Shown here: positions 1-64,000 of the stretch, piece after piece
Position numbering within the stretch: position 1 is the first letter of the stretch
Layout: every line of letters starts with the position of its first letter
From: Desulfobulbaceae bacterium
GTDB taxonomy: Bacteria; Desulfobacterota; Desulfobulbia; Desulfobulbales; Desulfocapsaceae
Assembly (NCBI GenBank): GCA_019163335.1
Contig: JAFLKM010000008.1
Location: 1 to 64,000 of the forward strand
Length of the DNA stretch: 64,000 nt
Direction: 5' to 3'
Translations under genes and position numbers: made by a program
The notes under the pieces: model-generated
The model's database searches: none
What the model was told of the DNA's origin: nothing
Seen by the model: the letters and a program-made list of their open reading frames with translations, nothing else

Positions 1-894
1 AAGAACTTCTTCAACACGATATCATTCGCGAAATGAGTATTGCCGGCCTTCTCGAGACCTTGACCTTTATCGGTGGGACTTGCCTGCGGGCCTGTTATGG
101 CTCGAGCCCCGATGAGCGGGATAAGTGCCTTTCGCAGATAATTTTCTTGAAAAAAACAAGAAAATTATCTGTAAGGCACTAACAGGTTGAGTGAGGACTT
201 GGATTTTACGGGGGGAAAGAACTTCAACCGTGCGATCCTGAGCGATTTGGCGGCGATTCTTGTTGAAGGGTTGGAAGCTAAATATGGTTTGCAGGTTACG
301 GTGGGTGAGCCGAAGAAAGATACGGGGAACGTTGATACCTGGAAAATGACCGTGATCACCCGACCGGAACAAAAAACGCTGCCTTCCCAAAGAATAAACA
401 TCGATATTTGCACCCTGCCCAGCCATGATCGGCGTCCGATGATGTTGCGTAACCATTACGGTGTCGAGATGGGGACTTCCGGCCTGATCATCCAGGCGCA
501 AAGCCGGGAAGAAATCCTGGCTGATAAACTTGTTGCCCTGGCCTTTCGAGCAAACCGGCTGAAGAATCGTGACCTTTGGGATATCGTATGGCTGAAGCAG
601 CAAGGCATTGATCTGCCCCTTGATTTGATCCCGAAAAAGCTTCTGGATCGTCAGCGAAGTACGGCAGAATTTCTGGTTTCGCTGAATGAACGTAAGTCTC
701 AATTACAACTGGATAGAGCGTTACGGCTGGATTTTATTCAGGAAATGAGACGATTTCTGCCTGCACGCATCGTTGCCGAAACGATTGAGGATGAAGGGTT
801 CTGGCCTTATCTGACCAGCGTTATCGGTGCAGAATGTGAACAGGTGGCGCAGTCGCTTGGGAACGTTTCTGAGCCGATCAAGTTTAAGATGTAA
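1..894 (+). pseudogene. AbiEii-type nucleotidyltransferase toxin gene, split by a P repeat; 5' end outside window
   Basis: Reading from base 3 gives the N-terminal part of an AbiEii/AbiGii toxin-family nucleotidyltransferase, ending GGTCLRACYGS near base 104. A second part opens at TTG 187 with SEDLDF, the acidic half of the nucleotidyltransferase motif, and runs to a stop at 894. Deleting bases 107-185 rejoins the halves in frame as G-S-R-L-S-E-D-L-D-F, so one gene has been cut inside its active-site motif by a palindromic element. The 3' part (about 235 codons) carries the usual C-terminal region of the family (EEILADKLVAL, NRDLWD). AbiEii proteins act as GTP-dependent nucleotidyltransferase toxins paired with AbiEi antitoxins; the antitoxin would lie outside the window. 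The inserted element brings a stop codon, so the gene is very probably inactive. The family assignment is from recognised motifs. Confidence 0.8.
107..185 (+). repeat. P repeat copy 1 (two-hairpin palindromic element)
   Basis: It starts CCCCGATGAGCGGG (short hairpin CCCG/CGGG) and continues with a long hairpin whose arms are AGTGCCTT + CAGATAATTTTCTTG and their complement, ending GGCACTAA. It sits inside the AbiEii gene, so its ends are defined by the interrupted reading frame. No target duplication longer than about 2 bp is visible. Confidence 0.85.
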
Positions 895-960
895 GAATAT
901 CAACTTATTTTTCCTTAAAACACAATGTCGTTAACTTAAGCGGAGGAGCGTGGCAGTTGG

Positions 961-1023
961 TCAAAGCCCCCGCTTGATGTTAAGAGGGGGTTGGGGGAGT
1001 TAAGATACCACCGCGCTTGGCTT
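961..1023 (+). repeat. R repeat copy 1
   Basis: The core is CCCCCGCTTGATGTTAAG followed by AGGGGG, then TTGGGGGAGTTAAG. It shares the extra tail ATACCACCGCGCTTGGC with the copy at 1842. It lies between the AbiEii remnant and the HigBA-like pair; the rest of 895-1111 holds nothing recognised. Confidence 0.8.
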
Positions 1024-1111
1024 TAAAATTGTTGAGTCCTTGACTTCTGGCGAACTCTTAGCGCGGACTCGTTCAACTTGAAAAGTGTATCACTAAGTAC
1101 TATATTGAGAT

Positions 1112-1480
1112 ATGATTCTTTTAATGACGAAAGTTTTTTCAAAATGGGCATCTGGTCAGAATATCGATGGAAAGGAGTTTTCTGTTGCATTGACAGAAGT
1201 TCAGTTAGGTAAATTTGAGGCCAATCTTGGTGGGCATCTTTATAAAAAAAGGATTCGGTTTAAAGATAAAGGCAAAAGTGGCAGTGGCAGAACGATAATA
1301 TGTTACAAAAAAGATGATAGGGCTATTTTTATTCATGGGTTTGCCAAAAATGAAAAATCAAATTTATCAAAAAAAGAACTTTTTGCCTTAAAGGAATTTT
1401 CGAAAATTTTATTTAATTTGTCAGCGGAAGAAATAAAGAAAGCTTTAGAAAACGGAGATTTTATTGAGGTGAAAGCATGA
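1112..1480 (+). CDS. RelE/HigB-type toxin (type II toxin-antitoxin)
   Basis: A 122-residue basic protein with the signature of the RelE/HigB2-like toxin family (PF06296): GSGRTIICYKK near the middle, then AIFIHGFAKNE and a KKELFALKEF helix. Family members are ribosome-dependent or free mRNA endonucleases that halt translation. The gene overlaps the next one by 4 bases (ATGA at 1477), the usual coupling of a toxin-first HigBA operon. A second in-frame ATG at 1124 would give MTKVFSKW and is an equally good start; neither has a clear ribosome-binding site. The AT-rich coding sequence differs from the GC-richer core genes of this window, which fits horizontal acquisition. Confidence 0.85.
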   Translation: MILLMTKVFSKWASGQNIDGKEFSVALTEVQLGKFEANLGGHLYKKRIRFKDKGKSGSGRTIICYKKDDRAIFIHGFAKNEKSNLSKKELFALKEFSKILFNLSAEEIKKALENGDFIEVKA

Positions 1481-1782
1481 GAAAAAATATTGCAAAATCC
1501 ATTGTCAGTACCATGGCTGATCTGAACAATAGTGGATTAGTAAATGATATTACTATGAAAAATATTAACAACCTTTGTCTCCCGGATGTTCAGGAATATA
1601 CTCCCGATAAAATCATAGCAATAAGAAAAAAATTCAGACTCAGTCAAGCTGCATTGGCATGCATCTTCAATATCAGTCCGTCGACTGTTCAAAAATGGGA
1701 ACAAGGAAATAAGAAACCTACAGGTGCATCACAGAAATTATTGAACATCATGGAGCGAAAAGGTGTCGAGGCACTTATATAA
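1477..1782 (+). CDS. HigA-type antitoxin, helix-turn-helix
   Basis: A 101-residue protein whose C-terminal half is an XRE/HigA-type helix-turn-helix: DKIIAIRKKFRLSQAALA, then NISPSTVQKWEQGNKKP. The N-terminal 50 residues probably form the toxin-binding part. In this family the antitoxin neutralises the toxin and represses the operon. It starts within the stop of the toxin gene, so the pair is translationally coupled. No stem of an operator was identified upstream of 1112. Confidence 0.85.
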   Translation: MRKNIAKSIVSTMADLNNSGLVNDITMKNINNLCLPDVQEYTPDKIIAIRKKFRLSQAALACIFNISPSTVQKWEQGNKKPTGASQKLLNIMERKGVEALI

Positions 1783-1841
1783 ACAATGCATCTGGTTTCC
1801 ATTCGTTCCATGGGAACCAGATGAACCATCCAGCATAGGAT

Positions 1842-1904
1842 GAAGCCCCCTCTTGACGTTAAGAGGGGGTTGGGGGAGTTAAGATACCACCGCGCTTGGC
1901 TTTA
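1842..1904 (+). repeat. R repeat copy 2
   Basis: Stem CCCCCTCTT/AAGAGGGGG around GACGTT, then TTGGGGGAGTTAAG and the same ATACCACCGCGCTTGGC tail as copy 1. It is directly abutted by P repeat copy 2. Confidence 0.8.
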
Positions 1905-1905
1905 A

Positions 1906-1983
1906 CCCCGATGAACGGGATAAGTGCCTTTCGCAGCTCATTTTCTTGTAAAAAAACAAGAAAATGAGCTGTAAGGCACTAAA
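1906..1983 (+). repeat. P repeat copy 2
   Basis: CCCCGATGAACGGG, then hairpin arms containing CAGCTCATTTTCTTG and CAAGAAAATGAGCTG, ending AAGGCACTAA. Compared with copy 1, three bases in the left arm have changed together with their three partners in the right arm, keeping the hairpin paired. Confidence 0.85.
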
Positions 1984-2018
1984 CTGCCCGTGAATAGCGG
2001 GCTTCCGGGAGATTCAGT

Positions 2019-2993
2019 ATGTCGGCAACCGCTCAAGTTCGTGTAGGAATAATCGGAACAGGGGTGCATGGCTCACGGTATGCCAGGCATCTTCTTGGCC
2101 GTGAGGTGGAAGGGCTTGAGCTCTCAGTCATATCGAGACGTTCCGGGGCCGGTTCCGCGCAGGCTGGGGAATGGGCTGTCGGCTATCATCGCGATTGGCG
2201 GGATCTGGTTGCTGATCGGCGCGTGGATGCCGTCATCGCGGTGGTCTCTCCTGACCTGAACCCGGAGATCGCCCGACATTGCGCTGCTGCCGGGAAACCG
2301 CTTCTCGTCGAAAAACCGTTGGCCATAGATACCGGCCTTGCCCGCTCGATGATCGACGTCATGGGGGAAGCCGGCATCCCTCTCACCGTGGCCCAGACCC
2401 TGCGTTACAACCCGGTGATCCAGGAACTCAGGACGTCCATTTCTTCGGCAGGCGTCCTCTATGCCTTCTCCGCGACCCAGCGCCTCGAACCATCCTCCCA
2501 TCCATGGCTTGCCGATCCGAACGTTGCCGGAGGCGGCGTCATCCTTCACACCGCAGTCCATCTTTTTGACGCACTGAGATTCATCACCGGCCGCGAGATC
2601 GTGAGGGTCCGGGCCATTATGGAGAAGCGTCACAACCCTGTCCTTGAGGATCTTTTCGCGGCCCTGGTCGAGCTTGAAGGCGGCCTGATCGGCACGGTTG
2701 ATGCCAGCAAGGTTGGAGGCGCACGGTCAGGCAGATACGAATTCCTCGGAAGCGCGGGCCAGATCCAGGGGGATCAGGTCCACGGTCTTCTCGAATTCAT
2801 CCGGGGTGCCAAAAGGGAAGAGATGCCTGTCGCCCCAATGGTTCCAACCATCCCGGCCCTGCTTGCAGACTGGCTCGCCCTGATTACGGGGCGGGGCCCC
2901 AATCCAATCCCAGGCGAGGAAGGCCTCCGCGCCGTCGCCGCCTGCGAGGCCTGCCGGAAATCCGCCGCCGGGGATGAGTGGGTTTGGGTATAA
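2019..2993 (+). CDS. Gfo/Idh/MocA family NAD(P)-dependent oxidoreductase
   Basis: A 324-residue protein with an N-terminal Rossmann fold (VGIIGTGVHGSRYARHLLG, residues about 9-27) and the family's LVEKPLAID motif near residue 96. The C-terminal half has the usual substrate-binding sheet (GGGVILHTAVHLFDALRF). Such enzymes oxidise or reduce sugars, inositols or nucleotide-linked sugars. The start is ATG 2019 after a GGGAG-like ribosome-binding site at about 2007. Its stop codon is immediately followed by a partial R repeat (AAAGCCCCCTCTTG). It stands alone between repeats and its substrate cannot be told from context. Confidence 0.85.
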   Translation: MSATAQVRVGIIGTGVHGSRYARHLLGREVEGLELSVISRRSGAGSAQAGEWAVGYHRDWRDLVADRRVDAVIAVVSPDLNPEIARHCAAAGKPLLVEKPLAIDTGLARSMIDVMGEAGIPLTVAQTLRYNPVIQELRTSISSAGVLYAFSATQRLEPSSHPWLADPNVAGGGVILHTAVHLFDALRFITGREIVRVRAIMEKRHNPVLEDLFAALVELEGGLIGTVDASKVGGARSGRYEFLGSAGQIQGDQVHGLLEFIRGAKREEMPVAPMVPTIPALLADWLALITGRGPNPIPGEEGLRAVAACEACRKSAAGDEWVWV

Positions 2994-3070
2994 AGCCCCC
3001 TCTTGCCCGACGCACTAACCGTACATTTTTTTGGTGACAGGGCCTATCGTCTGCAGTAATTTAATTTTCC

Positions 3071-3152
3071 AATCCTGATGAACGGGATAAGCACCTTTCG
3101 CAGATTATTATATCTGGTAAAAAAATACGAAAACAATCGGTAAGACAATAAG
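3071..3152 (+). repeat. Degenerate P repeat copy
   Basis: AATCCTGATGAACGGGATAA, CACCTTTCGCAGATTAT and a TAAGACAATAAG end match the P family, but the long hairpin has decayed and the arms no longer pair well. A truncated R repeat lies just before it (about 2994-3007). Confidence 0.6.
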
Positions 3153-3208
3153 TTGATTATTGAAACGTTTGTTGCCTTTCTCCAAACATACATTAGTTCC
3201 TGTAAACT

Positions 3209-3400
3209 ATGAAATTCAAAGACGTCTTTTCATTTGTTCCGCCCCGTCCGCCGGTGCATGGCGATGCGGAAAAACGGGCATTGCGCCGGAAGGCTGCAAG
3301 TCTGGCGGCAACCGGCAATGTCCTGATTCAGAGCGGTCTGTTCGCCACCAAGGAAGATTTGGCGGAACGCAGGGCAATACTCCTTTATAATGAGAAATGA
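3209..3400 (+). CDS. Small hypothetical protein
   Basis: A 63-residue reading frame (MKFKDVFSFVPPRPPVHG start, rich in Lys, Arg and Ala) with no recognised domain. Its TGA stop overlaps the ATG of the next frame (ATGA at 3397), which suggests a real two-gene unit. No clear ribosome-binding site was seen. Function unknown. Confidence 0.4.
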   Translation: MKFKDVFSFVPPRPPVHGDAEKRALRRKAASLAATGNVLIQSGLFATKEDLAERRAILLYNEK

Positions 3401-4158
3401 GCGTCGTCCCCTCTGAAGACCAATCCACCATTCGTGAAATATGTGCCCTGTTTACGGAGGCAGAGCACGCCATCAAAGGTAAGCGATCACAGGGTACCGA
3501 ATCTTTCCGCGATCAGGCTGGCTTACGTATGACTTATACGCCGCGCCATCCTGTTTGCGAAAATCTCCGGCACCCTGTAACCGCTTACAATATGGGGTTC
3601 ATCGAATGGTATAGCTTCGCCCCGTGATCAGTTACCATCAAAGAGGTTGAGGACAGCGGCGGCGAGTTGATCGTTCCTGCTGTCAATCAGCTCCGCTACA
3701 CCGGAAACCATCTCGTTCGCTATCTAAGTGATCCTGGAGTTGAATCAGCCAGGGGAGAACTCGACGACGCCATCAAACATTGCAAACGGGCAACCTACGA
3801 CGCCTATGAAGCGGCCATCCTCAATCAATTGATGGAGTTCAAAAAGTTCAAGGACGACTATCGAAAGACTCAAATTACCACAGTCATTCCTGATTATCCC
3901 AACATCTCCGCAGATACGGAGAGAGCTCGACAATTTGCCCGCAATAACAATCAAGGAAAAACCCGGGGCGAACAATACCATGCCGCCAAAGATCACCTGC
4001 GCATCATTGTTGACAATGTCAGCAAGCTTGATGCCTGTCGCGATGAGTTGAACAAACAGATCAGCTAGGAGCGCCGGAATTTCTTCTGGAAGTTGCTCGG
4101 CTTGGTTATTGCCGCAGCGGGAACAGTTGCGGCAGTGTGGCAATGTCTTGGTTGTTAG
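3397..4158 (+). pseudogene. Decayed hypothetical gene with two in-frame stops and a C-terminal membrane segment
   Basis: One continuous frame runs from ATG 3397 to TAG 4156-4158 and is broken by TGA at 3625 and TAG at 4066. The middle part contains RYTGNHLVRYLSDPG, GELDDAIKHCKRATYDAYEA and a long helical region. After the second stop the frame still encodes NFFWKLLGLVIAAAGTVAAV, a plausible membrane helix, so it appears to have been one longer protein. A diverged fragment of the same gene lies at 10538-10648. No domain family was recognised. Confidence 0.6.
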
Positions 4159-4212
4159 TGACTTACCCCCGAACGTTGTCAAAAAAAACTAACCATCCCG
4201 CATGTGAACGAT

Positions 4213-4258
4213 AAAGCCCCCCGCTTGATGTTAAGAGGGGGTGGGGGAGTTAAGGCTT
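4213..4258 (+). repeat. R repeat copy 3
   Basis: AAAGCCCCCCGCTTGATG followed by TTAAGAGGGGGTGGGGGAG and TTAAGGCTTTA. It lies between the decayed gene above and the next small antitoxin-like gene. Confidence 0.8.
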
Positions 4259-4335
4259 TACGGTAACCTTGTCCCGATCTCCCTTTCCTAATCCAAATGA
4301 GCGGTGATAAACGATTTTCCAGGAGGTGAATATCT

Positions 4336-4557
4336 ATGGAAGCAGTTCGAAATGTTTACCGGCAATTGCCTGATATTTTAAAGATGCCAAAGAACCTGCA
4401 AAATCAGCGTGTCGAGGTTATCCTTATACCACTTGATCCCGTGATCAAGCGACGTGCGATGAAATCAGTGATTTCACCTATTGCCCGTTTTGCTGGTGCA
4501 TGGGAAGGCGAGATTCTGGTACGAGAAGATCAAGGCAATTATGGGGAACCAAATTGA
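4336..4557 (+). CDS. Small antitoxin-like protein, apparently orphan
   Basis: A 73-residue protein preceded by a strong AGGAGG ribosome-binding site (4321-4326). The sequence MEAVRNVYRQLPDILKMP, then QRVEVILIPLD and a C-terminal GAWEGEILVREDQGNYGEP, is typical in size and style of small antitoxins that accompany PIN or RelE toxins. No toxin gene follows: the next frame is an unrelated BrnT module. The antitoxin call is inference from size, style and setting. Confidence 0.55.
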   Translation: MEAVRNVYRQLPDILKMPKNLQNQRVEVILIPLDPVIKRRAMKSVISPIARFAGAWEGEILVREDQGNYGEPN

Positions 4558-4618
4558 CGAAATGATACCCGTTTAAGGTAACGACATTGCTGGGCAAATA
4601 AAAAAAAGTGAGTTATTC

Positions 4619-4891
4619 ATGGAATTTGAATGGGATAATAATAAGGCTTTAAAAAATCTAAAAAAACATGGAGTTTCGTTTCATGAAGCTGCATCAGTTT
4701 TCGGGGATCCTTTAGCAATTACCTTTAATGATCCTGATCACTCTGTTGACGAGGAAAGGTTGTTGACATTTGTAACTTCAATAACTGGAAAGATGGTTGT
4801 TGTATCTCATACTGAAAGAAAAACTTCCTTGCGCATTATTAGTGCCAGACTAATGGGGAACAATGAGAGGCTAATTTATGAAGAAGGTTAA
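4619..4891 (+). CDS. brnT: BrnT family ribonuclease toxin
   Basis: A 90-residue protein matching the BrnT family from end to end: FEWDNNKALKNLKKHGVSF at the N-terminus, VFGDPLAITFNDPDHS, then VVVSHTERKTSLRIISAR. BrnT is a RelE-fold RNase toxin of type II systems. The next gene overlaps its 3' end by 14 bases, giving a coupled toxin-antitoxin pair. The usual BrnA antitoxin is replaced by a different small protein. Confidence 0.9.
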   Translation: MEFEWDNNKALKNLKKHGVSFHEAASVFGDPLAITFNDPDHSVDEERLLTFVTSITGKMVVVSHTERKTSLRIISARLMGNNERLIYEEG

Positions 4892-5108
4892 ATGTAAAGA
4901 AGAGACGAGAATTGAATATAAGAAAGAAGATCTGGGTTTAGGTGTGCGTGGAAAATATTACAAAGAGTACAGTGAAGGACATAATCTTGTGCTACTCAAT
5001 CCTGAAGTGGCAAGGGCATTTCCTACCGAAAATGCTGTGAATGAAGCTTTATTATCTTTAATCAAGCTTGCAAAATCATTGAGTTGCCCGACAGATCGCC
5101 CAAGCTGA
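4878..5108 (+). CDS. Probable antitoxin partner of BrnT
   Basis: A 76-residue protein starting inside the 3' end of brnT (AAGAAGG before ATG 4878). The LGLGVRGKYYKEYSEGHN and FPTENAVNEALLSLIKLA stretches resemble the small GVRGKYY-type proteins commonly found beside BrnT toxins. This is not the classical BrnA fold. The last residues (SCPTDRPS) may be altered because the frame ends close to repeat DNA. Antitoxin role is inferred from coupling and known neighbourhoods. Confidence 0.65.
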   Translation: MKKVKCKEETRIEYKKEDLGLGVRGKYYKEYSEGHNLVLLNPEVARAFPTENAVNEALLSLIKLAKSLSCPTDRPS

Positions 5109-5180
5109 CTGGCGCACGCCTCTGGATATCATGGCAAGTCCTTTGTTAGGTGTGGTTCTGTGGTTTTTGAGGCAGTGGCC

Positions 5181-5224
5181 TAAACACCCTTTTGATGTTA
5201 AGAGGGGGTTGGGGGAGTTAAGGC
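5181..5224 (+). repeat. R repeat copy 4
   Basis: TAAACACCCTTTTGATGTTA followed by AGAGGGGGTTGGGGGAGTTA and AGGC. The left arm has decayed (ACCCTTTT), the right part is intact. Confidence 0.7.
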
Positions 5225-5264
5225 TGTGATCTTTCATTGCTTATTGGGAAGAAGTCAGGATCGG

Positions 5265-5600
5265 TTATTCCCCATACATTTCAGTAATGATTCTTCGTAG
5301 TTGAGATGCTTCGTCGATGGACAGTTGATCAATATTCTTCTTTAAACGTGTTTTGCTGATTGTTTGTATCTGGTCAACAGCAATTTCGGCTTGTTGGTCG
5401 GCACAAGTAATCTGCAGGCGTGTTCTCCATGTTGGGTGGAGTTTCGATGTTATTGGACAAACAACAATTGTTTCCAGATGGTTGTTCATATTATCATCGC
5501 TAATGATAACAACAGGGCGAATTTTGCTGATTTCACTCCCGAGGGTTGGGTTTAAGTCTGCAAAGTAAATTTCGTATCGTTTAGGCGTCAAAATCGTCAT
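5265..5600 (-). CDS. mazF: MazF/PemK-type endoribonuclease toxin
   Basis: A 111-residue protein when started at ATG 5600 (MTILTPKRYEIYFADLNPT). It shows the PemK/MazF pattern: GSEISKIRPVVIISDD, then ETIVVCPITSK and IAVDQIQTISKTRL. MazF toxins cut mRNA at short motifs. It overlaps the 3' end of the upstream mazE-like gene by 20 bases, so the two are translationally coupled. The frame is open further upstream, but only this start gives a family-like N-terminus. It is one of the few minus-strand genes in the island. Confidence 0.9.
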   Translation of the reverse strand: MTILTPKRYEIYFADLNPTLGSEISKIRPVVIISDDNMNNHLETIVVCPITSKLHPTWRTRLQITCADQQAEIAVDQIQTISKTRLKKNIDQLSIDEASQLRRIITEMYGE

Positions 5601-5853
5601 CCTCCAATCCGTCAAGGATTGCCTGGTCATACTTTGTCCAGTCTTCTCCCTCGTTCGCCATAGCTTTGTAGGTATCAGCCCAGGAGAGTTTGTCGTCTTG
5701 TTTTTTTCTGAGGAGAAGTCCACGGGCGGTTTCTTCCAAGACCAGTGAGTCAGTGAAACCATATTTTTGCAATAGACTTTTTGGTAAGCGAACACCCATT
5801 GAATTGCCTATGTGTATTATCTTTATATCTCTGGAGCGTAATGTTTCATCCAT
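5581..5853 (-). CDS. mazE: MazE-type antitoxin (AbrB/SpoVT fold)
   Basis: A 90-residue protein from ATG 5853, preceded by GAGGTG at the right distance. The N-terminal DIKIIHIGNSMGVRLPKSLL is the swapped-hairpin DNA-binding fold of MazE. The acidic tail (GLEDDDFDA) is typical of the segment that wraps MazF. It lies first in the operon, the normal antitoxin-first order, and is expected to repress its own promoter together with MazF. Confidence 0.9.
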   Translation of the reverse strand: MDETLRSRDIKIIHIGNSMGVRLPKSLLQKYGFTDSLVLEETARGLLLRKKQDDKLSWADTYKAMANEGEDWTKYDQAILDGLEDDDFDA

Positions 5854-6026
5854 GGCGGCACCTCGTATGATCTTGAATTTAGCCTGTGAGAGTTCAAGTG
5901 TTAACGGTATTAATGTAATTACAGTAGTCACATTGTGCCATGGGAAAAGAAAGAAAACAAGGCCAAATCATTCAACTTCCCTTTAGGCCCTTGGAAACTG
6001 CAAAATTACCAGATATTCACGATAAG

Positions 6027-6097
6027 TGTAGGTCGGACTTCAGTCCGACAACAGTGGTGACGGCTAACCCTGCTGTCGGACTGAAGTCCGACCTACA
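6027..6097. repeat. Perfect nested inverted repeat
   Basis: A 24-base arm at 6027-6050 (TGTAGGTCGGACTTCAGTCC plus GACA) is repeated perfectly in inverse at 6074-6097, 23 bases apart. Each arm is itself a palindrome (GTCGGACTTCAGTCCGAC-like). This is the type of REP-like sequence that occurs in many bacterial genomes. It fills most of the 376-base gap between mazE and the DUF1778 gene. Confidence 0.85.
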
Positions 6098-6229
6098 CAT
6101 TCAAAAACGGTAACTTGGTAATTTCTACATCCCTTAGACCCTTTTTCCCCGTGAACTGAAAAAGAATGACAATGTCAGTACGAACAGTTATGGTGAAAGA
6201 AAATACTGATAAATACAGGAGGTTATTTC

Positions 6230-7014
<785 letters not shown>

Positions 7015-7109
7015 CAAATTGAGTATTCGGAATTTTCCGAATTTCCAGAAATGAAAGTGGTGCAATTTTAGTTTGACCACATATTCTGAAACATCCACGC
7101 CCTGCGACG

Positions 7110-7150
7110 AACCCCTCCCAGCCTCCCTTTAACCAAGGGGAGGAGCAGGG
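7110..7150. repeat. S repeat copy 1 (CCCCTCCCAGCCTCCC palindrome)
   Basis: ACCCCTCCCAGCCTCCCTTT, AACC, then AAGGGGAGG form an imperfect palindrome. A second copy in the opposite orientation lies at 25741-25788. With the R copy at 7221 it takes up part of the 353-base gap before 7368; the rest shows nothing recognisable. Confidence 0.65.
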
Positions 7151-7220
7151 TTGAGGCAGATGGTGGGGTTGAGGAAATGGGGAATCTGGAAGGCCGGAAG
7201 GTGGAAGTTGTTGCGGAGGT

Positions 7221-7270
7221 CAAAATCCCCCTCTTGATGTTAAGAGGGGGTTGGGGGAGTTAAGGTTTTA
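7221..7270 (+). repeat. R repeat copy 5
   Basis: CAAAATCCCCCTCTTGATG, TTAAGAGGGGGTTGGGGGAG and TTAAGGTTTTA. The bases before it (GGAAGGTGGAAGTTGTTGCG) resemble those preceding R copies at 8569 and 9821, so the repeat unit may be longer than the palindrome. Confidence 0.8.
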
Positions 7271-7367
7271 CACCCTTACTCCTTTGCGGTGAGTTCACTT
7301 TTTTTATTGCTAATCCTAAATATCTGAGTCATTAATCCATAAATTAATATAAATATATGGAGTTATC

Positions 7368-8501
7368 ATGACTGAATTCATTAACCGGGCGGTCTCGCTC
7401 GCCTCATTTCTCGTGCCCGGCAAGGCGCTGATCATCTACGGGCCGCGCCGGGCCGGCAAAACGACCCTGCTTAAATCGTATCTTGCAACCTGTGGTCTAC
7501 GTTATCGCCTGGAAACGGGGGACGATGTCCGCATCCGGCATCTGCTCGGCTCGGGCGACTTGAAGCAGATTCTCGCCTTTGCCGAAGGCTACGACCTGGT
7601 GGCCATTGACGAGGCCCAACAGATTCCAGGCATCGGCATGGGGTTGAAGATTCTGGTCGACCATCTTCCCGATCTGCGGATCATTGCCACCGGTTCTTCA
7701 TCATTCGATCTGGCCGGTGCGGTTGGCGAGCCGCTGACCGGCCGCAAACGAACCCTGACCCTTTTCCCCATCAGCCAGATGGAGTTGAAACAGCAGTTCA
7801 ACAGCTACGACCTGCGTCAGCGGTTGGATGAGTATCTGATCTACGGGTCGTATCCTGAAATTGTCGTGACCGAGGGACGGAAGGAAAAGATCGAACTGCT
7901 GGAAGAACTGTCCGGGTCCTATCTGCTGAAAGACGTGCTGGCACTGGAACGTATCCGCTCCTCGCGCACCCTGCTTGACCTCTTGAAGCTCGTCGCTTTC
8001 CAGGTGGGCAGCGAAGTGTCGCTGAATGAGCTGGCCACCCAGGTCAAGCTGGATGTGAAGACGGTTGGCCGCTATCTGGACATCCTGGAAAAGGCTTTTG
8101 TCCTGGTTCGGGTGGGTGGCTTCAGCCGCAACCTGCGGAACGAGGTGACCAGCAAGGCCAAATACTATTTCCTCGACAACGGAGTGCGCAACGCCGTCAT
8201 CAGCCAGTACAACCTGCTCGATTCCAGAAATGACATCGGCGCGCTGTGGGAAAACTTCGTGGTGGCCGAACGCCTGAAAAAACGCGCCTACACCGGCATC
8301 TATGGAACCTGCCACTTCTGGCGCACCTACGACGGCAAAGAGATCGACTATGTCGAAGATCGCGACGGCGGGCTGTTCGGCTTTGAGTGCAAATGGTCGG
8401 TCACCCAGCGGGTCAAGCCACCCGCGAAATGGCTGGAGTCGTACCCTGGGGCAACCTATGAACTGGTGACGCCGGACAACTACCTTGAGTTTGTCGGGTA
8501 A
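7368..8501 (+). CDS. AAA ATPase with DUF4143 domain
   Basis: A 377-residue protein with a P-loop YGPRRAGKTTLLK near residues 25-37, a Walker B LVAIDEAQQI near 80 and a sensor TGSSS near 107. The second half is the DUF4143 region, with a winged-helix-like part (SLNELATQVKLDVKTVGRYLDILEKA) and a nuclease-like fold end (WRTYDGKEIDYVED, FECKWS). This architecture is common and often lies in mobile regions; its role is not established, though the D-x-E/C-K pattern resembles PD-(D/E)XK nucleases. No clear ribosome-binding site precedes ATG 7368. Confidence 0.85.
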   Translation: MTEFINRAVSLASFLVPGKALIIYGPRRAGKTTLLKSYLATCGLRYRLETGDDVRIRHLLGSGDLKQILAFAEGYDLVAIDEAQQIPGIGMGLKILVDHLPDLRIIATGSSSFDLAGAVGEPLTGRKRTLTLFPISQMELKQQFNSYDLRQRLDEYLIYGSYPEIVVTEGRKEKIELLEELSGSYLLKDVLALERIRSSRTLLDLLKLVAFQVGSEVSLNELATQVKLDVKTVGRYLDILEKAFVLVRVGGFSRNLRNEVTSKAKYYFLDNGVRNAVISQYNLLDSRNDIGALWENFVVAERLKKRAYTGIYGTCHFWRTYDGKEIDYVEDRDGGLFGFECKWSVTQRVKPPAKWLESYPGATYELVTPDNYLEFVG

Positions 8502-8568
8502 AAAAATGAGATGCTTGAACGGGCGCTGTTGTATGTGGGTGCAACCAAAGCCCGATTGTAGCGGAGGT

Positions 8569-8617
8569 CAAAGCCCCCTCTTGATGTTAAGAGGGGGCTG
8601 GGGGAGTTAAGGCTTTA
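8569..8617 (+). repeat. R repeat copy 6
   Basis: CAAAGCCCCCTCTTGATG, TTAAGAGGGGGCTGGGGGAG and TTAAGGCTTTA. The outer AAAGCC and GGCTTT also pair, giving a longer folded unit. Confidence 0.8.
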
Positions 8618-8646
8618 CGGCGAGGAGCAGGGCGGAAACTTGACTC

Positions 8647-8675
8647 TGCGGAGAATGTATCGTACAATCTCCGCA
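8647..8675. promoter_or_regulatory. Near-perfect 29-bp dyad at the start of the fic gene, candidate operator
   Basis: TGCGGAGA and TCTCCGCA flank an inner TGTA...TACA pair; only the positions next to the 8-base arms and the centre break symmetry. The last base is the A of the fic start codon, so a bound repressor or an mRNA hairpin here would control initiation. The regulatory role is inference from symmetry and position. Confidence 0.55.
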
Positions 8676-9838
8676 TGAATAGCGGAAATAATGCATATCT
8701 CTGGCAACAGGTGGATTGGCCCAACTGGCGCTATGACATCCAGCGTCTGGCCGGAATTCTGGCGCAGGTGCATCACGCGCAAGGGTACCTGCATGGCCGC
8801 ATGCATGCCTTGGGGCTGGGCGTAAACGATGAGGCTCTATTGCAGGTCTTGAGTGAGGATGTCCTCAAAACCAGTGAAATCGAGGGGGAGCGGCTGAATC
8901 CGGAAACGGTGCGCTCATCCATCGCCCGCCGTCTGGGTATCGATATTGGCGCCTTGGCACCCGCTGACCGCCATGTTGACGGCATCGTCGATATGGTTCT
9001 GGATGCGACGGGTTCCTTTGATCAGCCATTGACCGCCCAGCGTCTATTTGGCTGGCATGCCGCATTATTTCCCACTGGATACAGCGGCATGACCAGAATC
9101 CGTGCCGGTGCCTGGCGTGATGATACCTCGGGCCCGATGCAGGTAGTATCAGGGCCGATCGGTCGCCAAAAGATTCATTTTGAAGCACCGCCGGCCCATC
9201 GACTGGAGGCCGGGATAATAGAGTTCCTCGGCTGGTTCAATGGAGACCAAAATGCCGATCCGCTGGTGAAAGCGGGTCTGGCCCATTTGTGGTTTGTCAC
9301 CCTTCATCCCTTTGACGATGGCAATGGCCGAATGGCACGGGCGATAGGCGATATGGCGCTGGCCCGTGGCGAACAATCGGCGCAACGATTCTACAGCCTG
9401 TCGGCGCAAATCCAGCACGAGCGGAAAGACTATTACGAGAGACTTGAGCGCACCCAGAAAGGTTCACTTGATGTAACCGACTGGCTGGAATGGTTTCTGG
9501 GGTGCCTGTTACGGGCGATAATGGGGGCGGAAGGGATTGGCGCCGCTGTCTTGACCAAGGCCCGGTTCTGGCAGCGATTTGCCGGCGCACCATTCAATGA
9601 CCGCCAAATTAAACTTCTCAACCGCCTTCTGGATGGGTTCGAAGGAAAGCTGACCAGCAGCAAATGGGCAACCATCGCCAAGTGCTCACCAGATACAGCA
9701 CTGCGCGACATCGGGGACCTGGTGGCGCGGGGTGTCATGATCAAATCCAACGCCGGCGGACGAAGCACCAGCTATGAGCTGGAAAATGTAGAAGGACGGA
9801 AGGTGGACGGAGTTGCGGAGGTCAAAGCCCCCTCTTGA
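8675..9838 (+). CDS. Fic family protein with DUF4172 N-terminal domain
   Basis: A 387-residue protein. Residues about 8-85 match the DUF4172 region that precedes Fic domains. TSEIEGER near residue 67 fits the inhibitory motif (S/T)xxxE(G/N), so this is a class II Fic protein whose inhibitory helix lies N-terminal to the catalytic core. HPFDDGNGRMAR near residue 210 is the catalytic Fic motif (HPFxxGNGR), intact. Most such enzymes transfer AMP to target hydroxyls. A C-terminal winged-helix-like part (KWATIAKCSPDTALRDIGDLV) could bind DNA. The final residues (GVAEVKAPS) are encoded inside R-repeat sequence, so the natural C-terminus may have been replaced. Confidence 0.9.
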   Translation: MNSGNNAYLWQQVDWPNWRYDIQRLAGILAQVHHAQGYLHGRMHALGLGVNDEALLQVLSEDVLKTSEIEGERLNPETVRSSIARRLGIDIGALAPADRHVDGIVDMVLDATGSFDQPLTAQRLFGWHAALFPTGYSGMTRIRAGAWRDDTSGPMQVVSGPIGRQKIHFEAPPAHRLEAGIIEFLGWFNGDQNADPLVKAGLAHLWFVTLHPFDDGNGRMARAIGDMALARGEQSAQRFYSLSAQIQHERKDYYERLERTQKGSLDVTDWLEWFLGCLLRAIMGAEGIGAAVLTKARFWQRFAGAPFNDRQIKLLNRLLDGFEGKLTSSKWATIAKCSPDTALRDIGDLVARGVMIKSNAGGRSTSYELENVEGRKVDGVAEVKAPS

Positions 9839-9845
9839 TGTTAAG
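9821..9845 (+). repeat. R repeat copy 7, truncated
   Basis: GTCAAAGCCCCCTCTTGATG then TTAAG, after which the sequence diverges. The right half of the stem and the GGGGGAGTTAAGG tail are missing. It supplies the fic stop codon. Confidence 0.75.
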
Positions 9846-9852
9846 TAAGGGA

Positions 9853-10218
9853 ATGGTATTGATCAGTGTTGATCTTGCTGAAATATCTGAGAAATAATTA
9901 TGTTTGGTAGTTTCGCCTGTTCATTTTGTTGAAATTAAGTCAATATCCGACAATATGGAACGGATAGAATTGCTTAGTATTATCGAGCGTTATGGAACAT
10001 TACTGGAAATTGATAAGGGAATAACTCGCTTGAGAGCTGAGTAATTGGTTCGATTCGGTTTTGACCCCGCTGATGCTGCGCATGTTGCGTTTGCCGAAGC
10101 AGGGGAGGCGAAATTTATTACATGCGATGATAAGTTGCTGAAAAAATGCAAGAAACACAATGTGCACACTTGGTGCGGTAGTCCGGTACATTTCTGTGCC
10201 GAGGAGGAGTTACGATGA
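9853..10218 (+). pseudogene. PIN-domain (VapC-like) toxin remnant
   Basis: One frame, interrupted by TAA at about 9895 and TAA at about 10042, encodes VVSPVHFVEIKSISDNMERI, then YGTLLEID, then RFGFDPADAAHVAFAEAGEA and KFITCDDKLLKKCKKHNV. This order of segments (SPVH-E, DAAHVA, F-T-DD-LL) is that of PIN-domain ribonucleases. The N-terminal DxN strand is absent, so the gene is truncated as well as interrupted. Its TGA stop overlaps the ATG of the following small gene, showing the former operon. Confidence 0.75.
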
Positions 10219-10412
10219 AAACTGAACGATATCTTGCAGAGGAAGCGGCAATTAAAAAAGGTGTTGATATTCTGGTCAGGGAGTTGGGCCCGGTTGAGGC
10301 GATGCGGTTCATGAACTTACCTCGTGATCGTCGGCTGGAAACCGTGAAGCGAAATCAAGAATGGCAGAAATTATTGGATAAGGATCGTTTTTTTGACGAG
10401 GTCTTTGGGTAA
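10215..10412 (+). CDS. Small partner protein of the PIN remnant
   Basis: A 65-residue acidic/basic helical protein (AIKKGVDILVRELGPVEAMR, then FMNLPRDRRLETVKRNQEW) preceded by GAGGAGG. It starts within the stop of the PIN-like remnant (ATGA). Proteins of this size next to PIN genes are often antitoxins, but no family was recognised with certainty. It remains intact although the putative toxin is dead. Confidence 0.6.
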   Translation: MKTERYLAEEAAIKKGVDILVRELGPVEAMRFMNLPRDRRLETVKRNQEWQKLLDKDRFFDEVFG

Positions 10413-10437
10413 GGCACTTCTTGTTGTTGATATGTTC

Positions 10438-10468
10438 ACGCTATGTCGACGATTAGTCGACATAGCGT
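10438..10468. repeat. Perfect 13-bp hairpin
   Basis: ACGCTATGTCGAC and GTCGACATAGCGT around a 5-base loop GATTA. It follows the gene ending at 10412, but no T-run follows, so a simple intrinsic terminator is unlikely. Confidence 0.7.
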
Positions 10469-10475
10469 GTCTCAT

Positions 10476-10494
10476 TCCGATGAACGGCACTAAC
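10476..10494 (+). repeat. P repeat scar lacking its long hairpin
   Basis: CCGATGAACGGCACTAACC joins the left end of the P repeat (CCGATGAACGG) directly to its right end (GGCACTAA). The long hairpin is missing, so this looks like an internal deletion copy. Confidence 0.55.
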
Positions 10495-10506
10495 CAGTTT
10501 GGAACG

Positions 10507-10540
10507 ATAAAGCCCCCCCCCGTTGATGTTAAGAGAGGCC
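10507..10540 (+). repeat. R repeat copy 8, truncated
   Basis: GATAAAGCCCCCCCCCGTTG, ATGTTAAGAGAGGCC. The right part is replaced by a fragment of the gene described at 3397-4158. Confidence 0.65.
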
Positions 10541-10648
10541 AGGGGTGAGCTCGGCACCGCCATCAAGCATTGCAAACGGGCGACCTCTGATGCCTATGAA
10601 GCGGCCATCCTCAATCCATTGATGGCGTTCAAAAAGTCCAAGGAAGTA
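10538..10648 (+). pseudogene. Fragment of a paralogue of the decayed gene at 3397-4158
   Basis: The frame encodes ARGELGTAIKHCKRATSDAY, EAAILNPLMAFKKSKEVK, nearly the same as residues of the 3397-4158 frame (ARGELDDAIKHCKRATYDAY). Only about 37 codons remain, fused to an R repeat. The following bases to 10834 hold no recognised feature. Confidence 0.7.
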
Positions 10649-10834
10649 AAGGTAAGTGACGATTGTGTTCCCCTATATTCAGGGGATAGAAGCTCTGCTT
10701 ACAGTGCAATTTCACCTTTCTATTAGAATATCAACGGATTTTCCCTTAAAACAGGGAGAAATCCTTGATATAAATTCCTGTCTGTGCCATTCTTCCATTA
10801 AAGCAATCAAAAGTCCCGCAATAAAGGGAGAATT

Positions 10835-11074
10835 ATGCAGAATAGTCTCGCAAGTATTATTTTGTTTCATCGGAAGCGAAGCGGTCTGACACAGCAGAAG
10901 TTAGCTGAGTTGGCCGGGGTCGGCAAGAACCTGATTTATGAGCTTGAAAACGGTAAGCAGAGTGTACGGTTGGAAAATCTGCTCAAGGTCTTACGGGTAT
11001 TGAATATTGAGCTGGACTTCCACAGCCCTTTGCGGGAGTCCTTTTTGAGAGAGTCGCCCGATGCGGAGTGCTGA
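10835..11074 (+). CDS. hipB: HipB-type antitoxin/repressor of a tripartite HipBST module
   Basis: A 79-residue XRE helix-turn-helix protein: FHRKRSGLTQQKLAELAGVG, then LIYELENGKQSVRLENLLKV. It is the usual size for HipB. GGGAG lies before ATG 10835. The gene overlaps the next by 14 bases. In HipBST systems HipB represses the operon and joins the complex with HipT and HipS. Confidence 0.9.
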   Translation: MQNSLASIILFHRKRSGLTQQKLAELAGVGKNLIYELENGKQSVRLENLLKVLRVLNIELDFHSPLRESFLRESPDAEC

Positions 11075-11372
11075 AGTTTTTTTTGACAATGATTTTGCCG
11101 GTCAGCTTGTTGAGACAGAAAATGGCCGCGAGTATTCTTTTCAGTACGAACAAGGATATAACGGGCCCCCCATCTCTCTGACCATGCCGGTCAGGGAGGA
11201 GCCGTATCACTTCAACGAATTTCCCCCGTTTTTTGATGGCCTGCTTCCTGAGGGCTTTCAGCTTGAGGCCCTGTTGCGCCGGAAAAAGCTTGATCGTGAT
11301 GATAAATTTGGTCAACTTCTGATTGTCGGGGCGGACACGGTGGGCGTCGTCACCATCAAAAGGATAGCATGA
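11061..11372 (+). CDS. hipS: HipS-like protein (HipA N-terminal subdomain 1)
   Basis: A 103-residue protein that matches only the N-terminal subdomain of HipA kinases: EVFFDNDFAGQLVETENGRE, then YNGPPISLTMPVRE and FFDGLLPEG. In classical HipA this is part of the kinase polypeptide; here it is a separate gene overlapping both neighbours (14 bases with hipB and ATGA with the kinase gene). In the known HipBST system of enteropathogenic E. coli, HipS acts as the antitoxin. Confidence 0.85.
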   Translation: MRSAEVFFDNDFAGQLVETENGREYSFQYEQGYNGPPISLTMPVREEPYHFNEFPPFFDGLLPEGFQLEALLRRKKLDRDDKFGQLLIVGADTVGVVTIKRIA

Positions 11373-12316
11373 ACCGCTGTCCTCTCACCTATGAGCCTTG
11401 CGAAGGCCTTTACTCACAAAGTGGCTTAAAGCGCCTGTCCCGTCAGCTTGCCGCATTGCAACCGCTTTCCTTTACCTCGTTAGAGTTGCGACAGGAGGCC
11501 GCAGTTCGCTCCCAGAAGATGTCAATTCAGGGGGTGCAGCCGAAACTTTCGGCCCGGTTGCAAATTAGGGGACAGCAGTTTGTCCTTGTTGACTGCAATG
11601 GGCAGTATATCCTCAAGCCACAAATCGCTGATTACGTTCAGGTGCCCGAAAATGAGGATCTCACCATGCGGCTCGCGGCCCTTGCAGGCATTGAGGTGCC
11701 GCTGCATGGCCTGTTGCACGGAAAAGATGGGGAGATGACTTACTTTATCAAGCGCTTTGACCGGGTCGGCCATAAGGGGAAACGTCATGTCGAGGATTTT
11801 GCCCAGCTTGGCGGTCAAAACCGGGAAACAAAGTATCGCTCCAGCATGGAACAGGTTGCCAAATTGATCGAGACCTTTTGCACCTTTCCGGCCATAGAGA
11901 AGGTAAAACTTCTGCGCCTGACCCTGTTCAGCTTCCTTGTTGGCAACGAAGATATGCACCTGAAAAACTTCTCCGTCATTCGCAATCAGGATATTATTTC
12001 CCTGACCCCGGCCTATGATCTGCTGAACACCACCATTATTCTTCCTCAACCTGAAGAAGAGCTGGCCTTACCCTTGAATGCGAGAAAAAATAAACTGCGG
12101 CGCGAGGATTTCCTGGAGTATTTTGCGAAAGACCGCCTGGGGCTGACTGAACGTGTCATTGACAAAGTAACTGCCGATTTTGCAAATATTCGTCCACAAT
12201 GGGAGGCCTTACTCGAAATCAGCTTTTTATCGGACAAAATGAAGGAGAAATACCTGCACGTTATCAATGAGCGCTTTGCCAGGGTATTCGAGAAAAATGG
12301 CAGCACATTAATTTAG
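11369..12316 (+). CDS. hipT: HipT-like serine/threonine kinase toxin
   Basis: A 315-residue HipA-fold kinase lacking the N-terminal subdomain. SIQGVQPKLSARL near residue 50 is the nucleotide-binding and regulatory-phosphorylation loop, YFIKRFDR near 130 carries the ATP-binding lysine region, FLVGNEDMHLKNFSVI near 190-205 is the catalytic loop and YDLLNT near 215 the metal-binding motif. HipT of E. coli phosphorylates tryptophanyl-tRNA synthetase; the target here is unknown. It is the last gene of the hipB-hipS-hipT operon and is followed at once by a P repeat. Confidence 0.88.
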   Translation: MNRCPLTYEPCEGLYSQSGLKRLSRQLAALQPLSFTSLELRQEAAVRSQKMSIQGVQPKLSARLQIRGQQFVLVDCNGQYILKPQIADYVQVPENEDLTMRLAALAGIEVPLHGLLHGKDGEMTYFIKRFDRVGHKGKRHVEDFAQLGGQNRETKYRSSMEQVAKLIETFCTFPAIEKVKLLRLTLFSFLVGNEDMHLKNFSVIRNQDIISLTPAYDLLNTTIILPQPEEELALPLNARKNKLRREDFLEYFAKDRLGLTERVIDKVTADFANIRPQWEALLEISFLSDKMKEKYLHVINERFARVFEKNGSTLI

Positions 12317-12391
12317 TGCCTTACAGATTGTTTTGTTTTTTCTTTGCAAGAAAATAATCTGCGAAAGGCACTTGTCCCGTTCATCGGGGTT
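12313..12391 (-). repeat. P repeat copy (minus orientation)
   Basis: Read on the minus strand: CCCCGATGAACGGG, AAGTGCCTTTCGCAGATTAT, a partly decayed long hairpin, ending TAAGGCACTAA. It begins at the stop codon of the HipT gene. Confidence 0.85.
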
Positions 12392-12505
12392 AGATCCTTT
12401 TGCAAAAGATGGGATTTCGTTTAAGGTTAATGGACAGAATTTGCTTTAAGTGGGAGGACGGTCATGTGTATGAGACTGAAATCACAGATTACCACTGATG
12501 CTGGA

Positions 12506-12533
12506 CGGCGGTTGGGGGAGTTACGGCTTTTCA
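12506..12533 (+). repeat. R repeat copy 9, partial
   Basis: GGCGGTTGGGGGAGTTACGG then CTTTT: only the right tail of the family is left. It marks the border between the island and the exopolysaccharide genes; the next R copy, at 25631, is in the opposite orientation. Confidence 0.6.
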
Positions 12534-12572
12534 CCCGATGATGACGGAATTAAAAAATAAAGGAATGAGCAA

Positions 12573-13799
12573 ATGTTAAAGAATAAACAGAAAATTGTTG
12601 TGATGGGATTGGGATACATCGGTTTGCCCACGGCTTCCATGCTGGCCACCAAGGGGCATGATGTGGTGGGAGTGGACATCAATGAAGAGGCGGTCAAGAC
12701 CATTAATTCCGGCAAGATTCATATCGTTGAGCCGGATCTTGATATCCTGGTCCGTTCGGCGGTGAACAGCGGCAATCTGCGCGCATCCCTTGTTCCCGAG
12801 GAGGCCGATACCTTTATCCTGGCGGTGCCGACCCCTTTCAAGGTTACCGAAAGCAATTGCAAGGCCCCGGATATCAGCTTTGTGGAAGCGGCAACACGAA
12901 GCATTGCGCCATTTCTGCAGCCCGGCAATCTGGTGATTCTTGAATCGACCTCGCCCATCGGCACCACCGAGCGTCTGGCCGAGATCATTGCCGAATGCCG
13001 ACCGGATCTGGCTTCGGGTAGTCGGGTTCATCTGGCCCACTGTCCGGAGCGGGTGCTGCCCGGCCATATCATCCGTGAGCTGGTGGATAACGACCGGATC
13101 ATTGGCGGCATTGACAAGATTTCAGCGGAGGCGGCCCGCGATCTCTACAAGACCTTCTGCAATGGCAATATCTTCCTGGCCGACAGCAAAACCGCCGAGA
13201 TGGCAAAGCTTGTGGAGAACTCCTTCCGTGATGTTAACATCGCCTTTGCCAATGAGCTTTCCATCATCTGTGAACGCCTTGGAATTAACGTCTGGGAGCT
13301 TATTGAGCTGGCCAATCGCCATCCCCGCGTTAATATTCTGCAGCCCGGTCCCGGGGTTGGCGGGCATTGTATCGCCGTTGATCCGTGGTTTATCGTGGCC
13401 GCGGCTCCCGAGGAGGCGCGTCTTATCCGCACCGCTCGCGAGGTGAACGATGACAAGCCGCACTGGGTTTTGAACCGGGTCAAGGCCAAGGCCGATCGGT
13501 TTAAAGAGCCGGTTATCGGTTGCCTGGGCCTTGCGTTCAAGGCCAACATTGATGATCTGCGCGAGTCTCCGGCTTTGGACATTACCAGGGAGCTGATCAG
13601 CCAGGGAATCGGCCGGGTGATGGCCTGCGAGCCCAATGTGACCCACGGCTTTGATAAATTCCCCCTCTATCCTCTGGAGCAGGTCATGCGCGAAGCCGAT
13701 ATCCTGCTTGTCCTTGTGGATCATGACGAGTTCAAGGAGATTGATCGGGAGTTGTTGAAGGAAAAAGTACTGATCGACACGCGCGGGGTGTGGCGGTAG
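12573..13799 (+). CDS. wecC: UDP-N-acetyl-D-mannosamine dehydrogenase (WecC-like)
   Basis: A 408-residue nucleotide-sugar dehydrogenase. It has an N-terminal NAD site VVMGLGYIGLPTASMLA (residues 9-25), the central helix with STSPIGTTERLAE, the HCPERVLPG motif and the catalytic-cysteine motif GPGVGGHCIAVDPWF near residue 255. The C-terminal Rossmann part has GLAFKANIDDLRESPA. The overall fit is with WecC, which oxidises UDP-ManNAc to UDP-ManNAcA for surface polysaccharides. AAGGA precedes ATG 12573. It heads the exopolysaccharide locus but is separated from the exosortase gene by 313 bases. Confidence 0.85.
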   Translation: MLKNKQKIVVMGLGYIGLPTASMLATKGHDVVGVDINEEAVKTINSGKIHIVEPDLDILVRSAVNSGNLRASLVPEEADTFILAVPTPFKVTESNCKAPDISFVEAATRSIAPFLQPGNLVILESTSPIGTTERLAEIIAECRPDLASGSRVHLAHCPERVLPGHIIRELVDNDRIIGGIDKISAEAARDLYKTFCNGNIFLADSKTAEMAKLVENSFRDVNIAFANELSIICERLGINVWELIELANRHPRVNILQPGPGVGGHCIAVDPWFIVAAAPEEARLIRTAREVNDDKPHWVLNRVKAKADRFKEPVIGCLGLAFKANIDDLRESPALDITRELISQGIGRVMACEPNVTHGFDKFPLYPLEQVMREADILLVLVDHDEFKEIDRELLKEKVLIDTRGVWR

Positions 13800-14112
13800 G
13801 TGGTGGAATTGAGATAGTGGTAGAGAGCGGCAGGACGGAAGCAGGTGTTTGCTTCATTAAGTTATTGTTAGCAGATGGAATTCCATGTGCGAATTGGTTT
13901 GATATAAGGTAGTTTGCTGAATTTTAGTGCCAAACAGTTGGACAGTAATAGTGAGTTATTTTTATCGGAAATCGATTCCCGACAAGAAACACTCAGGGAA
14001 TGATGTCCTGGTCATTGTACACGAACCACAATTGTATGGTTATTTCTGAAGCGGCCCCTCAAGATCATGTCGATTTCCCCTGTACGGCCAATGCGCCTGG
14101 AGTTAGCCTGTT
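13800..14112. other. Intergenic gap before the exosortase gene
   Basis: No gene, convincing terminator or palindromic repeat was seen. An AT-rich stretch at about 13880-13990 could hold the promoter of the exosortase operon. No sigma-54 pattern with correct spacing was found here. Confidence 0.4.
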
Positions 14113-15651
14113 ATGACTGACAAATCCGTTGCTACCCCATTCCGGTATCTTTTTCCCCTGCTCTATGGGGCGCTCTTTGTCCTTATCTATTATTCCAGCT
14201 ATGAGGTCATGCTGCCATCGTGGGGTAGTAGTGATTACAACTACTGCTCTCTGGTGCCGATGATAGCCGCCTACCTGCTCTGGGAGCGGCGGCAGGCCCT
14301 GCGTCTGCCTTCCGTTCCGTCATCTTTCGGAGTGGCCATTGTTGCTTTGGGTATCTTCATTTATTTGTTGGGGGAGCTGGGGGGCGAGTTTTATGCCATC
14401 TATTTCTCCTCGTGGGTGATGCTGGTGGGGGTGTTGTGGTTGCATCTGGGATGGGATAAACTTCGCGCCATTGCCTTCCCGGTCACCATGCTGGTGGCCA
14501 TGTTCCCCTTTCCCAATATGATTAACAGCACCATTACTCTGGGGCTGAAATTGATCTCTTCCAATCTTGGGGTCAAGATTCTTCAGCTCTCCGGTGTGGC
14601 TGTTTTTCAAGAAGGCAATATCATTGATCTCGGGTTTACCAAAATGGAGGTGGTGGAGGCGTGCAGCGGGCTCCGCTATTTTTTCCCGCTCCTCCTTGTC
14701 GCCATTCTTCTTGCTGCTAATCATAAGGCCCGGTTCTGGCAGCGTGCCCTGCTGGTGCTGTCGGCAATCCCGTTCAGCGTTGTGACCAATGGTCTGCGCA
14801 TTGCCGGGATGGGTTGGCTCTATCCGGTGCTTGGGGCCGCCATTCTGGAAGGCTTCTGGCACGAATTCCTCGGCTGGTTTCTCTTTATGCTCACCATTGT
14901 TATTCTGCTGGTTGAGATGCGTCTTCTGCTGTGGGTGGCCCCCATGGCCACTGTCCAGCCACCTAAAAACATTTTCGTTGTTGCCGGGAAGACGCCAAAA
15001 CCGCGAGCAGTATTGCCCCTGGCGTTGGCGGTGCTGGCCATGCTGGCGGTGACTGCTACCGCGATCCGCACCGTGAATTTTCGGGAACAGCTGCCGTTGG
15101 TCAAGCCGATGGCGGAATTTCCCATGACCATTGGTGAGTGGCAGGGGAAGACCTCGGCCCTGGAGCAGATCTATCTGGACGCGCTCAAGCTCAGCGATTA
15201 TCTCCAGGCAGACTATGTGAATGGGCAAGGGCGGGCCGTCAGTCTCTATGTGGCCTACAACGAGAGCCAGCGTAAGGGTCAGTCTTCCCATTCGCCGGCC
15301 ACCTGTCTGCCCGGAAGCGGCTGGATTTTCAAGGATTCCGGAACAACCATCATGCCCGTCGGGCAGGGCGGGGCCATGGTAGAGGTGAAGCGGGCCTTCA
15401 TGGAAAAAAACGGGGCACGGATGCTCGTGTACTACTGGTTTCCCCAGCGGGGACGGGTGTTGACCAATCTTTTCCAGCTTAAATGGTATACCTTCGTCGA
15501 TGCCCTGACCAAACAGCGAACCGATGGCGCCCTGGTGCGGCTTATCACCACGGTGTATGAGCGCGAAAAACCCGAAGATGCGGAGGCCCGCCTGCAGAAT
15601 TTTGTGCGCCAGGTCGGGCCGCAGTTGAACACCTATCTCCCCGGCGACTGA
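14113..15651 (+). CDS. Exosortase fused to an EpsI domain
   Basis: A 512-residue protein. Residues 1 to about 275 form a multi-helix membrane exosortase with the catalytic residues Cys184 (EACSGLRY), Arg229 (NGLRIAG) and His250 (FWHEFLGW). Residues about 310-512 match EpsI (DUF3485): EFPMTIGEWQGK, then VSLYVAYNESQRKGQSSHSP and CLPGSGW. Exosortases cleave and anchor proteins carrying PEP-CTERM-type tails at the inner membrane. The exosortase-EpsI fusion and a VPVPAAAWLLGSG tail remnant at 51.8 kb resemble the XrtD/VPLPA-CTERM subtype, but I cannot fix the subtype by eye. It is followed after 1 base by the sugar-phosphate transferase gene. Confidence 0.88.
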   Translation: MTDKSVATPFRYLFPLLYGALFVLIYYSSYEVMLPSWGSSDYNYCSLVPMIAAYLLWERRQALRLPSVPSSFGVAIVALGIFIYLLGELGGEFYAIYFSSWVMLVGVLWLHLGWDKLRAIAFPVTMLVAMFPFPNMINSTITLGLKLISSNLGVKILQLSGVAVFQEGNIIDLGFTKMEVVEACSGLRYFFPLLLVAILLAANHKARFWQRALLVLSAIPFSVVTNGLRIAGMGWLYPVLGAAILEGFWHEFLGWFLFMLTIVILLVEMRLLLWVAPMATVQPPKNIFVVAGKTPKPRAVLPLALAVLAMLAVTATAIRTVNFREQLPLVKPMAEFPMTIGEWQGKTSALEQIYLDALKLSDYLQADYVNGQGRAVSLYVAYNESQRKGQSSHSPATCLPGSGWIFKDSGTTIMPVGQGGAMVEVKRAFMEKNGARMLVYYWFPQRGRVLTNLFQLKWYTFVDALTKQRTDGALVRLITTVYEREKPEDAEARLQNFVRQVGPQLNTYLPGD

Positions 15652-15652
15652 T

Positions 15653-17293
15653 ATGCCTTTTCTTTCCACTCTCTTTGTCTCGCTGGTGCTGACCATCGCC
15701 ATGATTCCGGTTTTGAGCCGGCTGGCGGTGCGCTGGAACATGCTTGATGTGCCGGATGAGCGCAAGGTACACGAGACTCCGGTCCCGCGATGCGGTGGGG
15801 TGGCCATGGCAATGGGGGCCTTTATCCCGATCCTCTACTGGTACTCCGACGATCCTTTTATCCAGTCCTTTCTTTTGGCGGCAGGGGTGATTGTTTTATT
15901 CGGCATAAGTGACGATGTTCTGAGCTTGAGTCCGCGCTGGAAAGTGCTTGGCCAGATCATCGCGGCCCTGATTGTTATTTATGGAGGGGACGTGAGGATC
16001 GTCTCCCTCGGCGGATTGCTGCCCGACGGGATGCTGTTGCCTGCCTGGATCTCCGTGCCGCTGACCCTGTTTGTTATTGTCGGGGTGACCAATGCGATCA
16101 ATCTAGCCGACGGCCTGGACGGTCTGGCCGGGGGGATCAGTCTGCTGGCGATGTGCTGCATCGGCTATCTGGCTTATATGACCGGGAGGTACGAGATTGG
16201 TCTGGTGTGTCTGGCTTTTGGTGGGGCGCTTTTTGGCTTTCTTCGCTTTAATACCCATCCGGCGTCCATCTTTATGGGAGACTCAGGCAGTCAGCTCCTT
16301 GGCTTCTCGGCGATAACCCTTTCCCTCATCCTCACCCAGCAGGTGCGGGCCTTCAGCCCCCTGATTCCCTTACTCCTTTTTGGCGCTCCGGTGCTCGATA
16401 CCCTCACCGTCATGACGTCACGGATCATGAATGGCCGTCCGCCATTCTCGCCGGACAGGACCCATTTCCATCACCGACTGCTGGATATGGGGCTTTTTCA
16501 TTCGGAGACGGTGCTGACCCTCTATCTGATCCAGGCCATTCTGGTGCTTGCGACATTTTTTCTCCGATTTCAGTCGGAATGCTTGATTTTATCTGTGTAT
16601 CTGTTGTTTACTTTGATAACGCTCAGTTTTTTCCACTATGCCAATGGTGGTGGCGAGCAGTCACAACGATTTTTTGTCCTTGATCATTACAAGGCCAGGT
16701 TAAGATCATTGCGGGATCAGCGGCGGATTGTGAAGTTTGTCTTTCCCTGCCTGAAGTACCTTCTCTTTGCCCTGATGCTGCTGAGCAGTTTTTTTGCACC
16801 GAAGCTGGAGCATGTCCCCCCATTGTCAGCGGTCGCGGTGGCCGCGTTGCTCCTGGTGATGCGCTATCTTCGGCCGGAGGCCTTGGGGAAGGTTCTGCGC
16901 ATGGTCTTTTACCTCGTGGTTCCTTATGCCGTGTGGGGAGGGGATGATGTCGTCCACCAGTTGCTGGGGGCAGGCGGAGACCTGGCCTTCAGTATAACCT
17001 TTGTTCTAATGTTGATGACGGGTATGGTGGTGACGATATTTTCCACCCGTCAGCAGGGATTCAGGAGTACCCCCCTGGATTTCTTGATCCTTTTGATTGT
17101 CCTGTTAATTCTGATCCTGCCGGGGATGAGTTTTCAGGAGCAGCGTCTGGGGCTGGTCGGCCTGAAGTGTATTATTTTTTACATCAGCTTTGAAGTTCTT
17201 ATGGCTGATGTGCGGGGAAAAATTGATGGGGTTTTGATGGGGATGATCCTGTCGCTCCTGGTCTTTTCCCTGAAATCTTATTATGGAATTTGA
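15653..17293 (+). CDS. WecA/MraY-family undecaprenyl-phosphate sugar-phosphate transferase with long C-terminal membrane region
   Basis: A 546-residue polytopic protein. The first 330 residues are WecA-like: DVPDERKVHETPVPRCGG, NAINLADGLDGLAGG, FMGDSGSQLLG and DRTHFHHRLLDMG are the conserved cytosolic motifs. These enzymes load the first sugar-1-phosphate on undecaprenyl phosphate to begin a polysaccharide repeat. The last 200 residues add several membrane helices and are longer than in typical WecA. It overlaps the next gene by 11 bases, so exosortase, transferase and TPR protein form one operon. Confidence 0.85.
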   Translation: MPFLSTLFVSLVLTIAMIPVLSRLAVRWNMLDVPDERKVHETPVPRCGGVAMAMGAFIPILYWYSDDPFIQSFLLAAGVIVLFGISDDVLSLSPRWKVLGQIIAALIVIYGGDVRIVSLGGLLPDGMLLPAWISVPLTLFVIVGVTNAINLADGLDGLAGGISLLAMCCIGYLAYMTGRYEIGLVCLAFGGALFGFLRFNTHPASIFMGDSGSQLLGFSAITLSLILTQQVRAFSPLIPLLLFGAPVLDTLTVMTSRIMNGRPPFSPDRTHFHHRLLDMGLFHSETVLTLYLIQAILVLATFFLRFQSECLILSVYLLFTLITLSFFHYANGGGEQSQRFFVLDHYKARLRSLRDQRRIVKFVFPCLKYLLFALMLLSSFFAPKLEHVPPLSAVAVAALLLVMRYLRPEALGKVLRMVFYLVVPYAVWGGDDVVHQLLGAGGDLAFSITFVLMLMTGMVVTIFSTRQQGFRSTPLDFLILLIVLLILILPGMSFQEQRLGLVGLKCIIFYISFEVLMADVRGKIDGVLMGMILSLLVFSLKSYYGI

Positions 17294-19688
17294 TATGAAG
17301 ATGAAGAGAATGAGCGCAGGCTGGTTGCTGGTCCTGCTGCTTCTGGCGCTGGGAGCGTGCAGCTCGCCTGCCGAGAAAAAACAGAAATTCATGGACAAAG
17401 GCACCGCCTATTATGAGCAGGGCGATTTCGTCAAGGCCTTCCTTGAGGTGCGCAACGCGATCACCATCGATCCTGAATATGTTGATGCCTATTTTCTGGC
17501 GGCCAAGATTGCCCTCAGCCAGGGCAAGGCCCAGGAAGCCTTTAACTATTTCAGCAAGACCGTCGAGAAACAGCCGGATCATGCCGGAGCCAACCTTGAG
17601 CTTGGCCGGTTCTTTCTTGCCAACAAAGAGCTGGGTATGGCACGGGAGAAGGTGGATCTGGTTTTAGCCAAGGAACCCGACAATATCCAGGCACAGCTCT
17701 TTCTTGGTGCGGTTCTGCTCGCCGAAGACAAGGCCGGCCAGGCCAAAGAAATGCTTGAAAAACTGCTGCCCAAGGCTGCGGGAGAGGTAAATCTGTACAT
17801 GCTCCTTGCCGCAGTCTACCAGAAGTTGAACGAAGGCGAGAAGGTGCAGGCCATCCTTGAGCAGGGGGCTGTCGCCAATCCCAAATCCGTTGGCCTGCAT
17901 GCGGCTCTGGTCGATTATTATGTGAAGAGCAAGCAGCTGAACAAGGTGGAGAAAGAGCTTCAGCAGATCTCCTCCCTCGAGCCTGAAAATGCCGACCATG
18001 TACTGCGCCTTGCGGGATATTACTGGCAGATGAAGCAACAGGACGAGGCTGTGGCTTTAATTCGTGGGCTGGTTGAAAAAGAGAAAAACAATGAACAGCG
18101 CTGGGTTGATGCGGCCAGGTTTTATATGGTCCGCAATGAATTTGAGCAGGGCAGCAAGCTCTTGACCGAGGGCCTGCAGAATCACCCCCAGAGTTTTGCC
18201 CTGCGCCTTCTCCAGCGGGATGTGTATGTGGCTCAACAGAAGATAGACAAGGCCATCGCGGTGCTGCAGGAATGTCTGGCCATGGATGACAAAAATGCCG
18301 ATTACATTGCCGCCCTGCGAGGCCTGGCAGAATTGTATTACCGCCTGGGCAGCATTGATGAGGCGGAAAAGTATGTCGCCGATGCCCTGAAGAGAAGTCC
18401 TCAGGATCTTGACAGTCATCTGTTGAACGGCACAATCCTTCAGCTTAAAGGGGAACTGGATCAGGCCATTGCCGAGTATCGGGTGGTGCAGCAGGGGCGG
18501 CTGGAATCCATTCCGGTTGCCATGAAGCTTGCTGAGGCCTACGCCCAGAACAAGCAGCTTGGCCTTGCCCGGGAGACCTTGCAGCAGGCCTTAAAGGTTG
18601 AAGAAAACTCGCCGCAGGTGCTGTCAGCCCTGGCCCGTCTTGCCAACCTCCAGAAGGACTATCCGGAGGCAGAATCCCTGCTCCTACGCATCGTCACTAC
18701 TCAGCCTAATAATCCGGCAGCCATGGCGGATCTTGCTGATTTCTACCTGGCCCACGGGAAGCAGGACAAAGCGCTCCAGTTGTATCTGAAAATTGTCGAG
18801 CAGGTGCCGGGGAACGCCCAGTCCTATCTTAAACTGGCTTCCTTCTATGCCCGTGAAAAGAAGCTGGACAAGGCCATGGAAACAGTGACCTCCGGTTTAA
18901 GCCGACTTCCTGACAGCGCCCTGCTGCTGGAATATTCAGTTCGTGTAGCCCTTGATCGGCAGCGTCCGGCTGAGGCCCTTGCCCTGATCGAAGAACGCCT
19001 TAGCCGCCATCCCGATGATATCCTCGCCTATGCCCTGACCGGAGCCGTGGCCATGGCGGGCAAGGATTATCCGGCAGCAGAACGGGCCTACCGGAAGGCC
19101 ATGTCCCTGGATATGAATCGGCCCGAGTCGGCGGCCAGTCTGGCCAATGTTCTGGTGCTGGCGGGACATGGGGAAAAGGGAGTGGTCGAGGCCGAGCAGC
19201 AGCTTGCCAGCCCACCGCGAACCCTTGGTGCATATCTGTTGCTCGGCAGCCTCTATGAAGGGCTGACGCAGCCGCAGAAGGCCATTGCCGTCTATGAGCG
19301 GGCAGTTCTGGATCATCCGGAAAACTGGATTGTCAATAATAACCTTGCCTATCTGCTCAGCGAGCAGAGCGCTTCTCCCGCTGATCTCGCCAAGGCCTTG
19401 GAACTGGCCAAAAAAGCCCAGCTCCTTGATCCTGAGAATTCTGCGGTCCTCGATACCATTGGCTGGATCTACTATAAGATGGGAAACTTTGAGCAGGCTC
19501 AGGCCGCGCTTGCCCTGGTGCTGGGCGGCAATCAGAATGCCCCGGTGTTCCAGTATCACATGGGCATGGTGCAGCTTAAGCTGGGTAAAAAAGAAGAGGC
19601 AAAAGAAAGGTTGAAGCTGGCGGTTGCCAGTGGGCAGTCGTTCAGTGGCAAAGAGGATGCGGAAAAGGCCCTGAAGGAACTGAATTGA
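17283..19688 (+). CDS. prsT: PrsT-like TPR-repeat lipoprotein of the PEP-CTERM/EPS system
   Basis: An 801-residue protein with a signal peptide ending in the lipobox LLALGACSS, so it is probably a lipoprotein. The rest is a long string of tetratricopeptide repeats (for example GTAYYEQGDFVKAFLEVRNA and LASFYAREKKLDKAMETVTS) through to the C-terminus. Length, position after exosortase genes and architecture match PrsT, the putative PEP-CTERM system TPR protein. ATG 17295 (MKMKRMSAGW) is an alternative start that avoids most of the overlap with the preceding gene. Likely role: periplasmic or outer-membrane scaffold for polysaccharide assembly (inference). Confidence 0.85.
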   Translation: MEFDMKMKRMSAGWLLVLLLLALGACSSPAEKKQKFMDKGTAYYEQGDFVKAFLEVRNAITIDPEYVDAYFLAAKIALSQGKAQEAFNYFSKTVEKQPDHAGANLELGRFFLANKELGMAREKVDLVLAKEPDNIQAQLFLGAVLLAEDKAGQAKEMLEKLLPKAAGEVNLYMLLAAVYQKLNEGEKVQAILEQGAVANPKSVGLHAALVDYYVKSKQLNKVEKELQQISSLEPENADHVLRLAGYYWQMKQQDEAVALIRGLVEKEKNNEQRWVDAARFYMVRNEFEQGSKLLTEGLQNHPQSFALRLLQRDVYVAQQKIDKAIAVLQECLAMDDKNADYIAALRGLAELYYRLGSIDEAEKYVADALKRSPQDLDSHLLNGTILQLKGELDQAIAEYRVVQQGRLESIPVAMKLAEAYAQNKQLGLARETLQQALKVEENSPQVLSALARLANLQKDYPEAESLLLRIVTTQPNNPAAMADLADFYLAHGKQDKALQLYLKIVEQVPGNAQSYLKLASFYAREKKLDKAMETVTSGLSRLPDSALLLEYSVRVALDRQRPAEALALIEERLSRHPDDILAYALTGAVAMAGKDYPAAERAYRKAMSLDMNRPESAASLANVLVLAGHGEKGVVEAEQQLASPPRTLGAYLLLGSLYEGLTQPQKAIAVYERAVLDHPENWIVNNNLAYLLSEQSASPADLAKALELAKKAQLLDPENSAVLDTIGWIYYKMGNFEQAQAALALVLGGNQNAPVFQYHMGMVQLKLGKKEEAKERLKLAVASGQSFSGKEDAEKALKELN

Positions 19689-19716
19689 TCAGATCAACTG
19701 AAAGAAGGAGCTGGGT

Positions 19717-20343
19717 ATGTTACGAAATGTGCTGAATCGCAAATGGATGGTGGTGATTGGAATGTGGGCCTTGTGCATGATCTCCTGCGGCTGGTCTGTG
19801 GCCGCCGATGGAGGTGTTGCGGGCGGCGATGGCAAGGCTCTGGTGCCGCAGGCCGGTGAGGGAACCTACACCATCGGGGCCGGTGACATCCTCTCAATTT
19901 CGGTGTGGAAAAATGCTGACTTGACCCGGGTGATGCAGGTGCTGCCGGATGGTATGATCTCCTTTCCTCTGGTTGGTGAGATTAAGGTGGCCGGTACGAC
20001 AGTGGCCCAGCTGAAGAAAATTCTGCAGGAGAAATTGAGCCTCTTTGTCCCGGACCCTGAAATCTCGGTGGAGGTGCAGCGGGTCAACAGCATGATTGTC
20101 TATGTGATCGGACGGATAAACCGGCCCGGCCATTTTGAGCTTGTCGGCAACATGAATGTTCTCCAGGCCCTTGCCATGGCCGGTGGTCTTACTCCTTTTG
20201 CCAAGCGCGACGGCATCAAGGTGGTGAGGAATGAAAAGGACAAGACCATGGAGTATCTCTTCGACTATGATGCTGTCACTGTGGACGAGAATCATGTCCA
20301 AAACATTCAGTTGCGCCGCGGCGACGTTGTTGTCGTTCCGTAA
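19717..20343 (+). CDS. Polysaccharide export protein (Wza-like, EpsE type)
   Basis: A 208-residue exported protein. After a signal peptide (about residues 1-30) comes a Poly_export domain (YTIGAGDILSISVWKNADLT, then VLPDGMISFPLVGEIKVAG) and one SLBB domain (VYVIGRINRPGHFELVGNMN). Short exporters like this occur in exosortase EPS loci. AAGGAG lies before ATG 19717. It would contribute to the periplasmic part of the export channel, with the following beta-barrel protein as a possible outer-membrane partner. Confidence 0.9.
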   Translation: MLRNVLNRKWMVVIGMWALCMISCGWSVAADGGVAGGDGKALVPQAGEGTYTIGAGDILSISVWKNADLTRVMQVLPDGMISFPLVGEIKVAGTTVAQLKKILQEKLSLFVPDPEISVEVQRVNSMIVYVIGRINRPGHFELVGNMNVLQALAMAGGLTPFAKRDGIKVVRNEKDKTMEYLFDYDAVTVDENHVQNIQLRRGDVVVVP

Positions 20344-20379
20344 TCAGCCTTGTAATTTTCTATCCGGATCGGGCATTCT

Positions 20380-21639
20380 ATGAAAGCGACCACACTTCTC
20401 TGGGGACTGGCGGCAATAATCCTGGGATGTTCCATCCCTGAGGCAAGGGCTGATGCGTGGAAGGTGGTGCCTTCCATCGCGGTGGAGCAGAAGTACAGCG
20501 ATAACATCTTCTTTGATGCCGAGAATACCGAGAGCGATTTTATTAATACGCTTTCGCCGGCGCTGGAGTTCTCAGAAAAAACAGAGCGACTGACGGCAAG
20601 CCTCAAGGCCCAGCTCGACAGCCTGACCTACTTTGATAACAGCTATCTAAACGCCACCGATCAGAATTACCGGGGCAGTCTCAGGTATGCCGTGACCCAA
20701 AAGGCCAATGTCTTTACCTCTGCCGGGTTTCGCAAGGACTCGCAGGTTGACCGGGACCTTGGCGAGACCGGGCTCCTGCAGGAGGGTGGAACCAGGAAGA
20801 ATTACACCTATGAGGCAGGCGCGGATTACGCCTTGTCGGAATCCATGGGCATGCGCCTTGCCTTCAATGGCTCGCAGGATGATTATGATGACCCGGCTGA
20901 GTACGACCTCGAGTCCCAGGGCGTCTCTTTTGTTCTCAGCCGTGATCTCTCCGCCTTTATGACAGCGACCACCGGACGCCTCAGCGGCACCTATAATGAG
21001 TATGACCAGACCAACGAGCAGGTGGGGAATTTTTTTGGCGGCACTCTTTCCACTGATTCAACGTACAAGGTGAAAAATTATTCCGGCTCCATCGGGGCAG
21101 AGCGCCAGTGGGATGAGAAGTTCAGCCTGTTTGCCGATGTCGGCTGGCGGTATACGGATACCACCCAGGAGTCTGTCCAGGTATATTACTTTGCCAGTCC
21201 TCCCTTGGTGTTTGCAGAAACCCGAGAAAGTAATGGCAGTGGCTTCACTGGCCAGTTCGGAGGCTCCTATCGTGGTGAGACAACAGATGCCAACCTTACG
21301 CTGTCCCAGGAAGTTAGTGCAGCAAGCGGTACAAACGGGGCAACGGATCGAACCATATTCCGGGGGACGGTGGGTCGAAGGTTGACTGAAAAGACCCGCG
21401 TCGATGTAATGGCTGAATATTATATCAACACCTCGGTGCAGGATGAGGTTCGACCGGGTTCCAACGTGGATGAAAAAACCCTGCGCTTCAATCCACGATT
21501 GGGGTATCAGTTCAATCAGGACTTTAGCCTTGAGGTCGCCTATATGTTTGAGCAGGTGGATGATCAGGCAAATGATTCGGTAAGCGAAAGAAATGTGGTC
21601 TGGTGTCGTCTTGTGTATCAGTACCCTTTGTTTGAATAG
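20380..21639 (+). CDS. Outer-membrane beta-barrel protein of EPS locus (EpsL-like)
   Basis: A 419-residue protein with a signal peptide (ending near EARADAW), followed by alternating beta strands to a final aromatic residue (CRLVYQYPLFE), as in outer-membrane barrels. The N-terminal VVPSIAVEQKYSDNIFFDAE is typical of barrel proteins in PEP-CTERM exopolysaccharide operons. It may be the outer-membrane pore for the polymer. It lies 36 bases after the export protein gene. Confidence 0.8.
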   Translation: MKATTLLWGLAAIILGCSIPEARADAWKVVPSIAVEQKYSDNIFFDAENTESDFINTLSPALEFSEKTERLTASLKAQLDSLTYFDNSYLNATDQNYRGSLRYAVTQKANVFTSAGFRKDSQVDRDLGETGLLQEGGTRKNYTYEAGADYALSESMGMRLAFNGSQDDYDDPAEYDLESQGVSFVLSRDLSAFMTATTGRLSGTYNEYDQTNEQVGNFFGGTLSTDSTYKVKNYSGSIGAERQWDEKFSLFADVGWRYTDTTQESVQVYYFASPPLVFAETRESNGSGFTGQFGGSYRGETTDANLTLSQEVSAASGTNGATDRTIFRGTVGRRLTEKTRVDVMAEYYINTSVQDEVRPGSNVDEKTLRFNPRLGYQFNQDFSLEVAYMFEQVDDQANDSVSERNVVWCRLVYQYPLFE

Positions 21640-21646
21640 GAAGCCG

Positions 21647-21676
21647 CAAGGCACTTATCCCGTTCATCGGGGTTAA
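21647..21676 (-). repeat. Half P repeat
   Basis: On the minus strand: AACCCCGATGAACGGG followed by ATAAGTGCCTTGC. Only the short hairpin and first arm remain. It lies 8 bases after the stop of the barrel gene, inside the EPS operon. Confidence 0.65.
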
Positions 21677-21739
21677 ATCGGCCTGCCGGGAAAACGACCC
21701 GGGGCTGGTGAACGATAAAATTCTAGAAGGAATGGAAGA

Positions 21740-23197
21740 ATGGAAGTTCAGGAAATGAATCTTGGAGATTTAAAGGCAATCCTGCTCCGCCGGCGTTGGG
21801 CTTTGCTCCTGCCAGCTGTGGGCGTTTTTCTGCTGGCGGCGGTTATTGCGTTTGTCTTGCCGTCGATCTACCGCTCATCGGCGACAATTCTCATTGAGGA
21901 GCAGGAAATCCCGGTGGATCTGGTCCAGACAACGGTCAGCAGTTATGCCCAGCAACGTCTGCAGGGGATTAACCAGCGTATCATGAGCACCTCAAGACTG
22001 CTTGAGATCATCAAGAACCTGAAGCTCTATCCCGAGTTGCAGGGCAAGGAAAATCCCGACGAAATCGCTGCCATCATGCGTAAGGACATTGCCCTGGACT
22101 TTATCCAGGCGGATGTAGTTGATCCCAAGACAGGCCGGGCTTCAATGGCAACCATTGCCTTCAGTCTCACCTATAATGGTAAAGATCCTGCCCAGACCCA
22201 GAAGGTGGCCTCGGTTTTGTCCTCCCTGTTTCTGGAGGAGAATCTGAAGGTGCGGGAAAAGACGGTACGTGAGGCCAGCAGCTTCCTCGAGGTTGAGGCC
22301 AACAATGTCAAGAATGATTTGGCGGAGATTGACAGCAAAATCGCCCAGTACAAGGAAGAGCATATCAATGAGCTTCCGGAGCTTTTGCAGGTCAACATGC
22401 AGAGTCTGCAGAATACTGAGATGAACAGCGACCGCCTCTCAGAACAGATGCGGGGCTTGCGTGAGCGTGAAGGGTATCTGCAGTCCCAGCTTGTCAGTAT
22501 TCCCCAGAGTCAGGGACAGATGCAGAAAAATCGTCTGGAAGAGTTGCAAGTAAAGTTGGATAATCTCAAGACTCGATTCTCCGATCAGTATCCGGATGTT
22601 ATTGAAGTGAAAGCCGAGATTGCCAAGATTGAAAATGAGAACAAGGGCAAAGGTTCCGCCGCTCAACCCGGTGTGATGGCCGACAACCCCGCCTATATCA
22701 ATCTGGCAGCGCAGCTTGCCAGCACCCGCTCGGAAATTGCCTCGGTGGGCAAGCAGATTAAGTCAAATGAGGAAAAAATTGCCCATTATCGTAAGGTGAT
22801 TGAGGCCACTCCCAGGGTGGAGGAGTTTTTTCGGACCCTGGTCAGTGAGCGCGACAATCTCCAGCACAAGTACAGTGAGTTGAAGCAAAAGCATATGCAG
22901 GCGCAGGTGGCCCAGGGACTTGAAAAGAATCAGCAGGGTGAGCGATTCAGTTTGATCGAGCCTCCCCTGCTGCCTGAAAAACCGAGCAAGCCCAATCGTC
23001 TGGCCATCATGCTGATTGGCATTGTCCTGGGGATTGGCGCGGGCGTTGGAACTGCGGCCATGCTTGAGTTCAGCGACCAGTCGATCAGAAGTCCTGAGGC
23101 ACTGAGCCGGCTGACTTCCTCCCTGGTTCTGGTGACGATCCCGGAGATTGGCGGCAAGGAGAAATCTTCTTTCCGTAAGCAGGAGAGCAAGGGCTGA
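21740..23197 (+). CDS. Chain-length determinant / Wzz-GumC-like protein
   Basis: A 485-residue protein with two membrane segments: LLLPAVGVFLLAAVIAFVLP near residues 20-40 and LAIMLIGIVLGIGAGVGTAA near 420-440. Between them is a long coiled coil (residues about 170-300 and 330-400) and the conserved IYRSSATILIEEQEIP entry. A PxxP segment (PPLLPEKPSKPNRLA) lies before the second helix, as in polysaccharide co-polymerases. These proteins set polymer length and activate the CpsD-like kinase encoded next. Confidence 0.9.
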   Translation: MEVQEMNLGDLKAILLRRRWALLLPAVGVFLLAAVIAFVLPSIYRSSATILIEEQEIPVDLVQTTVSSYAQQRLQGINQRIMSTSRLLEIIKNLKLYPELQGKENPDEIAAIMRKDIALDFIQADVVDPKTGRASMATIAFSLTYNGKDPAQTQKVASVLSSLFLEENLKVREKTVREASSFLEVEANNVKNDLAEIDSKIAQYKEEHINELPELLQVNMQSLQNTEMNSDRLSEQMRGLREREGYLQSQLVSIPQSQGQMQKNRLEELQVKLDNLKTRFSDQYPDVIEVKAEIAKIENENKGKGSAAQPGVMADNPAYINLAAQLASTRSEIASVGKQIKSNEEKIAHYRKVIEATPRVEEFFRTLVSERDNLQHKYSELKQKHMQAQVAQGLEKNQQGERFSLIEPPLLPEKPSKPNRLAIMLIGIVLGIGAGVGTAAMLEFSDQSIRSPEALSRLTSSLVLVTIPEIGGKEKSSFRKQESKG

Positions 23198-23327
23198 TTG
23201 CGGGAGAGTTTCGCCAGGGGTTCCTAACCCCGCAGTTTGAAAGGCCCTTATCTTGTTTATTGGGGGTTGGATAAAAATGTTCAATTATACTCAGCCGTTT
23301 GCTGAGGGTTCTTATGGAGATATAACG

Positions 23328-24134
23328 ATGAATCTGCGAAAAGCGCTGGATAAGGCTCAACAAGAGCGTCAATTTGATGTGTTGGCTGGGGATAGTGGGA
23401 ATGTTGCGGTGAGCAATATTCTTCCGTTGCAAAAGGAGTCCGGCAAGGATTGGCAGTCACCGGTCTATTCTGAATCTGCCCAGGTGCAGCTCCATCAGGA
23501 CGTCCTCATGGCTAACAAGTGCGTGTGTATTGACCCCATGGCGCCGGTGATTGATTCCTACAAGGTGCTGCGAGCCCAGATCCTCCAGAAAACCCGGGAA
23601 AAGGGCTGGAATACCTTGATGATCACCAGCGCTCAACCGGGTGAGGGAAAGACCCTGACCGCCATTAACCTGGCCATTACCTTTTCCAAGGAGTGTGATC
23701 AGACGATTATGCTCGTCGATTGTGATCTGAAAAAGCAGGATGTGCATAAGCGTTTTGGCTATGAGTCCGGCAGGGGTCTGGGTGACTATCTGGTCAATGA
23801 TGCGGATATGAAAGAGATTATCAGTTGGCCGGGCATTGACAAGATGACGATTATCTCCGGCGGACAGACCATCCAGGATGGGACGGAACTGCTGGGCTCG
23901 CCGCGAATGAAGGCGCTGGTCCAGGATATGAAAGCCCGCTATGCCGATCGATACGTCATTTATGACGTGCCCTGTTTGCTGGATCGGGCTGATGCCATTA
24001 CCTTCGCCTCATTTGTTGACGGGATTGTGATGGTCACCGAGGCTGGCCGGACATCGGCCAAGGATGTCGAGAAAGCCTTGAGCCTGTTGCCGCGAGAGAA
24101 GGTGCTGGGGTTTGTGCTGAACCGGTTTCCCTGA
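23328..24134 (+). CDS. CpsD/CapB-like tyrosine autokinase of the EPS locus
   Basis: A 268-residue protein from ATG 23328 (MNLRKALDKAQQ), which has GGAG at a good distance; ATG 23277 upstream is an alternative. It has a Walker A TSAQPGEGKTLTAINLA near residue 102, Walker A' MLVDCDLKKQDVH and a DVPCLLDRADAI Walker B-like region. This is the BY-kinase fold found beside Wzz-like proteins in exosortase loci. A tyrosine-rich C-terminal tail, as in classical BY-kinases, is not seen (it ends VLNRFP), so autophosphorylation may differ. Confidence 0.85.
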   Translation: MNLRKALDKAQQERQFDVLAGDSGNVAVSNILPLQKESGKDWQSPVYSESAQVQLHQDVLMANKCVCIDPMAPVIDSYKVLRAQILQKTREKGWNTLMITSAQPGEGKTLTAINLAITFSKECDQTIMLVDCDLKKQDVHKRFGYESGRGLGDYLVNDADMKEIISWPGIDKMTIISGGQTIQDGTELLGSPRMKALVQDMKARYADRYVIYDVPCLLDRADAITFASFVDGIVMVTEAGRTSAKDVEKALSLLPREKVLGFVLNRFP

Positions 24135-24231
24135 AAACTTCCTGTTCCCGGCTGTCGAAGAAACTGTCATAGAAACGGAAAAAACAGGCCTTCCCGATTC
24201 CAATTAAGGTGTATTGCAAGAGCAGGTAATA

Positions 24232-25476
24232 ATGTACGAGAAGTTCTACGGGTTCACTGAAAAACCATTTCAGCTGGTACCAAATCCCAATTTCTTATAT
24301 CTCAGCACGAAGCACCAAAACGCCCTGACCTATCTGGAATATGGTCTTTCAGAAGGGTCGGGGTTTATTTTGCTGACCGGCGATATCGGTTCCGGAAAAA
24401 CCACTCTGGTTCGCTATCTGCTCAATAAGGTTGAGAAGGATATCGAGGTTGGAGTTCTTTTCAACACCAATGTGGACTCCGATGAGCTGCTTGCCCTGGT
24501 CATGCAGGAATTTGGTTTGACCTCATCCCTTGCGAGCAAGTCTTCCTATCTGGATATTATTTTCCACCATCTGATTGAAAGGTACGCCCACGGAAAACGG
24601 GTGCTCCTGATCATTGATGAGGCGCAGAACCTCACCCTCTCCGCCCTGGAAGAGGTGCGGATGCTGTCTAATCTGCAAACCGATGATCAATTGCTGCTGC
24701 AGGTGATGCTGGTGGGGCAACCGGAGTTGAAGCGGAAGCTGAATGCCAAGGCCCTGGCCCAGCTCTCTCAGCGTATCGGGGTGCATTATCATCTTGGCAC
24801 CCTCAGTTACGAGGAGACCCGTGAATATATCGCCTTCCGACTGCAAAAGGTCGGCGGTGCTCTGGATATTTTTGATGAAGAGGCCATGGATCTGATTTTC
24901 CGCGCCTCCCAGGGGATTCCCCGGGTTGTCAATCTGTTATGTGACACCGCGCTGGTGTATGCCTATGGCGAATCGGTGAGCCGGATCGGTGCCGAGGTGG
25001 TATCGCAGGTTATCCGTGATAAAGAGGGCTTCGGACTGATCCAGCAGGGTCAGGTCGATGAGCTTGCCGCGCCGACAGAGGTCATTGAATCGGCTGGCGT
25101 CGTTTCTGCTGATCTGGACCCCCGGATAGCTGCACTGGAGGCAAAGGTGAACTGGTTGCAGGTGCAGATAGAGAACCAGTTGACCCAGGCGAATCAGCTT
25201 GGAGTGCAATCAACGGAACGATTGATTGGGGAACTCTCCGGTCTTGTGACGAAGGAAAGGGAGAAAAGCGAAAAACTTCTAGTTGAGCGTGGCAAATTGT
25301 TGGCCACGATTGAAGCGCACCAAAGACGTACCCGCCAGGAATCACCATCCGAAATCTCTTTAGTAGCAGAAAAGACTGCCCCTAAAAGTGTCCCTGATCG
25401 CAATGCCGGCCAAGAGAGACCCCCACAGCCAAAAGAGAAAAAGTGGTACCAGCGCATAAGAGGCGGAACGAAATAG
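24232..25476 (+). CDS. ExeA/GspA-like AAA ATPase of the EPS locus
   Basis: A 414-residue protein beginning MYEKFYGFTEKPFQLVPNP, the standard start of this family. Walker A GDIGSGKTTLVRYL is near residue 50, Walker B LLIIDEAQNL near 130, and SQRIGVHYHLGTLSYEET follows. After residue about 270 comes a coiled-coil and charged low-complexity tail. In PEP-CTERM exopolysaccharide clusters this ATPase follows the kinase; its exact role is not established. It is the last gene of the EPS block before a cluster of repeats. Confidence 0.85.
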   Translation: MYEKFYGFTEKPFQLVPNPNFLYLSTKHQNALTYLEYGLSEGSGFILLTGDIGSGKTTLVRYLLNKVEKDIEVGVLFNTNVDSDELLALVMQEFGLTSSLASKSSYLDIIFHHLIERYAHGKRVLLIIDEAQNLTLSALEEVRMLSNLQTDDQLLLQVMLVGQPELKRKLNAKALAQLSQRIGVHYHLGTLSYEETREYIAFRLQKVGGALDIFDEEAMDLIFRASQGIPRVVNLLCDTALVYAYGESVSRIGAEVVSQVIRDKEGFGLIQQGQVDELAAPTEVIESAGVVSADLDPRIAALEAKVNWLQVQIENQLTQANQLGVQSTERLIGELSGLVTKEREKSEKLLVERGKLLATIEAHQRRTRQESPSEISLVAEKTAPKSVPDRNAGQERPPQPKEKKWYQRIRGGTK

Positions 25477-25580
25477 AAATCTCGGAAATGTCGGAAATGT
25501 CGGCGGCGGCTTGATCTTGTCGGGGTTTGCTTGTCTTCCTGGACTTATTTTTTCGTGCCCATGCGCCGCATGGGATTCAG

Positions 25581-25615
25581 GAAAGATACTTGTCCCGTTC
25601 ATCGGGGTAAGTGCC
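25581..25615 (-). repeat. Half P repeat
   Basis: On the minus strand: TTACCCCGATGAACGGG then ACAAGTATCTTTC. It is the first of several repeats in the 636-base gap 25477-26112. Confidence 0.6.
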
Positions 25616-25630
25616 AGGAACGGTGTTAAT

Positions 25631-25675
25631 CGTAACTCCCCCAACCCCCTCTTAACCTCAAGAGGGGGCTTGATC
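25631..25675 (-). repeat. R repeat copy 10 (minus orientation)
   Basis: GTAACTCCCCCAACCCCCTC, TTAACCTCAAGAGGGGGCTT: a full copy in the orientation opposite to all R copies of the 1-12.5 kb island. Confidence 0.8.
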
Positions 25676-25740
25676 CCCGGTACAGTTATCTCCTTCCGTC
25701 CTACAACATTCCAAAATTCTCAACCACCTACCTCCGTTCT

Positions 25741-25788
25741 GCTCCTCCCCTTAGGTTAAGGGGAGGCTGGGAGGGGTTACCGCAGGGC
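25741..25788. repeat. S repeat copy 2
   Basis: CTCCTCCCCTTAGGTTAAGG, GGAGGCTGGGAGGGGTT: inverse orientation to the copy at 7110. Confidence 0.65.
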
Positions 25789-25796
25789 TTCGATGT

Positions 25797-25827
25797 TTAG
25801 TGCCTTGCAGGTTATTTTCTTGTTTTA
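25797..25827 (-). repeat. P repeat half fused to the tandem repeat
   Basis: TTTAGTGCCTTGCAGGTTAT then TTTCTTG is the right arm of a P repeat. It runs directly into the first 138-bp tandem unit. Confidence 0.55.
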
Positions 25828-26110
25828 TAACGGTTTCCTGTCTGATTTCCGGTTGATGTGATTTGCTGAACGCCACGTCAAGAAACAGCTGAACGGATGC
25901 TGTTTCTTGATTGCGGCATAAGAGTCCGTAAATAAAACAAGCAAGAAAAGACTTTGCTTGTTTTATAACGGTTGCCTGTCTGATTTCCGGTTGATGTGAT
26001 TTGCTGAACGCCACGTCAAGAAACAGCTGAACGGATGCTGTTTCTTGATTGCGGCATAAGAGTCCGTAAATAAAACAAGCAAGAAAAGACTTTGCTTGTT
26101 TTATAACGGT
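25820..26110. repeat. Two tandem 138-bp units plus a third partial unit
   Basis: TTGTTTTATAACGGT starts at 25820, 25958 and 26096, an exact 138-base period. The two full units differ at about one base (TTTCCTG versus TTGCCTG). Each unit holds a strong hairpin (CAAGAAACAGC/GCTGTTTCTTG) and a second one (AAACAAGCAA/TTGCTTGTTT) that straddles the unit border. The period is a multiple of three and the minus strand is open across it, but I see no gene start or known protein there. Confidence 0.9.
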
Positions 26111-26112
26111 CT

Positions 26113-26685
26113 CTAAAAATTCAGGATGGCGCGGATTTCCTGCCAGCTTCCGACGCTTTGCAGGCCGTGTCTGCCCTGATTCCAGGGCTGGGAGAAGACA
26201 AGAGGGGTGATGGACACTTCCGCAAGTTGCAGGCAGGTCTCGATGCGGTCGTCGACAAAGTAGCGGAGCTTGTGCTCATGGATATAACGGGCCTTGTCGT
26301 CGTGATGGCCCATTGCTACCAGGCGGATATTGGCGCAGGCCGCAGCGGGGAAGAAATGTTCCAGCCAGTCCTGGACGGGTTGGTGCAGAGAGCGGGCGGT
26401 GATGATGGTGACCGGGGCTGCGCACGCCATGTCGCTGATGACCTGAACTGCTCCTTCCATGGGTTGCAGGCAGGTACCCAATGAATCCCGGAGGATGGCA
26501 TCAAAAATCGTCTCCACCACTCCCACCGGGATGCTCAGGCAATCTTCTACCTGAAAACTGGTGATATCTTCCAGGGTGAAAGAGCAAAATTCATGCTCCT
26601 CACAGGCCAGACGGATAAAAGCCGCTGCCGTATCGGCAATGACTCCGTCCAGATCAAAACCAATCTCTCCGCTGTCAATTTTCAT
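26113..26685 (-). CDS. HAD-superfamily hydrolase
   Basis: A 190-residue protein with HAD motif I IGFDLDGVIADTAAA at residues 8-22, motif II-like TIITARS near 95 and motif IV-like YFVDDRIETC near 135. The layout resembles 5'-nucleotidase/deoxyribonucleotidase-like HAD proteins. The substrate is unknown. Its ATG overlaps the TGA of the preceding ketopantoate reductase-like gene, so they are co-translated. Confidence 0.85.
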   Translation of the reverse strand: MKIDSGEIGFDLDGVIADTAAAFIRLACEEHEFCSFTLEDITSFQVEDCLSIPVGVVETIFDAILRDSLGTCLQPMEGAVQVISDMACAAPVTIITARSLHQPVQDWLEHFFPAAACANIRLVAMGHHDDKARYIHEHKLRYFVDDRIETCLQLAEVSITPLVFSQPWNQGRHGLQSVGSWQEIRAILNF

Positions 26686-27662
26686 CCGGTCGAAGTCCTT
26701 GTCGTATTCTGGGCGTCTTGTCTTTCCTGGCTGTAATTTCTTTCCATTTCCTTGATCTGTTTAACCGCCTCTTCATTGAAGGGAGTGGCAATACCAACCC
26801 TTTTTCCTTCCCTGACCACAGCCCCATTGATCGCCTCGATCTCGGTGGGTCGTTTACGACGCCGATCCTGGAGCATGGAGGAAATGTTTCTGGCCGTACT
26901 TTTGCACACCGCAAGGGTGGCCTGTACCGAATCTGTATTGATAGCCACACCACAGGCCCTGGCCACCGTTTCGGCTTCCTTGACAAGTTTTTTCAGTCGG
27001 CTGCGGGCGGCACAGGAGGTGAGGAGCTGGCCGTTGGTGCAGTTGTAAAGGGCGGTAAGCGGGTTAATCCCGACATTCACGAACAGTTTGGCCCAGAGAT
27101 GATTCAGGATGTCGTCAGAAAGAGAAACTGACAGGCCGGACTCGTGCAACAGCTCTGCCAGTGTTCCCAGCAGTTGCTGTTGTTGCTCGCCGGGATGACC
27201 GCAAAAGCCCATATGGGTTATGCCCCGGCCCGCATGGCGCACATGTCCAGGGGCCAGCAGGGTTGCGCCCTCCGAGCTTACGGCAAAGGCTGGAGTTGTG
27301 GGGAGAGCTTCCCTCTCCTCCACATCAAGATGGCCAATCCCATTTTGCATGAATACCAGAAGGGTCTGGGGCGAGATGACGGGGCGGCAGAATTGCAGGC
27401 AGCTTGCCAGGTCATGGGATTTGACGGTGAGACAAAGAATATCCACCGGGCCGATGATCTGGGGATCAGAACAGACGGCAACCCGCTGTTGCTGCAGATT
27501 GCCGTCTGTTTCGTAAAGTATCCCCTGATCATTAAGAAGCCGTGCCCGCTCCTGCTGGTGGTCCAGGAGCAGGAGGCTGTGGCCGGAGGCCTCCATTCGG
27601 GGAGCAAGCAGAGCGGCCAGCAGGCAGCCGAGGGCTCCCGGTCCGGCGATGACAATACGCAT
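26682..27662 (-). CDS. Ketopantoate reductase family protein (PanE/ApbA)
   Basis: A 326-residue protein from ATG 27662 (MRIVIAGPGALGCLLAALLA), whose first residues are the NADPH site. TVKSHDL near residue 75, FMQNGIGH near 100, and the C-terminal LWAKLFVNVGINPLTALYN and RRKRPTEIEAINGAVV are the conserved PanE segments (Lys, Asn, Ser/Glu catalytic set). PanE reduces 2-dehydropantoate to pantoate for coenzyme A synthesis. The frame is open upstream but only this start fits the family. Distant paralogues act on other 2-oxoacids, so the substrate is not certain. Confidence 0.88.
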   Translation of the reverse strand: MRIVIAGPGALGCLLAALLAPRMEASGHSLLLLDHQQERARLLNDQGILYETDGNLQQQRVAVCSDPQIIGPVDILCLTVKSHDLASCLQFCRPVISPQTLLVFMQNGIGHLDVEEREALPTTPAFAVSSEGATLLAPGHVRHAGRGITHMGFCGHPGEQQQQLLGTLAELLHESGLSVSLSDDILNHLWAKLFVNVGINPLTALYNCTNGQLLTSCAARSRLKKLVKEAETVARACGVAINTDSVQATLAVCKSTARNISSMLQDRRRKRPTEIEAINGAVVREGKRVGIATPFNEEAVKQIKEMERNYSQERQDAQNTTRTSTG

Positions 27663-27687
27663 TGTGTTTATCGATAGCGATGCTTGA

Positions 27688-28662
27688 TTATTGAACGATC
27701 TGTGCCTCTTCCACGAGCACCACGTAACTGTATCCGGCGCCAAAATCCTTGTTGGCCCGGACGATGCCTTCGATGGTGATGATCTCCTTGTCTTTGGGCG
27801 GCTCGGCGCTGGTGGTGATAACCAGATCATGGGTATTTTTCAACGGGTCGCCGGTGCCATCCTGGATGTGAATCCAGTTTTTGCCCATGATCATCGGGCT
27901 GAATTTGACCACCTTTCCCTGGACGCGGACGGTCTTGCCGTCCAGTGCAGTGTTCCCGGCAAAGAGTTCGGCCACGGTATGGCCATTCTCGCCTGCTGCC
28001 TTATCGACCTTCACCTCAGAAAAAGGGGCAATCGCTCCCTGGCTGCCGCCGGATTCCATCTTTGCCTGCATCGTAGCGGAAGGGCCTTCAGCCTTCACTG
28101 CCTCGGCAAAGGCTGTTGAGCTTGCTGTTTTGCCGGCATCTGTTGGGGCGGGGATCTGGCCATGATGGGGATCAGGCGCACCCTTTGCCATGGGGCTGCC
28201 GGTCATCTCCGGGGAAGGAGCTGTCTGGCCCACAAGGCCGGGGGAGAAAATAACCGATTCAAAGGTTCTGTTCAGTGATTTGCTGGTAAAATTAGGCATC
28301 ACCATGCCGTCATAGTAGGAGATTGCGTCGCCGGTGTTGACCTTGAACTCAGGGATAGCTACCCATTGCCGAGCCTTCCCTGTATCCACCAGAAGATAGG
28401 TATATCCGGCTGCATCCATGGTTTCCAGTACCTTGCCGGGGATGATCTCCCCTTGTTTAGGGCTCGCCTGGGGCATGTTGGCTTTAGGGGCTTCCGCAAC
28501 GGGGGCTGCGGGTTTTGGAGCGGTAATGGCGGCGGTGGGAATACTCTTCTCGGATGAGGTGCTGCCGCTTGCTTGTTCTTTTTTTGCATCGTCTCCCTGG
28601 CTGTTACAGGCAGTAAGGAGAAGACAGAGGCAGAGTGCTGAGAGTCGGAAGGTCTTTTTCAT
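27688..28662 (-). CDS. Lipoprotein with C-terminal OB-fold-like domain
   Basis: A 324-residue protein with a signal peptide and lipobox (CLLLTACNSQ). A low-complexity Ala/Pro/Lys region follows, then a short repeated-type segment near residues 70-130 (VLETMDAAGYTYLLVDTGKA, VAIPEFKVNTGD) and a C-terminal OB-fold-like domain (TVRVQGKVVKFSPMIMGKNW, then IHIQDGTGDP). These resemble nucleotide-binding-fold domains of unknown role seen in exported deltaproteobacterial proteins. It lies 25 bases upstream of the reductase gene on the same strand. Confidence 0.7.
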   Translation of the reverse strand: MKKTFRLSALCLCLLLTACNSQGDDAKKEQASGSTSSEKSIPTAAITAPKPAAPVAEAPKANMPQASPKQGEIIPGKVLETMDAAGYTYLLVDTGKARQWVAIPEFKVNTGDAISYYDGMVMPNFTSKSLNRTFESVIFSPGLVGQTAPSPEMTGSPMAKGAPDPHHGQIPAPTDAGKTASSTAFAEAVKAEGPSATMQAKMESGGSQGAIAPFSEVKVDKAAGENGHTVAELFAGNTALDGKTVRVQGKVVKFSPMIMGKNWIHIQDGTGDPLKNTHDLVITTSAEPPKDKEIITIEGIVRANKDFGAGYSYVVLVEEAQIVQ

Positions 28663-28710
28663 GGTGGTCCTCTAAAAGAATTATGTCAAAAATGGAGCAG
28701 TTGTTCTCTC

Positions 28711-28784
28711 ACCCCGATGAACGGGATAAGTAGCTTTCGCAGATTAATTTCTTGAAAAAAAGAAAAGAATCTGCAAGGCACTAA
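28711..28784 (+). repeat. P repeat copy
   Basis: ACCCCGATGAACGGGATAAG, then CTTTCGCAGATTAATTTCTT, right arm AAGAATCTGCAAGGCACTAA. The long hairpin is slightly shortened. Confidence 0.8.
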
Positions 28785-28818
28785 GTCTTGCGCTGCTCTG
28801 AAAATGGATACACGGAAC

Positions 28819-29346
28819 TTAGTCATCCTCAAGCAGAAAGGCAATGTACTCAAGGATGGATTTGGCCCACAGGTTGTAGCCTGCCTCGGTGAAATGAATC
28901 CCGTCCTGCTGAAAAAGTCCAGTCTTGATGGACTTAAATTTTGCGAACAAGTCGAGGAAACAGCAGCCGGACTGGAGAGAGAGGGCCTGCATGGAACGAT
29001 TGAGCTGTTGTACAGCCTCCTGGTCGATCCAGGAGATATGCAGGGGGAAAAGGCTGTTGAGGATGATCTCTGCCGTTGGGTAGTACTGGCTCAAGAGAAC
29101 GACAAGCTTTTGCAGGGAATCTATATAGGTATAATCTTCCATGAGAAGATTATTAGTGCCGATCATGATGAAGATGATCTGGGGATCAGCAGCTTCTTCC
29201 TTTATCAGGGTCATTTTATTCAGGAGGCCTTGCGCGGTCTCGCCGCAGGTGCCCAGATTCTGGACTTCAAAATGAGCGATGCGCGTCTGCCAGTCGAAAT
29301 TGGCAATCAGAGAATCCCCGAGAAAAAGTAATCTGCCCTGCTTCAT
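28819..29346 (-). CDS. SGNH/GDSL-family hydrolase
   Basis: A 175-residue protein with block I LLFLGDSLIANF (catalytic Ser), the G of block II (NLGTCGET), block III MIGTNNLLM and block V DGIHFTEAGY (catalytic Asp/His). It has no signal peptide, so it is probably cytoplasmic. Members are esterases, lipases or acetylhydrolases; the substrate cannot be read from sequence. Bases 29347-29605 after it hold no recognised feature. Confidence 0.88.
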   Translation of the reverse strand: MKQGRLLFLGDSLIANFDWQTRIAHFEVQNLGTCGETAQGLLNKMTLIKEEAADPQIIFIMIGTNNLLMEDYTYIDSLQKLVVLLSQYYPTAEIILNSLFPLHISWIDQEAVQQLNRSMQALSLQSGCCFLDLFAKFKSIKTGLFQQDGIHFTEAGYNLWAKSILEYIAFLLEDD

Positions 29347-29605
29347 GTGTGCACGAATGGAGATGATAGGAGTTAGACGAGCTGCTCAATAAGAATGAAA
29401 TGTCACTGAGTTTACAGGAAAATTTTGAAATGACACAAGAAATATTTTACCACAGGAACTTTTTTCTGCCAATTTTATTCCCCCTTGTCAGCGTTTTCTT
29501 GCCATTCTGACCGCATTGATTTTGTTTCCCGGAGGATTTTCCATGGCAGATCGGTGAACAAAGCCATGGCCAACGGGAAAGGCCGGGACCGTTCTGAACC
29601 GCCTT

Positions 29606-31720
29606 TCAGGATGACGAGGCCTGGAAAACCACCACCCCCATTGCCCTGACCCGGACGGTGGTCATGGCTGCCTTTACCGGGGCCTGGTGCAGGGCCTGAA
29701 AATCCAGGGGCGATTCCAGGCTGGTGTCAATGATCTTACGCCATTGCCAGGTGGCAGGGGCTTGCGGGATCTGGGGCAGGGTGAAAATGGCGTCTTTATC
29801 CCGATCACCATTGAGCATGATCAAAAAACGGTCGTCCTGTCCGTTTTGCATGCTGCTGCCATTGAGGAGAAAGGCCAGGGTGTGGCATTGCTCGGACCAG
29901 TCCTGTTCACCGGGGGTGAGGGATTGCCATGTAATCTCCGGCGCTCCCTGGGCGCAGGACCCATCGCAGTCATGGGTAAAAAAACTTGTCCGGCAAAAGA
30001 TGGGATGGGACTTGCGCAGGTGAATGCACTGCTCGACAAAGCGGAGGAGCCCGCTGTTCTTCTCGGCCTGGCCCCAGTTCAGCCAGTTGAGGGTGTTGTC
30101 CTGACACCAGCTGTTGTTGTTTCCTTTTTTGCTGTGGCCAAACTCGTCACCGGAGCTGATCATGGGGACGCCCTGGGAGAGAAGGAGGAGGACGAACATG
30201 CTTCGCATCCTTCGAAGTCGCAGGGCTTCGATTTTTTTATCCCGGGTGATCCCTTCCCTGCCACTGTTCCAGCTGATGTTGTGGTTGTCCCCATCCCGGT
30301 TGTCTTCACCATTTTTGAGGTTGTGTTTTTCGTTAAAGCTGACCAGATCGGCGAGGGTAAATCCGTCATGGCTGGTGATGAAGTTAATCGAGTTAAAAGG
30401 ATGGCGAAAGCTGGACTGGTAGAGATCCGAGCTGCCGGCGATTCGTGTGGCGAGGGCTGCAACGCTGTTGTCGTGGCCGGCCATAAAGGCGCGTACATCA
30501 TCGCGAAACATGCCGTTCCACTCAGCCCAGCGGGCATCGGTGGAAAAGGTGCCGACCTGATACAGACCGCCGGCATCCCAGGCCTCGGCGATGATCTTGG
30601 TGTCGCGCAGGACCGGATCTTCGGCAATCAGCTCGATCATCGGAGGATTGGCAAGCAGGTTTCCCGAGGTGTCGCGGCCGAGGATGGAGGCAAGATCAAA
30701 CCGGAAGCCGTCGACATGCATCTCGATGACCCAGAAACGCAGGGCATCGCGGATCAGCTCCCGGACCACGGGATGGTTGCAGTTCATGGTGTTGCCGCAG
30801 CCGGAAAAGTTCAGGTACTCTTTGCTCTTCTTGTCGAGCAGATAGTAGATGCGGTTGTCAATGCCGCGAAAACTGGTGGTGTTCCCGTCATATCCGCCTT
30901 CGCCGGTGTGATTGAAGACCATGTCCAGGATGACCTCGATGCCGGCCTGGTGCAGGGCCAGCACCATCGCCTTGAATTCATTGATATGGTTGGCGGGATC
31001 GGCGGCATAGCCGGACTTCAGGGCAAAAAAGGAGACCGGGTTGTAACCCCAGAAATTTTTCAGGGCTTTACCGGTTTCCGGGTCTTGGAAGACGTTGTCG
31101 TTTTCATCGAATTCGGTGACCGGCATCAGCTCCACCGCCGTGATTCCCAGCGCCTTCAGGTAGGGGATCTTTTCCCGGATGCCCTCGTAGGTGCCGGGGC
31201 AGGAGACCTTTGAGCTGTGGTGGCGGGTGAAACCGCGGACGTGCATTTCGTAGATGATGGTGCTGGCCAGTGGGATATTCAGCGGCTGATCATTCTGCCA
31301 GTCGAAATCATGTCTGATAATGCCGCATTGGGGGAACTGGTCGCTGTGGGACTCTTCTCCCCAAGGGCGAGGACGGTGCATATGGCTGACCGGGTCGACA
31401 AGAAGGATATTGCTGTCATAGGCATGGCCGTTTTTTGCCGAGGCCTTTGGGCCGTCGATGCGATATCCGTAATGGAGGTCATTGCGGTTGGTTTCGAGCA
31501 GGATGTGCCAGAGATCTCCGGTTCGGTTGACTTCCGGGTGCAGGCGGAATTCTTTCTGATGCCGGGGCTCAGTGGAGGTCGCCGGCAGCTCAACGATGAG
31601 GGTGACCGAGTCGGCATGCCGTGAAAAAATGGAGAAATTGATACCTTCCCCGAGGATGGTACATCCGATGGGCAGGGCAAAGCCCCGGCGGGTGGTGAGC
31701 TGTTTTTTTCCCTTGGACAT
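29606..31720 (-). CDS. glgX: Glycogen debranching enzyme GlgX
   Basis: A 704-residue GH13 enzyme. It has an N-terminal CBM48-like region (LGEGINFSIFSRHADSVTLI) and the four GH13 regions: DMVFNHTGEGG, GFRFDLASILG (nucleophile Asp), IIAEAWDAGG (acid Glu) and FITSHDGFTLADL. The length and motif wording fit GlgX/TreX isoamylase-type debranching enzymes, which cut alpha-1,6 branches of limit-dextrin glycogen. No other glycogen gene is in the window. A 13-of-19 match to a Fur box lies next to the start, but this is weak. Confidence 0.92.
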   Translation of the reverse strand: MSKGKKQLTTRRGFALPIGCTILGEGINFSIFSRHADSVTLIVELPATSTEPRHQKEFRLHPEVNRTGDLWHILLETNRNDLHYGYRIDGPKASAKNGHAYDSNILLVDPVSHMHRPRPWGEESHSDQFPQCGIIRHDFDWQNDQPLNIPLASTIIYEMHVRGFTRHHSSKVSCPGTYEGIREKIPYLKALGITAVELMPVTEFDENDNVFQDPETGKALKNFWGYNPVSFFALKSGYAADPANHINEFKAMVLALHQAGIEVILDMVFNHTGEGGYDGNTTSFRGIDNRIYYLLDKKSKEYLNFSGCGNTMNCNHPVVRELIRDALRFWVIEMHVDGFRFDLASILGRDTSGNLLANPPMIELIAEDPVLRDTKIIAEAWDAGGLYQVGTFSTDARWAEWNGMFRDDVRAFMAGHDNSVAALATRIAGSSDLYQSSFRHPFNSINFITSHDGFTLADLVSFNEKHNLKNGEDNRDGDNHNISWNSGREGITRDKKIEALRLRRMRSMFVLLLLSQGVPMISSGDEFGHSKKGNNNSWCQDNTLNWLNWGQAEKNSGLLRFVEQCIHLRKSHPIFCRTSFFTHDCDGSCAQGAPEITWQSLTPGEQDWSEQCHTLAFLLNGSSMQNGQDDRFLIMLNGDRDKDAIFTLPQIPQAPATWQWRKIIDTSLESPLDFQALHQAPVKAAMTTVRVRAMGVVVFQASSS

Positions 31721-31821
31721 TTTTGAGAATGATAATTATAAGTTATAAAAACAGCGGACTGCAACAGTGAGCCCGGTGAAATTGAAGCGTTGTCGGCACA
31801 ATGAGTCAACAAGACGAAGCG

Positions 31822-32036
31822 CCCCCCGATGAATGGGACAAGTGCTTTTCGCAGATTATTTCCTTGTAAACTATCATGGCTGGCCCAAATCAGCCGGCCA
31901 CAACAAACTATGAAAAAACCCGGAACGAAGGGGACAGAATTTTTTTCGCGGTTTTATGCGAAAATTATTCTGTCCCCGGTTTTGAAAAGATGATTTTCGG
32001 ATAAATAAAACAAGAAAATAATCTTTAAAACACTCA
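31822..32036 (+). repeat. P repeat interrupted by a GGGGACAGA palindrome
   Basis: The left half of a P repeat (CCCCGATGAATGGG to GATTATTTCCTTGTAA, ends about 31869) and its right half (ACAAGAAAATAATCTTTAAA, from about 32006) are separated by some 135 bases. The insert contains a strong hairpin at 31929-31978 with arms GGGGACAGAAT and ATTCTGTCCCC. The split is in the loop of the P hairpin. Confidence 0.75.
31929..31978. repeat. GGGGACAGA-type palindrome copy 1
   Basis: Arms GGGGACAGAATTTTTTTCGC and GCGAAAATTATTCTGTCCCC around GGTTTTAT. Related but different hairpins lie at 33417-33467 and, as a half, at 37569. Such GGGGACAGA or GGGGTCAGA palindromes are REP-like and often go with IS200-like transposases. 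Confidence 0.75.
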
Positions 32037-32150
32037 ATCTGGTAGCAGATTACAGGATCCATCAGGAAAGGGAAAGACAGAAATTTTGGTTGTCTGAGCC
32101 GATCTACCTGGAACCTGAATTATGCCGCCATAACCAGGGAGGAAGACAGT

Positions 32151-33086
32151 ATGGGATTGTTCCAGAGGCTTTTGATCAGTGATTCGACTATCAGGGGGAT
32201 TGACTGGGGAATGACTCCTGACTTGAGTTTTGGTACCTTTGAGTCCTGGGGTGGCCGGGAAAGAATCCGGAATAACCAGGAACGCATTTGTTATTTTTTT
32301 ATCGATAACTGGGGACAGGTGCCAAAGCTCTGCCTGATGGAGCGGGGGGTGAAATATGCCAAGGTCCTGGCCGAGATCGCTGCTCCCGCCGAAATGGTGA
32401 AAGAATGCGTGCGTGAGCAGGGAACTTCTTCGCAGTTTGAAAGAAGTTATGCCATTAACGGTGTGCTGAAGAAATGGCTGCTGGAGAATGTGGTTGAGGT
32501 GGACGGGGATGAATATGTTACGCCCGTCGCCATTGCCATCGCGGTGGAGAAAATGGGACTGCTTCCGAGATCCGGCGGCAAGCCGTTTACCGGCAGTCCT
32601 TGTGTCCTGCCGGCAGAGCAGGGGGTGATTAATGATGAAGAACTTGAGCCCCTGCTCAAGAAATGGAATTTTTTTGATTCGGTTCTCAATCCGCAGGGAA
32701 AGTTTGATAACGCCCTGGTGGATAATGGCGACGGCCTGACCATCACCGATGAGCGTACCGGCCTTATGTGGCAGATTGGAGGGTTGGAGATTGCCTCTTA
32801 CCGGACCATGCAGCGCCACATTGAGAAGCTCAACGAAGAGGGCTTTGCCGGATTCCACGACTGGCGCCTGCCGACCATGGAAGAAGGGATGTCGCTGATG
32901 GAGCCGGAGATGAACGCAAAGGGGGTGTATCTGAACCCCTGTTTTTCCAAGGAACAACCCTTTATTTTTGTCGCCGCCAAACGCAAACCGGGCGGCTACT
33001 GGTTCATAGATTACAAACAGGGCCGTGCCTTCTGGTCATCCGGCAGTATCCCCGGCGGCTTTGGCCGGTTGTGCCGGGCAGTATAG
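32151..33086 (+). CDS. DUF1566 (Lcl-type C-terminal domain) protein
   Basis: A 311-residue protein. The C-terminal 125 residues match DUF1566: LTITDERTGLMWQIGG, GFAGFHDWRLPTMEEGMSLM, and the final YWFIDYKQGRAFWSSG and GGFGRLCRAV. The N-terminal 185 residues (WGGRERIRNNQERICYFFID and so on) match nothing I recognise. There is no signal peptide. DUF1566 domains share the C-type-lectin-like fold and usually act in binding. The last 30 codons and the following 110 bases are duplicated at 37359-37559. Confidence 0.85.
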   Translation: MGLFQRLLISDSTIRGIDWGMTPDLSFGTFESWGGRERIRNNQERICYFFIDNWGQVPKLCLMERGVKYAKVLAEIAAPAEMVKECVREQGTSSQFERSYAINGVLKKWLLENVVEVDGDEYVTPVAIAIAVEKMGLLPRSGGKPFTGSPCVLPAEQGVINDEELEPLLKKWNFFDSVLNPQGKFDNALVDNGDGLTITDERTGLMWQIGGLEIASYRTMQRHIEKLNEEGFAGFHDWRLPTMEEGMSLMEPEMNAKGVYLNPCFSKEQPFIFVAAKRKPGGYWFIDYKQGRAFWSSGSIPGGFGRLCRAV

Positions 33087-33195
33087 CATGGCAGGTACTA
33101 CAAGTATCCCGTAAAGGCTGCATTAGGAAGAACACCAAGGCAGGGTCGTTAAGTTGGCTCTGCCTTTTTTTTATGTCTAACCAAGGATGAGTATT
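33003..33195 (+). repeat. Duplicated block A: DUF1566 3' end plus terminator
   Basis: The block runs from the last DUF1566 codons through GTACTACAAGTATCCCGTAA to a hairpin and T-run, then TTATGTCTAACCAAGGATGA. Related blocks lie at 35469-35590 (downstream part only) and 37359-37559 (full). Confidence 0.8.
33137..33172 (+). terminator. Intrinsic terminator after the DUF1566 gene
   Basis: AAGGCAGGGTC and GGCTCTGCCTT arms followed by eight Ts. The same structure recurs at 34213 (minus), 35516 and 37493. Confidence 0.8.
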
Positions 33196-33232
33196 AGTTG
33201 GTGTTTGGGTACCGTCAAGGGTGGCCTTATAG

Positions 33233-33400
33233 AACCCGGTGATTGCCTTTACAGGTGCTGGATCAGCCCAGCATTTTGTTGAAGTCTTCCAGGAAACTGA
33301 TGTCGAAGCCGCACTTGCCGCCGGTATCTTCCACCGACAGGAAGTGTCGATCAGTGAGGTCAAGGAGGCCATGCGGAAAAAGAACATTGAGACCCGATGA
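33233..33400 (+). pseudogene. 3' fragment of hisF
   Basis: In frame, NPVIAFTGAGSAQHFVEVFQ, then ETDVEAALAAGIFHRQEVSI and SEVKEAMRKKNIETR, with a TGA stop at 33398. This is the C-terminal end of HisF, the cyclase subunit of imidazole glycerol phosphate synthase (compare the VIASGGAG phosphate loop and ALAASIFH segments of the family). About 200 upstream codons are missing: the frame enters the terminator repeat. No other his gene lies in the window. Confidence 0.8.
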
Positions 33401-33416
33401 CGCCGGACACCATTCG

Positions 33417-33467
33417 CCGGGGACAGAATGGCTTTTGCATACAGCTGCAAAAAAAATCAGTCCCCTC
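33417..33467. repeat. GGGGACAGA-type palindrome copy 2
   Basis: CGGGGACAGAATGGCTTTTG, CATACAG, CTGCAAAAAAAATCAGTCCC with C: inner TTTTGCA/TGCAAAA and outer GGGGAC/GTCCCC arms. It lies 17 bases after the hisF fragment. Confidence 0.7.
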
Positions 33468-33520
33468 AGGCCCCTTGGTGGCACAGTTATAATCTGCCAA
33501 TGGGTTTCTTGCCCGGGACA

Positions 33521-34183
33521 TCACCACAGTTCCCACGTTCCAGAAGAGATGACGTAGACACCTAAAATCAGGTTGCTCGTCCCATGAGCAACAATACAGT
33601 TCCAAAGGTCGCGCCGCCAATACAAAAGGATATTCAACAGACTGCAATAAACCGCAGCGGCAAGCCATTCCGGGTGGGCGAGTGTGAATAGAAAAGTGAC
33701 CCATAAAAATGATTTCATGGTAAAAACACCAATTTTCTGATCCTGCCAATTGGGTGAGATGACCCATCGTAACAGGAACCCCCGCCAGAAAATCTCTTCT
33801 ACCAATGGAACAAGGACTGAAAGCCCCAACAACCGAACAACCACAAATCCCCATTGCCCAACTGGATGTGCAATCGACTGAAAAGGATTAAAAGCCACCC
33901 TTCCCTCTGGTTGGAGCCATTCCGGCAAAAAACGAATGAAAGCTTGTTCAAGCTGTAACTGGCAAATGAAAATCCAGGCCACAATGCCAATAATTCCAGC
34001 AATAATCCCGGATACTATGTTGCTGTGTATTTTTATTATGCCCTTGCCGTAAACCATATAAAAAGTCGCTGCACCAACCATAACAACGCCCACGGTGTAG
34101 ACCAAAGGATAGTAGCTGGAAGCATGAGACGATATCTGTACCAAGACAAGATAAAGGGCAAACGGCAGAATAAAGGGAGACAT
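33521..34183 (-). CDS. CAAX prenyl protease-related protein of PEP-CTERM systems (CPBP family)
   Basis: A 220-residue membrane protein with about seven hydrophobic segments. The CPBP signature is present: VPLVEEIFWRGFLLRW (Glu-Glu and Arg), FTLAHPEW (His) and VAHGTSNLILG (His, Asn). CPBP proteins are intramembrane glutamic proteases; this shape resembles the CAAX-protease-related family that occurs with exosortases. It lies next to a PEP-CTERM protein gene on the same strand, 93 bases downstream of that gene and past its terminator. Its substrate is unknown. Confidence 0.8.
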   Translation of the reverse strand: MSPFILPFALYLVLVQISSHASSYYPLVYTVGVVMVGAATFYMVYGKGIIKIHSNIVSGIIAGIIGIVAWIFICQLQLEQAFIRFLPEWLQPEGRVAFNPFQSIAHPVGQWGFVVVRLLGLSVLVPLVEEIFWRGFLLRWVISPNWQDQKIGVFTMKSFLWVTFLFTLAHPEWLAAAVYCSLLNILLYWRRDLWNCIVAHGTSNLILGVYVISSGTWELW

Positions 34184-34212
34184 ATCTGAAAGGTGAAAAT
34201 CCTGTAGAGTCC

Positions 34213-34250
34213 AAAAAAAAAGGCAGGGCCAAATGAATGACCTTGCCTTG
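34213..34250 (-). terminator. Terminator after the PEP-CTERM gene; same repeat as at 33137
   Basis: On the minus strand CAAGGCAAGGTCATTCATTT, GGCCCTGCCTTTTTTTTT. The sequence, loop included, is nearly that of the other three copies, here inverted. Confidence 0.8.
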
Positions 34251-34275
34251 ATGTGTCCGTCCTACCAAAAAGAAA

Positions 34276-34953
34276 TCAGGCTTTCTTTTTCCTGCGTGCT
34301 GCGATGAGCCCAGCTATACCGGTGCCCACGAGAAGCATGGTGGCTGGCTCGGGGACTGGGGCGGCATCTCCTGTAACTTTTATATCGTACCCTGTTCCGC
34401 CTCCATGATCTTCTCTCAATATTTGCAAATAATGAGACCCTGCTGAAAGAGAACCTATATTTGTTTGATATTCATTAGGGACCGCTCCTCCTGGGGCTAA
34501 CCATCCATTAAGAAATGTACCGTCAAGCCAGGCGAAAATGCCATTATCGACTCCAAACTGGGCAACTACGTTAACAAGACCATTTGTTCCAGCATTAATT
34601 ATATAAACTATGGCTGTTTCATCGTTAACAGCCCAAGATCTCGGGATAGGACTAAATGACCAATTTGTATTCAGATTCGTAGGGTCTGTAAGCCAGTCAC
34701 CTAATATGGCTGATGCACTTGAGAGGTCTGGCTCAAAAGGAACTGGATTAAAAATGGGGTCAGTAGGAGTACTGCCTGCGCCAGGAAACAAAAAAGTGCC
34801 CATAGCTGGATTTGTTGAATCCAATGTTTTTCCGATAGAAGAATTATAATACCCACTAGTTGAGTTATCGATTATGGTTGTGGCACTCGTTATCCCAGCC
34901 GTACCCAACATCATCACTCCAACCGCCAAACCTGCCCAAAGTGTCTTTTTCAT
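34276..34953 (-). CDS. PEP-CTERM sorting domain protein
   Basis: A 225-residue exported protein. It has a signal peptide (KKTLWAGLAVGVMMLGTAGI) and the C-terminal sorting tail VPEPATMLLVGTGIAGLIAA followed by RRKKKA, the substrate signal of exosortases. The central part looks like a beta-sandwich (SHYLQILREDHGGGTGYDIK) of unknown ligand. It would be cleaved and attached by the exosortase encoded at 14113-15651. A sigma-54 promoter lies about 80 bases upstream and a strong terminator follows. Confidence 0.92.
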   Translation of the reverse strand: MKKTLWAGLAVGVMMLGTAGITSATTIIDNSTSGYYNSSIGKTLDSTNPAMGTFLFPGAGSTPTDPIFNPVPFEPDLSSASAILGDWLTDPTNLNTNWSFSPIPRSWAVNDETAIVYIINAGTNGLVNVVAQFGVDNGIFAWLDGTFLNGWLAPGGAVPNEYQTNIGSLSAGSHYLQILREDHGGGTGYDIKVTGDAAPVPEPATMLLVGTGIAGLIAARRKKKA

Positions 34954-35034
34954 TTTTTTTCCTTTTTAATGTTAAGCGAGCGCCATCCCCTTTGCATGAC
35001 ACCCAAAACTGAATGATTTTATTCAGTATTGGTA

Positions 35035-35050
35035 TGCAAAACTTGCGCCA
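35035..35050 (-). promoter_or_regulatory. Sigma-54 promoter of the PEP-CTERM gene
   Basis: On the minus strand TGGCGCAAGTTTTGCA: TGGCGC at -24 and TTGCA at -12, with exactly 10 bases between GG and GC. It points at the PEP-CTERM gene 82 bases away. PEP-CTERM genes in several bacteria are under PrsK/PrsR and RpoN. Confidence 0.75.
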
Positions 35051-35146
35051 ACTGAATTTCTATCCATTGTGATTAGTTTTTTACTAATAAAACAAGTATG
35101 TTCCGTGCATGATTGAGGGGTGTGGCGATGCCGGTCATTCACAGCC

Positions 35147-35372
35147 TTTTCCGGTTTTCCGGAAATGACATCACGCTTTCCTGTAATTTTTTATCATTTT
35201 CAAGGTTTTCTGACCCTGCATTGAAGCGAGACCAGCTTTTCAGTCATTACAAATTTTACCTATAAACAAGCGTATGCCAAATACTAGCGTCTGATCAGCG
35301 GCCTGTTTTTTCCAAAAAAAGAAGGGTTGTTATCAAAATTTCGGTTTTCCGGACAAATTGTCGGGAAACCGG
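35147..35372. promoter_or_regulatory. Candidate enhancer sites with CGGTTTTCCGGA
   Basis: The 12-mer CGGTTTTCCGGA occurs at 35152-35163 and 35342-35353, upstream of the sigma-54 promoter. The second lies in a dyad (CGGTTTTCCGGACAA/TTGTCGGGAAACCGG, 35342-35372). Distances of about 100 and 290 bases fit enhancer-binding proteins. No factor is proven. Confidence 0.4.
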
Positions 35373-35468
35373 AAAAAAGAAAAAGAAAGGGGAGTAAATG
35401 GTGAAGGGAGGGAAATACTCCTAAAAATGATGCTTCTTGCTGCCCAACCCCGTCACTCGATAGCCCTA

Positions 35469-35590
35469 ACAAGTATGCCGTAAAGGCTACACTAGAAGAA
35501 CATCGAAGGCAGGGTCATTCATTTGGCTCTGCCTTTTTTTATGTCTAACCAAGGATGAGTTCTGCTGTTGTCGGTGTACCGTCAAAGGTG
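35469..35590 (+). repeat. Duplicated block B: terminator part
   Basis: ACAAGTATGCCGTAAAGGCT, the AAGGCAGGGTCATTCATTTG hairpin with seven Ts (35516-35540), then ATGTCTAACCAAGGATGAG and GTACCGTCAAAGGTGGCC. It shares the GTACCGTCAA(G/A)GGTGGCC end with block A. Confidence 0.8.
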
Positions 35591-36207
35591 GCCCTTCGCA
35601 GAAACAACGACGAGACTTGCTGACAAAGCCCCTTCGCTTGTTCTTAACTCTATGCGTTATCTTGTTGCTGCCTTTCTCTGGCCAAAGAAACGGAAATGGC
35701 AGGTGCTTGGCGGATCAGCCTTTTACCCTTGAGGGTCTTTCGTATCTGCTCACAAAAAACAAGAAACGAATTAACTTCAGGCTGGCGTTTTTCAGAGGTG
35801 AGAGCAGCCAAGCTTTTGCTGACAATGAACGTTTCCGTATCCGAACAAATAAAAATCACCCACTTACTTCTGTTTAAGGTAGGTGCTTTTTGTTCCATAG
35901 AGTTGCTAAAGGTCAGCAGGGCAATGAGCCATGGGACAATGATCAGATCTGCTCGTCAGCGTGAGCCATCCAAACCCTTTTTCATGCCGAAAATAGAATA
36001 TTCTTGCCAGGGGGATTGATAGGTGCAAATCTTATTGTATTATTAGATATCTATTAAATGTTGGCGAATGCACAGAAAAAATTAGGTAATATTTTGTGTG
36101 TGTGATAGACCATATAAAATTACTTGGCAACGTGAGATTTTATCGATCATGCCATAACCGTTAGGATCTCACCAGAGATCACAAAAACAATCAACCAAAG
36201 GCAAAAA
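35591..36207. other. Intergenic stretch without a convincing gene
   Basis: Short open frames exist on both strands but have no start signals, domain or natural composition. The AT-rich 36010-36160 segment before the porin-like gene probably holds its promoter. Confidence 0.4.
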
Positions 36208-36840
36208 ATGAAGAAGCAAATTCTAACAATCGCATGTTGTGCAGCGCTACTTTCTGTCTCTTCCATCGCATACAGTGCTGAAGGTCTTTATATGAGTGGC
36301 AACGTTGGGCTTGCAATAGCCAATGATTCCGACGTCACTGATCCTGCCTTGTCAGGCTTTGAGATGAATTTTGAATCCGATAGTGGAGTTGCCTTTTCTG
36401 GTGCCATAGGAAATTCCTTTAGTAACTATGTTAGGCTTGAAGCCGAGATTGCATATCAAAAAAACGATATGGATAAAGCCAGTATTTTAGGATTTGGCTT
36501 CCCCATAAATGGTGATACATCCAGTACTGCGTTGTTATTCAATGGATATTTTGATTTTGTAAACAAGAGTGCCTTTACACCATACATAAGTGGTGGGATG
36601 GGTTTTGCGAATGTTGACATAAGTGACACTTCTATACCAGGTTTTGGCCCTTTTACATCCAGTGGCGACGACACAGTATTCGCATACCAATTTGGCGTGG
36701 GCCTGGGATATGCTGTGAATGACAAAGTCACACTCGATCTCAAATATCGCTATTTTGGGACGGCAGATTTAGAAATTGACACTACTGAAGTAGAATATTC
36801 AAGCCACAACATTTATGCTGGCATACGATTTAACCTGTAA
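36208..36840 (+). CDS. Outer-membrane beta-barrel protein, porin/opacity type
   Basis: A 210-residue protein with a signal peptide (ending SSIAYSAEG) and an eight-strand-like barrel: LYMSGNVGLAIANDSDV, YVRLEAEIAYQK, FTPYISGGMGFANVDISD, FAYQFGVGLGYAVNDKVTLD, YAGIRFNL with a C-terminal aromatic/Leu end. The family is OmpA-like/Opa-like barrels (outer membrane protein beta-barrel domain). A strong terminator follows. Its AT-rich sequence differs from the core genes. Confidence 0.88.
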   Translation: MKKQILTIACCAALLSVSSIAYSAEGLYMSGNVGLAIANDSDVTDPALSGFEMNFESDSGVAFSGAIGNSFSNYVRLEAEIAYQKNDMDKASILGFGFPINGDTSSTALLFNGYFDFVNKSAFTPYISGGMGFANVDISDTSIPGFGPFTSSGDDTVFAYQFGVGLGYAVNDKVTLDLKYRYFGTADLEIDTTEVEYSSHNIYAGIRFNL

Positions 36841-36860
36841 TTTCTTTCAGATGCGTTATC

Positions 36861-36901
36861 AATGCCGGAGGCAAGTGGGCTATTGTCTCTGGCATTGTTT
36901 T
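36861..36901 (+). terminator. Terminator after the barrel gene
   Basis: AATGCCGGAGGCAA and TTGTCTCTGGCATT arms around GTGGGCTA, followed by GTTTTT. Confidence 0.75.
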
Positions 36902-37358
36902 TAGATTCACAGAAATAATTCTTTCAACAAACCGACCAGCCTTTATTACCCCAACAATTAAATCATTTCTTGTTTTATGTACCCTGGCTCTTCCTCTATT
37001 GTTTTGGTTCATCGTGTTTCCCAATTTTATTTGTTCTAATTTACATCCAATCTCATAAGTTTGTTTCCTGGTGAATAAAAAGGACCAGAGCAAGTTTACG
37101 GTCTCTTCTCACCCCAGAGCTTTCCGCACAATGGCGGCCAGGTTAGCGTGTCATCTTTTCTGGAAATTCAAGTCAGGCTGGGTTTGGGTGGTCGGTGGGT
37201 CAATTTTGATGGGTGGATCTAGGCAAAGAACGATGGCTTTTTTGAGTGGCCAAAACGCACATGAGCCAGTTGGGATTTGGCTGGGTGACGGGTTGAAACG
37301 GTAAGGGAAAACACAGTAAATATTCGAAGGCACTGGATTTCCAAAACGGCTCGGAAGG
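36902..37358. other. Intergenic stretch, no supported gene
   Basis: An 87-residue open frame on the minus strand (37093-36830) overlaps the terminator and the porin stop, has no recognised domain and is not credited. Nothing else was seen. Confidence 0.35.
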
Positions 37359-37442
37359 TTTATAGATTACAAGCAGGGCCGTGCCTTCTGGTCATCCGGC
37401 AGTATCCCCGGCGGCTTTGGCCGTTTGTGCAGGGCAGTATAG
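37359..37442 (+). pseudogene. C-terminal fragment of a DUF1566 gene
   Basis: The frame encodes FIDYKQGRAFWSSGSIPGGF then GRLCRAV and a stop, identical in protein to the end of the DUF1566 gene at 32151-33086. Four nucleotide differences fall in this part. No upstream coding part is present. Confidence 0.85.
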
Positions 37443-37559
37443 CATGGGTGGCACTACAAGTATGCCGTAAAGGCTACACTAGGAAAAACACCAAGGCAGG
37501 GTCATTCATTTGGCTCTGCCTTTTTTTATGTCTAACCAAGGATGAGTTCTACTGTTGTC
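37443..37559 (+). repeat. Duplicated block C: terminator part
   Basis: GGCACTACAAGTATGCCGTA, hairpin plus T-run at 37493-37527 and ATGTCTAACCAAGGATGAGT. It continues the DUF1566 fragment exactly as in block A. A GGGGTCAGAATAAAATTAAA half-palindrome follows at 37569. Confidence 0.8.
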
Positions 37560-37861
37560 GGGAGTAAAAAGGGGTCAGAATAAAATTAAATCTTTCTTTA
37601 ACATACGAAAAAACATAGGATTGCATTGTTTCGGTTCATCGTGAATTAAAGGATTCGATTGTTTAAGTGAGTGTACGTCAACGGAGGAATTCTCCATACC
37701 CAAACAACGCTAAAAACACTGTCCGGGCTTTTAGTGGTAACTACCTGTATTGTAATGTTTTTCTGTGCAGAGGCGCAGGGATTTCTTTGTCCTTCTCAGC
37801 GTCTCTGTCCGTGATCAGTTGCTAATCTGTAAACAATGTGGAGAGTTACGAGCAAAATTGC

Positions 37862-40198
37862 TTATTCTTCCTTCTCTTCCGCCAGGGGTTTCCAGACTGG
37901 TCCGGTGGCTGTGTCGATGATCTGAATTCCCTGGCGCAGCAGCTCATCCCGGACATCGTCGGCGGCCTGCCAGTCTTTTTCGGCCCGGGCCTTTTCGCGG
38001 CGGGCAATCAGGGTATTGGCGGCCGGGGCTAAGGGGCAGCCCTTGAGCCGGAAGATCTGGAGGATCTGATTGATCTGGTGGAAGTTGTCGAGGATGTATT
38101 TTTTCTGGTCGTGGTCGAGATGGTTGACGTTAAGGATGGGGCCAACGGTCTTGATAAAGGTGTAGACGGCGGCCAGGCCTTTGGAGACGTTCAGATCATC
38201 GTCCATGGCCTCAAAGAATTGTTCGTTCATGGTGGAGACGTAGACGGCGATCTCCGGGTGCGGTTTGCCGGGCGGCAGGCAGAGGAGTTTGCAGGTGAAC
38301 TCATCGATGCGGCGTAAGGCGGTGCGGACATTGACCAGCCGTTTATAGGAAAAATTGAGCGGCTTGCGGTAGTGCACCGAGAGCAGCATAAAGCGCACCT
38401 CCCGAGGCGTAAAGCCGCGCAGAATCAAGTCGTTTAAGGTCACCACATTGCCGGCCTCCTGCGACATCATCTTGCCGTCAATGAGCAGGAGCTCGGAATG
38501 GAGCCAGTATCTGGCCAGTGGCTTGCCGGTGAGGGCTTCGGCGATGGCGATTTCGTTTTCGTGGTGGGGAAAGATCAGATTGCGGCTGCTGGTATGGATG
38601 TCCAGGGTCTTGCCGAGATAGCGGGTGGACATCGCCGAACATTCAATATGCCATCCTGGCCGCACATTGCCCCAGTCGGTCTCGTAAAAGATCCCCTTTT
38701 TCAGCTCCGCCAGGGTGGAGCGCTTGAGCAGGGTGAAGTCGCGCGGGTTGTCCTTCTCGTAGTTGTCAAGATCGACGGTGCGGCCTAGCTGGATTTTGCC
38801 CAGGTCAATGCCGGAGAGGCGGCCATAGGGCTTGAACTTGGAGATGTCAAAGTAGATGGAGCCATGTTTTTCGTAGGCCAGGCCCTTGTGGATGAGGGCG
38901 TGGCTGATCTCGATCATGTCGGCAACATGCTCCGAGGCCTTGGGGTAGCCGGTGGCATGTTTGATCCCCAGGGCATCGATGGCCTCCATAAAGCCGTCAA
39001 TGTATTTGCCGGTGAATTCGGCAAGGGAGACCCCGGCCTTGATGGCGCCGTCAATGGTGTTGTCGTCAAGGTCGGTGAAATTCATGTAGGAATCCACGGT
39101 CAATCCCTTGCTCTCGAGATAGCGGGTGATGAGATCGGTGACGATAAAACGGCGGCACAGCGACAGATTGGGCGGTTCATAGGCGGTGGGACCGCAGGTG
39201 TAGAAGGTGACCTTGCCCTCGGTCTGGGGGGTAAAGACCTCCTTTTTCTTGGTCAGGGTGTTGAAAAAACGAAGTTGCGATGTTTTCTCCTCTTCCTGCA
39301 CCTTGCGGGTGAAAAGGGCGGTGCTCAGGTACCGCTCACCGCTGTCGGCAAGCAGGGTGACAATGAACCCCTCTTGTAACTCTTTGGCCAGATTGATGGC
39401 GGTGAACATCGCGGCACCGCTGCTCATCCCCACCAGCAGGCCTTCTTTGCGGGCCAGCTGTCTGGCCATCTGGAAGGCGTCTTCATCTTCGATGTTGACG
39501 ATCTTGTAGGGTTTTGATTTGTCGAAGATGCCGGGGCGATAGGACTCCTTCATGTTTTTCAGTCCCTGGATCTTGTGACCGAGAAATGGTTCGACGGCGA
39601 TAACCTTGACCTGCGGCTGATGTTCGTTGAACCAGGCGCACAGTCCCATGACGGTGCCGGAGGTGCCCAGGGTGGCGACAATATGGGTCACCTTGCCCTC
39701 GGTCTGCCGCCAGATCTCGGGGGCGGTGGTGTTGTAATGGGCCTGCCAGTTGGCCTTGTTGTTGAACTGATCGGTGAGGAAGTAGCGGTCAGGATGTTCG
39801 CGGGCCATGGCGTAGGCCTTTTCAATGGCCCCGTCGGTGCTGCGGTGCGCAGGCGTCAGCAGGATCTCGGCGCCATAGGCCTGCATGATCTTGCGACGCT
39901 CCAAAGATGCCGCTTCGGACATGATGAACAGACAGCGGTAGCCCTTGGCAGCGCAGACCATGGCCAGTCCGATACCGGTATTGCCGCTGGTGGCCTCCAG
40001 GACGATCTTGTCATGGGTCAGCTCGCCGCTTTGTTCGCCGGCCTCTATCAGCGCCAGGGCTATCCGCTCTTTGATCGAGCCGCCCGGATTAGCGGATTCA
40101 AGCTTGCCATAGAGGGCAACGCTGCTGGCCGGGATAAGCCGGTTGATGCGGATGAGCGGGGTGTTGCCGATGGCGTCTAAAACTGAGTTACAGAGCAT
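37862..40198 (-). CDS. Cysteine synthase fused to a degenerate cysteinyl-tRNA synthetase
   Basis: A 778-residue fusion. Residues 1-300 are a full cysteine synthase: the PLP lysine is Lys43 (NPGGSIKER), with TSGNTGIGLA near 71 and TLGTSGTVMG near 176, so O-acetylserine sulfhydrylase activity is plausible. Residues about 310-778 follow cysteinyl-tRNA synthetase throughout. The Zn-binding residues appear kept (YTCGPT, IECSAM, FPHHENE). However, the HIGH motif position reads NLSL (PPNLSLCRRF, near 342-350) and KMSKS reads MMSQE (IDGKMMSQEAGN, near 573-583). A standard CysS must therefore exist elsewhere if this half is inactive. The fusion may tie cysteine synthesis to tRNA or substrate sensing (inference). 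No neighbour gene explains it. Confidence 0.88.
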   Translation of the reverse strand: MLCNSVLDAIGNTPLIRINRLIPASSVALYGKLESANPGGSIKERIALALIEAGEQSGELTHDKIVLEATSGNTGIGLAMVCAAKGYRCLFIMSEAASLERRKIMQAYGAEILLTPAHRSTDGAIEKAYAMAREHPDRYFLTDQFNNKANWQAHYNTTAPEIWRQTEGKVTHIVATLGTSGTVMGLCAWFNEHQPQVKVIAVEPFLGHKIQGLKNMKESYRPGIFDKSKPYKIVNIEDEDAFQMARQLARKEGLLVGMSSGAAMFTAINLAKELQEGFIVTLLADSGERYLSTALFTRKVQEEEKTSQLRFFNTLTKKKEVFTPQTEGKVTFYTCGPTAYEPPNLSLCRRFIVTDLITRYLESKGLTVDSYMNFTDLDDNTIDGAIKAGVSLAEFTGKYIDGFMEAIDALGIKHATGYPKASEHVADMIEISHALIHKGLAYEKHGSIYFDISKFKPYGRLSGIDLGKIQLGRTVDLDNYEKDNPRDFTLLKRSTLAELKKGIFYETDWGNVRPGWHIECSAMSTRYLGKTLDIHTSSRNLIFPHHENEIAIAEALTGKPLARYWLHSELLLIDGKMMSQEAGNVVTLNDLILRGFTPREVRFMLLSVHYRKPLNFSYKRLVNVRTALRRIDEFTCKLLCLPPGKPHPEIAVYVSTMNEQFFEAMDDDLNVSKGLAAVYTFIKTVGPILNVNHLDHDQKKYILDNFHQINQILQIFRLKGCPLAPAANTLIARREKARAEKDWQAADDVRDELLRQGIQIIDTATGPVWKPLAEEKEE

Positions 40199-40342
40199 GG
40201 GGTAATATTCCTGAAAAGGGGTTTGGGTGGTTCAGTATCATTACGAAACGAAGGAATAAGAACGTTCATGGAGGCAGGGTAATGGATGGACGCAATGGCG
40301 GTCAAGACCTTTTTCGTCATTCTTTTCTCTTGATGACCGGCA

Positions 40343-40813
40343 TCAATCCCTTTGGCAGGAGTGGGATTGATACCAGAGACTCATCAGGGCATCCCTGATG
40401 GTGTCGTCTTCAATGGCGGCAATCTGTTGATGAAAGGCGTCGCGGGCGGCAGGGTTGGGCTGGATAAAGGATACCTTGGGTTCGACGGGCTTTCTGCTCG
40501 TGCGGCTGTCGCTCAGGATGAAACGGATATCGGTGAGGCGGGAGAGGCGGAGCGTGCCGTTGAGGGTCTCAAGAAGGGGGATTTTCTGGAACTGGAATTG
40601 CTGCATCCATGCGGAATTGGGCACCTCCAGCCAGAGGACCCCGTTTTCAATCTTCACCGGCCGGGTGTGGGTGCGGGTGGTTGCGTCCACCAGTGTGTCC
40701 CAGAGGAGAAAAAGACGATGGCTGTCCAGTTGTTTTTGCCAGCCCTGTTCGTTGGTTATTTTGGGAAGCAGGGTGGCGAGGGCCTCCAGCTTTTTTGGGC
40801 CGGCGAGGGTCAT
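40343..40813 (-). CDS. DUF721/DciA-like protein
   Basis: A 156-residue protein with a DUF721 domain in its first 100 residues (WDTLVDATTRTHTRPVKIEN, then LWLEVPNSAWMQQFQFQKIP). In bacteria without DnaC or DnaI the DUF721 protein DciA loads the replicative helicase. The C-terminal tail is specific. It lies 3 bases after the amidase gene on the same strand, so they are probably co-transcribed. Confidence 0.8.
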   Translation of the reverse strand: MTLAGPKKLEALATLLPKITNEQGWQKQLDSHRLFLLWDTLVDATTRTHTRPVKIENGVLWLEVPNSAWMQQFQFQKIPLLETLNGTLRLSRLTDIRFILSDSRTSRKPVEPKVSFIQPNPAARDAFHQQIAAIEDDTIRDALMSLWYQSHSCQRD

Positions 40814-40816
40814 GGA

Positions 40817-42799
40817 TTAAAGTCCGGCGGTAATGGTCCGGATGTATTTTTGAAGGCCCTGGACGATTTCTGCCGATAAGGCATCCTGATAGCCGTCCTT
40901 TTTGACATGGTTGGCATCGGTCTTATTGCTGATAAAGCCCATCTCAATGAGAATTGCCGGCATCTCCGCACCAATCAGGACATAAAAGGGAGCCTGCTTG
41001 ACCCCCAGACTTTTGACCTGGGGGTAGTTTCTACCGGCAAGTCCGGACGAGAGGGCCTCCTGAACTTGTCGCGCGAGCCGCGAGGATTCATCGATCTTGG
41101 AGTTTTTCATGATGTCGGAAAGGATCCCCTGGAGATCGCTGAGCTGATGGGTGGACGTGGCATTTTCCAGGGCGGCCACCCGGATGGCCTCGGGATCGGT
41201 GCTTAGATTGAGATAATAGGTTTCAAAGCCATAGATTTTTTCCGACGGATGGGCGTTGAGGTGAAGAGAGATAAAGAGATCAGCGCCGCTGGTGTTGGCA
41301 ATGGCCGTCCGTTCTTCCAGGGAGAGGAAGACATCCTTATTTCTGGTCAGAAGTACTTCGCATCCCAGTTCCTGCTTCAGCCTGGTGGCCAGTTTTTTCG
41401 CCACTTGCAGGACGATGTCTTTTTCTTTCATGCCAAAGGCGGAGGCGCCGGGGTCCTTGCCGCCATGACCGGGGTCAATGACAATGCGGCGGACACCAAG
41501 GTTTAACTGCTGGGCCAGAGAGAGAACAGGGGAGGTTATGGGCGCCCCTCGTTCCGGTGCCGGTGCCTTGGATTTGCTGGAAAATTTGATTTTGTGAAGA
41601 TCCTGGGGGATCAGCAGCGGCTTGTCCCGGGCAATGGGCTTGGTGTCTGGTACCTCTGGGATTGCTGTTGATGCGGTGTCCTGGGGTTCGGCTTGAGGCG
41701 TTGGTTCCGGTGTTTTTTCCGGCTCGGCCGCAGCTGCAACCGGCTGTTGTCCATGGACATCGACAATCACCCGGAAGGGATCGGGGAGGCTGTAAATCTT
41801 GTAACTTTCAATGGATTCGATGTCGAGCACCACCCGCACCGTATCGGGGGTGTACTGGGCAGTGCGGACCTGCTGGAGCAGGCCGTCTTTGATGGGAAGT
41901 GGGGCGCGGTACTTGGGCTCGATATAGCTTTTGTCAAAATCGATGAACAGGCGCCGGGGCTGCTCGCCGACCTTTTCCAGCAGTTCTTCCCGAAAGCTTA
42001 CCGGGCGTGAGGTTTTGATCACAATGCGGGTGTAATTGTCGGACGACCAGTGCTCAATGGGCTGGACGTAGGACCGGTTCTTCACATTGGGCAGTTCCGT
42101 GGCAGCGGTCTCTGATGGTGGAACATTTTCGACGGCGGGTGGACTGGCAGGTACGGCAGGGGCTGAAACGACGGCCGGTGGATGAGTTTCGGGCACGGTT
42201 GGAACCGGAGTATTGAACTCCTTGGCAAGCAGTTTCAGCTTTTCAGTCGCCTTCTCCACCATATCACCGGTGTAGTATTCCGTGACAATCCTGCCGTAGT
42301 CTTTGGCGGCCTCCTGGGGATTTTTCTTGTCTTCAAGCTGGATGCGTCCCAAGGTAAACAAAGCGTCATCGGCCAGTTGATGCCAGGGGAAAAGGGCGGG
42401 CAGCTTTGTATAATATTCAATGGACTTCTCCAGATCAGCCGGGGTCTTGAATTGCTGGTAGCGGGCATAGCTGATCCGTCCCAGCATGAACAGGCTGGCT
42501 GGGGCATAGGAGGAGGAGGGTTGAAGTTCTTGAATTTTTTCAAAGTTTTCGATGGCCGTGTCCCAGTTGGCCGGGGTGGCGGCACGTACTTTGTCGCTTC
42601 TGATTTCGGTGAAATAGATGGTTGCCTCGTCAAATTTTGTTCTCAGCTCATTTTTTTGGGCAGGAACCTCTTCCGTGCCTGCCGCCGGGGCATTTGCTCC
42701 TTTTGGATCATTCGGCGTATCGTCTGCGAACAGAGATCGGGCGTTGGGGGGGAGAAAGCTCAGGGTAATAAAGAGAAAAAAAATGATCAGACGGTGCAT
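40817..42799 (-). CDS. N-acetylmuramoyl-L-alanine amidase with TPR and AMIN domains
   Basis: A 660-residue exported protein. After a signal peptide (IIFFLFITLSFLPPNARS) come TPR-like helices (residues 50-180), a Pro/Ala linker, an AMIN domain (HWSSDNYTRIVIKTSRPVSF) near 250-350 and an Amidase_3 catalytic domain from about 430. The zinc site is intact: VIDPGHGGKDPG (His), a following Glu, and FISLHLNAHP (His), with the catalytic Glu in ILIEMGFISN. It cleaves septal peptidoglycan like AmiC; the N-terminal TPR part is an extension. Bases 42800-43098 upstream show no other feature. Confidence 0.92.
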   Translation of the reverse strand: MHRLIIFFLFITLSFLPPNARSLFADDTPNDPKGANAPAAGTEEVPAQKNELRTKFDEATIYFTEIRSDKVRAATPANWDTAIENFEKIQELQPSSSYAPASLFMLGRISYARYQQFKTPADLEKSIEYYTKLPALFPWHQLADDALFTLGRIQLEDKKNPQEAAKDYGRIVTEYYTGDMVEKATEKLKLLAKEFNTPVPTVPETHPPAVVSAPAVPASPPAVENVPPSETAATELPNVKNRSYVQPIEHWSSDNYTRIVIKTSRPVSFREELLEKVGEQPRRLFIDFDKSYIEPKYRAPLPIKDGLLQQVRTAQYTPDTVRVVLDIESIESYKIYSLPDPFRVIVDVHGQQPVAAAAEPEKTPEPTPQAEPQDTASTAIPEVPDTKPIARDKPLLIPQDLHKIKFSSKSKAPAPERGAPITSPVLSLAQQLNLGVRRIVIDPGHGGKDPGASAFGMKEKDIVLQVAKKLATRLKQELGCEVLLTRNKDVFLSLEERTAIANTSGADLFISLHLNAHPSEKIYGFETYYLNLSTDPEAIRVAALENATSTHQLSDLQGILSDIMKNSKIDESSRLARQVQEALSSGLAGRNYPQVKSLGVKQAPFYVLIGAEMPAILIEMGFISNKTDANHVKKDGYQDALSAEIVQGLQKYIRTITAGL

Positions 42800-43098
42800 A
42801 AGTCAGTGGCTGTGGGGTGTTCTGTGGTGAATACCAGTGGCTAAAAAGGCAGGAAATCGGCCTGAAAACAGTGTAGGGAGCGGAATCATCGCCTGAAACT
42901 TAAGCGCCTGTCCTGATGGGGCAGCGTTTTCTCAAGGGATGGCGAAGTCCGTTGATCCTTGAATGACGAGAACTATACATAAAAGCTGGCGGGATGGCAA
43001 AAGAAAATAAAGAGGGAAGAACTCCGCTGGAGAGGCAAATCCAGAAGGATTCACCGGACTAAGAATGGGTGATTCCAGACAGCGCTCTGTTTTTACCT

Positions 43099-45792
43099 TC
43101 ACTCGTCATTTTTTGCTAACAGCGCCTCCAACTCATAAAGGATTTCCAGGGCCTGGCGGGGAGAGAGGGCGTCGGCCTTGATCTTCTGAAGATACTCGCG
43201 CAGGGGGTCGCCTTTTGGCGGGAAGAGGGAGAGCTGGCTGGGGTGTTTTTTGGGCCGGCCCTTTTTCTCGCCCCGATGCCTGGCGATGGTGGGCGTGCCG
43301 TCCATGTCCAGTTCGCCGTTCTCGATGTTGGCCAGAATCTCGCCGGCCCGTGCGACTACCCGGGCCGGTACCCCGGCCAGGGCCGCCACCTGGATGCCGT
43401 AGCTGCGATTGGTGCCGCCTTCCACGAGTTTGTGGAGGAAAATGATGGTGTCGTTCCATTCGCGCACGGCAATGGAGAAGTTACGCACCCGATTCTGGGT
43501 GCGGGCCAGATCGGTGAGCTCGTGATAGTGGGTGGCGAACATGGTCTTCACCCCTTTGTCGTTTTTCAGGACCAGGTCTTCAGCCACCGCCCAGGCAATG
43601 GCCAGCCCGTCAAAGGTGGAGGTGCCGCGGCCGATCTCATCAAGGATCACCAGACTGCGCGGGGTGGCGTTGTTGAGAATATTGGCGGTCTCATTCATCT
43701 CCACCATGAAGGTGGACTGGCCACGCCGCAGGTCGTCCATGGCCCCGACCCGGGTGAAAATCCGGTCAACCACGCCGATGACGGCGCGCTCCACCGGCAC
43801 AAAGGAGCCCATCTGGGCCATGAGCACGATGAGCGCCGTCTGCCGCAGCACCGTTGACTTTCCGGCCATATTGGGGCCGGTAATGATCAGAACCTCCTGC
43901 GACTGCTGATCCAGCTCAACATCATTGGGCACAAAGCGGCCGGTGGGCAGGGACCGCTCGATGACCGGATGCCTGCCCTCGGTGATGCTGATGGCCTCCC
44001 CGTCATTGACCTCGGGCCGCCGGTAGTGATATCGCTGGCTGCATTCGGCTAACGCTGCAAAGAAGTCAATCCGGGCCAGGAGTTGCGCGGTCTTGAGCAG
44101 GCGCGGGCTTTCGGCAGCCAGTTTTTTGCGGATTTCAAGGAAGAGCTGGTATTCAAGTTCCAGACGTTTTTCCTGGGCGCCCAGAACCTTTTCTTCAAAT
44201 TCCTTCAGCTCCGGGGTGATGAATCGCTCTGCCCCCACCAGGGTCTGTTTGCGGATGTAGTGCTCGGGAACCTTCTCGGCCTGCAGTCGGCTGACCTCGA
44301 TAAAATAGCCAAAGACCCGGTTGTAGCCGATCTTGAGCTTGGCTATTCCCGTTGCCGCCCGCTCCTTGTTCTCAAGCTCAAGGATCAGCTGCTTGCCGTC
44401 CCTGAGCAGACGGACAAGTTCGTCCAGCTCTTCATTGTATCCGGGCCGGATCAGATGGCCATCGCGCAGGGTGATGGGGGCCTCGTCATGGATGGCATCG
44501 CTGAGCAGTTGATGAATCTCTGGCAGCGGGTCCAGTTCATCACCGATGTTCAGGAGCCTTGCGGCCGTGCATCGGGCGAGCAGCTCCCTGATCGCAGGCA
44601 GACCGGCCAGGGAACTGCGCATCGCCAGCATGTCGCGGCCATTGCCATTGCCCAGTACCATCCGGCTGTTGAGGCGTTCAAGATCGTAGATGGAGGTCAG
44701 GCGATCACGGATTTCCCGACGCAGGCTGCTGTCCATAAACAGGTTGGTGACGGCGTCGAGGCGGGCGTTGATCCTTGTCACATCCTGGAGGGGAAAGAGC
44801 AGATGATGACGCAGGAGCCTTGCCCCCATTGGGGTGCAGGTCTGATCAAGGACGGCCAGCAGCGACCCCTCCCGCCGTGAGCCGATGATGGTCTGGGTCA
44901 GTTCCAGGTTGCGGCGGGAGGACTCGTCGATCTGGAGGATGGCGGCAAGGTCGATGGGGTGCAGAGTCTCGATGTGGTCAAGGTTGGCCTTCTGGGTTTC
45001 GCGGATATAGTCGAGCAGGACGCCTGCGCAGATGATCCCCTGATTCATTCCCGCGCAGCCGAAACCGGCCAGATTGAGCACCTTGAAATGCTCAGTGAGC
45101 AGTTCCTCGCAGCTTGGCAGGTGGAACAGGGATTCGGGGCGTTCGGTGACGCAGAGCCCAGGCAGCAGGGTCTGGGCGGTCTGGAGCAGGGAACCCAGCC
45201 CCTTGCTCTGGGAGGCGTTGATCAAAAGCTCCGCCGGGGCCATGCGGGTGAGTTGGTCAAGGATCGTGTCTCCGGCGGCGGAGTCGTCGTGAAATTCCCC
45301 CACCAGGAATTCACCGGTGGACAGATCAAGGAAGCTCAGGCCGTAGGTGAAGGATCCGGCATGATCCTGGCGGCCCTGTTCCTGACGGGTTATCGCGGCC
45401 ACATAGAGATTGCTCTTGTCGTCAAGGAGCTGGGCGTCGGTGACAAGCCCCGGCGAGACCACCCGCACCACCTCCCGTTTGACGATGCCCTTGGCCAAAG
45501 CCGGGTCTTCAACCTGCTCACAGATGGCCACCCTTCGGCCCGCCTTGATCAGCTTGGCCAGATACCCTTGGGCTGCATGGTAGGGGATGCCGCAAAGGGG
45601 CACCTTGTTGGCCTCATCCTTGCTGTTGCGACTGGTGAGGGTAATCCCGAGGATCTTCGAGGCGACAACGGCATCCTCAAAGAACATCTCGTAAAAATCG
45701 CCCATCCGGTAGAAGAGGATGGCGTCCGGGTGCCCCTGTTTGATCTCAAGGTACTGCTGGAGCATGGGGGTCATTTTGACGGCTTGGGTCAT
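43099..45792 (-). CDS. mutS: DNA mismatch repair protein MutS
   Basis: An 897-residue MutS1. The mismatch-binding Phe-x-Glu is in MGDFYEMFFED near residue 32-38. The ATPase domain has Walker A GPNMAGKSTVLRQ near 640, Walker B LVILDEIGRGTSTFDG near 718 and the ATHYHEL signature near 755. The C-terminal tail (RGEKKGRPKKHPSQLSLFPP) carries a beta-clamp-like QLSLF motif, as usual in MutS. The ATG at 45792 fits the family. The gene is preceded by a metallophosphoesterase gene on the same strand, 38 bases upstream. Confidence 0.97.
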   Translation of the reverse strand: MTQAVKMTPMLQQYLEIKQGHPDAILFYRMGDFYEMFFEDAVVASKILGITLTSRNSKDEANKVPLCGIPYHAAQGYLAKLIKAGRRVAICEQVEDPALAKGIVKREVVRVVSPGLVTDAQLLDDKSNLYVAAITRQEQGRQDHAGSFTYGLSFLDLSTGEFLVGEFHDDSAAGDTILDQLTRMAPAELLINASQSKGLGSLLQTAQTLLPGLCVTERPESLFHLPSCEELLTEHFKVLNLAGFGCAGMNQGIICAGVLLDYIRETQKANLDHIETLHPIDLAAILQIDESSRRNLELTQTIIGSRREGSLLAVLDQTCTPMGARLLRHHLLFPLQDVTRINARLDAVTNLFMDSSLRREIRDRLTSIYDLERLNSRMVLGNGNGRDMLAMRSSLAGLPAIRELLARCTAARLLNIGDELDPLPEIHQLLSDAIHDEAPITLRDGHLIRPGYNEELDELVRLLRDGKQLILELENKERAATGIAKLKIGYNRVFGYFIEVSRLQAEKVPEHYIRKQTLVGAERFITPELKEFEEKVLGAQEKRLELEYQLFLEIRKKLAAESPRLLKTAQLLARIDFFAALAECSQRYHYRRPEVNDGEAISITEGRHPVIERSLPTGRFVPNDVELDQQSQEVLIITGPNMAGKSTVLRQTALIVLMAQMGSFVPVERAVIGVVDRIFTRVGAMDDLRRGQSTFMVEMNETANILNNATPRSLVILDEIGRGTSTFDGLAIAWAVAEDLVLKNDKGVKTMFATHYHELTDLARTQNRVRNFSIAVREWNDTIIFLHKLVEGGTNRSYGIQVAALAGVPARVVARAGEILANIENGELDMDGTPTIARHRGEKKGRPKKHPSQLSLFPPKGDPLREYLQKIKADALSPRQALEILYELEALLAKNDE

Positions 45793-45830
45793 GGTTGGTA
45801 TGTGGTGGTGGATGATTGCGGAGGGTGAGT

Positions 45831-46346
45831 TCAGGGCTGTGGCGGAAGCTTATGGATGGCGGCTTGCAGTCCATCCGGCTTTTCTGCCTGCTCGTCGATG
45901 TCAAGAATGGCGTAGGTACCCGGAGCACCGAAACTCCCTGTTCCCTGGAAAGACCCGGGGTTAATGAAGAGGATTGTACCAATCCGGTGGCAGACCGCGT
46001 GGTGGGTGTGACCATAGACGATGCAGTCGGCCTGCGGGAACATTGCCCAGGCACGTTCCTCTACGGTGTGACGGGGGCCCCAGGCTCCGTGGAACAAACC
46101 GATGCGATAGCCGCCGAGGGTGATCAGCTTGCTGTTCGGCAGAGTTTGCCGGCTTCTCATATTGCACATGTTGCCGTGCACTGCATACACTTTTTTGCCG
46201 GTGAAGGCGTCGAGAATGGCAATGTCGGTGAGGTCTCCGGCATGGAGGATGATGTCGCATCCGGCAAAGGCCGTCTGCACCTGGGCGCGAAAGGAATCTG
46301 AGCAACTGTTTAAATGGGTGTCTGAAAGAATGCCGACGTGAATCAT
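45831..46346 (-). CDS. Metallophosphoesterase, YfcE/MJ0936 type
   Basis: A 171-residue protein with all five metal motifs: ILSDTHLN (D-x-H), LHAGDLTD (GD), VHGNMCN (GNxx), GLFHGAWG (GH-like, here FHG) and YGHTHHA (GHTH). It is the usual size for YfcE-like phosphodiesterases. Its substrate in the cell is unknown. AGGAG precedes ATG 46346. Confidence 0.88.
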   Translation of the reverse strand: MIHVGILSDTHLNSCSDSFRAQVQTAFAGCDIILHAGDLTDIAILDAFTGKKVYAVHGNMCNMRSRQTLPNSKLITLGGYRIGLFHGAWGPRHTVEERAWAMFPQADCIVYGHTHHAVCHRIGTILFINPGSFQGTGSFGAPGTYAILDIDEQAEKPDGLQAAIHKLPPQP

Positions 46347-46724
46347 GGTAAGGCTCCTGGGGAAAAATGGTATGCCTGATATTTATACTGTAAGCGGGCC
46401 CGGGGAAGCATTGAAAAAATGAAGGTTTGGTGAAAAAAAGATGGCACGTTTGCCCGGTTGCAGTCCAATTGGCTGTCCATTGCCGCGTTCTGGTTGAACA
46501 TTGTTTAGAATATGTCCCGCATCGAAGTTGTACTCAAGATGAAAAAACAGGCTTTGTTGGACACAAGCCGCGAACAATGATATCATTTTGACAGGTACCA
46601 GTCCCGATTGTCGGGGCTGGATTTGCCGGGTGAGTCGACGAAGGAGCCGACTTGAATGCAAACTGGAATTACGGAATTACACTAAAGATTGTTCTCAATT
46701 CCCTTATAGAAAAGGATTCCTGTC
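46347..46724. other. Divergent intergenic region
   Basis: It separates the minus-strand phosphoesterase and the plus-strand nitroreductase gene and must hold both promoters. A hairpin CCAGTCCCGA/TCGGGGCTGG lies at about 46601-46624. No riboswitch or gene was recognised. Confidence 0.4.
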
Positions 46725-47558
46725 ATGGAGAAGTCAATGTACAATTTTCGTGTCGATGAAGAGCTGTGTGTTCAGTGTGGAGAGTGTGCGGCGGATTGTC
46801 CTGCCGGGGTCATCCATATGGACGGTTTTCCTGTGTTCGATGAGGATGGAGGCTGTTACCGTTGCCAGCACTGTCTTGCTGTTTGCCCCACCGGCGCAGT
46901 GTCAATTCTTGGTAAAAAGCCGGAAGATAGCCAGGCGGTGGTTGGAACCTTCCCCACGCCCGCGCAGATGACGGCGCTGATCAAGGGCCGCCGGTCCATC
47001 CGGCGTTATCGCAACGAAGAGGTCAGCGCCGCTTTGATCGAGGAGCTTCTGGACGTGGCCGGGCATGCTCCCACCGGAGTGAATGCACAGGACGTCCTTT
47101 TCACCGTGGTGAAAGAATGCTCTGTTATGGATGCTCTGCGCCAAGACGTCTATGAACGGCTCGGGAAGTTGAAGGACAGTGGCGCGCTGCCGGATGAAGG
47201 TATGGTCGGACGTTACATGGGCGGGGCCGTCAAAAAATGGAGGGAGGAAAAAATAGATATTGTTTTCCGAGGGGCTCCCCATCTGCTGATCACCAGTGCC
47301 CCCAAGGCCTCCCCCTGTCCGGCCCAGGACACCCTGATTGCCCTTACAACTTTTCAGATGATTGCTCATGCGCACGGCCTTGGCACGGTCTGGGACGGCA
47401 TCTTCATGATGGCGCTCGGTTTCTGTCCCGAGCTGGCAGGAAGGCTCGGTATCCCCGAACAGCATTTGGTGGGATATGCCATGGTCTTTGGCTGGCCTGC
47501 GGTGGAATATCACCGAACCGTGCAGCGGACTCCGGCCCAGATCAATGTGGTGCGCTGA
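46725..47558 (+). CDS. Ferredoxin-nitroreductase fusion protein
   Basis: A 277-residue protein. Residues 10-75 hold two 4Fe-4S motifs: CVQCGECAADCPAG (CxxCxxCxxxC) and CYRCQHCLAVCPTG. The rest is an FMN-dependent nitroreductase fold (RRSIRRYRNEEVSAALIEEL, APTGVNAQDVLFTVV, HGLGTVWDGIF). Such fusions are common in anaerobes and may pass electrons from ferredoxin to FMN; the substrate is unknown. The gene stands alone. A degenerate half P repeat follows at 47557-47586. Confidence 0.92.
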   Translation: MEKSMYNFRVDEELCVQCGECAADCPAGVIHMDGFPVFDEDGGCYRCQHCLAVCPTGAVSILGKKPEDSQAVVGTFPTPAQMTALIKGRRSIRRYRNEEVSAALIEELLDVAGHAPTGVNAQDVLFTVVKECSVMDALRQDVYERLGKLKDSGALPDEGMVGRYMGGAVKKWREEKIDIVFRGAPHLLITSAPKASPCPAQDTLIALTTFQMIAHAHGLGTVWDGIFMMALGFCPELAGRLGIPEQHLVGYAMVFGWPAVEYHRTVQRTPAQINVVR

Positions 47559-47586
47559 GGCACTTCTTTCATTAATCGGGATTAGA
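47557..47586 (-). repeat. Degenerate half P repeat
   Basis: On the minus strand CTAATCCCGATTAATGAAAG then AAGTGCCTC. It matches the left end of P repeats and touches the nitroreductase stop. Confidence 0.45.
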
Positions 47587-47735
47587 TATGGAAAGGTCCA
47601 GGCTGTCTGCGGTGTGAAAGGGAGGCTGCCGGACTTTTTGGTTTGACTCAAAGGGCGGCTTGAATGCTTGTCCATACAACGTGAGATATTTACTGACGGC
47701 CTGTTAATAATGTTCAAAAAAAAAGGGAGGTTCGT

Positions 47736-48050
47736 ATGTCTTTATCAGTCAAGATGGGCTTTTTGGGGATTTTATGCATCACATTTTTCTCTGTCAGTTC
47801 CTGCGCTGCCCAGTCAGGCGACGCAGAAGCCGGGAAAAAATGGTATGCCATGAACAATTGCGGATCGTGTCACGGCCCGAATGGCAACGATGGTCGTGCC
47901 GTAAACATTGCCGGGCTGGATATGGGGTTTGGCAGTTTTGTCCGTAAGCTGCGGAAAACCAATGCACCGATTATGCCGGGGTTTCCTGAATCAGCGATAT
48001 CTAAACAGGATGCGGCTGATATTTATGCCTATCTGAAATCCTTGAAATAG
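47736..48050 (+). CDS. Small class I cytochrome c
   Basis: A 104-residue exported protein: signal peptide to about SCAAQSG, the haem motif CGSCH near residue 42 and a likely Met ligand in APIMPGFPES near 80. GGAGG lies before ATG 47736. The size and single haem fit a periplasmic class I electron carrier. A start further upstream is possible but less likely. Confidence 0.9.
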   Translation: MSLSVKMGFLGILCITFFSVSSCAAQSGDAEAGKKWYAMNNCGSCHGPNGNDGRAVNIAGLDMGFGSFVRKLRKTNAPIMPGFPESAISKQDAADIYAYLKSLK

Positions 48051-48151
48051 TAACAGGGTGGGGAGGGACAACTCCTTGAGTTCATAAAAAGGTTGTCCTT
48101 CCCCGAAGTTCCTTGCTCTTTTCTCCCCCCCACTCCTTCCTCTGTTCACAT

Positions 48152-49627
48152 TCACTTTTTCGTTATAATAAAGACCTCCGGCCCTGGTATCCGCAGAAGC
48201 TCGATATCAAAAATGGTGGTTCGATGGGGTTGAATCCATTTGTTTAATTCGGCCTTGCTGAGTCTCAGGCGCAATGGCACATACTTGATACTGTTTGTTT
48301 CCGGTTCGGTGGCGGTAATTTCCAGATAGGTGACACCGGCCTCATCGAGCTGATTGACCCATACGTTCTGGTCAGTATTAAATGTCTCGACCCGCAGGTA
48401 GAAGGTGATCGTATTCGGGGATTTGTCGTTCAGATGATGGTCCTCGACCAGTTCACCGAAAGGTTTGGAGGTTTTGCGGGCAACTTCAAGGGAATCAAAG
48501 AAGATATCGAAATGGTTGATGGGCCGGCCATCCTGGTCGCGGAGCCGGAAGATGACCTGGGCATGTTTGTCGTACTGATTACGGGGATCGCTGGACCAGG
48601 GCCAGAAGGAGGGCTTTTGTCTGGTGCTCACCTGGGTGTAGGTGACATCGGTTTCATGGTCAAAAAAGGCAACCCGATCCTGCCAGTTGGCATCATTCGA
48701 GGCGATGGCCTGTTCGATGAGCTTGAGAACCTGGGGGCGGCAGTTCTCGCCGGTGACGATCCCCATATCGCCGGAATGGGCGCACTCATAGGGAATGGCA
48801 AAGGGTAATTGCGCCCTGCCATCCTTGCCGGGGATGGAGAGTCTCTTTACCTCGTAATAGACGGAGCGCTCTCCTGCCCTGGCCAGATGACTCTCCAGTT
48901 CGGTGGTGACGGATTGCCAGTCAAGGGCAATGGCTTCGGCGGTGGCTCCAAGCTTGCAGTAAATGAAGTTCAGGTTGGAGGCGGCAACCCGGACAACCCC
49001 ATCGGAACCGTTTTCACTGGCGTAGCGCAGGGGGGCCTCAAACCAGCTTACATCGGGCTGGCTGCCGATAATGATGTGTTCATGGACCTTATAGACCTGA
49101 TCTGGGGAATTTGCTTTTTCCGTAAAGAAGAGATGCAGGTCGAGGGCTTCCTCCGAGCCCAGTTCCAGGGCATCAAGAACCCGTACCCCCCGTTCGGTCC
49201 CGGTCTGGAAGACTAATCGGCCCCATTTTGCCAGCTGTCCTTTGCCGATATGGGCCCAGCCGCTGCCAAGATTGGCGCCGGCAAGATAGATCAGATTGCT
49301 TAAAGGGGAAGGCCGGGGGCTGAATTTACGCAGCCAGTTCCTGATCACCAATGCGCCGGTGCTATGGATGATGACATCAAACCCCTGGTTCAGCAGATGG
49401 GTATATTCGGGGCTGTGCAGGGCGCGGTCAAAGGCCCGCGAGATATCGTCGAGATGGAGGCCGTCTTCCAGCGAGACATAACGGCTGAGATCGATCTCAA
49501 CCACGCCGGTATTTCCGTACAGCGTTCGCAGTGCCTGGGGCATGGAGCCGTAGATTCCTTCGATGGAGGCTGGGTCACTCTTTTTTGATTCCGCCGAATA
49601 GCCATGGATGAGAACGATGGGGCGCAT
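48152..49627 (-). CDS. Alpha/beta hydrolase, lipase/PGAP1-like, with C-terminal beta domain
   Basis: A 491-residue protein. The N-terminal 250 residues show the hydrolase pattern PIVLIHGYSAESKKSDPASI at the start and the nucleophile elbow IIHSTGALVIRNW near residue 88. The last 170 residues (VIFRLRDQDGRPINHFDIFF and so on) form a probable beta-sandwich of unknown role. There is no signal peptide. The substrate cannot be told. GGAGG precedes ATG 49627. Confidence 0.82.
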   Translation of the reverse strand: MRPIVLIHGYSAESKKSDPASIEGIYGSMPQALRTLYGNTGVVEIDLSRYVSLEDGLHLDDISRAFDRALHSPEYTHLLNQGFDVIIHSTGALVIRNWLRKFSPRPSPLSNLIYLAGANLGSGWAHIGKGQLAKWGRLVFQTGTERGVRVLDALELGSEEALDLHLFFTEKANSPDQVYKVHEHIIIGSQPDVSWFEAPLRYASENGSDGVVRVAASNLNFIYCKLGATAEAIALDWQSVTTELESHLARAGERSVYYEVKRLSIPGKDGRAQLPFAIPYECAHSGDMGIVTGENCRPQVLKLIEQAIASNDANWQDRVAFFDHETDVTYTQVSTRQKPSFWPWSSDPRNQYDKHAQVIFRLRDQDGRPINHFDIFFDSLEVARKTSKPFGELVEDHHLNDKSPNTITFYLRVETFNTDQNVWVNQLDEAGVTYLEITATEPETNSIKYVPLRLRLSKAELNKWIQPHRTTIFDIELLRIPGPEVFIITKK

Positions 49628-49655
49628 GGGGACCTCCTTGTTTTTTTATTCATTT

Positions 49656-49737
49656 TTAGTGACTTGCAGATTATGTTCTTGTTTTTGTTACAAGAACATA
49701 ATCTGCGAAAGGCACTTATCCCATTCGTCGGGGTTAG
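49656..49737 (-). repeat. P repeat copy
   Basis: On the minus strand: AACCCCGACGAATGGGATAA, hairpin arms CAGATTATGTTCTTG and CAAGAACATAATCTG, ending CACTAA. The G in GTTC and the C in GAAC are changed together compared with copy 1, keeping the pairing. Confidence 0.85.
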
Positions 49738-49880
49738 CTGCTATTCCCTTTCAGAGAAAGGGATAGCGGCGCGTCACAGCTAATTGTATCACTGCCCTGT
49801 GTTTTTATGAAATACTTTTTGTCAGGAGAAACAACCTTGCGGACGGCCTCAGAAATCAAAAACGATTTTTTCAAGGCACT

Positions 49881-51461
49881 TTATGCATAGCAGCCGGTTG
49901 GGCTGAGTTTGATGGCAAGAGCTACTTGATTCCGCAGGGTTTTCAGGGCATCAAACTGCTCTTGGTTGAGATGGTGGTCCGGCGAGGTAAAGGCGCCGTA
50001 GATGAGGCCAATGGACTTTTTGTTAATCATAACAGGGTAAAGCGCGAAGCTTGGGGAAAAAATCAGGCCTCGAAACCAGGCTGGTTTGCGTTGCTTGATC
50101 CCAGGGGTGGAGATGTTGTCAATGTAGAGATCCCTTCCTTCAGCCAGGGCTAGATTGAAAAGATCGCCGGCTGTCTCCTGTACCGGAAAGCTGAATTCCT
50201 TCAGCAACTCCTCGGAATTCTTGCCAAGGCCGAAACGGGGCTGCATGATATCTGTTTCTGGCTTGCGAAAGAAAATAAGCACCTGGTCAAAACCGATTCC
50301 CCGGTAAACGGTCTCCAGAATCATGCTGAGTACAGAATCCAGTGTGAAATCATCCAGCATGATATTGCTGATCTCCTGAATGGCGCCCTGCATCAGCAGA
50401 TGTCTGTTTTCACTGGTGGTATTGGACGGTGATGGTGAAGCTCCGGCGCTGATTTTACAGCGCTCAAGGGTGTCAGCCGTATCGGCGGACATCGCCTGGC
50501 TGTCAATGGCATGGACGGAGGGTATGTCGGATGGTGCCTTGAAGCTGCGCTGGTCAAGTTTGCACAAATCAGTCTGTTTGAGATTGAGCACATCGGCAAA
50601 GTCTCGCATCTTGGTGAGGGCCGTGTCCATCATCCCGACAATGTCCTCCTCCAGGATATCCTCATAGGCAGGCTGGTATTTTTTGAGAACTATGCCGAGT
50701 TGGTCTTGTCGCTGGTGGGGCGAGTAATGAATTGTGATGTCACAAAGTTCATTGGCAAAATTGGCGAGGATTCTATGCTGATCTGTTTTTTCCTTAATCT
50801 CTTGTTCCGAGATTATCTTCATGCTGAAGGTGATGAATTTAGGCAGGTTCCACAACTCGGCCATATCCATTCCCAGTTTATCAAAGGTTGTCCCAAAAGT
50901 TTCCTGCATCCCCATCTGGTCGGTAACGTTCCCTTCTGCCACTAATTCCAGATATGCCTCATACTTGTCCGGAAAATAGTACATCGCCAACAATCGTCCG
51001 AAATTGTGGAACATGGCACAGATGAAATAATTTTCCCAGTCTTCCAGTTTTAAATATTCAGAGAGATCCTGGGCCAGTATTCCGGAGAGAAAAGAGGAGA
51101 GTACCGCCTCCTTGACATAATTTGCCGTGGATTTGTCCTGCAGATGGGCGAAAAAAATAAGACCGGTCGCGGTCAGCCGTACCTGTTCAAATCCGAGAAT
51201 AACCACAGCCCGCGAGATGGTTGAAATCTGGCCTGAGAATTGACAGTACATTGCCGAATTTACAACTTTCAGCAATTTGCTGGTCAGCGAATAATCCTTC
51301 AGAATGATATCGGCCAGTTCGTTGGCAGAAGTGTTGCTTGAAGGAGAGGTCTTCATGTTTATTTCGGTGATATGTTGGAGTACCGCCGGAAAATCCCTTT
51401 GATTGGTCATCCGGTCAAGTAATTCTTCAGCGGTGATTCTACTTGTTTTACCTGCTGTCAT
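49881..51461 (-). CDS. HDOD-GAF signalling protein
   Basis: A 526-residue cytoplasmic protein. Residues about 20-230 are an HDOD domain (ADIILKDYSLTSKLLKVVNS, VILGFEQVRLTATGL, CAMFHNFGRLLAMYYFPDKY). Residues about 370-520 resemble a GAF domain (VYRGIGFDQVLIFFRKPE, NKKSIGLIYGAF). HDOD-GAF proteins act in signal transduction, often in motility or cyclic-nucleotide circuits. No output enzyme domain is present. GAGG lies before ATG 51461. Confidence 0.85.
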   Translation of the reverse strand: MTAGKTSRITAEELLDRMTNQRDFPAVLQHITEINMKTSPSSNTSANELADIILKDYSLTSKLLKVVNSAMYCQFSGQISTISRAVVILGFEQVRLTATGLIFFAHLQDKSTANYVKEAVLSSFLSGILAQDLSEYLKLEDWENYFICAMFHNFGRLLAMYYFPDKYEAYLELVAEGNVTDQMGMQETFGTTFDKLGMDMAELWNLPKFITFSMKIISEQEIKEKTDQHRILANFANELCDITIHYSPHQRQDQLGIVLKKYQPAYEDILEEDIVGMMDTALTKMRDFADVLNLKQTDLCKLDQRSFKAPSDIPSVHAIDSQAMSADTADTLERCKISAGASPSPSNTTSENRHLLMQGAIQEISNIMLDDFTLDSVLSMILETVYRGIGFDQVLIFFRKPETDIMQPRFGLGKNSEELLKEFSFPVQETAGDLFNLALAEGRDLYIDNISTPGIKQRKPAWFRGLIFSPSFALYPVMINKKSIGLIYGAFTSPDHHLNQEQFDALKTLRNQVALAIKLSPTGCYA

Positions 51462-51721
51462 TGACTCCTCGGGGTTTTTTGAAAAGGTTCTGGATTCTGT
51501 GAGGAAGAAAAAGGGATGACCAAGCTTGGGCAGCCTGCTCTCTCTGTGTCGTTTGCATAGAGCTGGGATGGAGATGTTTTTTCGTAAAGCAGCTCTGTCT
51601 CATGGGAATGATACCTGATGCATACGACAAAAACACCCCAAAAAGAGGAAGAAATTAGAGCCGGGGGAACATTCCGCGAGAGTGTTTCAGGTGGCGGGAA
51701 GAGGTGGAGAAATAGTCAACA

Positions 51722-51755
51722 AAAAAAGCCCGGCGTTTAACGCTGGGCTTTTTTG
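51722..51755. terminator. Strong bidirectional hairpin terminator
   Basis: AAAAAAAGCCCGGCGTTTAA and CGCTGGGCTTTTTTG form AGCCC-GCGTT/AACGC-GGGCT with A- and T-runs on both sides. It serves the sorting-signal remnant on the minus strand. Confidence 0.8.
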
Positions 51756-51818
51756 ACAAGCCAATAGATCTGAGATAGGAAAATTCAGCGGAAAAGTGGC
51801 TTGGAGCTAGTTTTCTCT

Positions 51819-51955
51819 TTACGCTTTCTTGCGCCGCAAGCCGAAAAGGCCAAGCAGGCCGGAACCCAGCAGCCAGGCGGCTGCCGGTACTGGAACCGGA
51901 GCTATGGGAGCTAAAACCTGATTTAACTTGTCTCTGCTTCTTAAACAAAAAGTAG
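51819..51955 (-). pseudogene. C-terminal sorting-signal remnant of a VPLPA/PEP-CTERM protein
   Basis: The frame, stop at 51819-51821, encodes VLAPIAPVPVPAAAWLLGSG then LLGLFGLRRKKA, a Pro-rich motif, membrane helix and basic tail as in VPLPA-type exosortase substrates. No ATG lies upstream in frame, which closes at TAA near 51962. It looks like the 3' end of a lost gene, kept with its terminator. Confidence 0.7.
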
Positions 51956-51982
51956 ATTTATTTTAGTCCCTTTCCCCTTTTA

Positions 51983-52177
51983 TCAGTCTTCATCAAAATC
52001 ATAATCTTCCATCATCCCATCGGCGGCGATGTTCAGGAAAATACCCATTGCTTCGCTGAGGTTTTTTACGATTTGGCTGTATGCCACTTTTTCCTCAACG
52101 GTTTTGGCCTTTGCCAGTGACTTGAGAGCCTCAGTTAATTGAGTGGACATGCTTTCCATTATTTCTTCTGTTGCCAT
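51983..52177 (-). CDS. Small acidic hypothetical protein
   Basis: A 64-residue helical protein (MESMSTQLTEALKSLAKAKT, then SQIVKNLSEAMGIFLNIAAD) ending EDYDFDED. A good AAGGAGA ribosome-binding site precedes ATG 52177, so it is probably expressed. No family was recognised. Confidence 0.7.
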   Translation of the reverse strand: MATEEIMESMSTQLTEALKSLAKAKTVEEKVAYSQIVKNLSEAMGIFLNIAADGMMEDYDFDED

Positions 52178-52377
52178 GGTCTTCTCCTTTGTTGGGTTGA
52201 GTTGTGAGAGTGGAAATGAGGTGGGGAGCTGCCTGTTTTATCAATAGTCTTATGCTTGTAGCCCCTTGCGGGCGAGCAATACTTGAGGATTTACTCTCAT
52301 GTGATCACAATTCGTATTGCTTGTCAAATGAGAGGCCATCTGCTTCGAGGGAAAACTTAGAAGCGGAAGGGTGTGCC

Positions 52378-53472
52378 TCAGTTGGCGTCTCGATTGCGGC
52401 CTTCATCCAGGCGGCGCATGCCTTCCATAAGCAGCTTCATGAAGTAGCCGACTTCCGGTGTTTCGAATTCCTCGGGGGGAATTCCGGGGGTGAAGCGAAA
52501 GCGGCCTTCTGACTCCTTGAGGATCTCGTAAAAGGCTCCTTCGCCGTTGAAGGCACCGTACTTCGCCTTGATCAGGCTGCCCTGACGGAAGGAGAAGCGG
52601 GCCGTGCCCTTGGAGAGTTCGTTGATGGTCAGGATGCCGGTCTTGAGGTTCATGTTAAGGATCTGGAACAGGGCCTCAGCCGGGATCTCGGCCAGATTAC
52701 CGATCATCCCCGAGGAGAGATCATGGGCCCGGATCATGTTGGATTTGCTCAGCCGTTTTGCCATCAGTCGGGTGAAGTAGAGCTGGATGGCGGGAAACTG
52801 ATCGAGGATCTTGAGGAAGTTCTTGCGGTCGATATAGAGGATGGCCGTGGGCTCGCAGACCTGGATGGTGGCGCTGACCGATTCATTGCAGATCAGGCTC
52901 ATTTCACCGAAGACATCGCCCTGCTTCAGAGTGGAGATGGTGATGCCAACCTTGTTCAGCACATTGACACTTCCCTTGACGATGATGAAGAAATTGCCGC
53001 CCGGGTCTCCCTTGCGGATGACGATATCACCGGCCTTGAATTTGCTCAGTTTGAAGTACTGGGCGATCTTGGGGATATTCTGCTCATCAATGTTCTTGAA
53101 AAAGGCAAAGCCGCTGAGTTGGGGCAACAAGGTGGTCAACTCGGCGGCGTCATCATTGAAGTCCAGGCCCTCCATGGTATCTCTGGTGTGTTCCAGACGC
53201 AGTGAACCGGTGCAGCCGCTGCATGAGATGATGCACACCGGGATCTTGTCAGCGCGTTCGTAGTGGATGAGGACCTTGGTCAGATCGCTGCTCAGGGTTT
53301 TGCATTTTTCCTTCTCCAGCGGCGAGGTGATGATCACCGTGCTGAACAGGGTGTTTTCCTCGGTATTGGCCATGGAGATGGTGATCCCGGTGACGCTGAA
53401 GGTGTCTCCATAGCTGAAGAGGGGGCATTTGTTATTTTCGGTGACCTTGAACAGGATTTTCGGGAAACTCAT
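52378..53472 (-). CDS. Cyclic-nucleotide-binding protein with DUF4388 domain
   Basis: A 364-residue protein when started at ATG 53472 (MSFPKILFKVTE). A start at ATG 53571 has a better ribosome-binding site (AAAGGA) but adds a tail without family resemblance. Residues about 110-230 form a cNMP-binding domain (FKAGDIVIRKGDPGGNFFII, GDVFGEMSLICNES). Residues about 265-350 are DUF4388/PATAN-like (LFQILNMNLKTGILTINELS). Such proteins sense cyclic nucleotides or redox and work as regulators of motility or development in deltaproteobacteria. The DUF4388 type also occurs at 63119-64000. Confidence 0.8.
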   Translation of the reverse strand: MSFPKILFKVTENNKCPLFSYGDTFSVTGITISMANTEENTLFSTVIITSPLEKEKCKTLSSDLTKVLIHYERADKIPVCIISCSGCTGSLRLEHTRDTMEGLDFNDDAAELTTLLPQLSGFAFFKNIDEQNIPKIAQYFKLSKFKAGDIVIRKGDPGGNFFIIVKGSVNVLNKVGITISTLKQGDVFGEMSLICNESVSATIQVCEPTAILYIDRKNFLKILDQFPAIQLYFTRLMAKRLSKSNMIRAHDLSSGMIGNLAEIPAEALFQILNMNLKTGILTINELSKGTARFSFRQGSLIKAKYGAFNGEGAFYEILKESEGRFRFTPGIPPEEFETPEVGYFMKLLMEGMRRLDEGRNRDAN

Positions 53473-53705
53473 GGCGGCTGGCCTGTGATGGAACGGGTGA
53501 ATTGTAGAGGTGCCGCATCCTCTGGAGCTGATCTTTGCAAACAAGAGAGATCGCGTCAGGGAGAGCAGCATTGGATATCCTTTATGTACCAGCAAGAGGG
53601 GTAATTCTCAAGAAGAATGGAGAATCCCCGACCATCCAGGAACTCTTTTGTGACTGTTTCTTTTTCAGTGTATTTTCCTACCATATTGTCGATTTTTCCT
53701 CAAAT

Positions 53706-53721
53706 TGTCATCTTCTACACA
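53706..53721 (+). promoter_or_regulatory. NifA upstream activator site
   Basis: TGTCATCTTCTACACA is a perfect TGT-N10-ACA NifA site. It lies 88 bases before the sigma-54 promoter of nifH, a usual distance. Confidence 0.7.
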
Positions 53722-53808
53722 AATTGGACTGGCCCGACTTTTTGGATTTCCTCGTCCTGCCAATCCATGAAACCCTTGTCCTGTAAGCATTCGCGATTTT
53801 ATTATCTT

Positions 53809-53824
53809 TTGGCACAGCCTTTGT
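53809..53824 (+). promoter_or_regulatory. Sigma-54 promoter of the nif operon
   Basis: TTGGCACAGCCTTTGT fits TTGGCAC-N5-TTGC with one mismatch (TTGT). The distance to the nifH ATG is about 125 bases, with AAGGAG in front of it at 53935. Confidence 0.75.
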
Positions 53825-53888
53825 AATAGAGCTTACAAACAAGAATGCCATTGAAGCCAAGCAGTTTGCCTTCAAGACGACGTTTTAA

Positions 53889-54773
<885 letters not shown>

Positions 54774-54830
54774 GCCCAAGCAATCAGGGCGTTTACGAAG
54801 ATAACACTTAAAATTACAGGAGAGAAAAAC

Positions 54831-55187
54831 ATGTTGACCATGATCAGAGCAATCGTCAGACCGGAGAAAGCAGACAAGATACTTGCATCCCTTATGGATG
54901 CCGGGTTCCCCTCTGTTACGAAATACGCCGTTGCCGGCCGTGGCAAGCAACGCGGCATCAAGATCGGCGATGTTACCTATGATGAGATTCCAAAGGTCAT
55001 GCTGATGTGCGTAATCAACCCTGCGGACAAGGAATTTGTCCTCAATACGATCATGGGTGCCGCCAAATCGGGAATTAAAGGGGCTTTTGGCGATGGCAAA
55101 ATTTTTGTCAGTGATGTGGAAGAGGCTTATACCATTAGCTCCGGTGTTAAGGAGACGGCATTTGAAACCGAGAGGGGGCCGGTATGA
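54831..55187 (+). CDS. nifI1: PII-like nitrogenase regulator NifI1
   Basis: A 118-residue PII-family protein (MIRAIVRPEKADKILASLMD, a T-loop with TKYAVAGRGKQRGIKIGD, and FGDGKIFVSDVEEAYTISSG). In methanogens and other anaerobes NifI1 and NifI2 form a complex that binds NifDK and switches the nitrogenase off when ammonium is added. It lies between nifH and nifD, the typical site. It overlaps nifI2 by 4 bases. Confidence 0.95.
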   Translation: MLTMIRAIVRPEKADKILASLMDAGFPSVTKYAVAGRGKQRGIKIGDVTYDEIPKVMLMCVINPADKEFVLNTIMGAAKSGIKGAFGDGKIFVSDVEEAYTISSGVKETAFETERGPV

Positions 55188-55558
55188 AAGAGGTGATCGC
55201 TATTGTGCGTATAAACATGATGAACCAGACCAAACAGGCCCTCACCGATGCCGGCATTGATGCCTTTTTTGCCCACGAGGCCCATGGCCGGGGCAAGGGG
55301 TTTGTCAATCTCCATGTCCTTGAGGGAGCGAACCGGGGCTACGAAGAGGCTGCATCCATACTGGGTGAAAAAGGGAAACTTTATGGCAAGCGCGTTGTAA
55401 CGGTTGTGGTCAAGGATGAACAAGTGCCGGAGGTGGTTGCTGCCATCATTAGTGTCAATCAAACCGGCAAGCCCGGTGACGGCAAGATCTTTGTCTCGCC
55501 TCTGGCCGATGCGGTGCGGGTGCGTACGGGAGAGACGGGACAAAAAGCCATCATCTAA
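55184..55558 (+). CDS. nifI2: PII-like nitrogenase regulator NifI2
   Basis: A 124-residue PII-family protein (VIAIVRINMMNQTKQALTDA, FFAHEAHGRGKGFVNLHVLE, NQTGKPGDGKIFVSPLADAV). The longer and divergent T-loop is characteristic of NifI2, which binds ATP and 2-oxoglutarate in the known systems. It is followed by a 388-base gap with an inverted-repeat element before nifD. Confidence 0.95.
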   Translation: MKEVIAIVRINMMNQTKQALTDAGIDAFFAHEAHGRGKGFVNLHVLEGANRGYEEAASILGEKGKLYGKRVVTVVVKDEQVPEVVAAIISVNQTGKPGDGKIFVSPLADAVRVRTGETGQKAII

Positions 55559-55650
55559 CCCGTAGCAAAAACAAGGCCAGCTGTGAGGCGAGAACGGCTT
55601 AGGGGTTGGGAAGAAATTGGGATACAAGGTCAATTTATTTCTTAATGGTT

Positions 55651-55821
55651 CTTAATTCTTCTTTGTCACATTGTTTCACCGTCGCATCTGGCAGTCCGTT
55701 ATTACCCCCCCCTTAATCCCCCCTAAATCAGGGGGGAGACATTGTTCCCCTCCTTGATAAGGAGGGGTTAGGGGTGGTTGAGTGATTGCCATTTAAGGGA
55801 ACGTGACAAAGTCTAATTAAG
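55651..55821. repeat. 171-bp inverted-repeat element between nifI2 and nifD
   Basis: Ends CTTAATTCTTCTTTGTCAC (55651-55669) and GTGACAAAGTCTAATTAAG (55803-55821) are inverted repeats matching at 16 of 19 positions. Inside lie two G/C hairpins: CCCCCCTAAATCAGGGGGG (about 55715-55733) and CCCCTCCTTGATAAGGAGGG (about 55747-55766). No coding sequence. It looks like a MITE inserted in the nif operon. Confidence 0.7.
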
Positions 55822-55946
55822 TTGCTGTCAATAAACGACGAGGCCATCTGAATAGTCAGAACGATAAAAGGTGCCGCTGCGAAAGAAATATTTTGAGAGG
55901 CACACATTCTAAGCGGTTCCTAATAAGCACAATAAGGAGGAAGGAA

Positions 55947-57587
55947 ATGGCAATATCAACCCTGAAAAAAATAGTACCGGATGATCCGGCTCATATCAAG
56001 GCCGAGCTGCTGGCCAAGTATCCGTCGAAGGTAGCGCGTAAGCGATCCAAGCAGATCATGATCAACGAGGCTATGGAGAACACTACGCCGGAGATTTCGG
56101 CAAACGTCCGTACCACCCCCGGCATTATTACCATGCGTGGTTGTAGTTATGCCGGATGCAAGGGTGTTATCATGGGGCCGACCCGCGATGTTGTGAATCT
56201 GGTGCACGGTCCCATCGGCTGCAGCTTTTACGCCTGGCTGACCCGCCGGAACCAAACCAACGCCGGGACCGATGGCGTCAACTATATGAATTACTGCTTC
56301 AGCACCGATATGCAGGATTCGGACATTATATTTGGCGGGGAGAAAAAGCTGGAGGCTGCTATCCAGGAGGCCTATGACCTCTTTCACCCTCGATCCATCG
56401 CCATTTTTGCCACCTGTCCCGTGGGTCTGATCGGGGATGATATTCATACCGTGGCCAAAAGGATGAAGGAGAAGTTTGGAGATTGTAATGTCTTCGCCTT
56501 TTCCTGCGAGGGGTACAAGGGTGTTTCTCAGTCTGCCGGCCATCATATTGCCAACAATCAGATCTTTCGCCACATTGTGGGCGAGAATGATGAGGTTAAG
56601 CCCGGCAAGTACAAGATCAACCTGCTTGGCGAGTATAATATCGGCGGTGACGGTTTTGAGATCGACCGGATTTTCAAGAAGTGCGGGATCACCAATATCT
56701 CCACCTTCTCCGGCAACTCCACCTACGATCAGTTTGCCTCGTGCCATACCGCTGATCTGAACGCGGTTATGTGTCATCGCTCGATCAACTACGTGGCCGA
56801 TATGCTCGAGACTAAATACGGAATTCCATGGGTGAAGGTGAACTTTATCGGCGCTGAGGCCACCGCCAAGTCGCTGCGTAAGATTGCCGCTTATTTTGGT
56901 GAGAAGGAACTTATTGACCAGGTGGAGGCCGTCATAGCCGAGGAAATGCCCGATGTTGAGAAAGCCATTGCCGATGTTAAGCCCCGTACCCAGGGCAAGA
57001 CGGCGATGATGTTCCTTGGTGGTTCGCGGGCCCATCATTATCAGGAGCTGTTTAAGGAAATGGGAATGAGGATTATCGCTGCCGGGTATGAGTTTGCCCA
57101 TCGCGATGACTATGAAGGACGGAAGGTTATCCCGGACCTCAAGGTGGATGCCGACAGCCGGAATATTGAAGAGATAGAGGTCTTTCGTGACGAGGCCAAG
57201 TTCAAGGCACGCAAGACTCCGGAAGAGATGAAGGCCTTGGAAGACTCCGGCTATAAGTTCAAGGAGTATGACGGCATGGCTCCGGACATGGAGAAAGACA
57301 CCCTGATTATTGATGATCTCAATCAGTATGAGGCGGAAAAGCTGGTGGAAATGATGAAACCGGATCTCTTCTGCGGCGGAATCAAGGAGAAGTATTCCAT
57401 TCAGAAGCTCGGTGTGCCCATGAAGCAGCTGCACAGTTATGACTCCGGCGGCCCCTATGCCGGGTTCAAGGGTGCGATCAATTTCTACTATGAGATTGAC
57501 CGTCTGGTAAACAGCAGGGTCTGGAGCTATATGAAGGCCCCATGGCAGGATAATCCCCAGCTTTCAGCAACATACGGCTGGGAATAA
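55947..57587 (+). CDS. nifD: Nitrogenase MoFe protein alpha chain NifD
   Basis: A 546-residue protein from ATG 55947 (AAGGAGGAAGG in front). P-cluster cysteines are in GCSYAGCKGV, HGPIGCSFY and FATCPVGLIGDD. FeMo-co residues are present: the Gln/His pair (GVSQSAGHHIANN), the cofactor Cys in AVMCHRSINY and the His in MKQLHSYDSGG. An insertion of about 50 residues near 395-450 (FKARKTPEEMKALED and so on) and the short NifK place it in the Clostridium-type group II. The frame is open further upstream, but only this start has a site. Confidence 0.97.
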   Translation: MAISTLKKIVPDDPAHIKAELLAKYPSKVARKRSKQIMINEAMENTTPEISANVRTTPGIITMRGCSYAGCKGVIMGPTRDVVNLVHGPIGCSFYAWLTRRNQTNAGTDGVNYMNYCFSTDMQDSDIIFGGEKKLEAAIQEAYDLFHPRSIAIFATCPVGLIGDDIHTVAKRMKEKFGDCNVFAFSCEGYKGVSQSAGHHIANNQIFRHIVGENDEVKPGKYKINLLGEYNIGGDGFEIDRIFKKCGITNISTFSGNSTYDQFASCHTADLNAVMCHRSINYVADMLETKYGIPWVKVNFIGAEATAKSLRKIAAYFGEKELIDQVEAVIAEEMPDVEKAIADVKPRTQGKTAMMFLGGSRAHHYQELFKEMGMRIIAAGYEFAHRDDYEGRKVIPDLKVDADSRNIEEIEVFRDEAKFKARKTPEEMKALEDSGYKFKEYDGMAPDMEKDTLIIDDLNQYEAEKLVEMMKPDLFCGGIKEKYSIQKLGVPMKQLHSYDSGGPYAGFKGAINFYYEIDRLVNSRVWSYMKAPWQDNPQLSATYGWE

Positions 57588-57603
57588 ATATTTAGGTGGT
57601 TGG

Positions 57604-57640
57604 TCTGTAGGTTGTTAGTCGCATAGCTAACAACTACAGA
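57604..57640. promoter_or_regulatory. Hairpin between nifD and nifK
   Basis: TCTGTAGGTTGTTAG and CTAACAACTACAGA pair with one bulge around TCGCATAG. CTACAGACT-like units follow several times up to 57672. No T-run follows, so it may be an RNA-processing or stability element. Confidence 0.55.
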
Positions 57641-57692
57641 CTACATACCTACAGACTCAAGACTACAGACTAAACACCTAACGAGGTTAATT

Positions 57693-59066
57693 ATGTTATT
57701 ACGACACACACCCAAAGAAATTACAGAGCGCAGTGCCTTGATGATTAATCCGGCCAAGACCTGCCAGCCCATTGGCGCCATGTATGCCTCACTGGGCATC
57801 CATGGTTGTCTTCCCCACAGTCACGGTTCCCAGGGCTGCTGCGCCTATCATCGCAGCGCCTTGACCCGGCATTACAAAGAGCCGGTTTCCGCCTCCACCA
57901 GCTCCTTCACAGAAGGTTCCTCGGTGTTCGGCGGGCAGGCCAACATGCTTCAGGCCATTGAAAATATCTTCGCCGTCTATAACCCGGAGATCATTGCCTG
58001 CCATACCACCTGTCTTTCTGAGACCATCGGGGATGATCTGAAGCAGATTCGCAAAAAAGCCATTACCGAGGGCAAGATCCCGGAAGGAAAGTTCATGATC
58101 AGCGCCTCGACACCCAGTTATGTCGGTTCGCATGTCACCGGTTTTTCCAACATGGTCAAGTCCATGGTCGGACTTGCCGAGCCCACCGGCAAGAAGAACG
58201 GCAAGGTGAATATTATCCCCGGCTGGGTTGAGCCGGCGGACATGGAAGAGATCAGGAGAATCACCAATATGATCGGGGTGAAGACCATTATGTTTCCGGA
58301 TACCTCCGGAGTTTTGAATGGCCCTCTGTCTGGTGAGTTCAAGATGTATCCCGATGGCGGGGTGACTGTTGCGGAACTGCAGTCAACCGGCGATTCCATC
58401 GGCACCCTGGCCTTGGGAGAATGGTGTTCTGCTGACGCTGCCCGTGAGCTTGATGTCAAGCACAAGGTGCCCTGCCAGATCCTTGATATGCCCTTCGGGC
58501 TCAAGGCCACCGATCGTTTCATCGACGCCCTGCGTATCATCGCCGGGGTTACCGTCCCAGACGAGTTGTCCATGGAGCGCGGACAGCTGGTGGACATGAT
58601 TTCTGATATGCATCAGTATGTGTATCACAAAAAAGTGGCATTGGTGGGCGACCCGGATCAGGTCATTGCCATGACTGAGTTCCTGGTTTCCATTGATATG
58701 TGTCCAATTCATATAGTGACCGGCACCCCGGGCAAGGCCTTTGAGCGCCGGATCAAGGAAATTACCAAGGATATGCCCTTCCCCTGCAACGTCAGGGCCA
58801 AAGGCGATATGTTCCTGCTCCATCAGTGGATAAAGAACGATCCGGTCGATCTGCTTATCGGCAACACCTATTGCAAGTATATCTCCCGGGATGAGGATAT
58901 CCCATTGGTTCGCTGGGGATTCCCCATCCTCGATCGGCAGGGACATCAGTACTTCCCTACCGTTGGCTACAAGGGTGCCTTGCGGCTGTTGGAAAAGATT
59001 TTAGGCGTCATTCAGGATCGCAAGGATCGTGATGATACGGAATCAAAATTCGAGCTTGTCCTGTAA
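57693..59066 (+). CDS. nifK: Nitrogenase MoFe protein beta chain NifK
   Basis: A 457-residue protein with the P-cluster cysteines in TCQPIGAMYAS, HGSQGCCAYHRS and CHTTCLSETIGDD. It lacks the long N-terminal extension of Azotobacter-type NifK, as in the Clostridium type. CGAGG lies before ATG 57693. Together with NifD it forms the alpha2-beta2 MoFe protein. NifE and NifN do not follow in the window. Confidence 0.97.
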   Translation: MLLRHTPKEITERSALMINPAKTCQPIGAMYASLGIHGCLPHSHGSQGCCAYHRSALTRHYKEPVSASTSSFTEGSSVFGGQANMLQAIENIFAVYNPEIIACHTTCLSETIGDDLKQIRKKAITEGKIPEGKFMISASTPSYVGSHVTGFSNMVKSMVGLAEPTGKKNGKVNIIPGWVEPADMEEIRRITNMIGVKTIMFPDTSGVLNGPLSGEFKMYPDGGVTVAELQSTGDSIGTLALGEWCSADAARELDVKHKVPCQILDMPFGLKATDRFIDALRIIAGVTVPDELSMERGQLVDMISDMHQYVYHKKVALVGDPDQVIAMTEFLVSIDMCPIHIVTGTPGKAFERRIKEITKDMPFPCNVRAKGDMFLLHQWIKNDPVDLLIGNTYCKYISRDEDIPLVRWGFPILDRQGHQYFPTVGYKGALRLLEKILGVIQDRKDRDDTESKFELVL

Positions 59067-59271
59067 GATTCATTGCAGGAAATCCGCTGTTCCCCTTCCT
59101 CGCCCATGGCGGGGAAGGGGCAGGGAGATGGATAGACCGAAGGAAGAGAAGATTGAAGAACCATGGGCTGTCGACTTTTCTTTATCGTAGTTTTGCAGTG
59201 TGCAGTCTTGCCGTTTTCGGCCTTTGGTCTGTACACCTTATGATTATCAACCATCAACTCCTGCAGACAAA

Positions 59272-60447
59272 ATGACACCTCTTGCCACTACGAAATGTAC
59301 CTGTTCATCAACCCCCCATTCCCCGCAAGGACGATGGGTGGAGTTGCCGGTCGCGTCGCGCGCCAATAATCGTATCCGATTTGCCGCAACCGGCGAGTCC
59401 CTCGAGGGCATGAGTCCTGTTGAGGCGCTGGCCTGGTTGGCTGAGACTGTGGACAAGGGGGCCGCCTTTGACGGGGTGACCCTTGCCGGGCCCGGTGATC
59501 CGCTCGCAGATCTTGGGTCAACCCTTGAGACTCTGCGTCTGATCCGGGAAAAGTACCCTGAAATGGAGTTAGGGATTACCACTCTGGGGCTGGGGGCGGA
59601 ACAGGCAGCCGAGGCGCTTCTTCAGGCCGGCGTTAGTCGGGTGACCCTCCTCGTGGATGGAATTGATCTGGAGATCATCCGTAAGTTGTATGCCTGGATC
59701 CGTCCAGGCTCCCGGACGGTTCCATTACCCACTGCCACTGAATTGCTTTTGAGTGAGCAGGTCATGGCCATGAATGCCTTTGCTGGCAACGGATGTACCT
59801 TGGGGATAAAAACGACTATTTATCCAGGATATAATGATGGCCACGCCGAGGACATTGCCCGTATCATGGCTTCGTTGGGGGCGGAGTTCATGGCCGTTGC
59901 GTCCTATGTCCCGGTGGAAGGGGAGGAGGCCCTCCTTGAGCGGCCAAGTCCGGAGATGATGGCATTGATTTATGCCCAGGTGGAAAAATATCTTCGCCTG
60001 ATCGTTATCCCGGAGCAGAAGGCAGCGCATGGTCAAAACTGTTCCGATTGCGGTTGTCAGTCTGCGGCTTCATCCCAGCCAAAACCCAGCACCGAGCGAC
60101 CCAATGTGGCGGTGGTCAGTTCCGGGGGGATGGAGGTTGATCTCCACCTTGGTCATGCCACAAAAGCCTTGATTTATGGCCCCAGAGAAGATGGTCTTAC
60201 CTGTCTGCTCGAGACCAGAAGCCTGCCGGAGCCGGGATTTGGATCGGCCCGCTGGGAACTGTTGGCGGATATTTTGAAAGATTGTTTTGCCCTTCTGACA
60301 GCCAGCGCCGGTGAGAGCCCTAAAAAGATTCTGGCTGGTCGAGGAATCCGGGTTTTGATTACCAATGATGATATCGCAGGGATAGTCGATGTTCTCTATG
60401 GTGGAGGAAAGAAAGGGAGTCAGTGCCGTAAGGGAAAAGCTGTTTAA
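59272..60447 (+). CDS. NifB-like protein lacking the radical-SAM cysteines, with C-terminal NifX-like domain
   Basis: A 391-residue protein from ATG 59272; a GTG at 59200 is open but gives a longer unusual N-terminus. The body follows NifB: LAGPGDPLADLGSTLETLRL, then RVTLLVDGIDLEIIRKLYAW and TIYPGYNDGHAEDIARI. In NifB the N-terminal CxxxCxxC segment follows a PVAP-type motif; here the same place reads ELPVASRANNRIRFAATGE, with Ala, Ile and Ala where the cysteines should be. Residues about 270-380 resemble NifX/NafY-type cofactor-binding domains (VAVVSSGGMEVDLHLGHATK, GIRVLITNDDIAGIVDVLYG). It is probably a cofactor carrier or chaperone, not a radical-SAM enzyme (inference). A standard NifB must lie elsewhere. 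Confidence 0.85.
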   Translation: MTPLATTKCTCSSTPHSPQGRWVELPVASRANNRIRFAATGESLEGMSPVEALAWLAETVDKGAAFDGVTLAGPGDPLADLGSTLETLRLIREKYPEMELGITTLGLGAEQAAEALLQAGVSRVTLLVDGIDLEIIRKLYAWIRPGSRTVPLPTATELLLSEQVMAMNAFAGNGCTLGIKTTIYPGYNDGHAEDIARIMASLGAEFMAVASYVPVEGEEALLERPSPEMMALIYAQVEKYLRLIVIPEQKAAHGQNCSDCGCQSAASSQPKPSTERPNVAVVSSGGMEVDLHLGHATKALIYGPREDGLTCLLETRSLPEPGFGSARWELLADILKDCFALLTASAGESPKKILAGRGIRVLITNDDIAGIVDVLYGGGKKGSQCRKGKAV

Positions 60448-60463
60448 TCAGCGTAATTCCACG

Positions 60464-60571
60464 TCTAAATCAAGCGTTCACTTCGTCGAATGCGCTACGC
60501 CGCTCCTCACCGTACTCGCTGTACTGCTTTGTCGCGGCTCGCTTTTCTCCTCGTGTACATCTTGATTTAGA
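60464..60571. repeat. 108-bp MITE-like element
   Basis: Perfect 11-bp terminal inverted repeats TCTAAATCAAG (60464) and CTTGATTTAGA (60561). The inside (CGCTACGCCGCTCCTCACCG, GTACTCGCTGTACTGC) has the look of a mobile repeat. It lies between the NifB-like and ferredoxin genes. Confidence 0.75.
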
Positions 60572-60613
60572 AATGGAATAACATAACAAAATATTGAAGT
60601 TAAAGGGGAAAAA

Positions 60614-60916
60614 ATGGCAATTCCAGAACGGCTTATTCTTGTATGTCAGAGTTTTCGGGTGGCAGGCGATAAAAAAGGTATCTGCCACAAGCAGACCGAT
60701 GGGTTCCTCCAGTATCTGGAAGAAGAGATTCTTGATCGTGGGCTTGATTGCCTTGTTGCCGCAACCACCTGTCTTAAAAGGTGCGATTCCGGGCCGATCA
60801 TGGTGGTTCAGCCGGATAACTGGTGGTTTAAAGGGGTAGACAGCCATGACGCCATTGATGCAATTCTTGATGGCATTGAAGATGGCACACCGGCAGCCGC
60901 CTATCAGCTAGACTGA
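60614..60916 (+). CDS. Thioredoxin-like 2Fe-2S ferredoxin
   Basis: A 100-residue protein. Cys11, Cys24, Cys53 and Cys57 (LVCQSF, GICHKQ, TTCLKRCDSG) follow the C-x12-C...C-x3-C pattern of the Clostridium pasteurianum-type thioredoxin-like ferredoxin. VVQPDNWWFKGV is typical of this family too. These ferredoxins occur in many nif operons and can bind or protect nitrogenase or donate electrons. AAAGGGG precedes the ATG. Confidence 0.88.
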   Translation: MAIPERLILVCQSFRVAGDKKGICHKQTDGFLQYLEEEILDRGLDCLVAATTCLKRCDSGPIMVVQPDNWWFKGVDSHDAIDAILDGIEDGTPAAAYQLD

Positions 60917-60932
60917 TCACGGAACGCCTGTC

Positions 60933-61394
60933 ATGGTCAACATTCGACCGGCCCGGCTTGCGGATCTTGAAAGCCTGGTCGAACTTTTGCAGATGCTCTT
61001 TGAGCTGGAACAGGATTTTGAGGGCAATCCGTCTCGCCAGCAGCAGGGACTGCGGATGATGCTGGACAACCCCAATGGCTGTGTGATGGTGGCCCAAGGG
61101 GATGGGCAGGTGATCGGCATGTGTTCCGGTCAACTGCTGATTTCCACGGCAGAAGGCGGTCCGGCCCTTTTGGTTGAAGATGTGGTTGTCCGTGAACCAT
61201 GGCGGGGCCGCGGGGTTGGACGTCTGCTGATGGAGGCGATCAGCGCCTGGGCGAAGGATAAAAAGGTTGATCGTTTACAACTGTTGGCTGATCGGAATAA
61301 TACAGCGGCGCTGGAGTTTTACCGCTGTCTGGGCTGGCAGGGCACGGAGCTTATCTGCCTGCGAAACTTTATTGGTGATAAGGATTGCAGGTGA
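60933..61394 (+). CDS. GNAT-family acetyltransferase in the nif locus
   Basis: A 153-residue protein with the acetyl-CoA loop VVVREPWRGRGVGRLLMEA near residues 85-103 and RLQLLADRNNTAALEFYRCL. Its start lies 16 bases after the ferredoxin stop, so they are co-transcribed. GNAT genes next to this ferredoxin type have been seen in nif regions; the substrate is unknown. Confidence 0.88.
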   Translation: MVNIRPARLADLESLVELLQMLFELEQDFEGNPSRQQQGLRMMLDNPNGCVMVAQGDGQVIGMCSGQLLISTAEGGPALLVEDVVVREPWRGRGVGRLLMEAISAWAKDKKVDRLQLLADRNNTAALEFYRCLGWQGTELICLRNFIGDKDCR

Positions 61395-61423
61395 ACACAC
61401 AACACTTAACTATGGAGAATAAA

Positions 61424-61666
61424 ATGAAGGCAACCTGGGAAAAAATATTTGAATATGCCTCCATGCCGGTGCATGGCACGATGTCAAGGAAGTTGCGAAA
61501 GGGTCTCTCCCTGCAAATTAATGATGGGAAGATATTTGAGGCCGCTGTAATTTTTATGGGGGAGTTCGTCCGCATCTCAGAAGATGGTGTCGATGGCAAA
61601 AGCATCAACACCTATTATGACTGGGATGGTATCAAGATGATCAGCACACAGAGTCAAAAGGAGTAA
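61424..61666 (+). CDS. Small unknown protein of the nif locus
   Basis: An 80-residue protein from ATG 61424 (MKATWEKIFEYASMPVHG), preceded by GGAG. It is compact, with MSRKLRKGLSLQINDGKIFE and NTYYDWDGIKMIST, and shows no recognised domain. Its close setting after the GNAT gene suggests a nif-linked function. An upstream ATG at 61412 would add four residues. Confidence 0.65.
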   Translation: MKATWEKIFEYASMPVHGTMSRKLRKGLSLQINDGKIFEAAVIFMGEFVRISEDGVDGKSINTYYDWDGIKMISTQSQKE

Positions 61667-61847
61667 AAGCCTGTTTGACGGTGAGACCGATTGTAAAATA
61701 AGATGAGCAGTACTTGAGATTTCTTATGGACCACCCCATTCAGGACACGATAGCCTGGATGGGGTGGAACTGTTTCAGGCTATTGCAGTTGGTGGAGTAT
61801 CCTCATGGGAATGATCCTTTGAGAAATAAACCGTGGAGGCGTACATA

Positions 61848-62249
61848 ATGGAGCTTATACAGATCAGCGATTGGCGGCAGTATCTCAAGGAAGGCGAGCA
61901 GTATTTGGCTACCGCCGTGGGCGCAGCAGCGAGGCGCAGTGACGTCTTCACCCCGGAGATTTTATATAATATCACCGCAATGGCCATTGAAAAGCTGATC
62001 ATGGGCTACCTCATGAGTCGGGGCGATCTGGCCGATAATCATACCATGGGGGATCTGCTGAACGCAGTGGAGCGAAATGCGGGGCCGCAGCCGGAATTGG
62101 GGGCCAAGCTGCGTTTTCTCGATGGGTACCAGGAAATCTGTGATATCGATACCTACCGGCACGATGCCCCAGATCCAGCCGATATTCCAGAGATTCTGGC
62201 CATCGGTCAGATGGTCAAGGATTTTGTCGATGCGCGGGTGAAACTCTAA
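61848..62249 (+). CDS. HEPN-like unknown protein
   Basis: A 133-residue helical protein from ATG 61848 (MELIQISDWRQYLKEGEQYL), with GGAGG 9 bases before. A segment (YNITAMAIEKLIMGYLMSRG, then DNHTMGDLLNAVERN) recalls HEPN-domain proteins; the RNase motif R-x4-6-H is not obvious. It is separated from the previous gene by 181 bases. Function unknown. Confidence 0.6.
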   Translation: MELIQISDWRQYLKEGEQYLATAVGAAARRSDVFTPEILYNITAMAIEKLIMGYLMSRGDLADNHTMGDLLNAVERNAGPQPELGAKLRFLDGYQEICDIDTYRHDAPDPADIPEILAIGQMVKDFVDARVKL

Positions 62250-62321
62250 GATGGAACAATTAAAAACAGAAGCAATTTGCAGTCTCAAAACAGCAGCTTG
62301 CGGGAGAGAGTGATCTCACGA

Positions 62322-62984
62322 TCAGAATAAGGGGCGAATCCGGCTCATAAATTCTGCTTCCAATTCCTTGTCGTTGATCTCATCGCAGAGCAGAGTGGCC
62401 AGAGCCGGCAGTTGCTGCTTTGACTTTGGCCCCTGCAGTGCCCAGGTCTCAATGGTTTCTTTCATGATTTGCCCGGCAATTGGCCCTATGGCATAGGTCA
62501 GAGCGTCTTTGATTGCTTCCAATACCGGCGTAAGCGCAGCAGCCTCTCTTTGTTCTCGTACAGGTTCTGCAGAAGCTGCGGTTATGGTCTGGGGTTGAAT
62601 GGTTTCGGCCTGGACAGGGGGTTGTTCTATGGCTGCTGGGGCCTTGTTGACTGCGTTCTGAATATCGTTGATTAACATGGAAATGGTCATGTTGATGAGG
62701 GACTTGTTGACGTCAAGTTCGCAGACCATGGCCAGAACTGCTCCCTCTGCCAGGGGCTTGACAATAAGCAGTGATCCTTCGAATTTAAAATCAATGCTTG
62801 TCAGATCCAGATTGGTCATGGCTCCCATCTTGATGGTACGGGTGAGAAGGTTGCCCATGGTTTTTATGGTGTCTGCCTTGAAGCTTGGTGGCAGAGTTGC
62901 GGCCACTAGCTCTTGATTTCCTCTGCAAACAAAACAGCCAAAAACTCCAGGAAGCATATTGATTTCTTTGATGAGTGAATCCAT
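62322..62984 (-). CDS. Roadblock/LC7-like regulatory protein
   Basis: A 220-residue protein. The first 115 residues match the Roadblock/LC7 (MglB-like) fold: SLIKEINMLPGVFGCFVCRG, then FEGSLLIVKPLAEGAVLAMV. A Pro/Ala/Gln linker follows and a helical C-terminal part of unknown type (EAIKDALTYAIGPIAGQIMK). Such proteins regulate small GTPases or signalling complexes. It lies downstream of another minus-strand gene with a similar domain. Confidence 0.78.
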   Translation of the reverse strand: MDSLIKEINMLPGVFGCFVCRGNQELVAATLPPSFKADTIKTMGNLLTRTIKMGAMTNLDLTSIDFKFEGSLLIVKPLAEGAVLAMVCELDVNKSLINMTISMLINDIQNAVNKAPAAIEQPPVQAETIQPQTITAASAEPVREQREAAALTPVLEAIKDALTYAIGPIAGQIMKETIETWALQGPKSKQQLPALATLLCDEINDKELEAEFMSRIRPLF

Positions 62985-63118
62985 GGTGCGTTTCCTTTTA
63001 TAGTCTGTGTTTCAGCTTTTTTTATGAGCCGCTTGCGTTGAAGATGGTAACGATGAGCTTGTGCAGGCTGTTAGCATAAAACAATCTTGCCCTTTCAACA
63101 TGGCAGGGAGTTTTCTGA

Positions 63119-64000
63119 TTATTGCAACCTGATCCTGCTGAGCACGGGGCGTAACCCGGCTGCGACTGGACCGGGGGGGACAGTGGAGCTCATTTTCAGG
63201 CCGACCACAATCTCTTTTCCGCTGAGAATAAGAAGATTGCTGCCACTGCTCAAGGTGAGCATGGTGTATTGCTGTTCACCCGTTCCCATTGCCTCTTGAA
63301 GCTGCTGACTGACAACCGAGATATAGGTGATGAACGTCGATGTCTGGTTATCAGCTGTCTTCGCAGCATATAGCAGATTCCCATCCTTTGAGACGAGGAT
63401 AGAGCCGCTGATTTCAGGCATTGCGCCCAGCATGGTGATAAATTGCTGCAAGATTGGATTGGCTGTATGCACCGCCGATATCATGGTGGAAGAAGATGTC
63501 GGCAGTGCCTCGGCTGGTCGAGGGGAAACAGGCTGGAGAGTCTCTTTATCCTTATGGAGGAAATGGTCAGGTCCCAGATCCACGGAGCTCAGGTCGATGG
63601 AATCAAGAGAGGTGCTGGTAGTCTGGGGCGCCGAAGTGGTGGGTGATGCGCTTTGTTCATCTTCCCTTCTGCTCCACTCCAGCAGAATAAATCCGAGAGA
63701 ATTATGGATTTCTGGTTTTGATATTGTGCAGGAGTTGTCCAGCACAATATCTACATTTTTCCAGCTGAGAATAGTAAAGACGGCATCTTCTCCGGAGAGG
63801 CCCTCAGTGCTTGCACCCAGGAGATCACCGCCTCTAAAATACAGAGTGCCCTGATGCTTTCCCGAGTGAACCGTGACGGTGCATGTTTTCTTGTCCAGTT
63901 GCAGCAATTGGAGCAGTGAACTCAGAGAGACTCCAGTGATGAATCCTTTGGAGCGGCCTTCAAGCCCCTTCAGGATCTTGGAGACCAGCAGGTTGAAGTC
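63119..64000 (-). CDS. DUF4388 plus Roadblock-like protein, N-terminus outside window
   Basis: The frame is open to the right edge, so the gene is partial. The visible part begins (from the edge) DFNLLVSKILKGLEGRSKGF and continues with ITGVSLSSLLQLLQLDKKTC, GTLYFRGGDLLGAST, the DUF4388/PATAN pattern. After a low-complexity linker the last 110 residues resemble Roadblock/LC7 (NPILQQFITMLGAMPEISGS, ILVSKDGNLLYAAK). The combination points to signal transduction. It probably forms an operon with the gene at 62322-62984. Confidence 0.75.
   Translation of the reverse strand, partial: DFNLLVSKILKGLEGRSKGFITGVSLSSLLQLLQLDKKTCTVTVHSGKHQGTLYFRGGDLLGASTEGLSGEDAVFTILSWKNVDIVLDNSCTISKPEIHNSLGFILLEWSRREDEQSASPTTSAPQTTSTSLDSIDLSSVDLGPDHFLHKDKETLQPVSPRPAEALPTSSSTMISAVHTANPILQQFITMLGAMPEISGSILVSKDGNLLYAAKTADNQTSTFITYISVVSQQLQEAMGTGEQQYTMLTLSSGSNLLILSGKEIVVGLKMSSTVPPGPVAAGLRPVLSRIRLQ

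Follow-up and report, generated by a model that had tools for sequence, protein, structure and literature searches.

A NifB paralogue beside the nitrogenase genes of many sulfur-cycling bacteria probably carries cofactor rather than making it

In both Azotobacter and Klebsiella, nifY sits after nifK. Cofactorless MoFe protein is bound by NafY and NifY in A. vinelandii, according to PMC6016461, and PMC8496260 describes NafY as an apo-NifDK-binding N-terminal domain joined to a FeMo-co-binding core. The cofactor ligand of the carriers NifX and NafY is given as a histidine, H35 of NifX for NifB-co and H121 of NafY for FeMo-co (PMC13128457 and PMC8496260), and NifB is characterised by six fingerprint motifs (PMC5715403). 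Desulfocapsa sulfexigens grows on N2, and PMC3739170 places two unnamed genes between its nifK and a ‘nitrogenase associated protein’. The locus examined here combines features of these systems in a NifB paralogue that has lost its radical-SAM cysteines.

Gene order and catalytic residues

The window, i.e. the whole stretch of 64,000 nucleotides analysed (contig JAFLKM010000008.1 of a Desulfobulbaceae bacterium), carries on its forward strand the order nifH-nifI1-nifI2-nifD-nifK-pNifB-2Fe-2S ferredoxin, in which pNifB is a name coined in the present analysis for the paralogue clade described below. The genes nifH (53949-54773), nifD (55947-57587) and nifK (57693-59066, immediately 5' of pNifB) score above the cut-offs of TIGR01287, TIGR01282 and TIGR01286, respectively, and the profile matches to PII-like nif regulators at 54831-55558 are presumably nifI1 and nifI2, names assigned by position. 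The pNifB frame (59272-60447) opens with an ATG at 59272, closes with a stop at 60445-60447 and encodes 391 amino acids, read from profiles and alignment as a putative pseudoenzyme barrel of the NifB type followed by a NifX-like domain. Immediately 3' of it, the gene at 60614-60916 was assigned as a 2Fe-2S ferredoxin on synteny together with a match to NF041612 (E = 3.7e-14, 53.1 bits) that falls under the family cut-off of 150. A full nifB, the presence of which elsewhere in the genome had been raised as a question in the earlier note, lies on the same contig (C7 of genome G000) at 84388-85725, where it is complete with nifE and nifN and has the HPC, CNIKCNYC, ExRP and CxxCR motifs; its start lies 24 kb 3' of the stop codon of pNifB, and 566 bases of contig remain after nifB.

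Two further features of the neighbourhood were observed. The intergenic stretch immediately 3' of pNifB holds an element of approximately 96 bp (60470-60565) that matches 25 places in the genome, its own included, and resembles a dispersed repeat. An ORF without a Pfam match at E <= 1 (61833-62249) and a GNAT acetyltransferase gene (60933-61394) recur in 74/100 and 79/100 distinct pNifB loci, respectively, the loci compared being of unequal length.

The kinship with NifB that had been read from the letters alone is borne out by profile comparisons: pNifB matches TIGR01290 at E = 2.4e-32 (112.2 bits, short of the 343.65 cut-off), and a profile built from 21 relatives matches the solved NifB 7bi7 at E = 3.7e-39, scores at which the homology is not chance. 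Residue conservation was assessed over 119 pNifB rows taken by best BLAST hit from fetched loci, of which 100 were distinct (101 including the window), and over 22 NifB rows (23 including the genome's own), each row being assigned to pNifB or NifB according to whether it resembled the window protein or the NifB of the window genome. Rows of two assembly-gap loci, one small NifX-like protein and four NifB rows shorter than 300 aa were left out, and ligand numbering follows MaNifB (PMC7145814), transferred to the genome's NifB by motif.

In an alignment with NifB of the same genome (...PVAPKCNIKCNYC...), the segment of pNifB that corresponds to CxxxCxxC, PVASRANNRIRFA (59347-59385), has Ala31, Ile35 and Ala38 in place of the three cysteines, exactly the residues first noticed there. 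This loss is common to the related nif loci: CxxxCxxC occurs in 0/101 distinct homologues, the first and second cysteines are never present, and the third alone is found in nine, leaving 92/101 with none of the three. All 101 homologues have a gap at the KYDC column and 100/101 at the ExRP columns, CxxCR is lost, with its second cysteine and the K1 C129 position each being Cys in only 8/101, the K1 H43 position is His in 17/101, and the Asn of STNG is Leu in 82/101. A cysteine aligns with that of HPC in 57/101, in an N-terminus that is poorly aligned. In the window protein, the HPC, ExRP, TxTxN and Cx2CRxDAxG motifs are all absent, and the sole fingerprint motif kept is AGPGDPLA (59485-59508), the GPG of which is present in at least 97% of the 101. 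Gly106, Trp142, Arg144, Gln163 and Asn188 of the barrel are conserved at the same level (at least 97%) and, like GPG, are mostly common to NifB, whereas Pro145 (99/101) differs from the NifB residue, which is Asp in 20/23. Replacement cluster ligands were also sought; since an N-terminal CxC is present in only 34/101 and the number of linker cysteines varies from 0 to 6, pNifB has no conserved new cluster site. One homologue (locus L176 of genome G295, 8858-10232, forward strand) keeps HPC and the TNG asparagine and lacks the radical-SAM cysteines, a pattern that would fit a member of the clade that is less derived.

No homologue of the gene with intact cysteines was encountered, and none of the 117 loci having both nifK and the ferredoxin gene has a NifB-type ORF between them. 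Recent decay was rejected as a reading, the cysteine loss being common to all 101 and dN/dS being low, as was a misread start, against which the invariance of Met1 in the 21-sequence alignment speaks.

A NifX-like domain does follow the barrel, at approximately residues 276-380 (60097-60411), scoring just above the PF02579 cut-off (26.5 vs 26.3 bits) and having a mean identity of 63% over the 101 homologues. His292 (60145-60147), in VDLHLG, is invariant, as are Leu293, Gly294, Arg316, Arg327, Trp328, Asp337, Cys338 and Gly347 (all 101/101). It aligns with His35 of NifX (PDB sequence 9ian, the number obtained by counting its residues) and with H121 of the NafY core (1p90), in pairwise matches that are weak (E = 0.28 and 0.54) and whose register is fixed by the Asp-x-His-x-Gly common to them. 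The Asp two residues N-terminal of it, Asp290, is present in 98/101 and likewise in NifX and NafY, and is Asn in all 22 NifB rows having a letter there. The histidine itself is retained in the C-terminal domain of NifB (22/22), such that its invariance in pNifB may reflect inheritance and cannot alone separate a carrier from an inherited domain. The protein ends in a Gly/Lys-rich tail (60397-60444), which is basic in 93/101.

Selection, fold and distribution

Among 20 genomes with both proteins, the mean pairwise identity of pNifB is 38% in the barrel and 57% in the NifX domain, compared with 60% and 57% for NifB, and the NifX domain is the more similar part in 190/190 pNifB pairs vs 33/190 NifB pairs. 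The NifX-like domain of pNifB is thus as constrained as that of NifB, and relaxation is confined to the barrel. The barrel is nevertheless still under purifying selection, with dN/dS in four close pairs of 0.12-0.18, against 0.02-0.11 for the NifX part and 0.10-0.15 for the whole gene. The predicted barrel is intact, with means of pLDDT over 10-residue blocks of 71-96 across residues 21-240, and the model matches NifB crystal structures in VIA searches at Z 27-28 (rmsd 1.9-2.6; Z 28.1 to 7jma) and NifB 6y1x in Foldseek at E = 2.9e-21. The model thus contains a radical-SAM barrel fold, for which Pfam PF04055 scores 24.4 bits, under its cut-off of 29.5. Confidence for the C-terminal domain is low to middling, and lower still (pLDDT <50) in the loop bearing His292 (286-295); a NifX or NafY match for this domain is absent from the VIA list, which is filled by matches to the barrel.

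A match to the window protein, whether pNifB or NifB, is present in 36/58 relatives. At the class level, 158/257 genomes match the family profile at E <= 1e-40, comprising 141 classed as pNifB-carrying and 17 as NifB-grade only, mostly by score rather than by gene-by-gene reading. In 140 of the 141 the score is at least as good as 1.4e-101; the gene of the remaining genome (G196, 4.5e-88) was read at the sequence level, and as the canonical NifB of G261 scores marginally better (2.1e-88), a score cut alone cannot split the families. When 84,980 species genomes were scanned, 109 relatives were confirmed, and because the search patterns lay in the NifX-like domain and YAWIRP the scan did not select for cysteine loss. 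Taxa among 80 of the 109 include Desulfobulbaceae, Desulfocapsa, Desulfopila, Pseudodesulfovibrio, Humidesulfovibrio, Desulfamplus, a cable bacterium (Electrothrix) and others, along with MAGs labelled Proteobacteria, Deltaproteobacteria or bacterium. Isolates with a species name among them are, for example, Pseudodesulfovibrio pelocollis, Desulfopila aestuarii and Desulfobulbus rhabdoformis. In a phylum sample, 58/395 genomes had a match at 1e-60, with pNifB-grade matches outside the class in six genomes of family f29 and one of f54; f91 has one divergent member, the gene of which likewise lies between nifK and ferredoxin. Within the class of G307, 10/63 genomes match at 1e-70, the pNifB-grade ones being the same six of f29.

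Other phyla were covered through the plasmid collection only. The presence of pNifB on plasmids was rejected among the 15 listed of 231 matching records: two of three N. vulgaris hits were opened, both leading to a nif cluster without pNifB, H4, H5, H6 and H8 were also opened, and the remainder were judged by annotation. On the Treponema saccharophilum plasmid pTS2 (L226), a radical SAM gene, a NifB/NifX-family gene and nifH adjoin one another, with sulfur-amino-acid genes beside them.

Two quick trees, one of 45 pNifB and 23 NifB and the other of 27, 24 and three proteobacterial NifB, each included a subset of the 101 pNifB rows, the second minus four long-branched ones. In both, all pNifB fall on one side of a single branch with full SH-aLRT support, and as this branch is long the depth of the split from NifB is uncertain. 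The position right after nifK, seen in the window from the outset, holds in 95/96 testable loci (gap <600 bases; exception L120), and ferredoxin is next downstream (<900) in 93/97 (exceptions L127, L121, L182 and L137). The genes therefore form one paralogue clade across the class with fixed synteny.

Related loci without the full gene were also observed. In G205 (L187 / L217), which also has nifENB, the gene directly 3' of nifK encodes only a NifX domain (145 aa, sharing 52% identity with the window protein) and seems to be a pNifB from which a domain was deleted naturally. There is no pNifB behind nifK in G040, G199, G045, G134 and G248, whose nifK shares 78-85% identity with the window nifK, nor between nifK and ferredoxin of N. 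vulgaris, which indicates that the protein is dispensable or replaceable and not a universal subunit. Among the other genomes of the 17 classed as NifB-grade only, four with a more divergent nifK (G046, G249, G250 and G252) also have no pNifB there, and none was seen behind the partial nifK of G129. The gene is cut off by a contig end in G088, the contig of G121 stops behind nifK, and G077, G084, G101 and G242 gave NifN-like matches only.

Candidate functions

The explanation that we favour, at about an even chance, makes pNifB a NifB paralogue without catalytic activity that serves, in the manner of NafY/NifY, as a two-domain cofactor carrier and apo-NifDK chaperone. Its NifX-like domain would hold FeMo-co or its precursor NifB-co, ligands that sequence cannot distinguish, through His292. 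The barrel, minus the radical-SAM cluster and most K1/K2 ligands, would act as a docking domain that recognises apo-NifDK, encoded by the adjacent genes, and maintains it in a state able to receive the cofactor. G205, which keeps the NifX domain after nifK and manages without the barrel, speaks for the carrier role and weakens the docking role, and the carrier role is countered by K. oxytoca NifB, whose C-terminal NifX-like domain is not needed in vivo according to PMC5715403. Alternatively, pNifB could be a NifX-type shuttle that moves NifB-co from NifB to NifEN, with the barrel contacting NifB or NifEN. This we consider unlikely, though it would suit the descent from NifB, whose C-terminal domain is NifX-like, and the ligand histidine common to pNifB and NifX. 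It would also suit the distribution of PF02579 matches, those on the nif contig being nifB and pNifB only and three more in the genome lying inside other contigs, with no nif genes seen within the 8 kb around each (ORFs of at least 110 aa). However, pNifB is linked to nifK and ferredoxin and often distant from nifEN, and some genomes (G037, G038 and G051) have both pNifB and a NifX-like gene beside nifB. NifX uses its C terminus to dock onto a positive patch on NifE (PMC13128457), and the basic pNifB tail would be the opposite of what such a patch attracts. The carrier and apo-NifDK chaperone is favoured over the shuttle because of its NafY-like two-domain logic and nifY-like gene position.

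Inactive paralogues frequently regulate their active counterparts, and pNifB, its cofactor site being kept, might bind or buffer NifB-co or pair with NifB, setting output or signalling supply without delivery. Nitrogenase activity rose when K. oxytoca NifB was deprived of its NifX-like domain, an effect that PMC5715403 interprets as possible flux control and that would fit such a partner or regulator; we nonetheless hold this role to be quite improbable, as the gene is linked to nifK rather than nifB and no DNA-binding or signalling domain was found in Pfam at E <= 1, on which ground a regulator with a DNA-binding domain was rejected. Of the two roles that the earlier note had proposed, carrier or regulator, the former thus appears strengthened by the invariant histidine and barrel-only relaxation, and the latter gained no specific support. 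Very unlikely, too, is a barrel that has retained the binding of a small ligand (cluster-less SAM or an Fe-S precursor) and supplies the NifX domain, in a protein that acts on the cofactor beyond carrying it; the nearly invariant GPG, the predicted fold with its Z of 27-28 and the frequent cysteine at the HPC position would fit, but pNifB has lost the radical-SAM cysteines together with the KYDC/ExRP segment, the STNG Asn is mostly Leu, and the CxC and linker cysteines are inconstant. A functionless, decaying nifB duplicate could account for the lost catalytic residues and for a barrel evolving faster than that of NifB, yet is hardly credible given open frames, the low whole-gene dN/dS, and a single class-wide clade with fixed synteny and invariant NifX-domain residues.

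On the favoured explanation of a carrier and apo-NifDK chaperone, a sulfur-cycling diazotroph lineage may have turned a duplicated radical-SAM maturase into a cofactor chaperone/insertase that delivers to NifDK in place of NafY/NifY, a scenario to which we give slightly less than an even chance. A search for the NafY N-terminal domain gave 0/58 relatives, in a test whose family control also matched nowhere. pNifB is real and conserved, and a cysteine-less NifB paralogue beside nifK is undescribed as far as a search of literature titles and abstract openings shows, a scope outside which subscription papers and bioRxiv preprints fall. As FeMo-co delivery to NifDK is poorly known outside model diazotrophs, pNifB is a candidate delivery factor and a small part of possible use in nitrogenase engineering, and it can be miscounted as a second nifB in similarity searches. 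If the explanation is true, the enzyme making the cofactor core would have given rise to a protein delivering the finished cofactor to NifDK, showing reuse of a radical-SAM barrel without its cluster.

Comparison with known systems

The two-domain type of NifB has the same plan of radical-SAM barrel and NifX-like domain, and the descent of pNifB from it is clear. In contrast to NifB, pNifB lacks CxxxCxxC and has a gap at the KYDC cysteine in 101/101, and the window protein keeps one of the six fingerprint motifs of PMC5715403 (AGPG) and reaches one third of the TIGR01290 cut-off. NafY and NifY resemble pNifB in having two domains with a NifX-like C-terminal one and in a gene position at the nifHDK end; the histidine aligns with H121 of NafY, whereas NifY is without it (PMC13128457). 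Their N-terminal parts differ, that of pNifB being a NifB-like barrel as opposed to the all-helical N-NafY domain, with no match to PF16844 (DIMCO_N / N-NafY) in a Pfam scan at E <= 1. NifX shares the NifX-like domain with Asp-x-His-x-Gly and a histidine, H35, at the position of His292, and differs from pNifB, which is fused to a barrel, linked to nifK and equipped with a basic C-terminal tail. pNifB is not a NifB and most likely works like a carrier of the NafY/NifX type, i.e. the NifB copy beside the nitrogenase genes of many sulfur-cycling bacteria probably carries the cofactor and does not make it.
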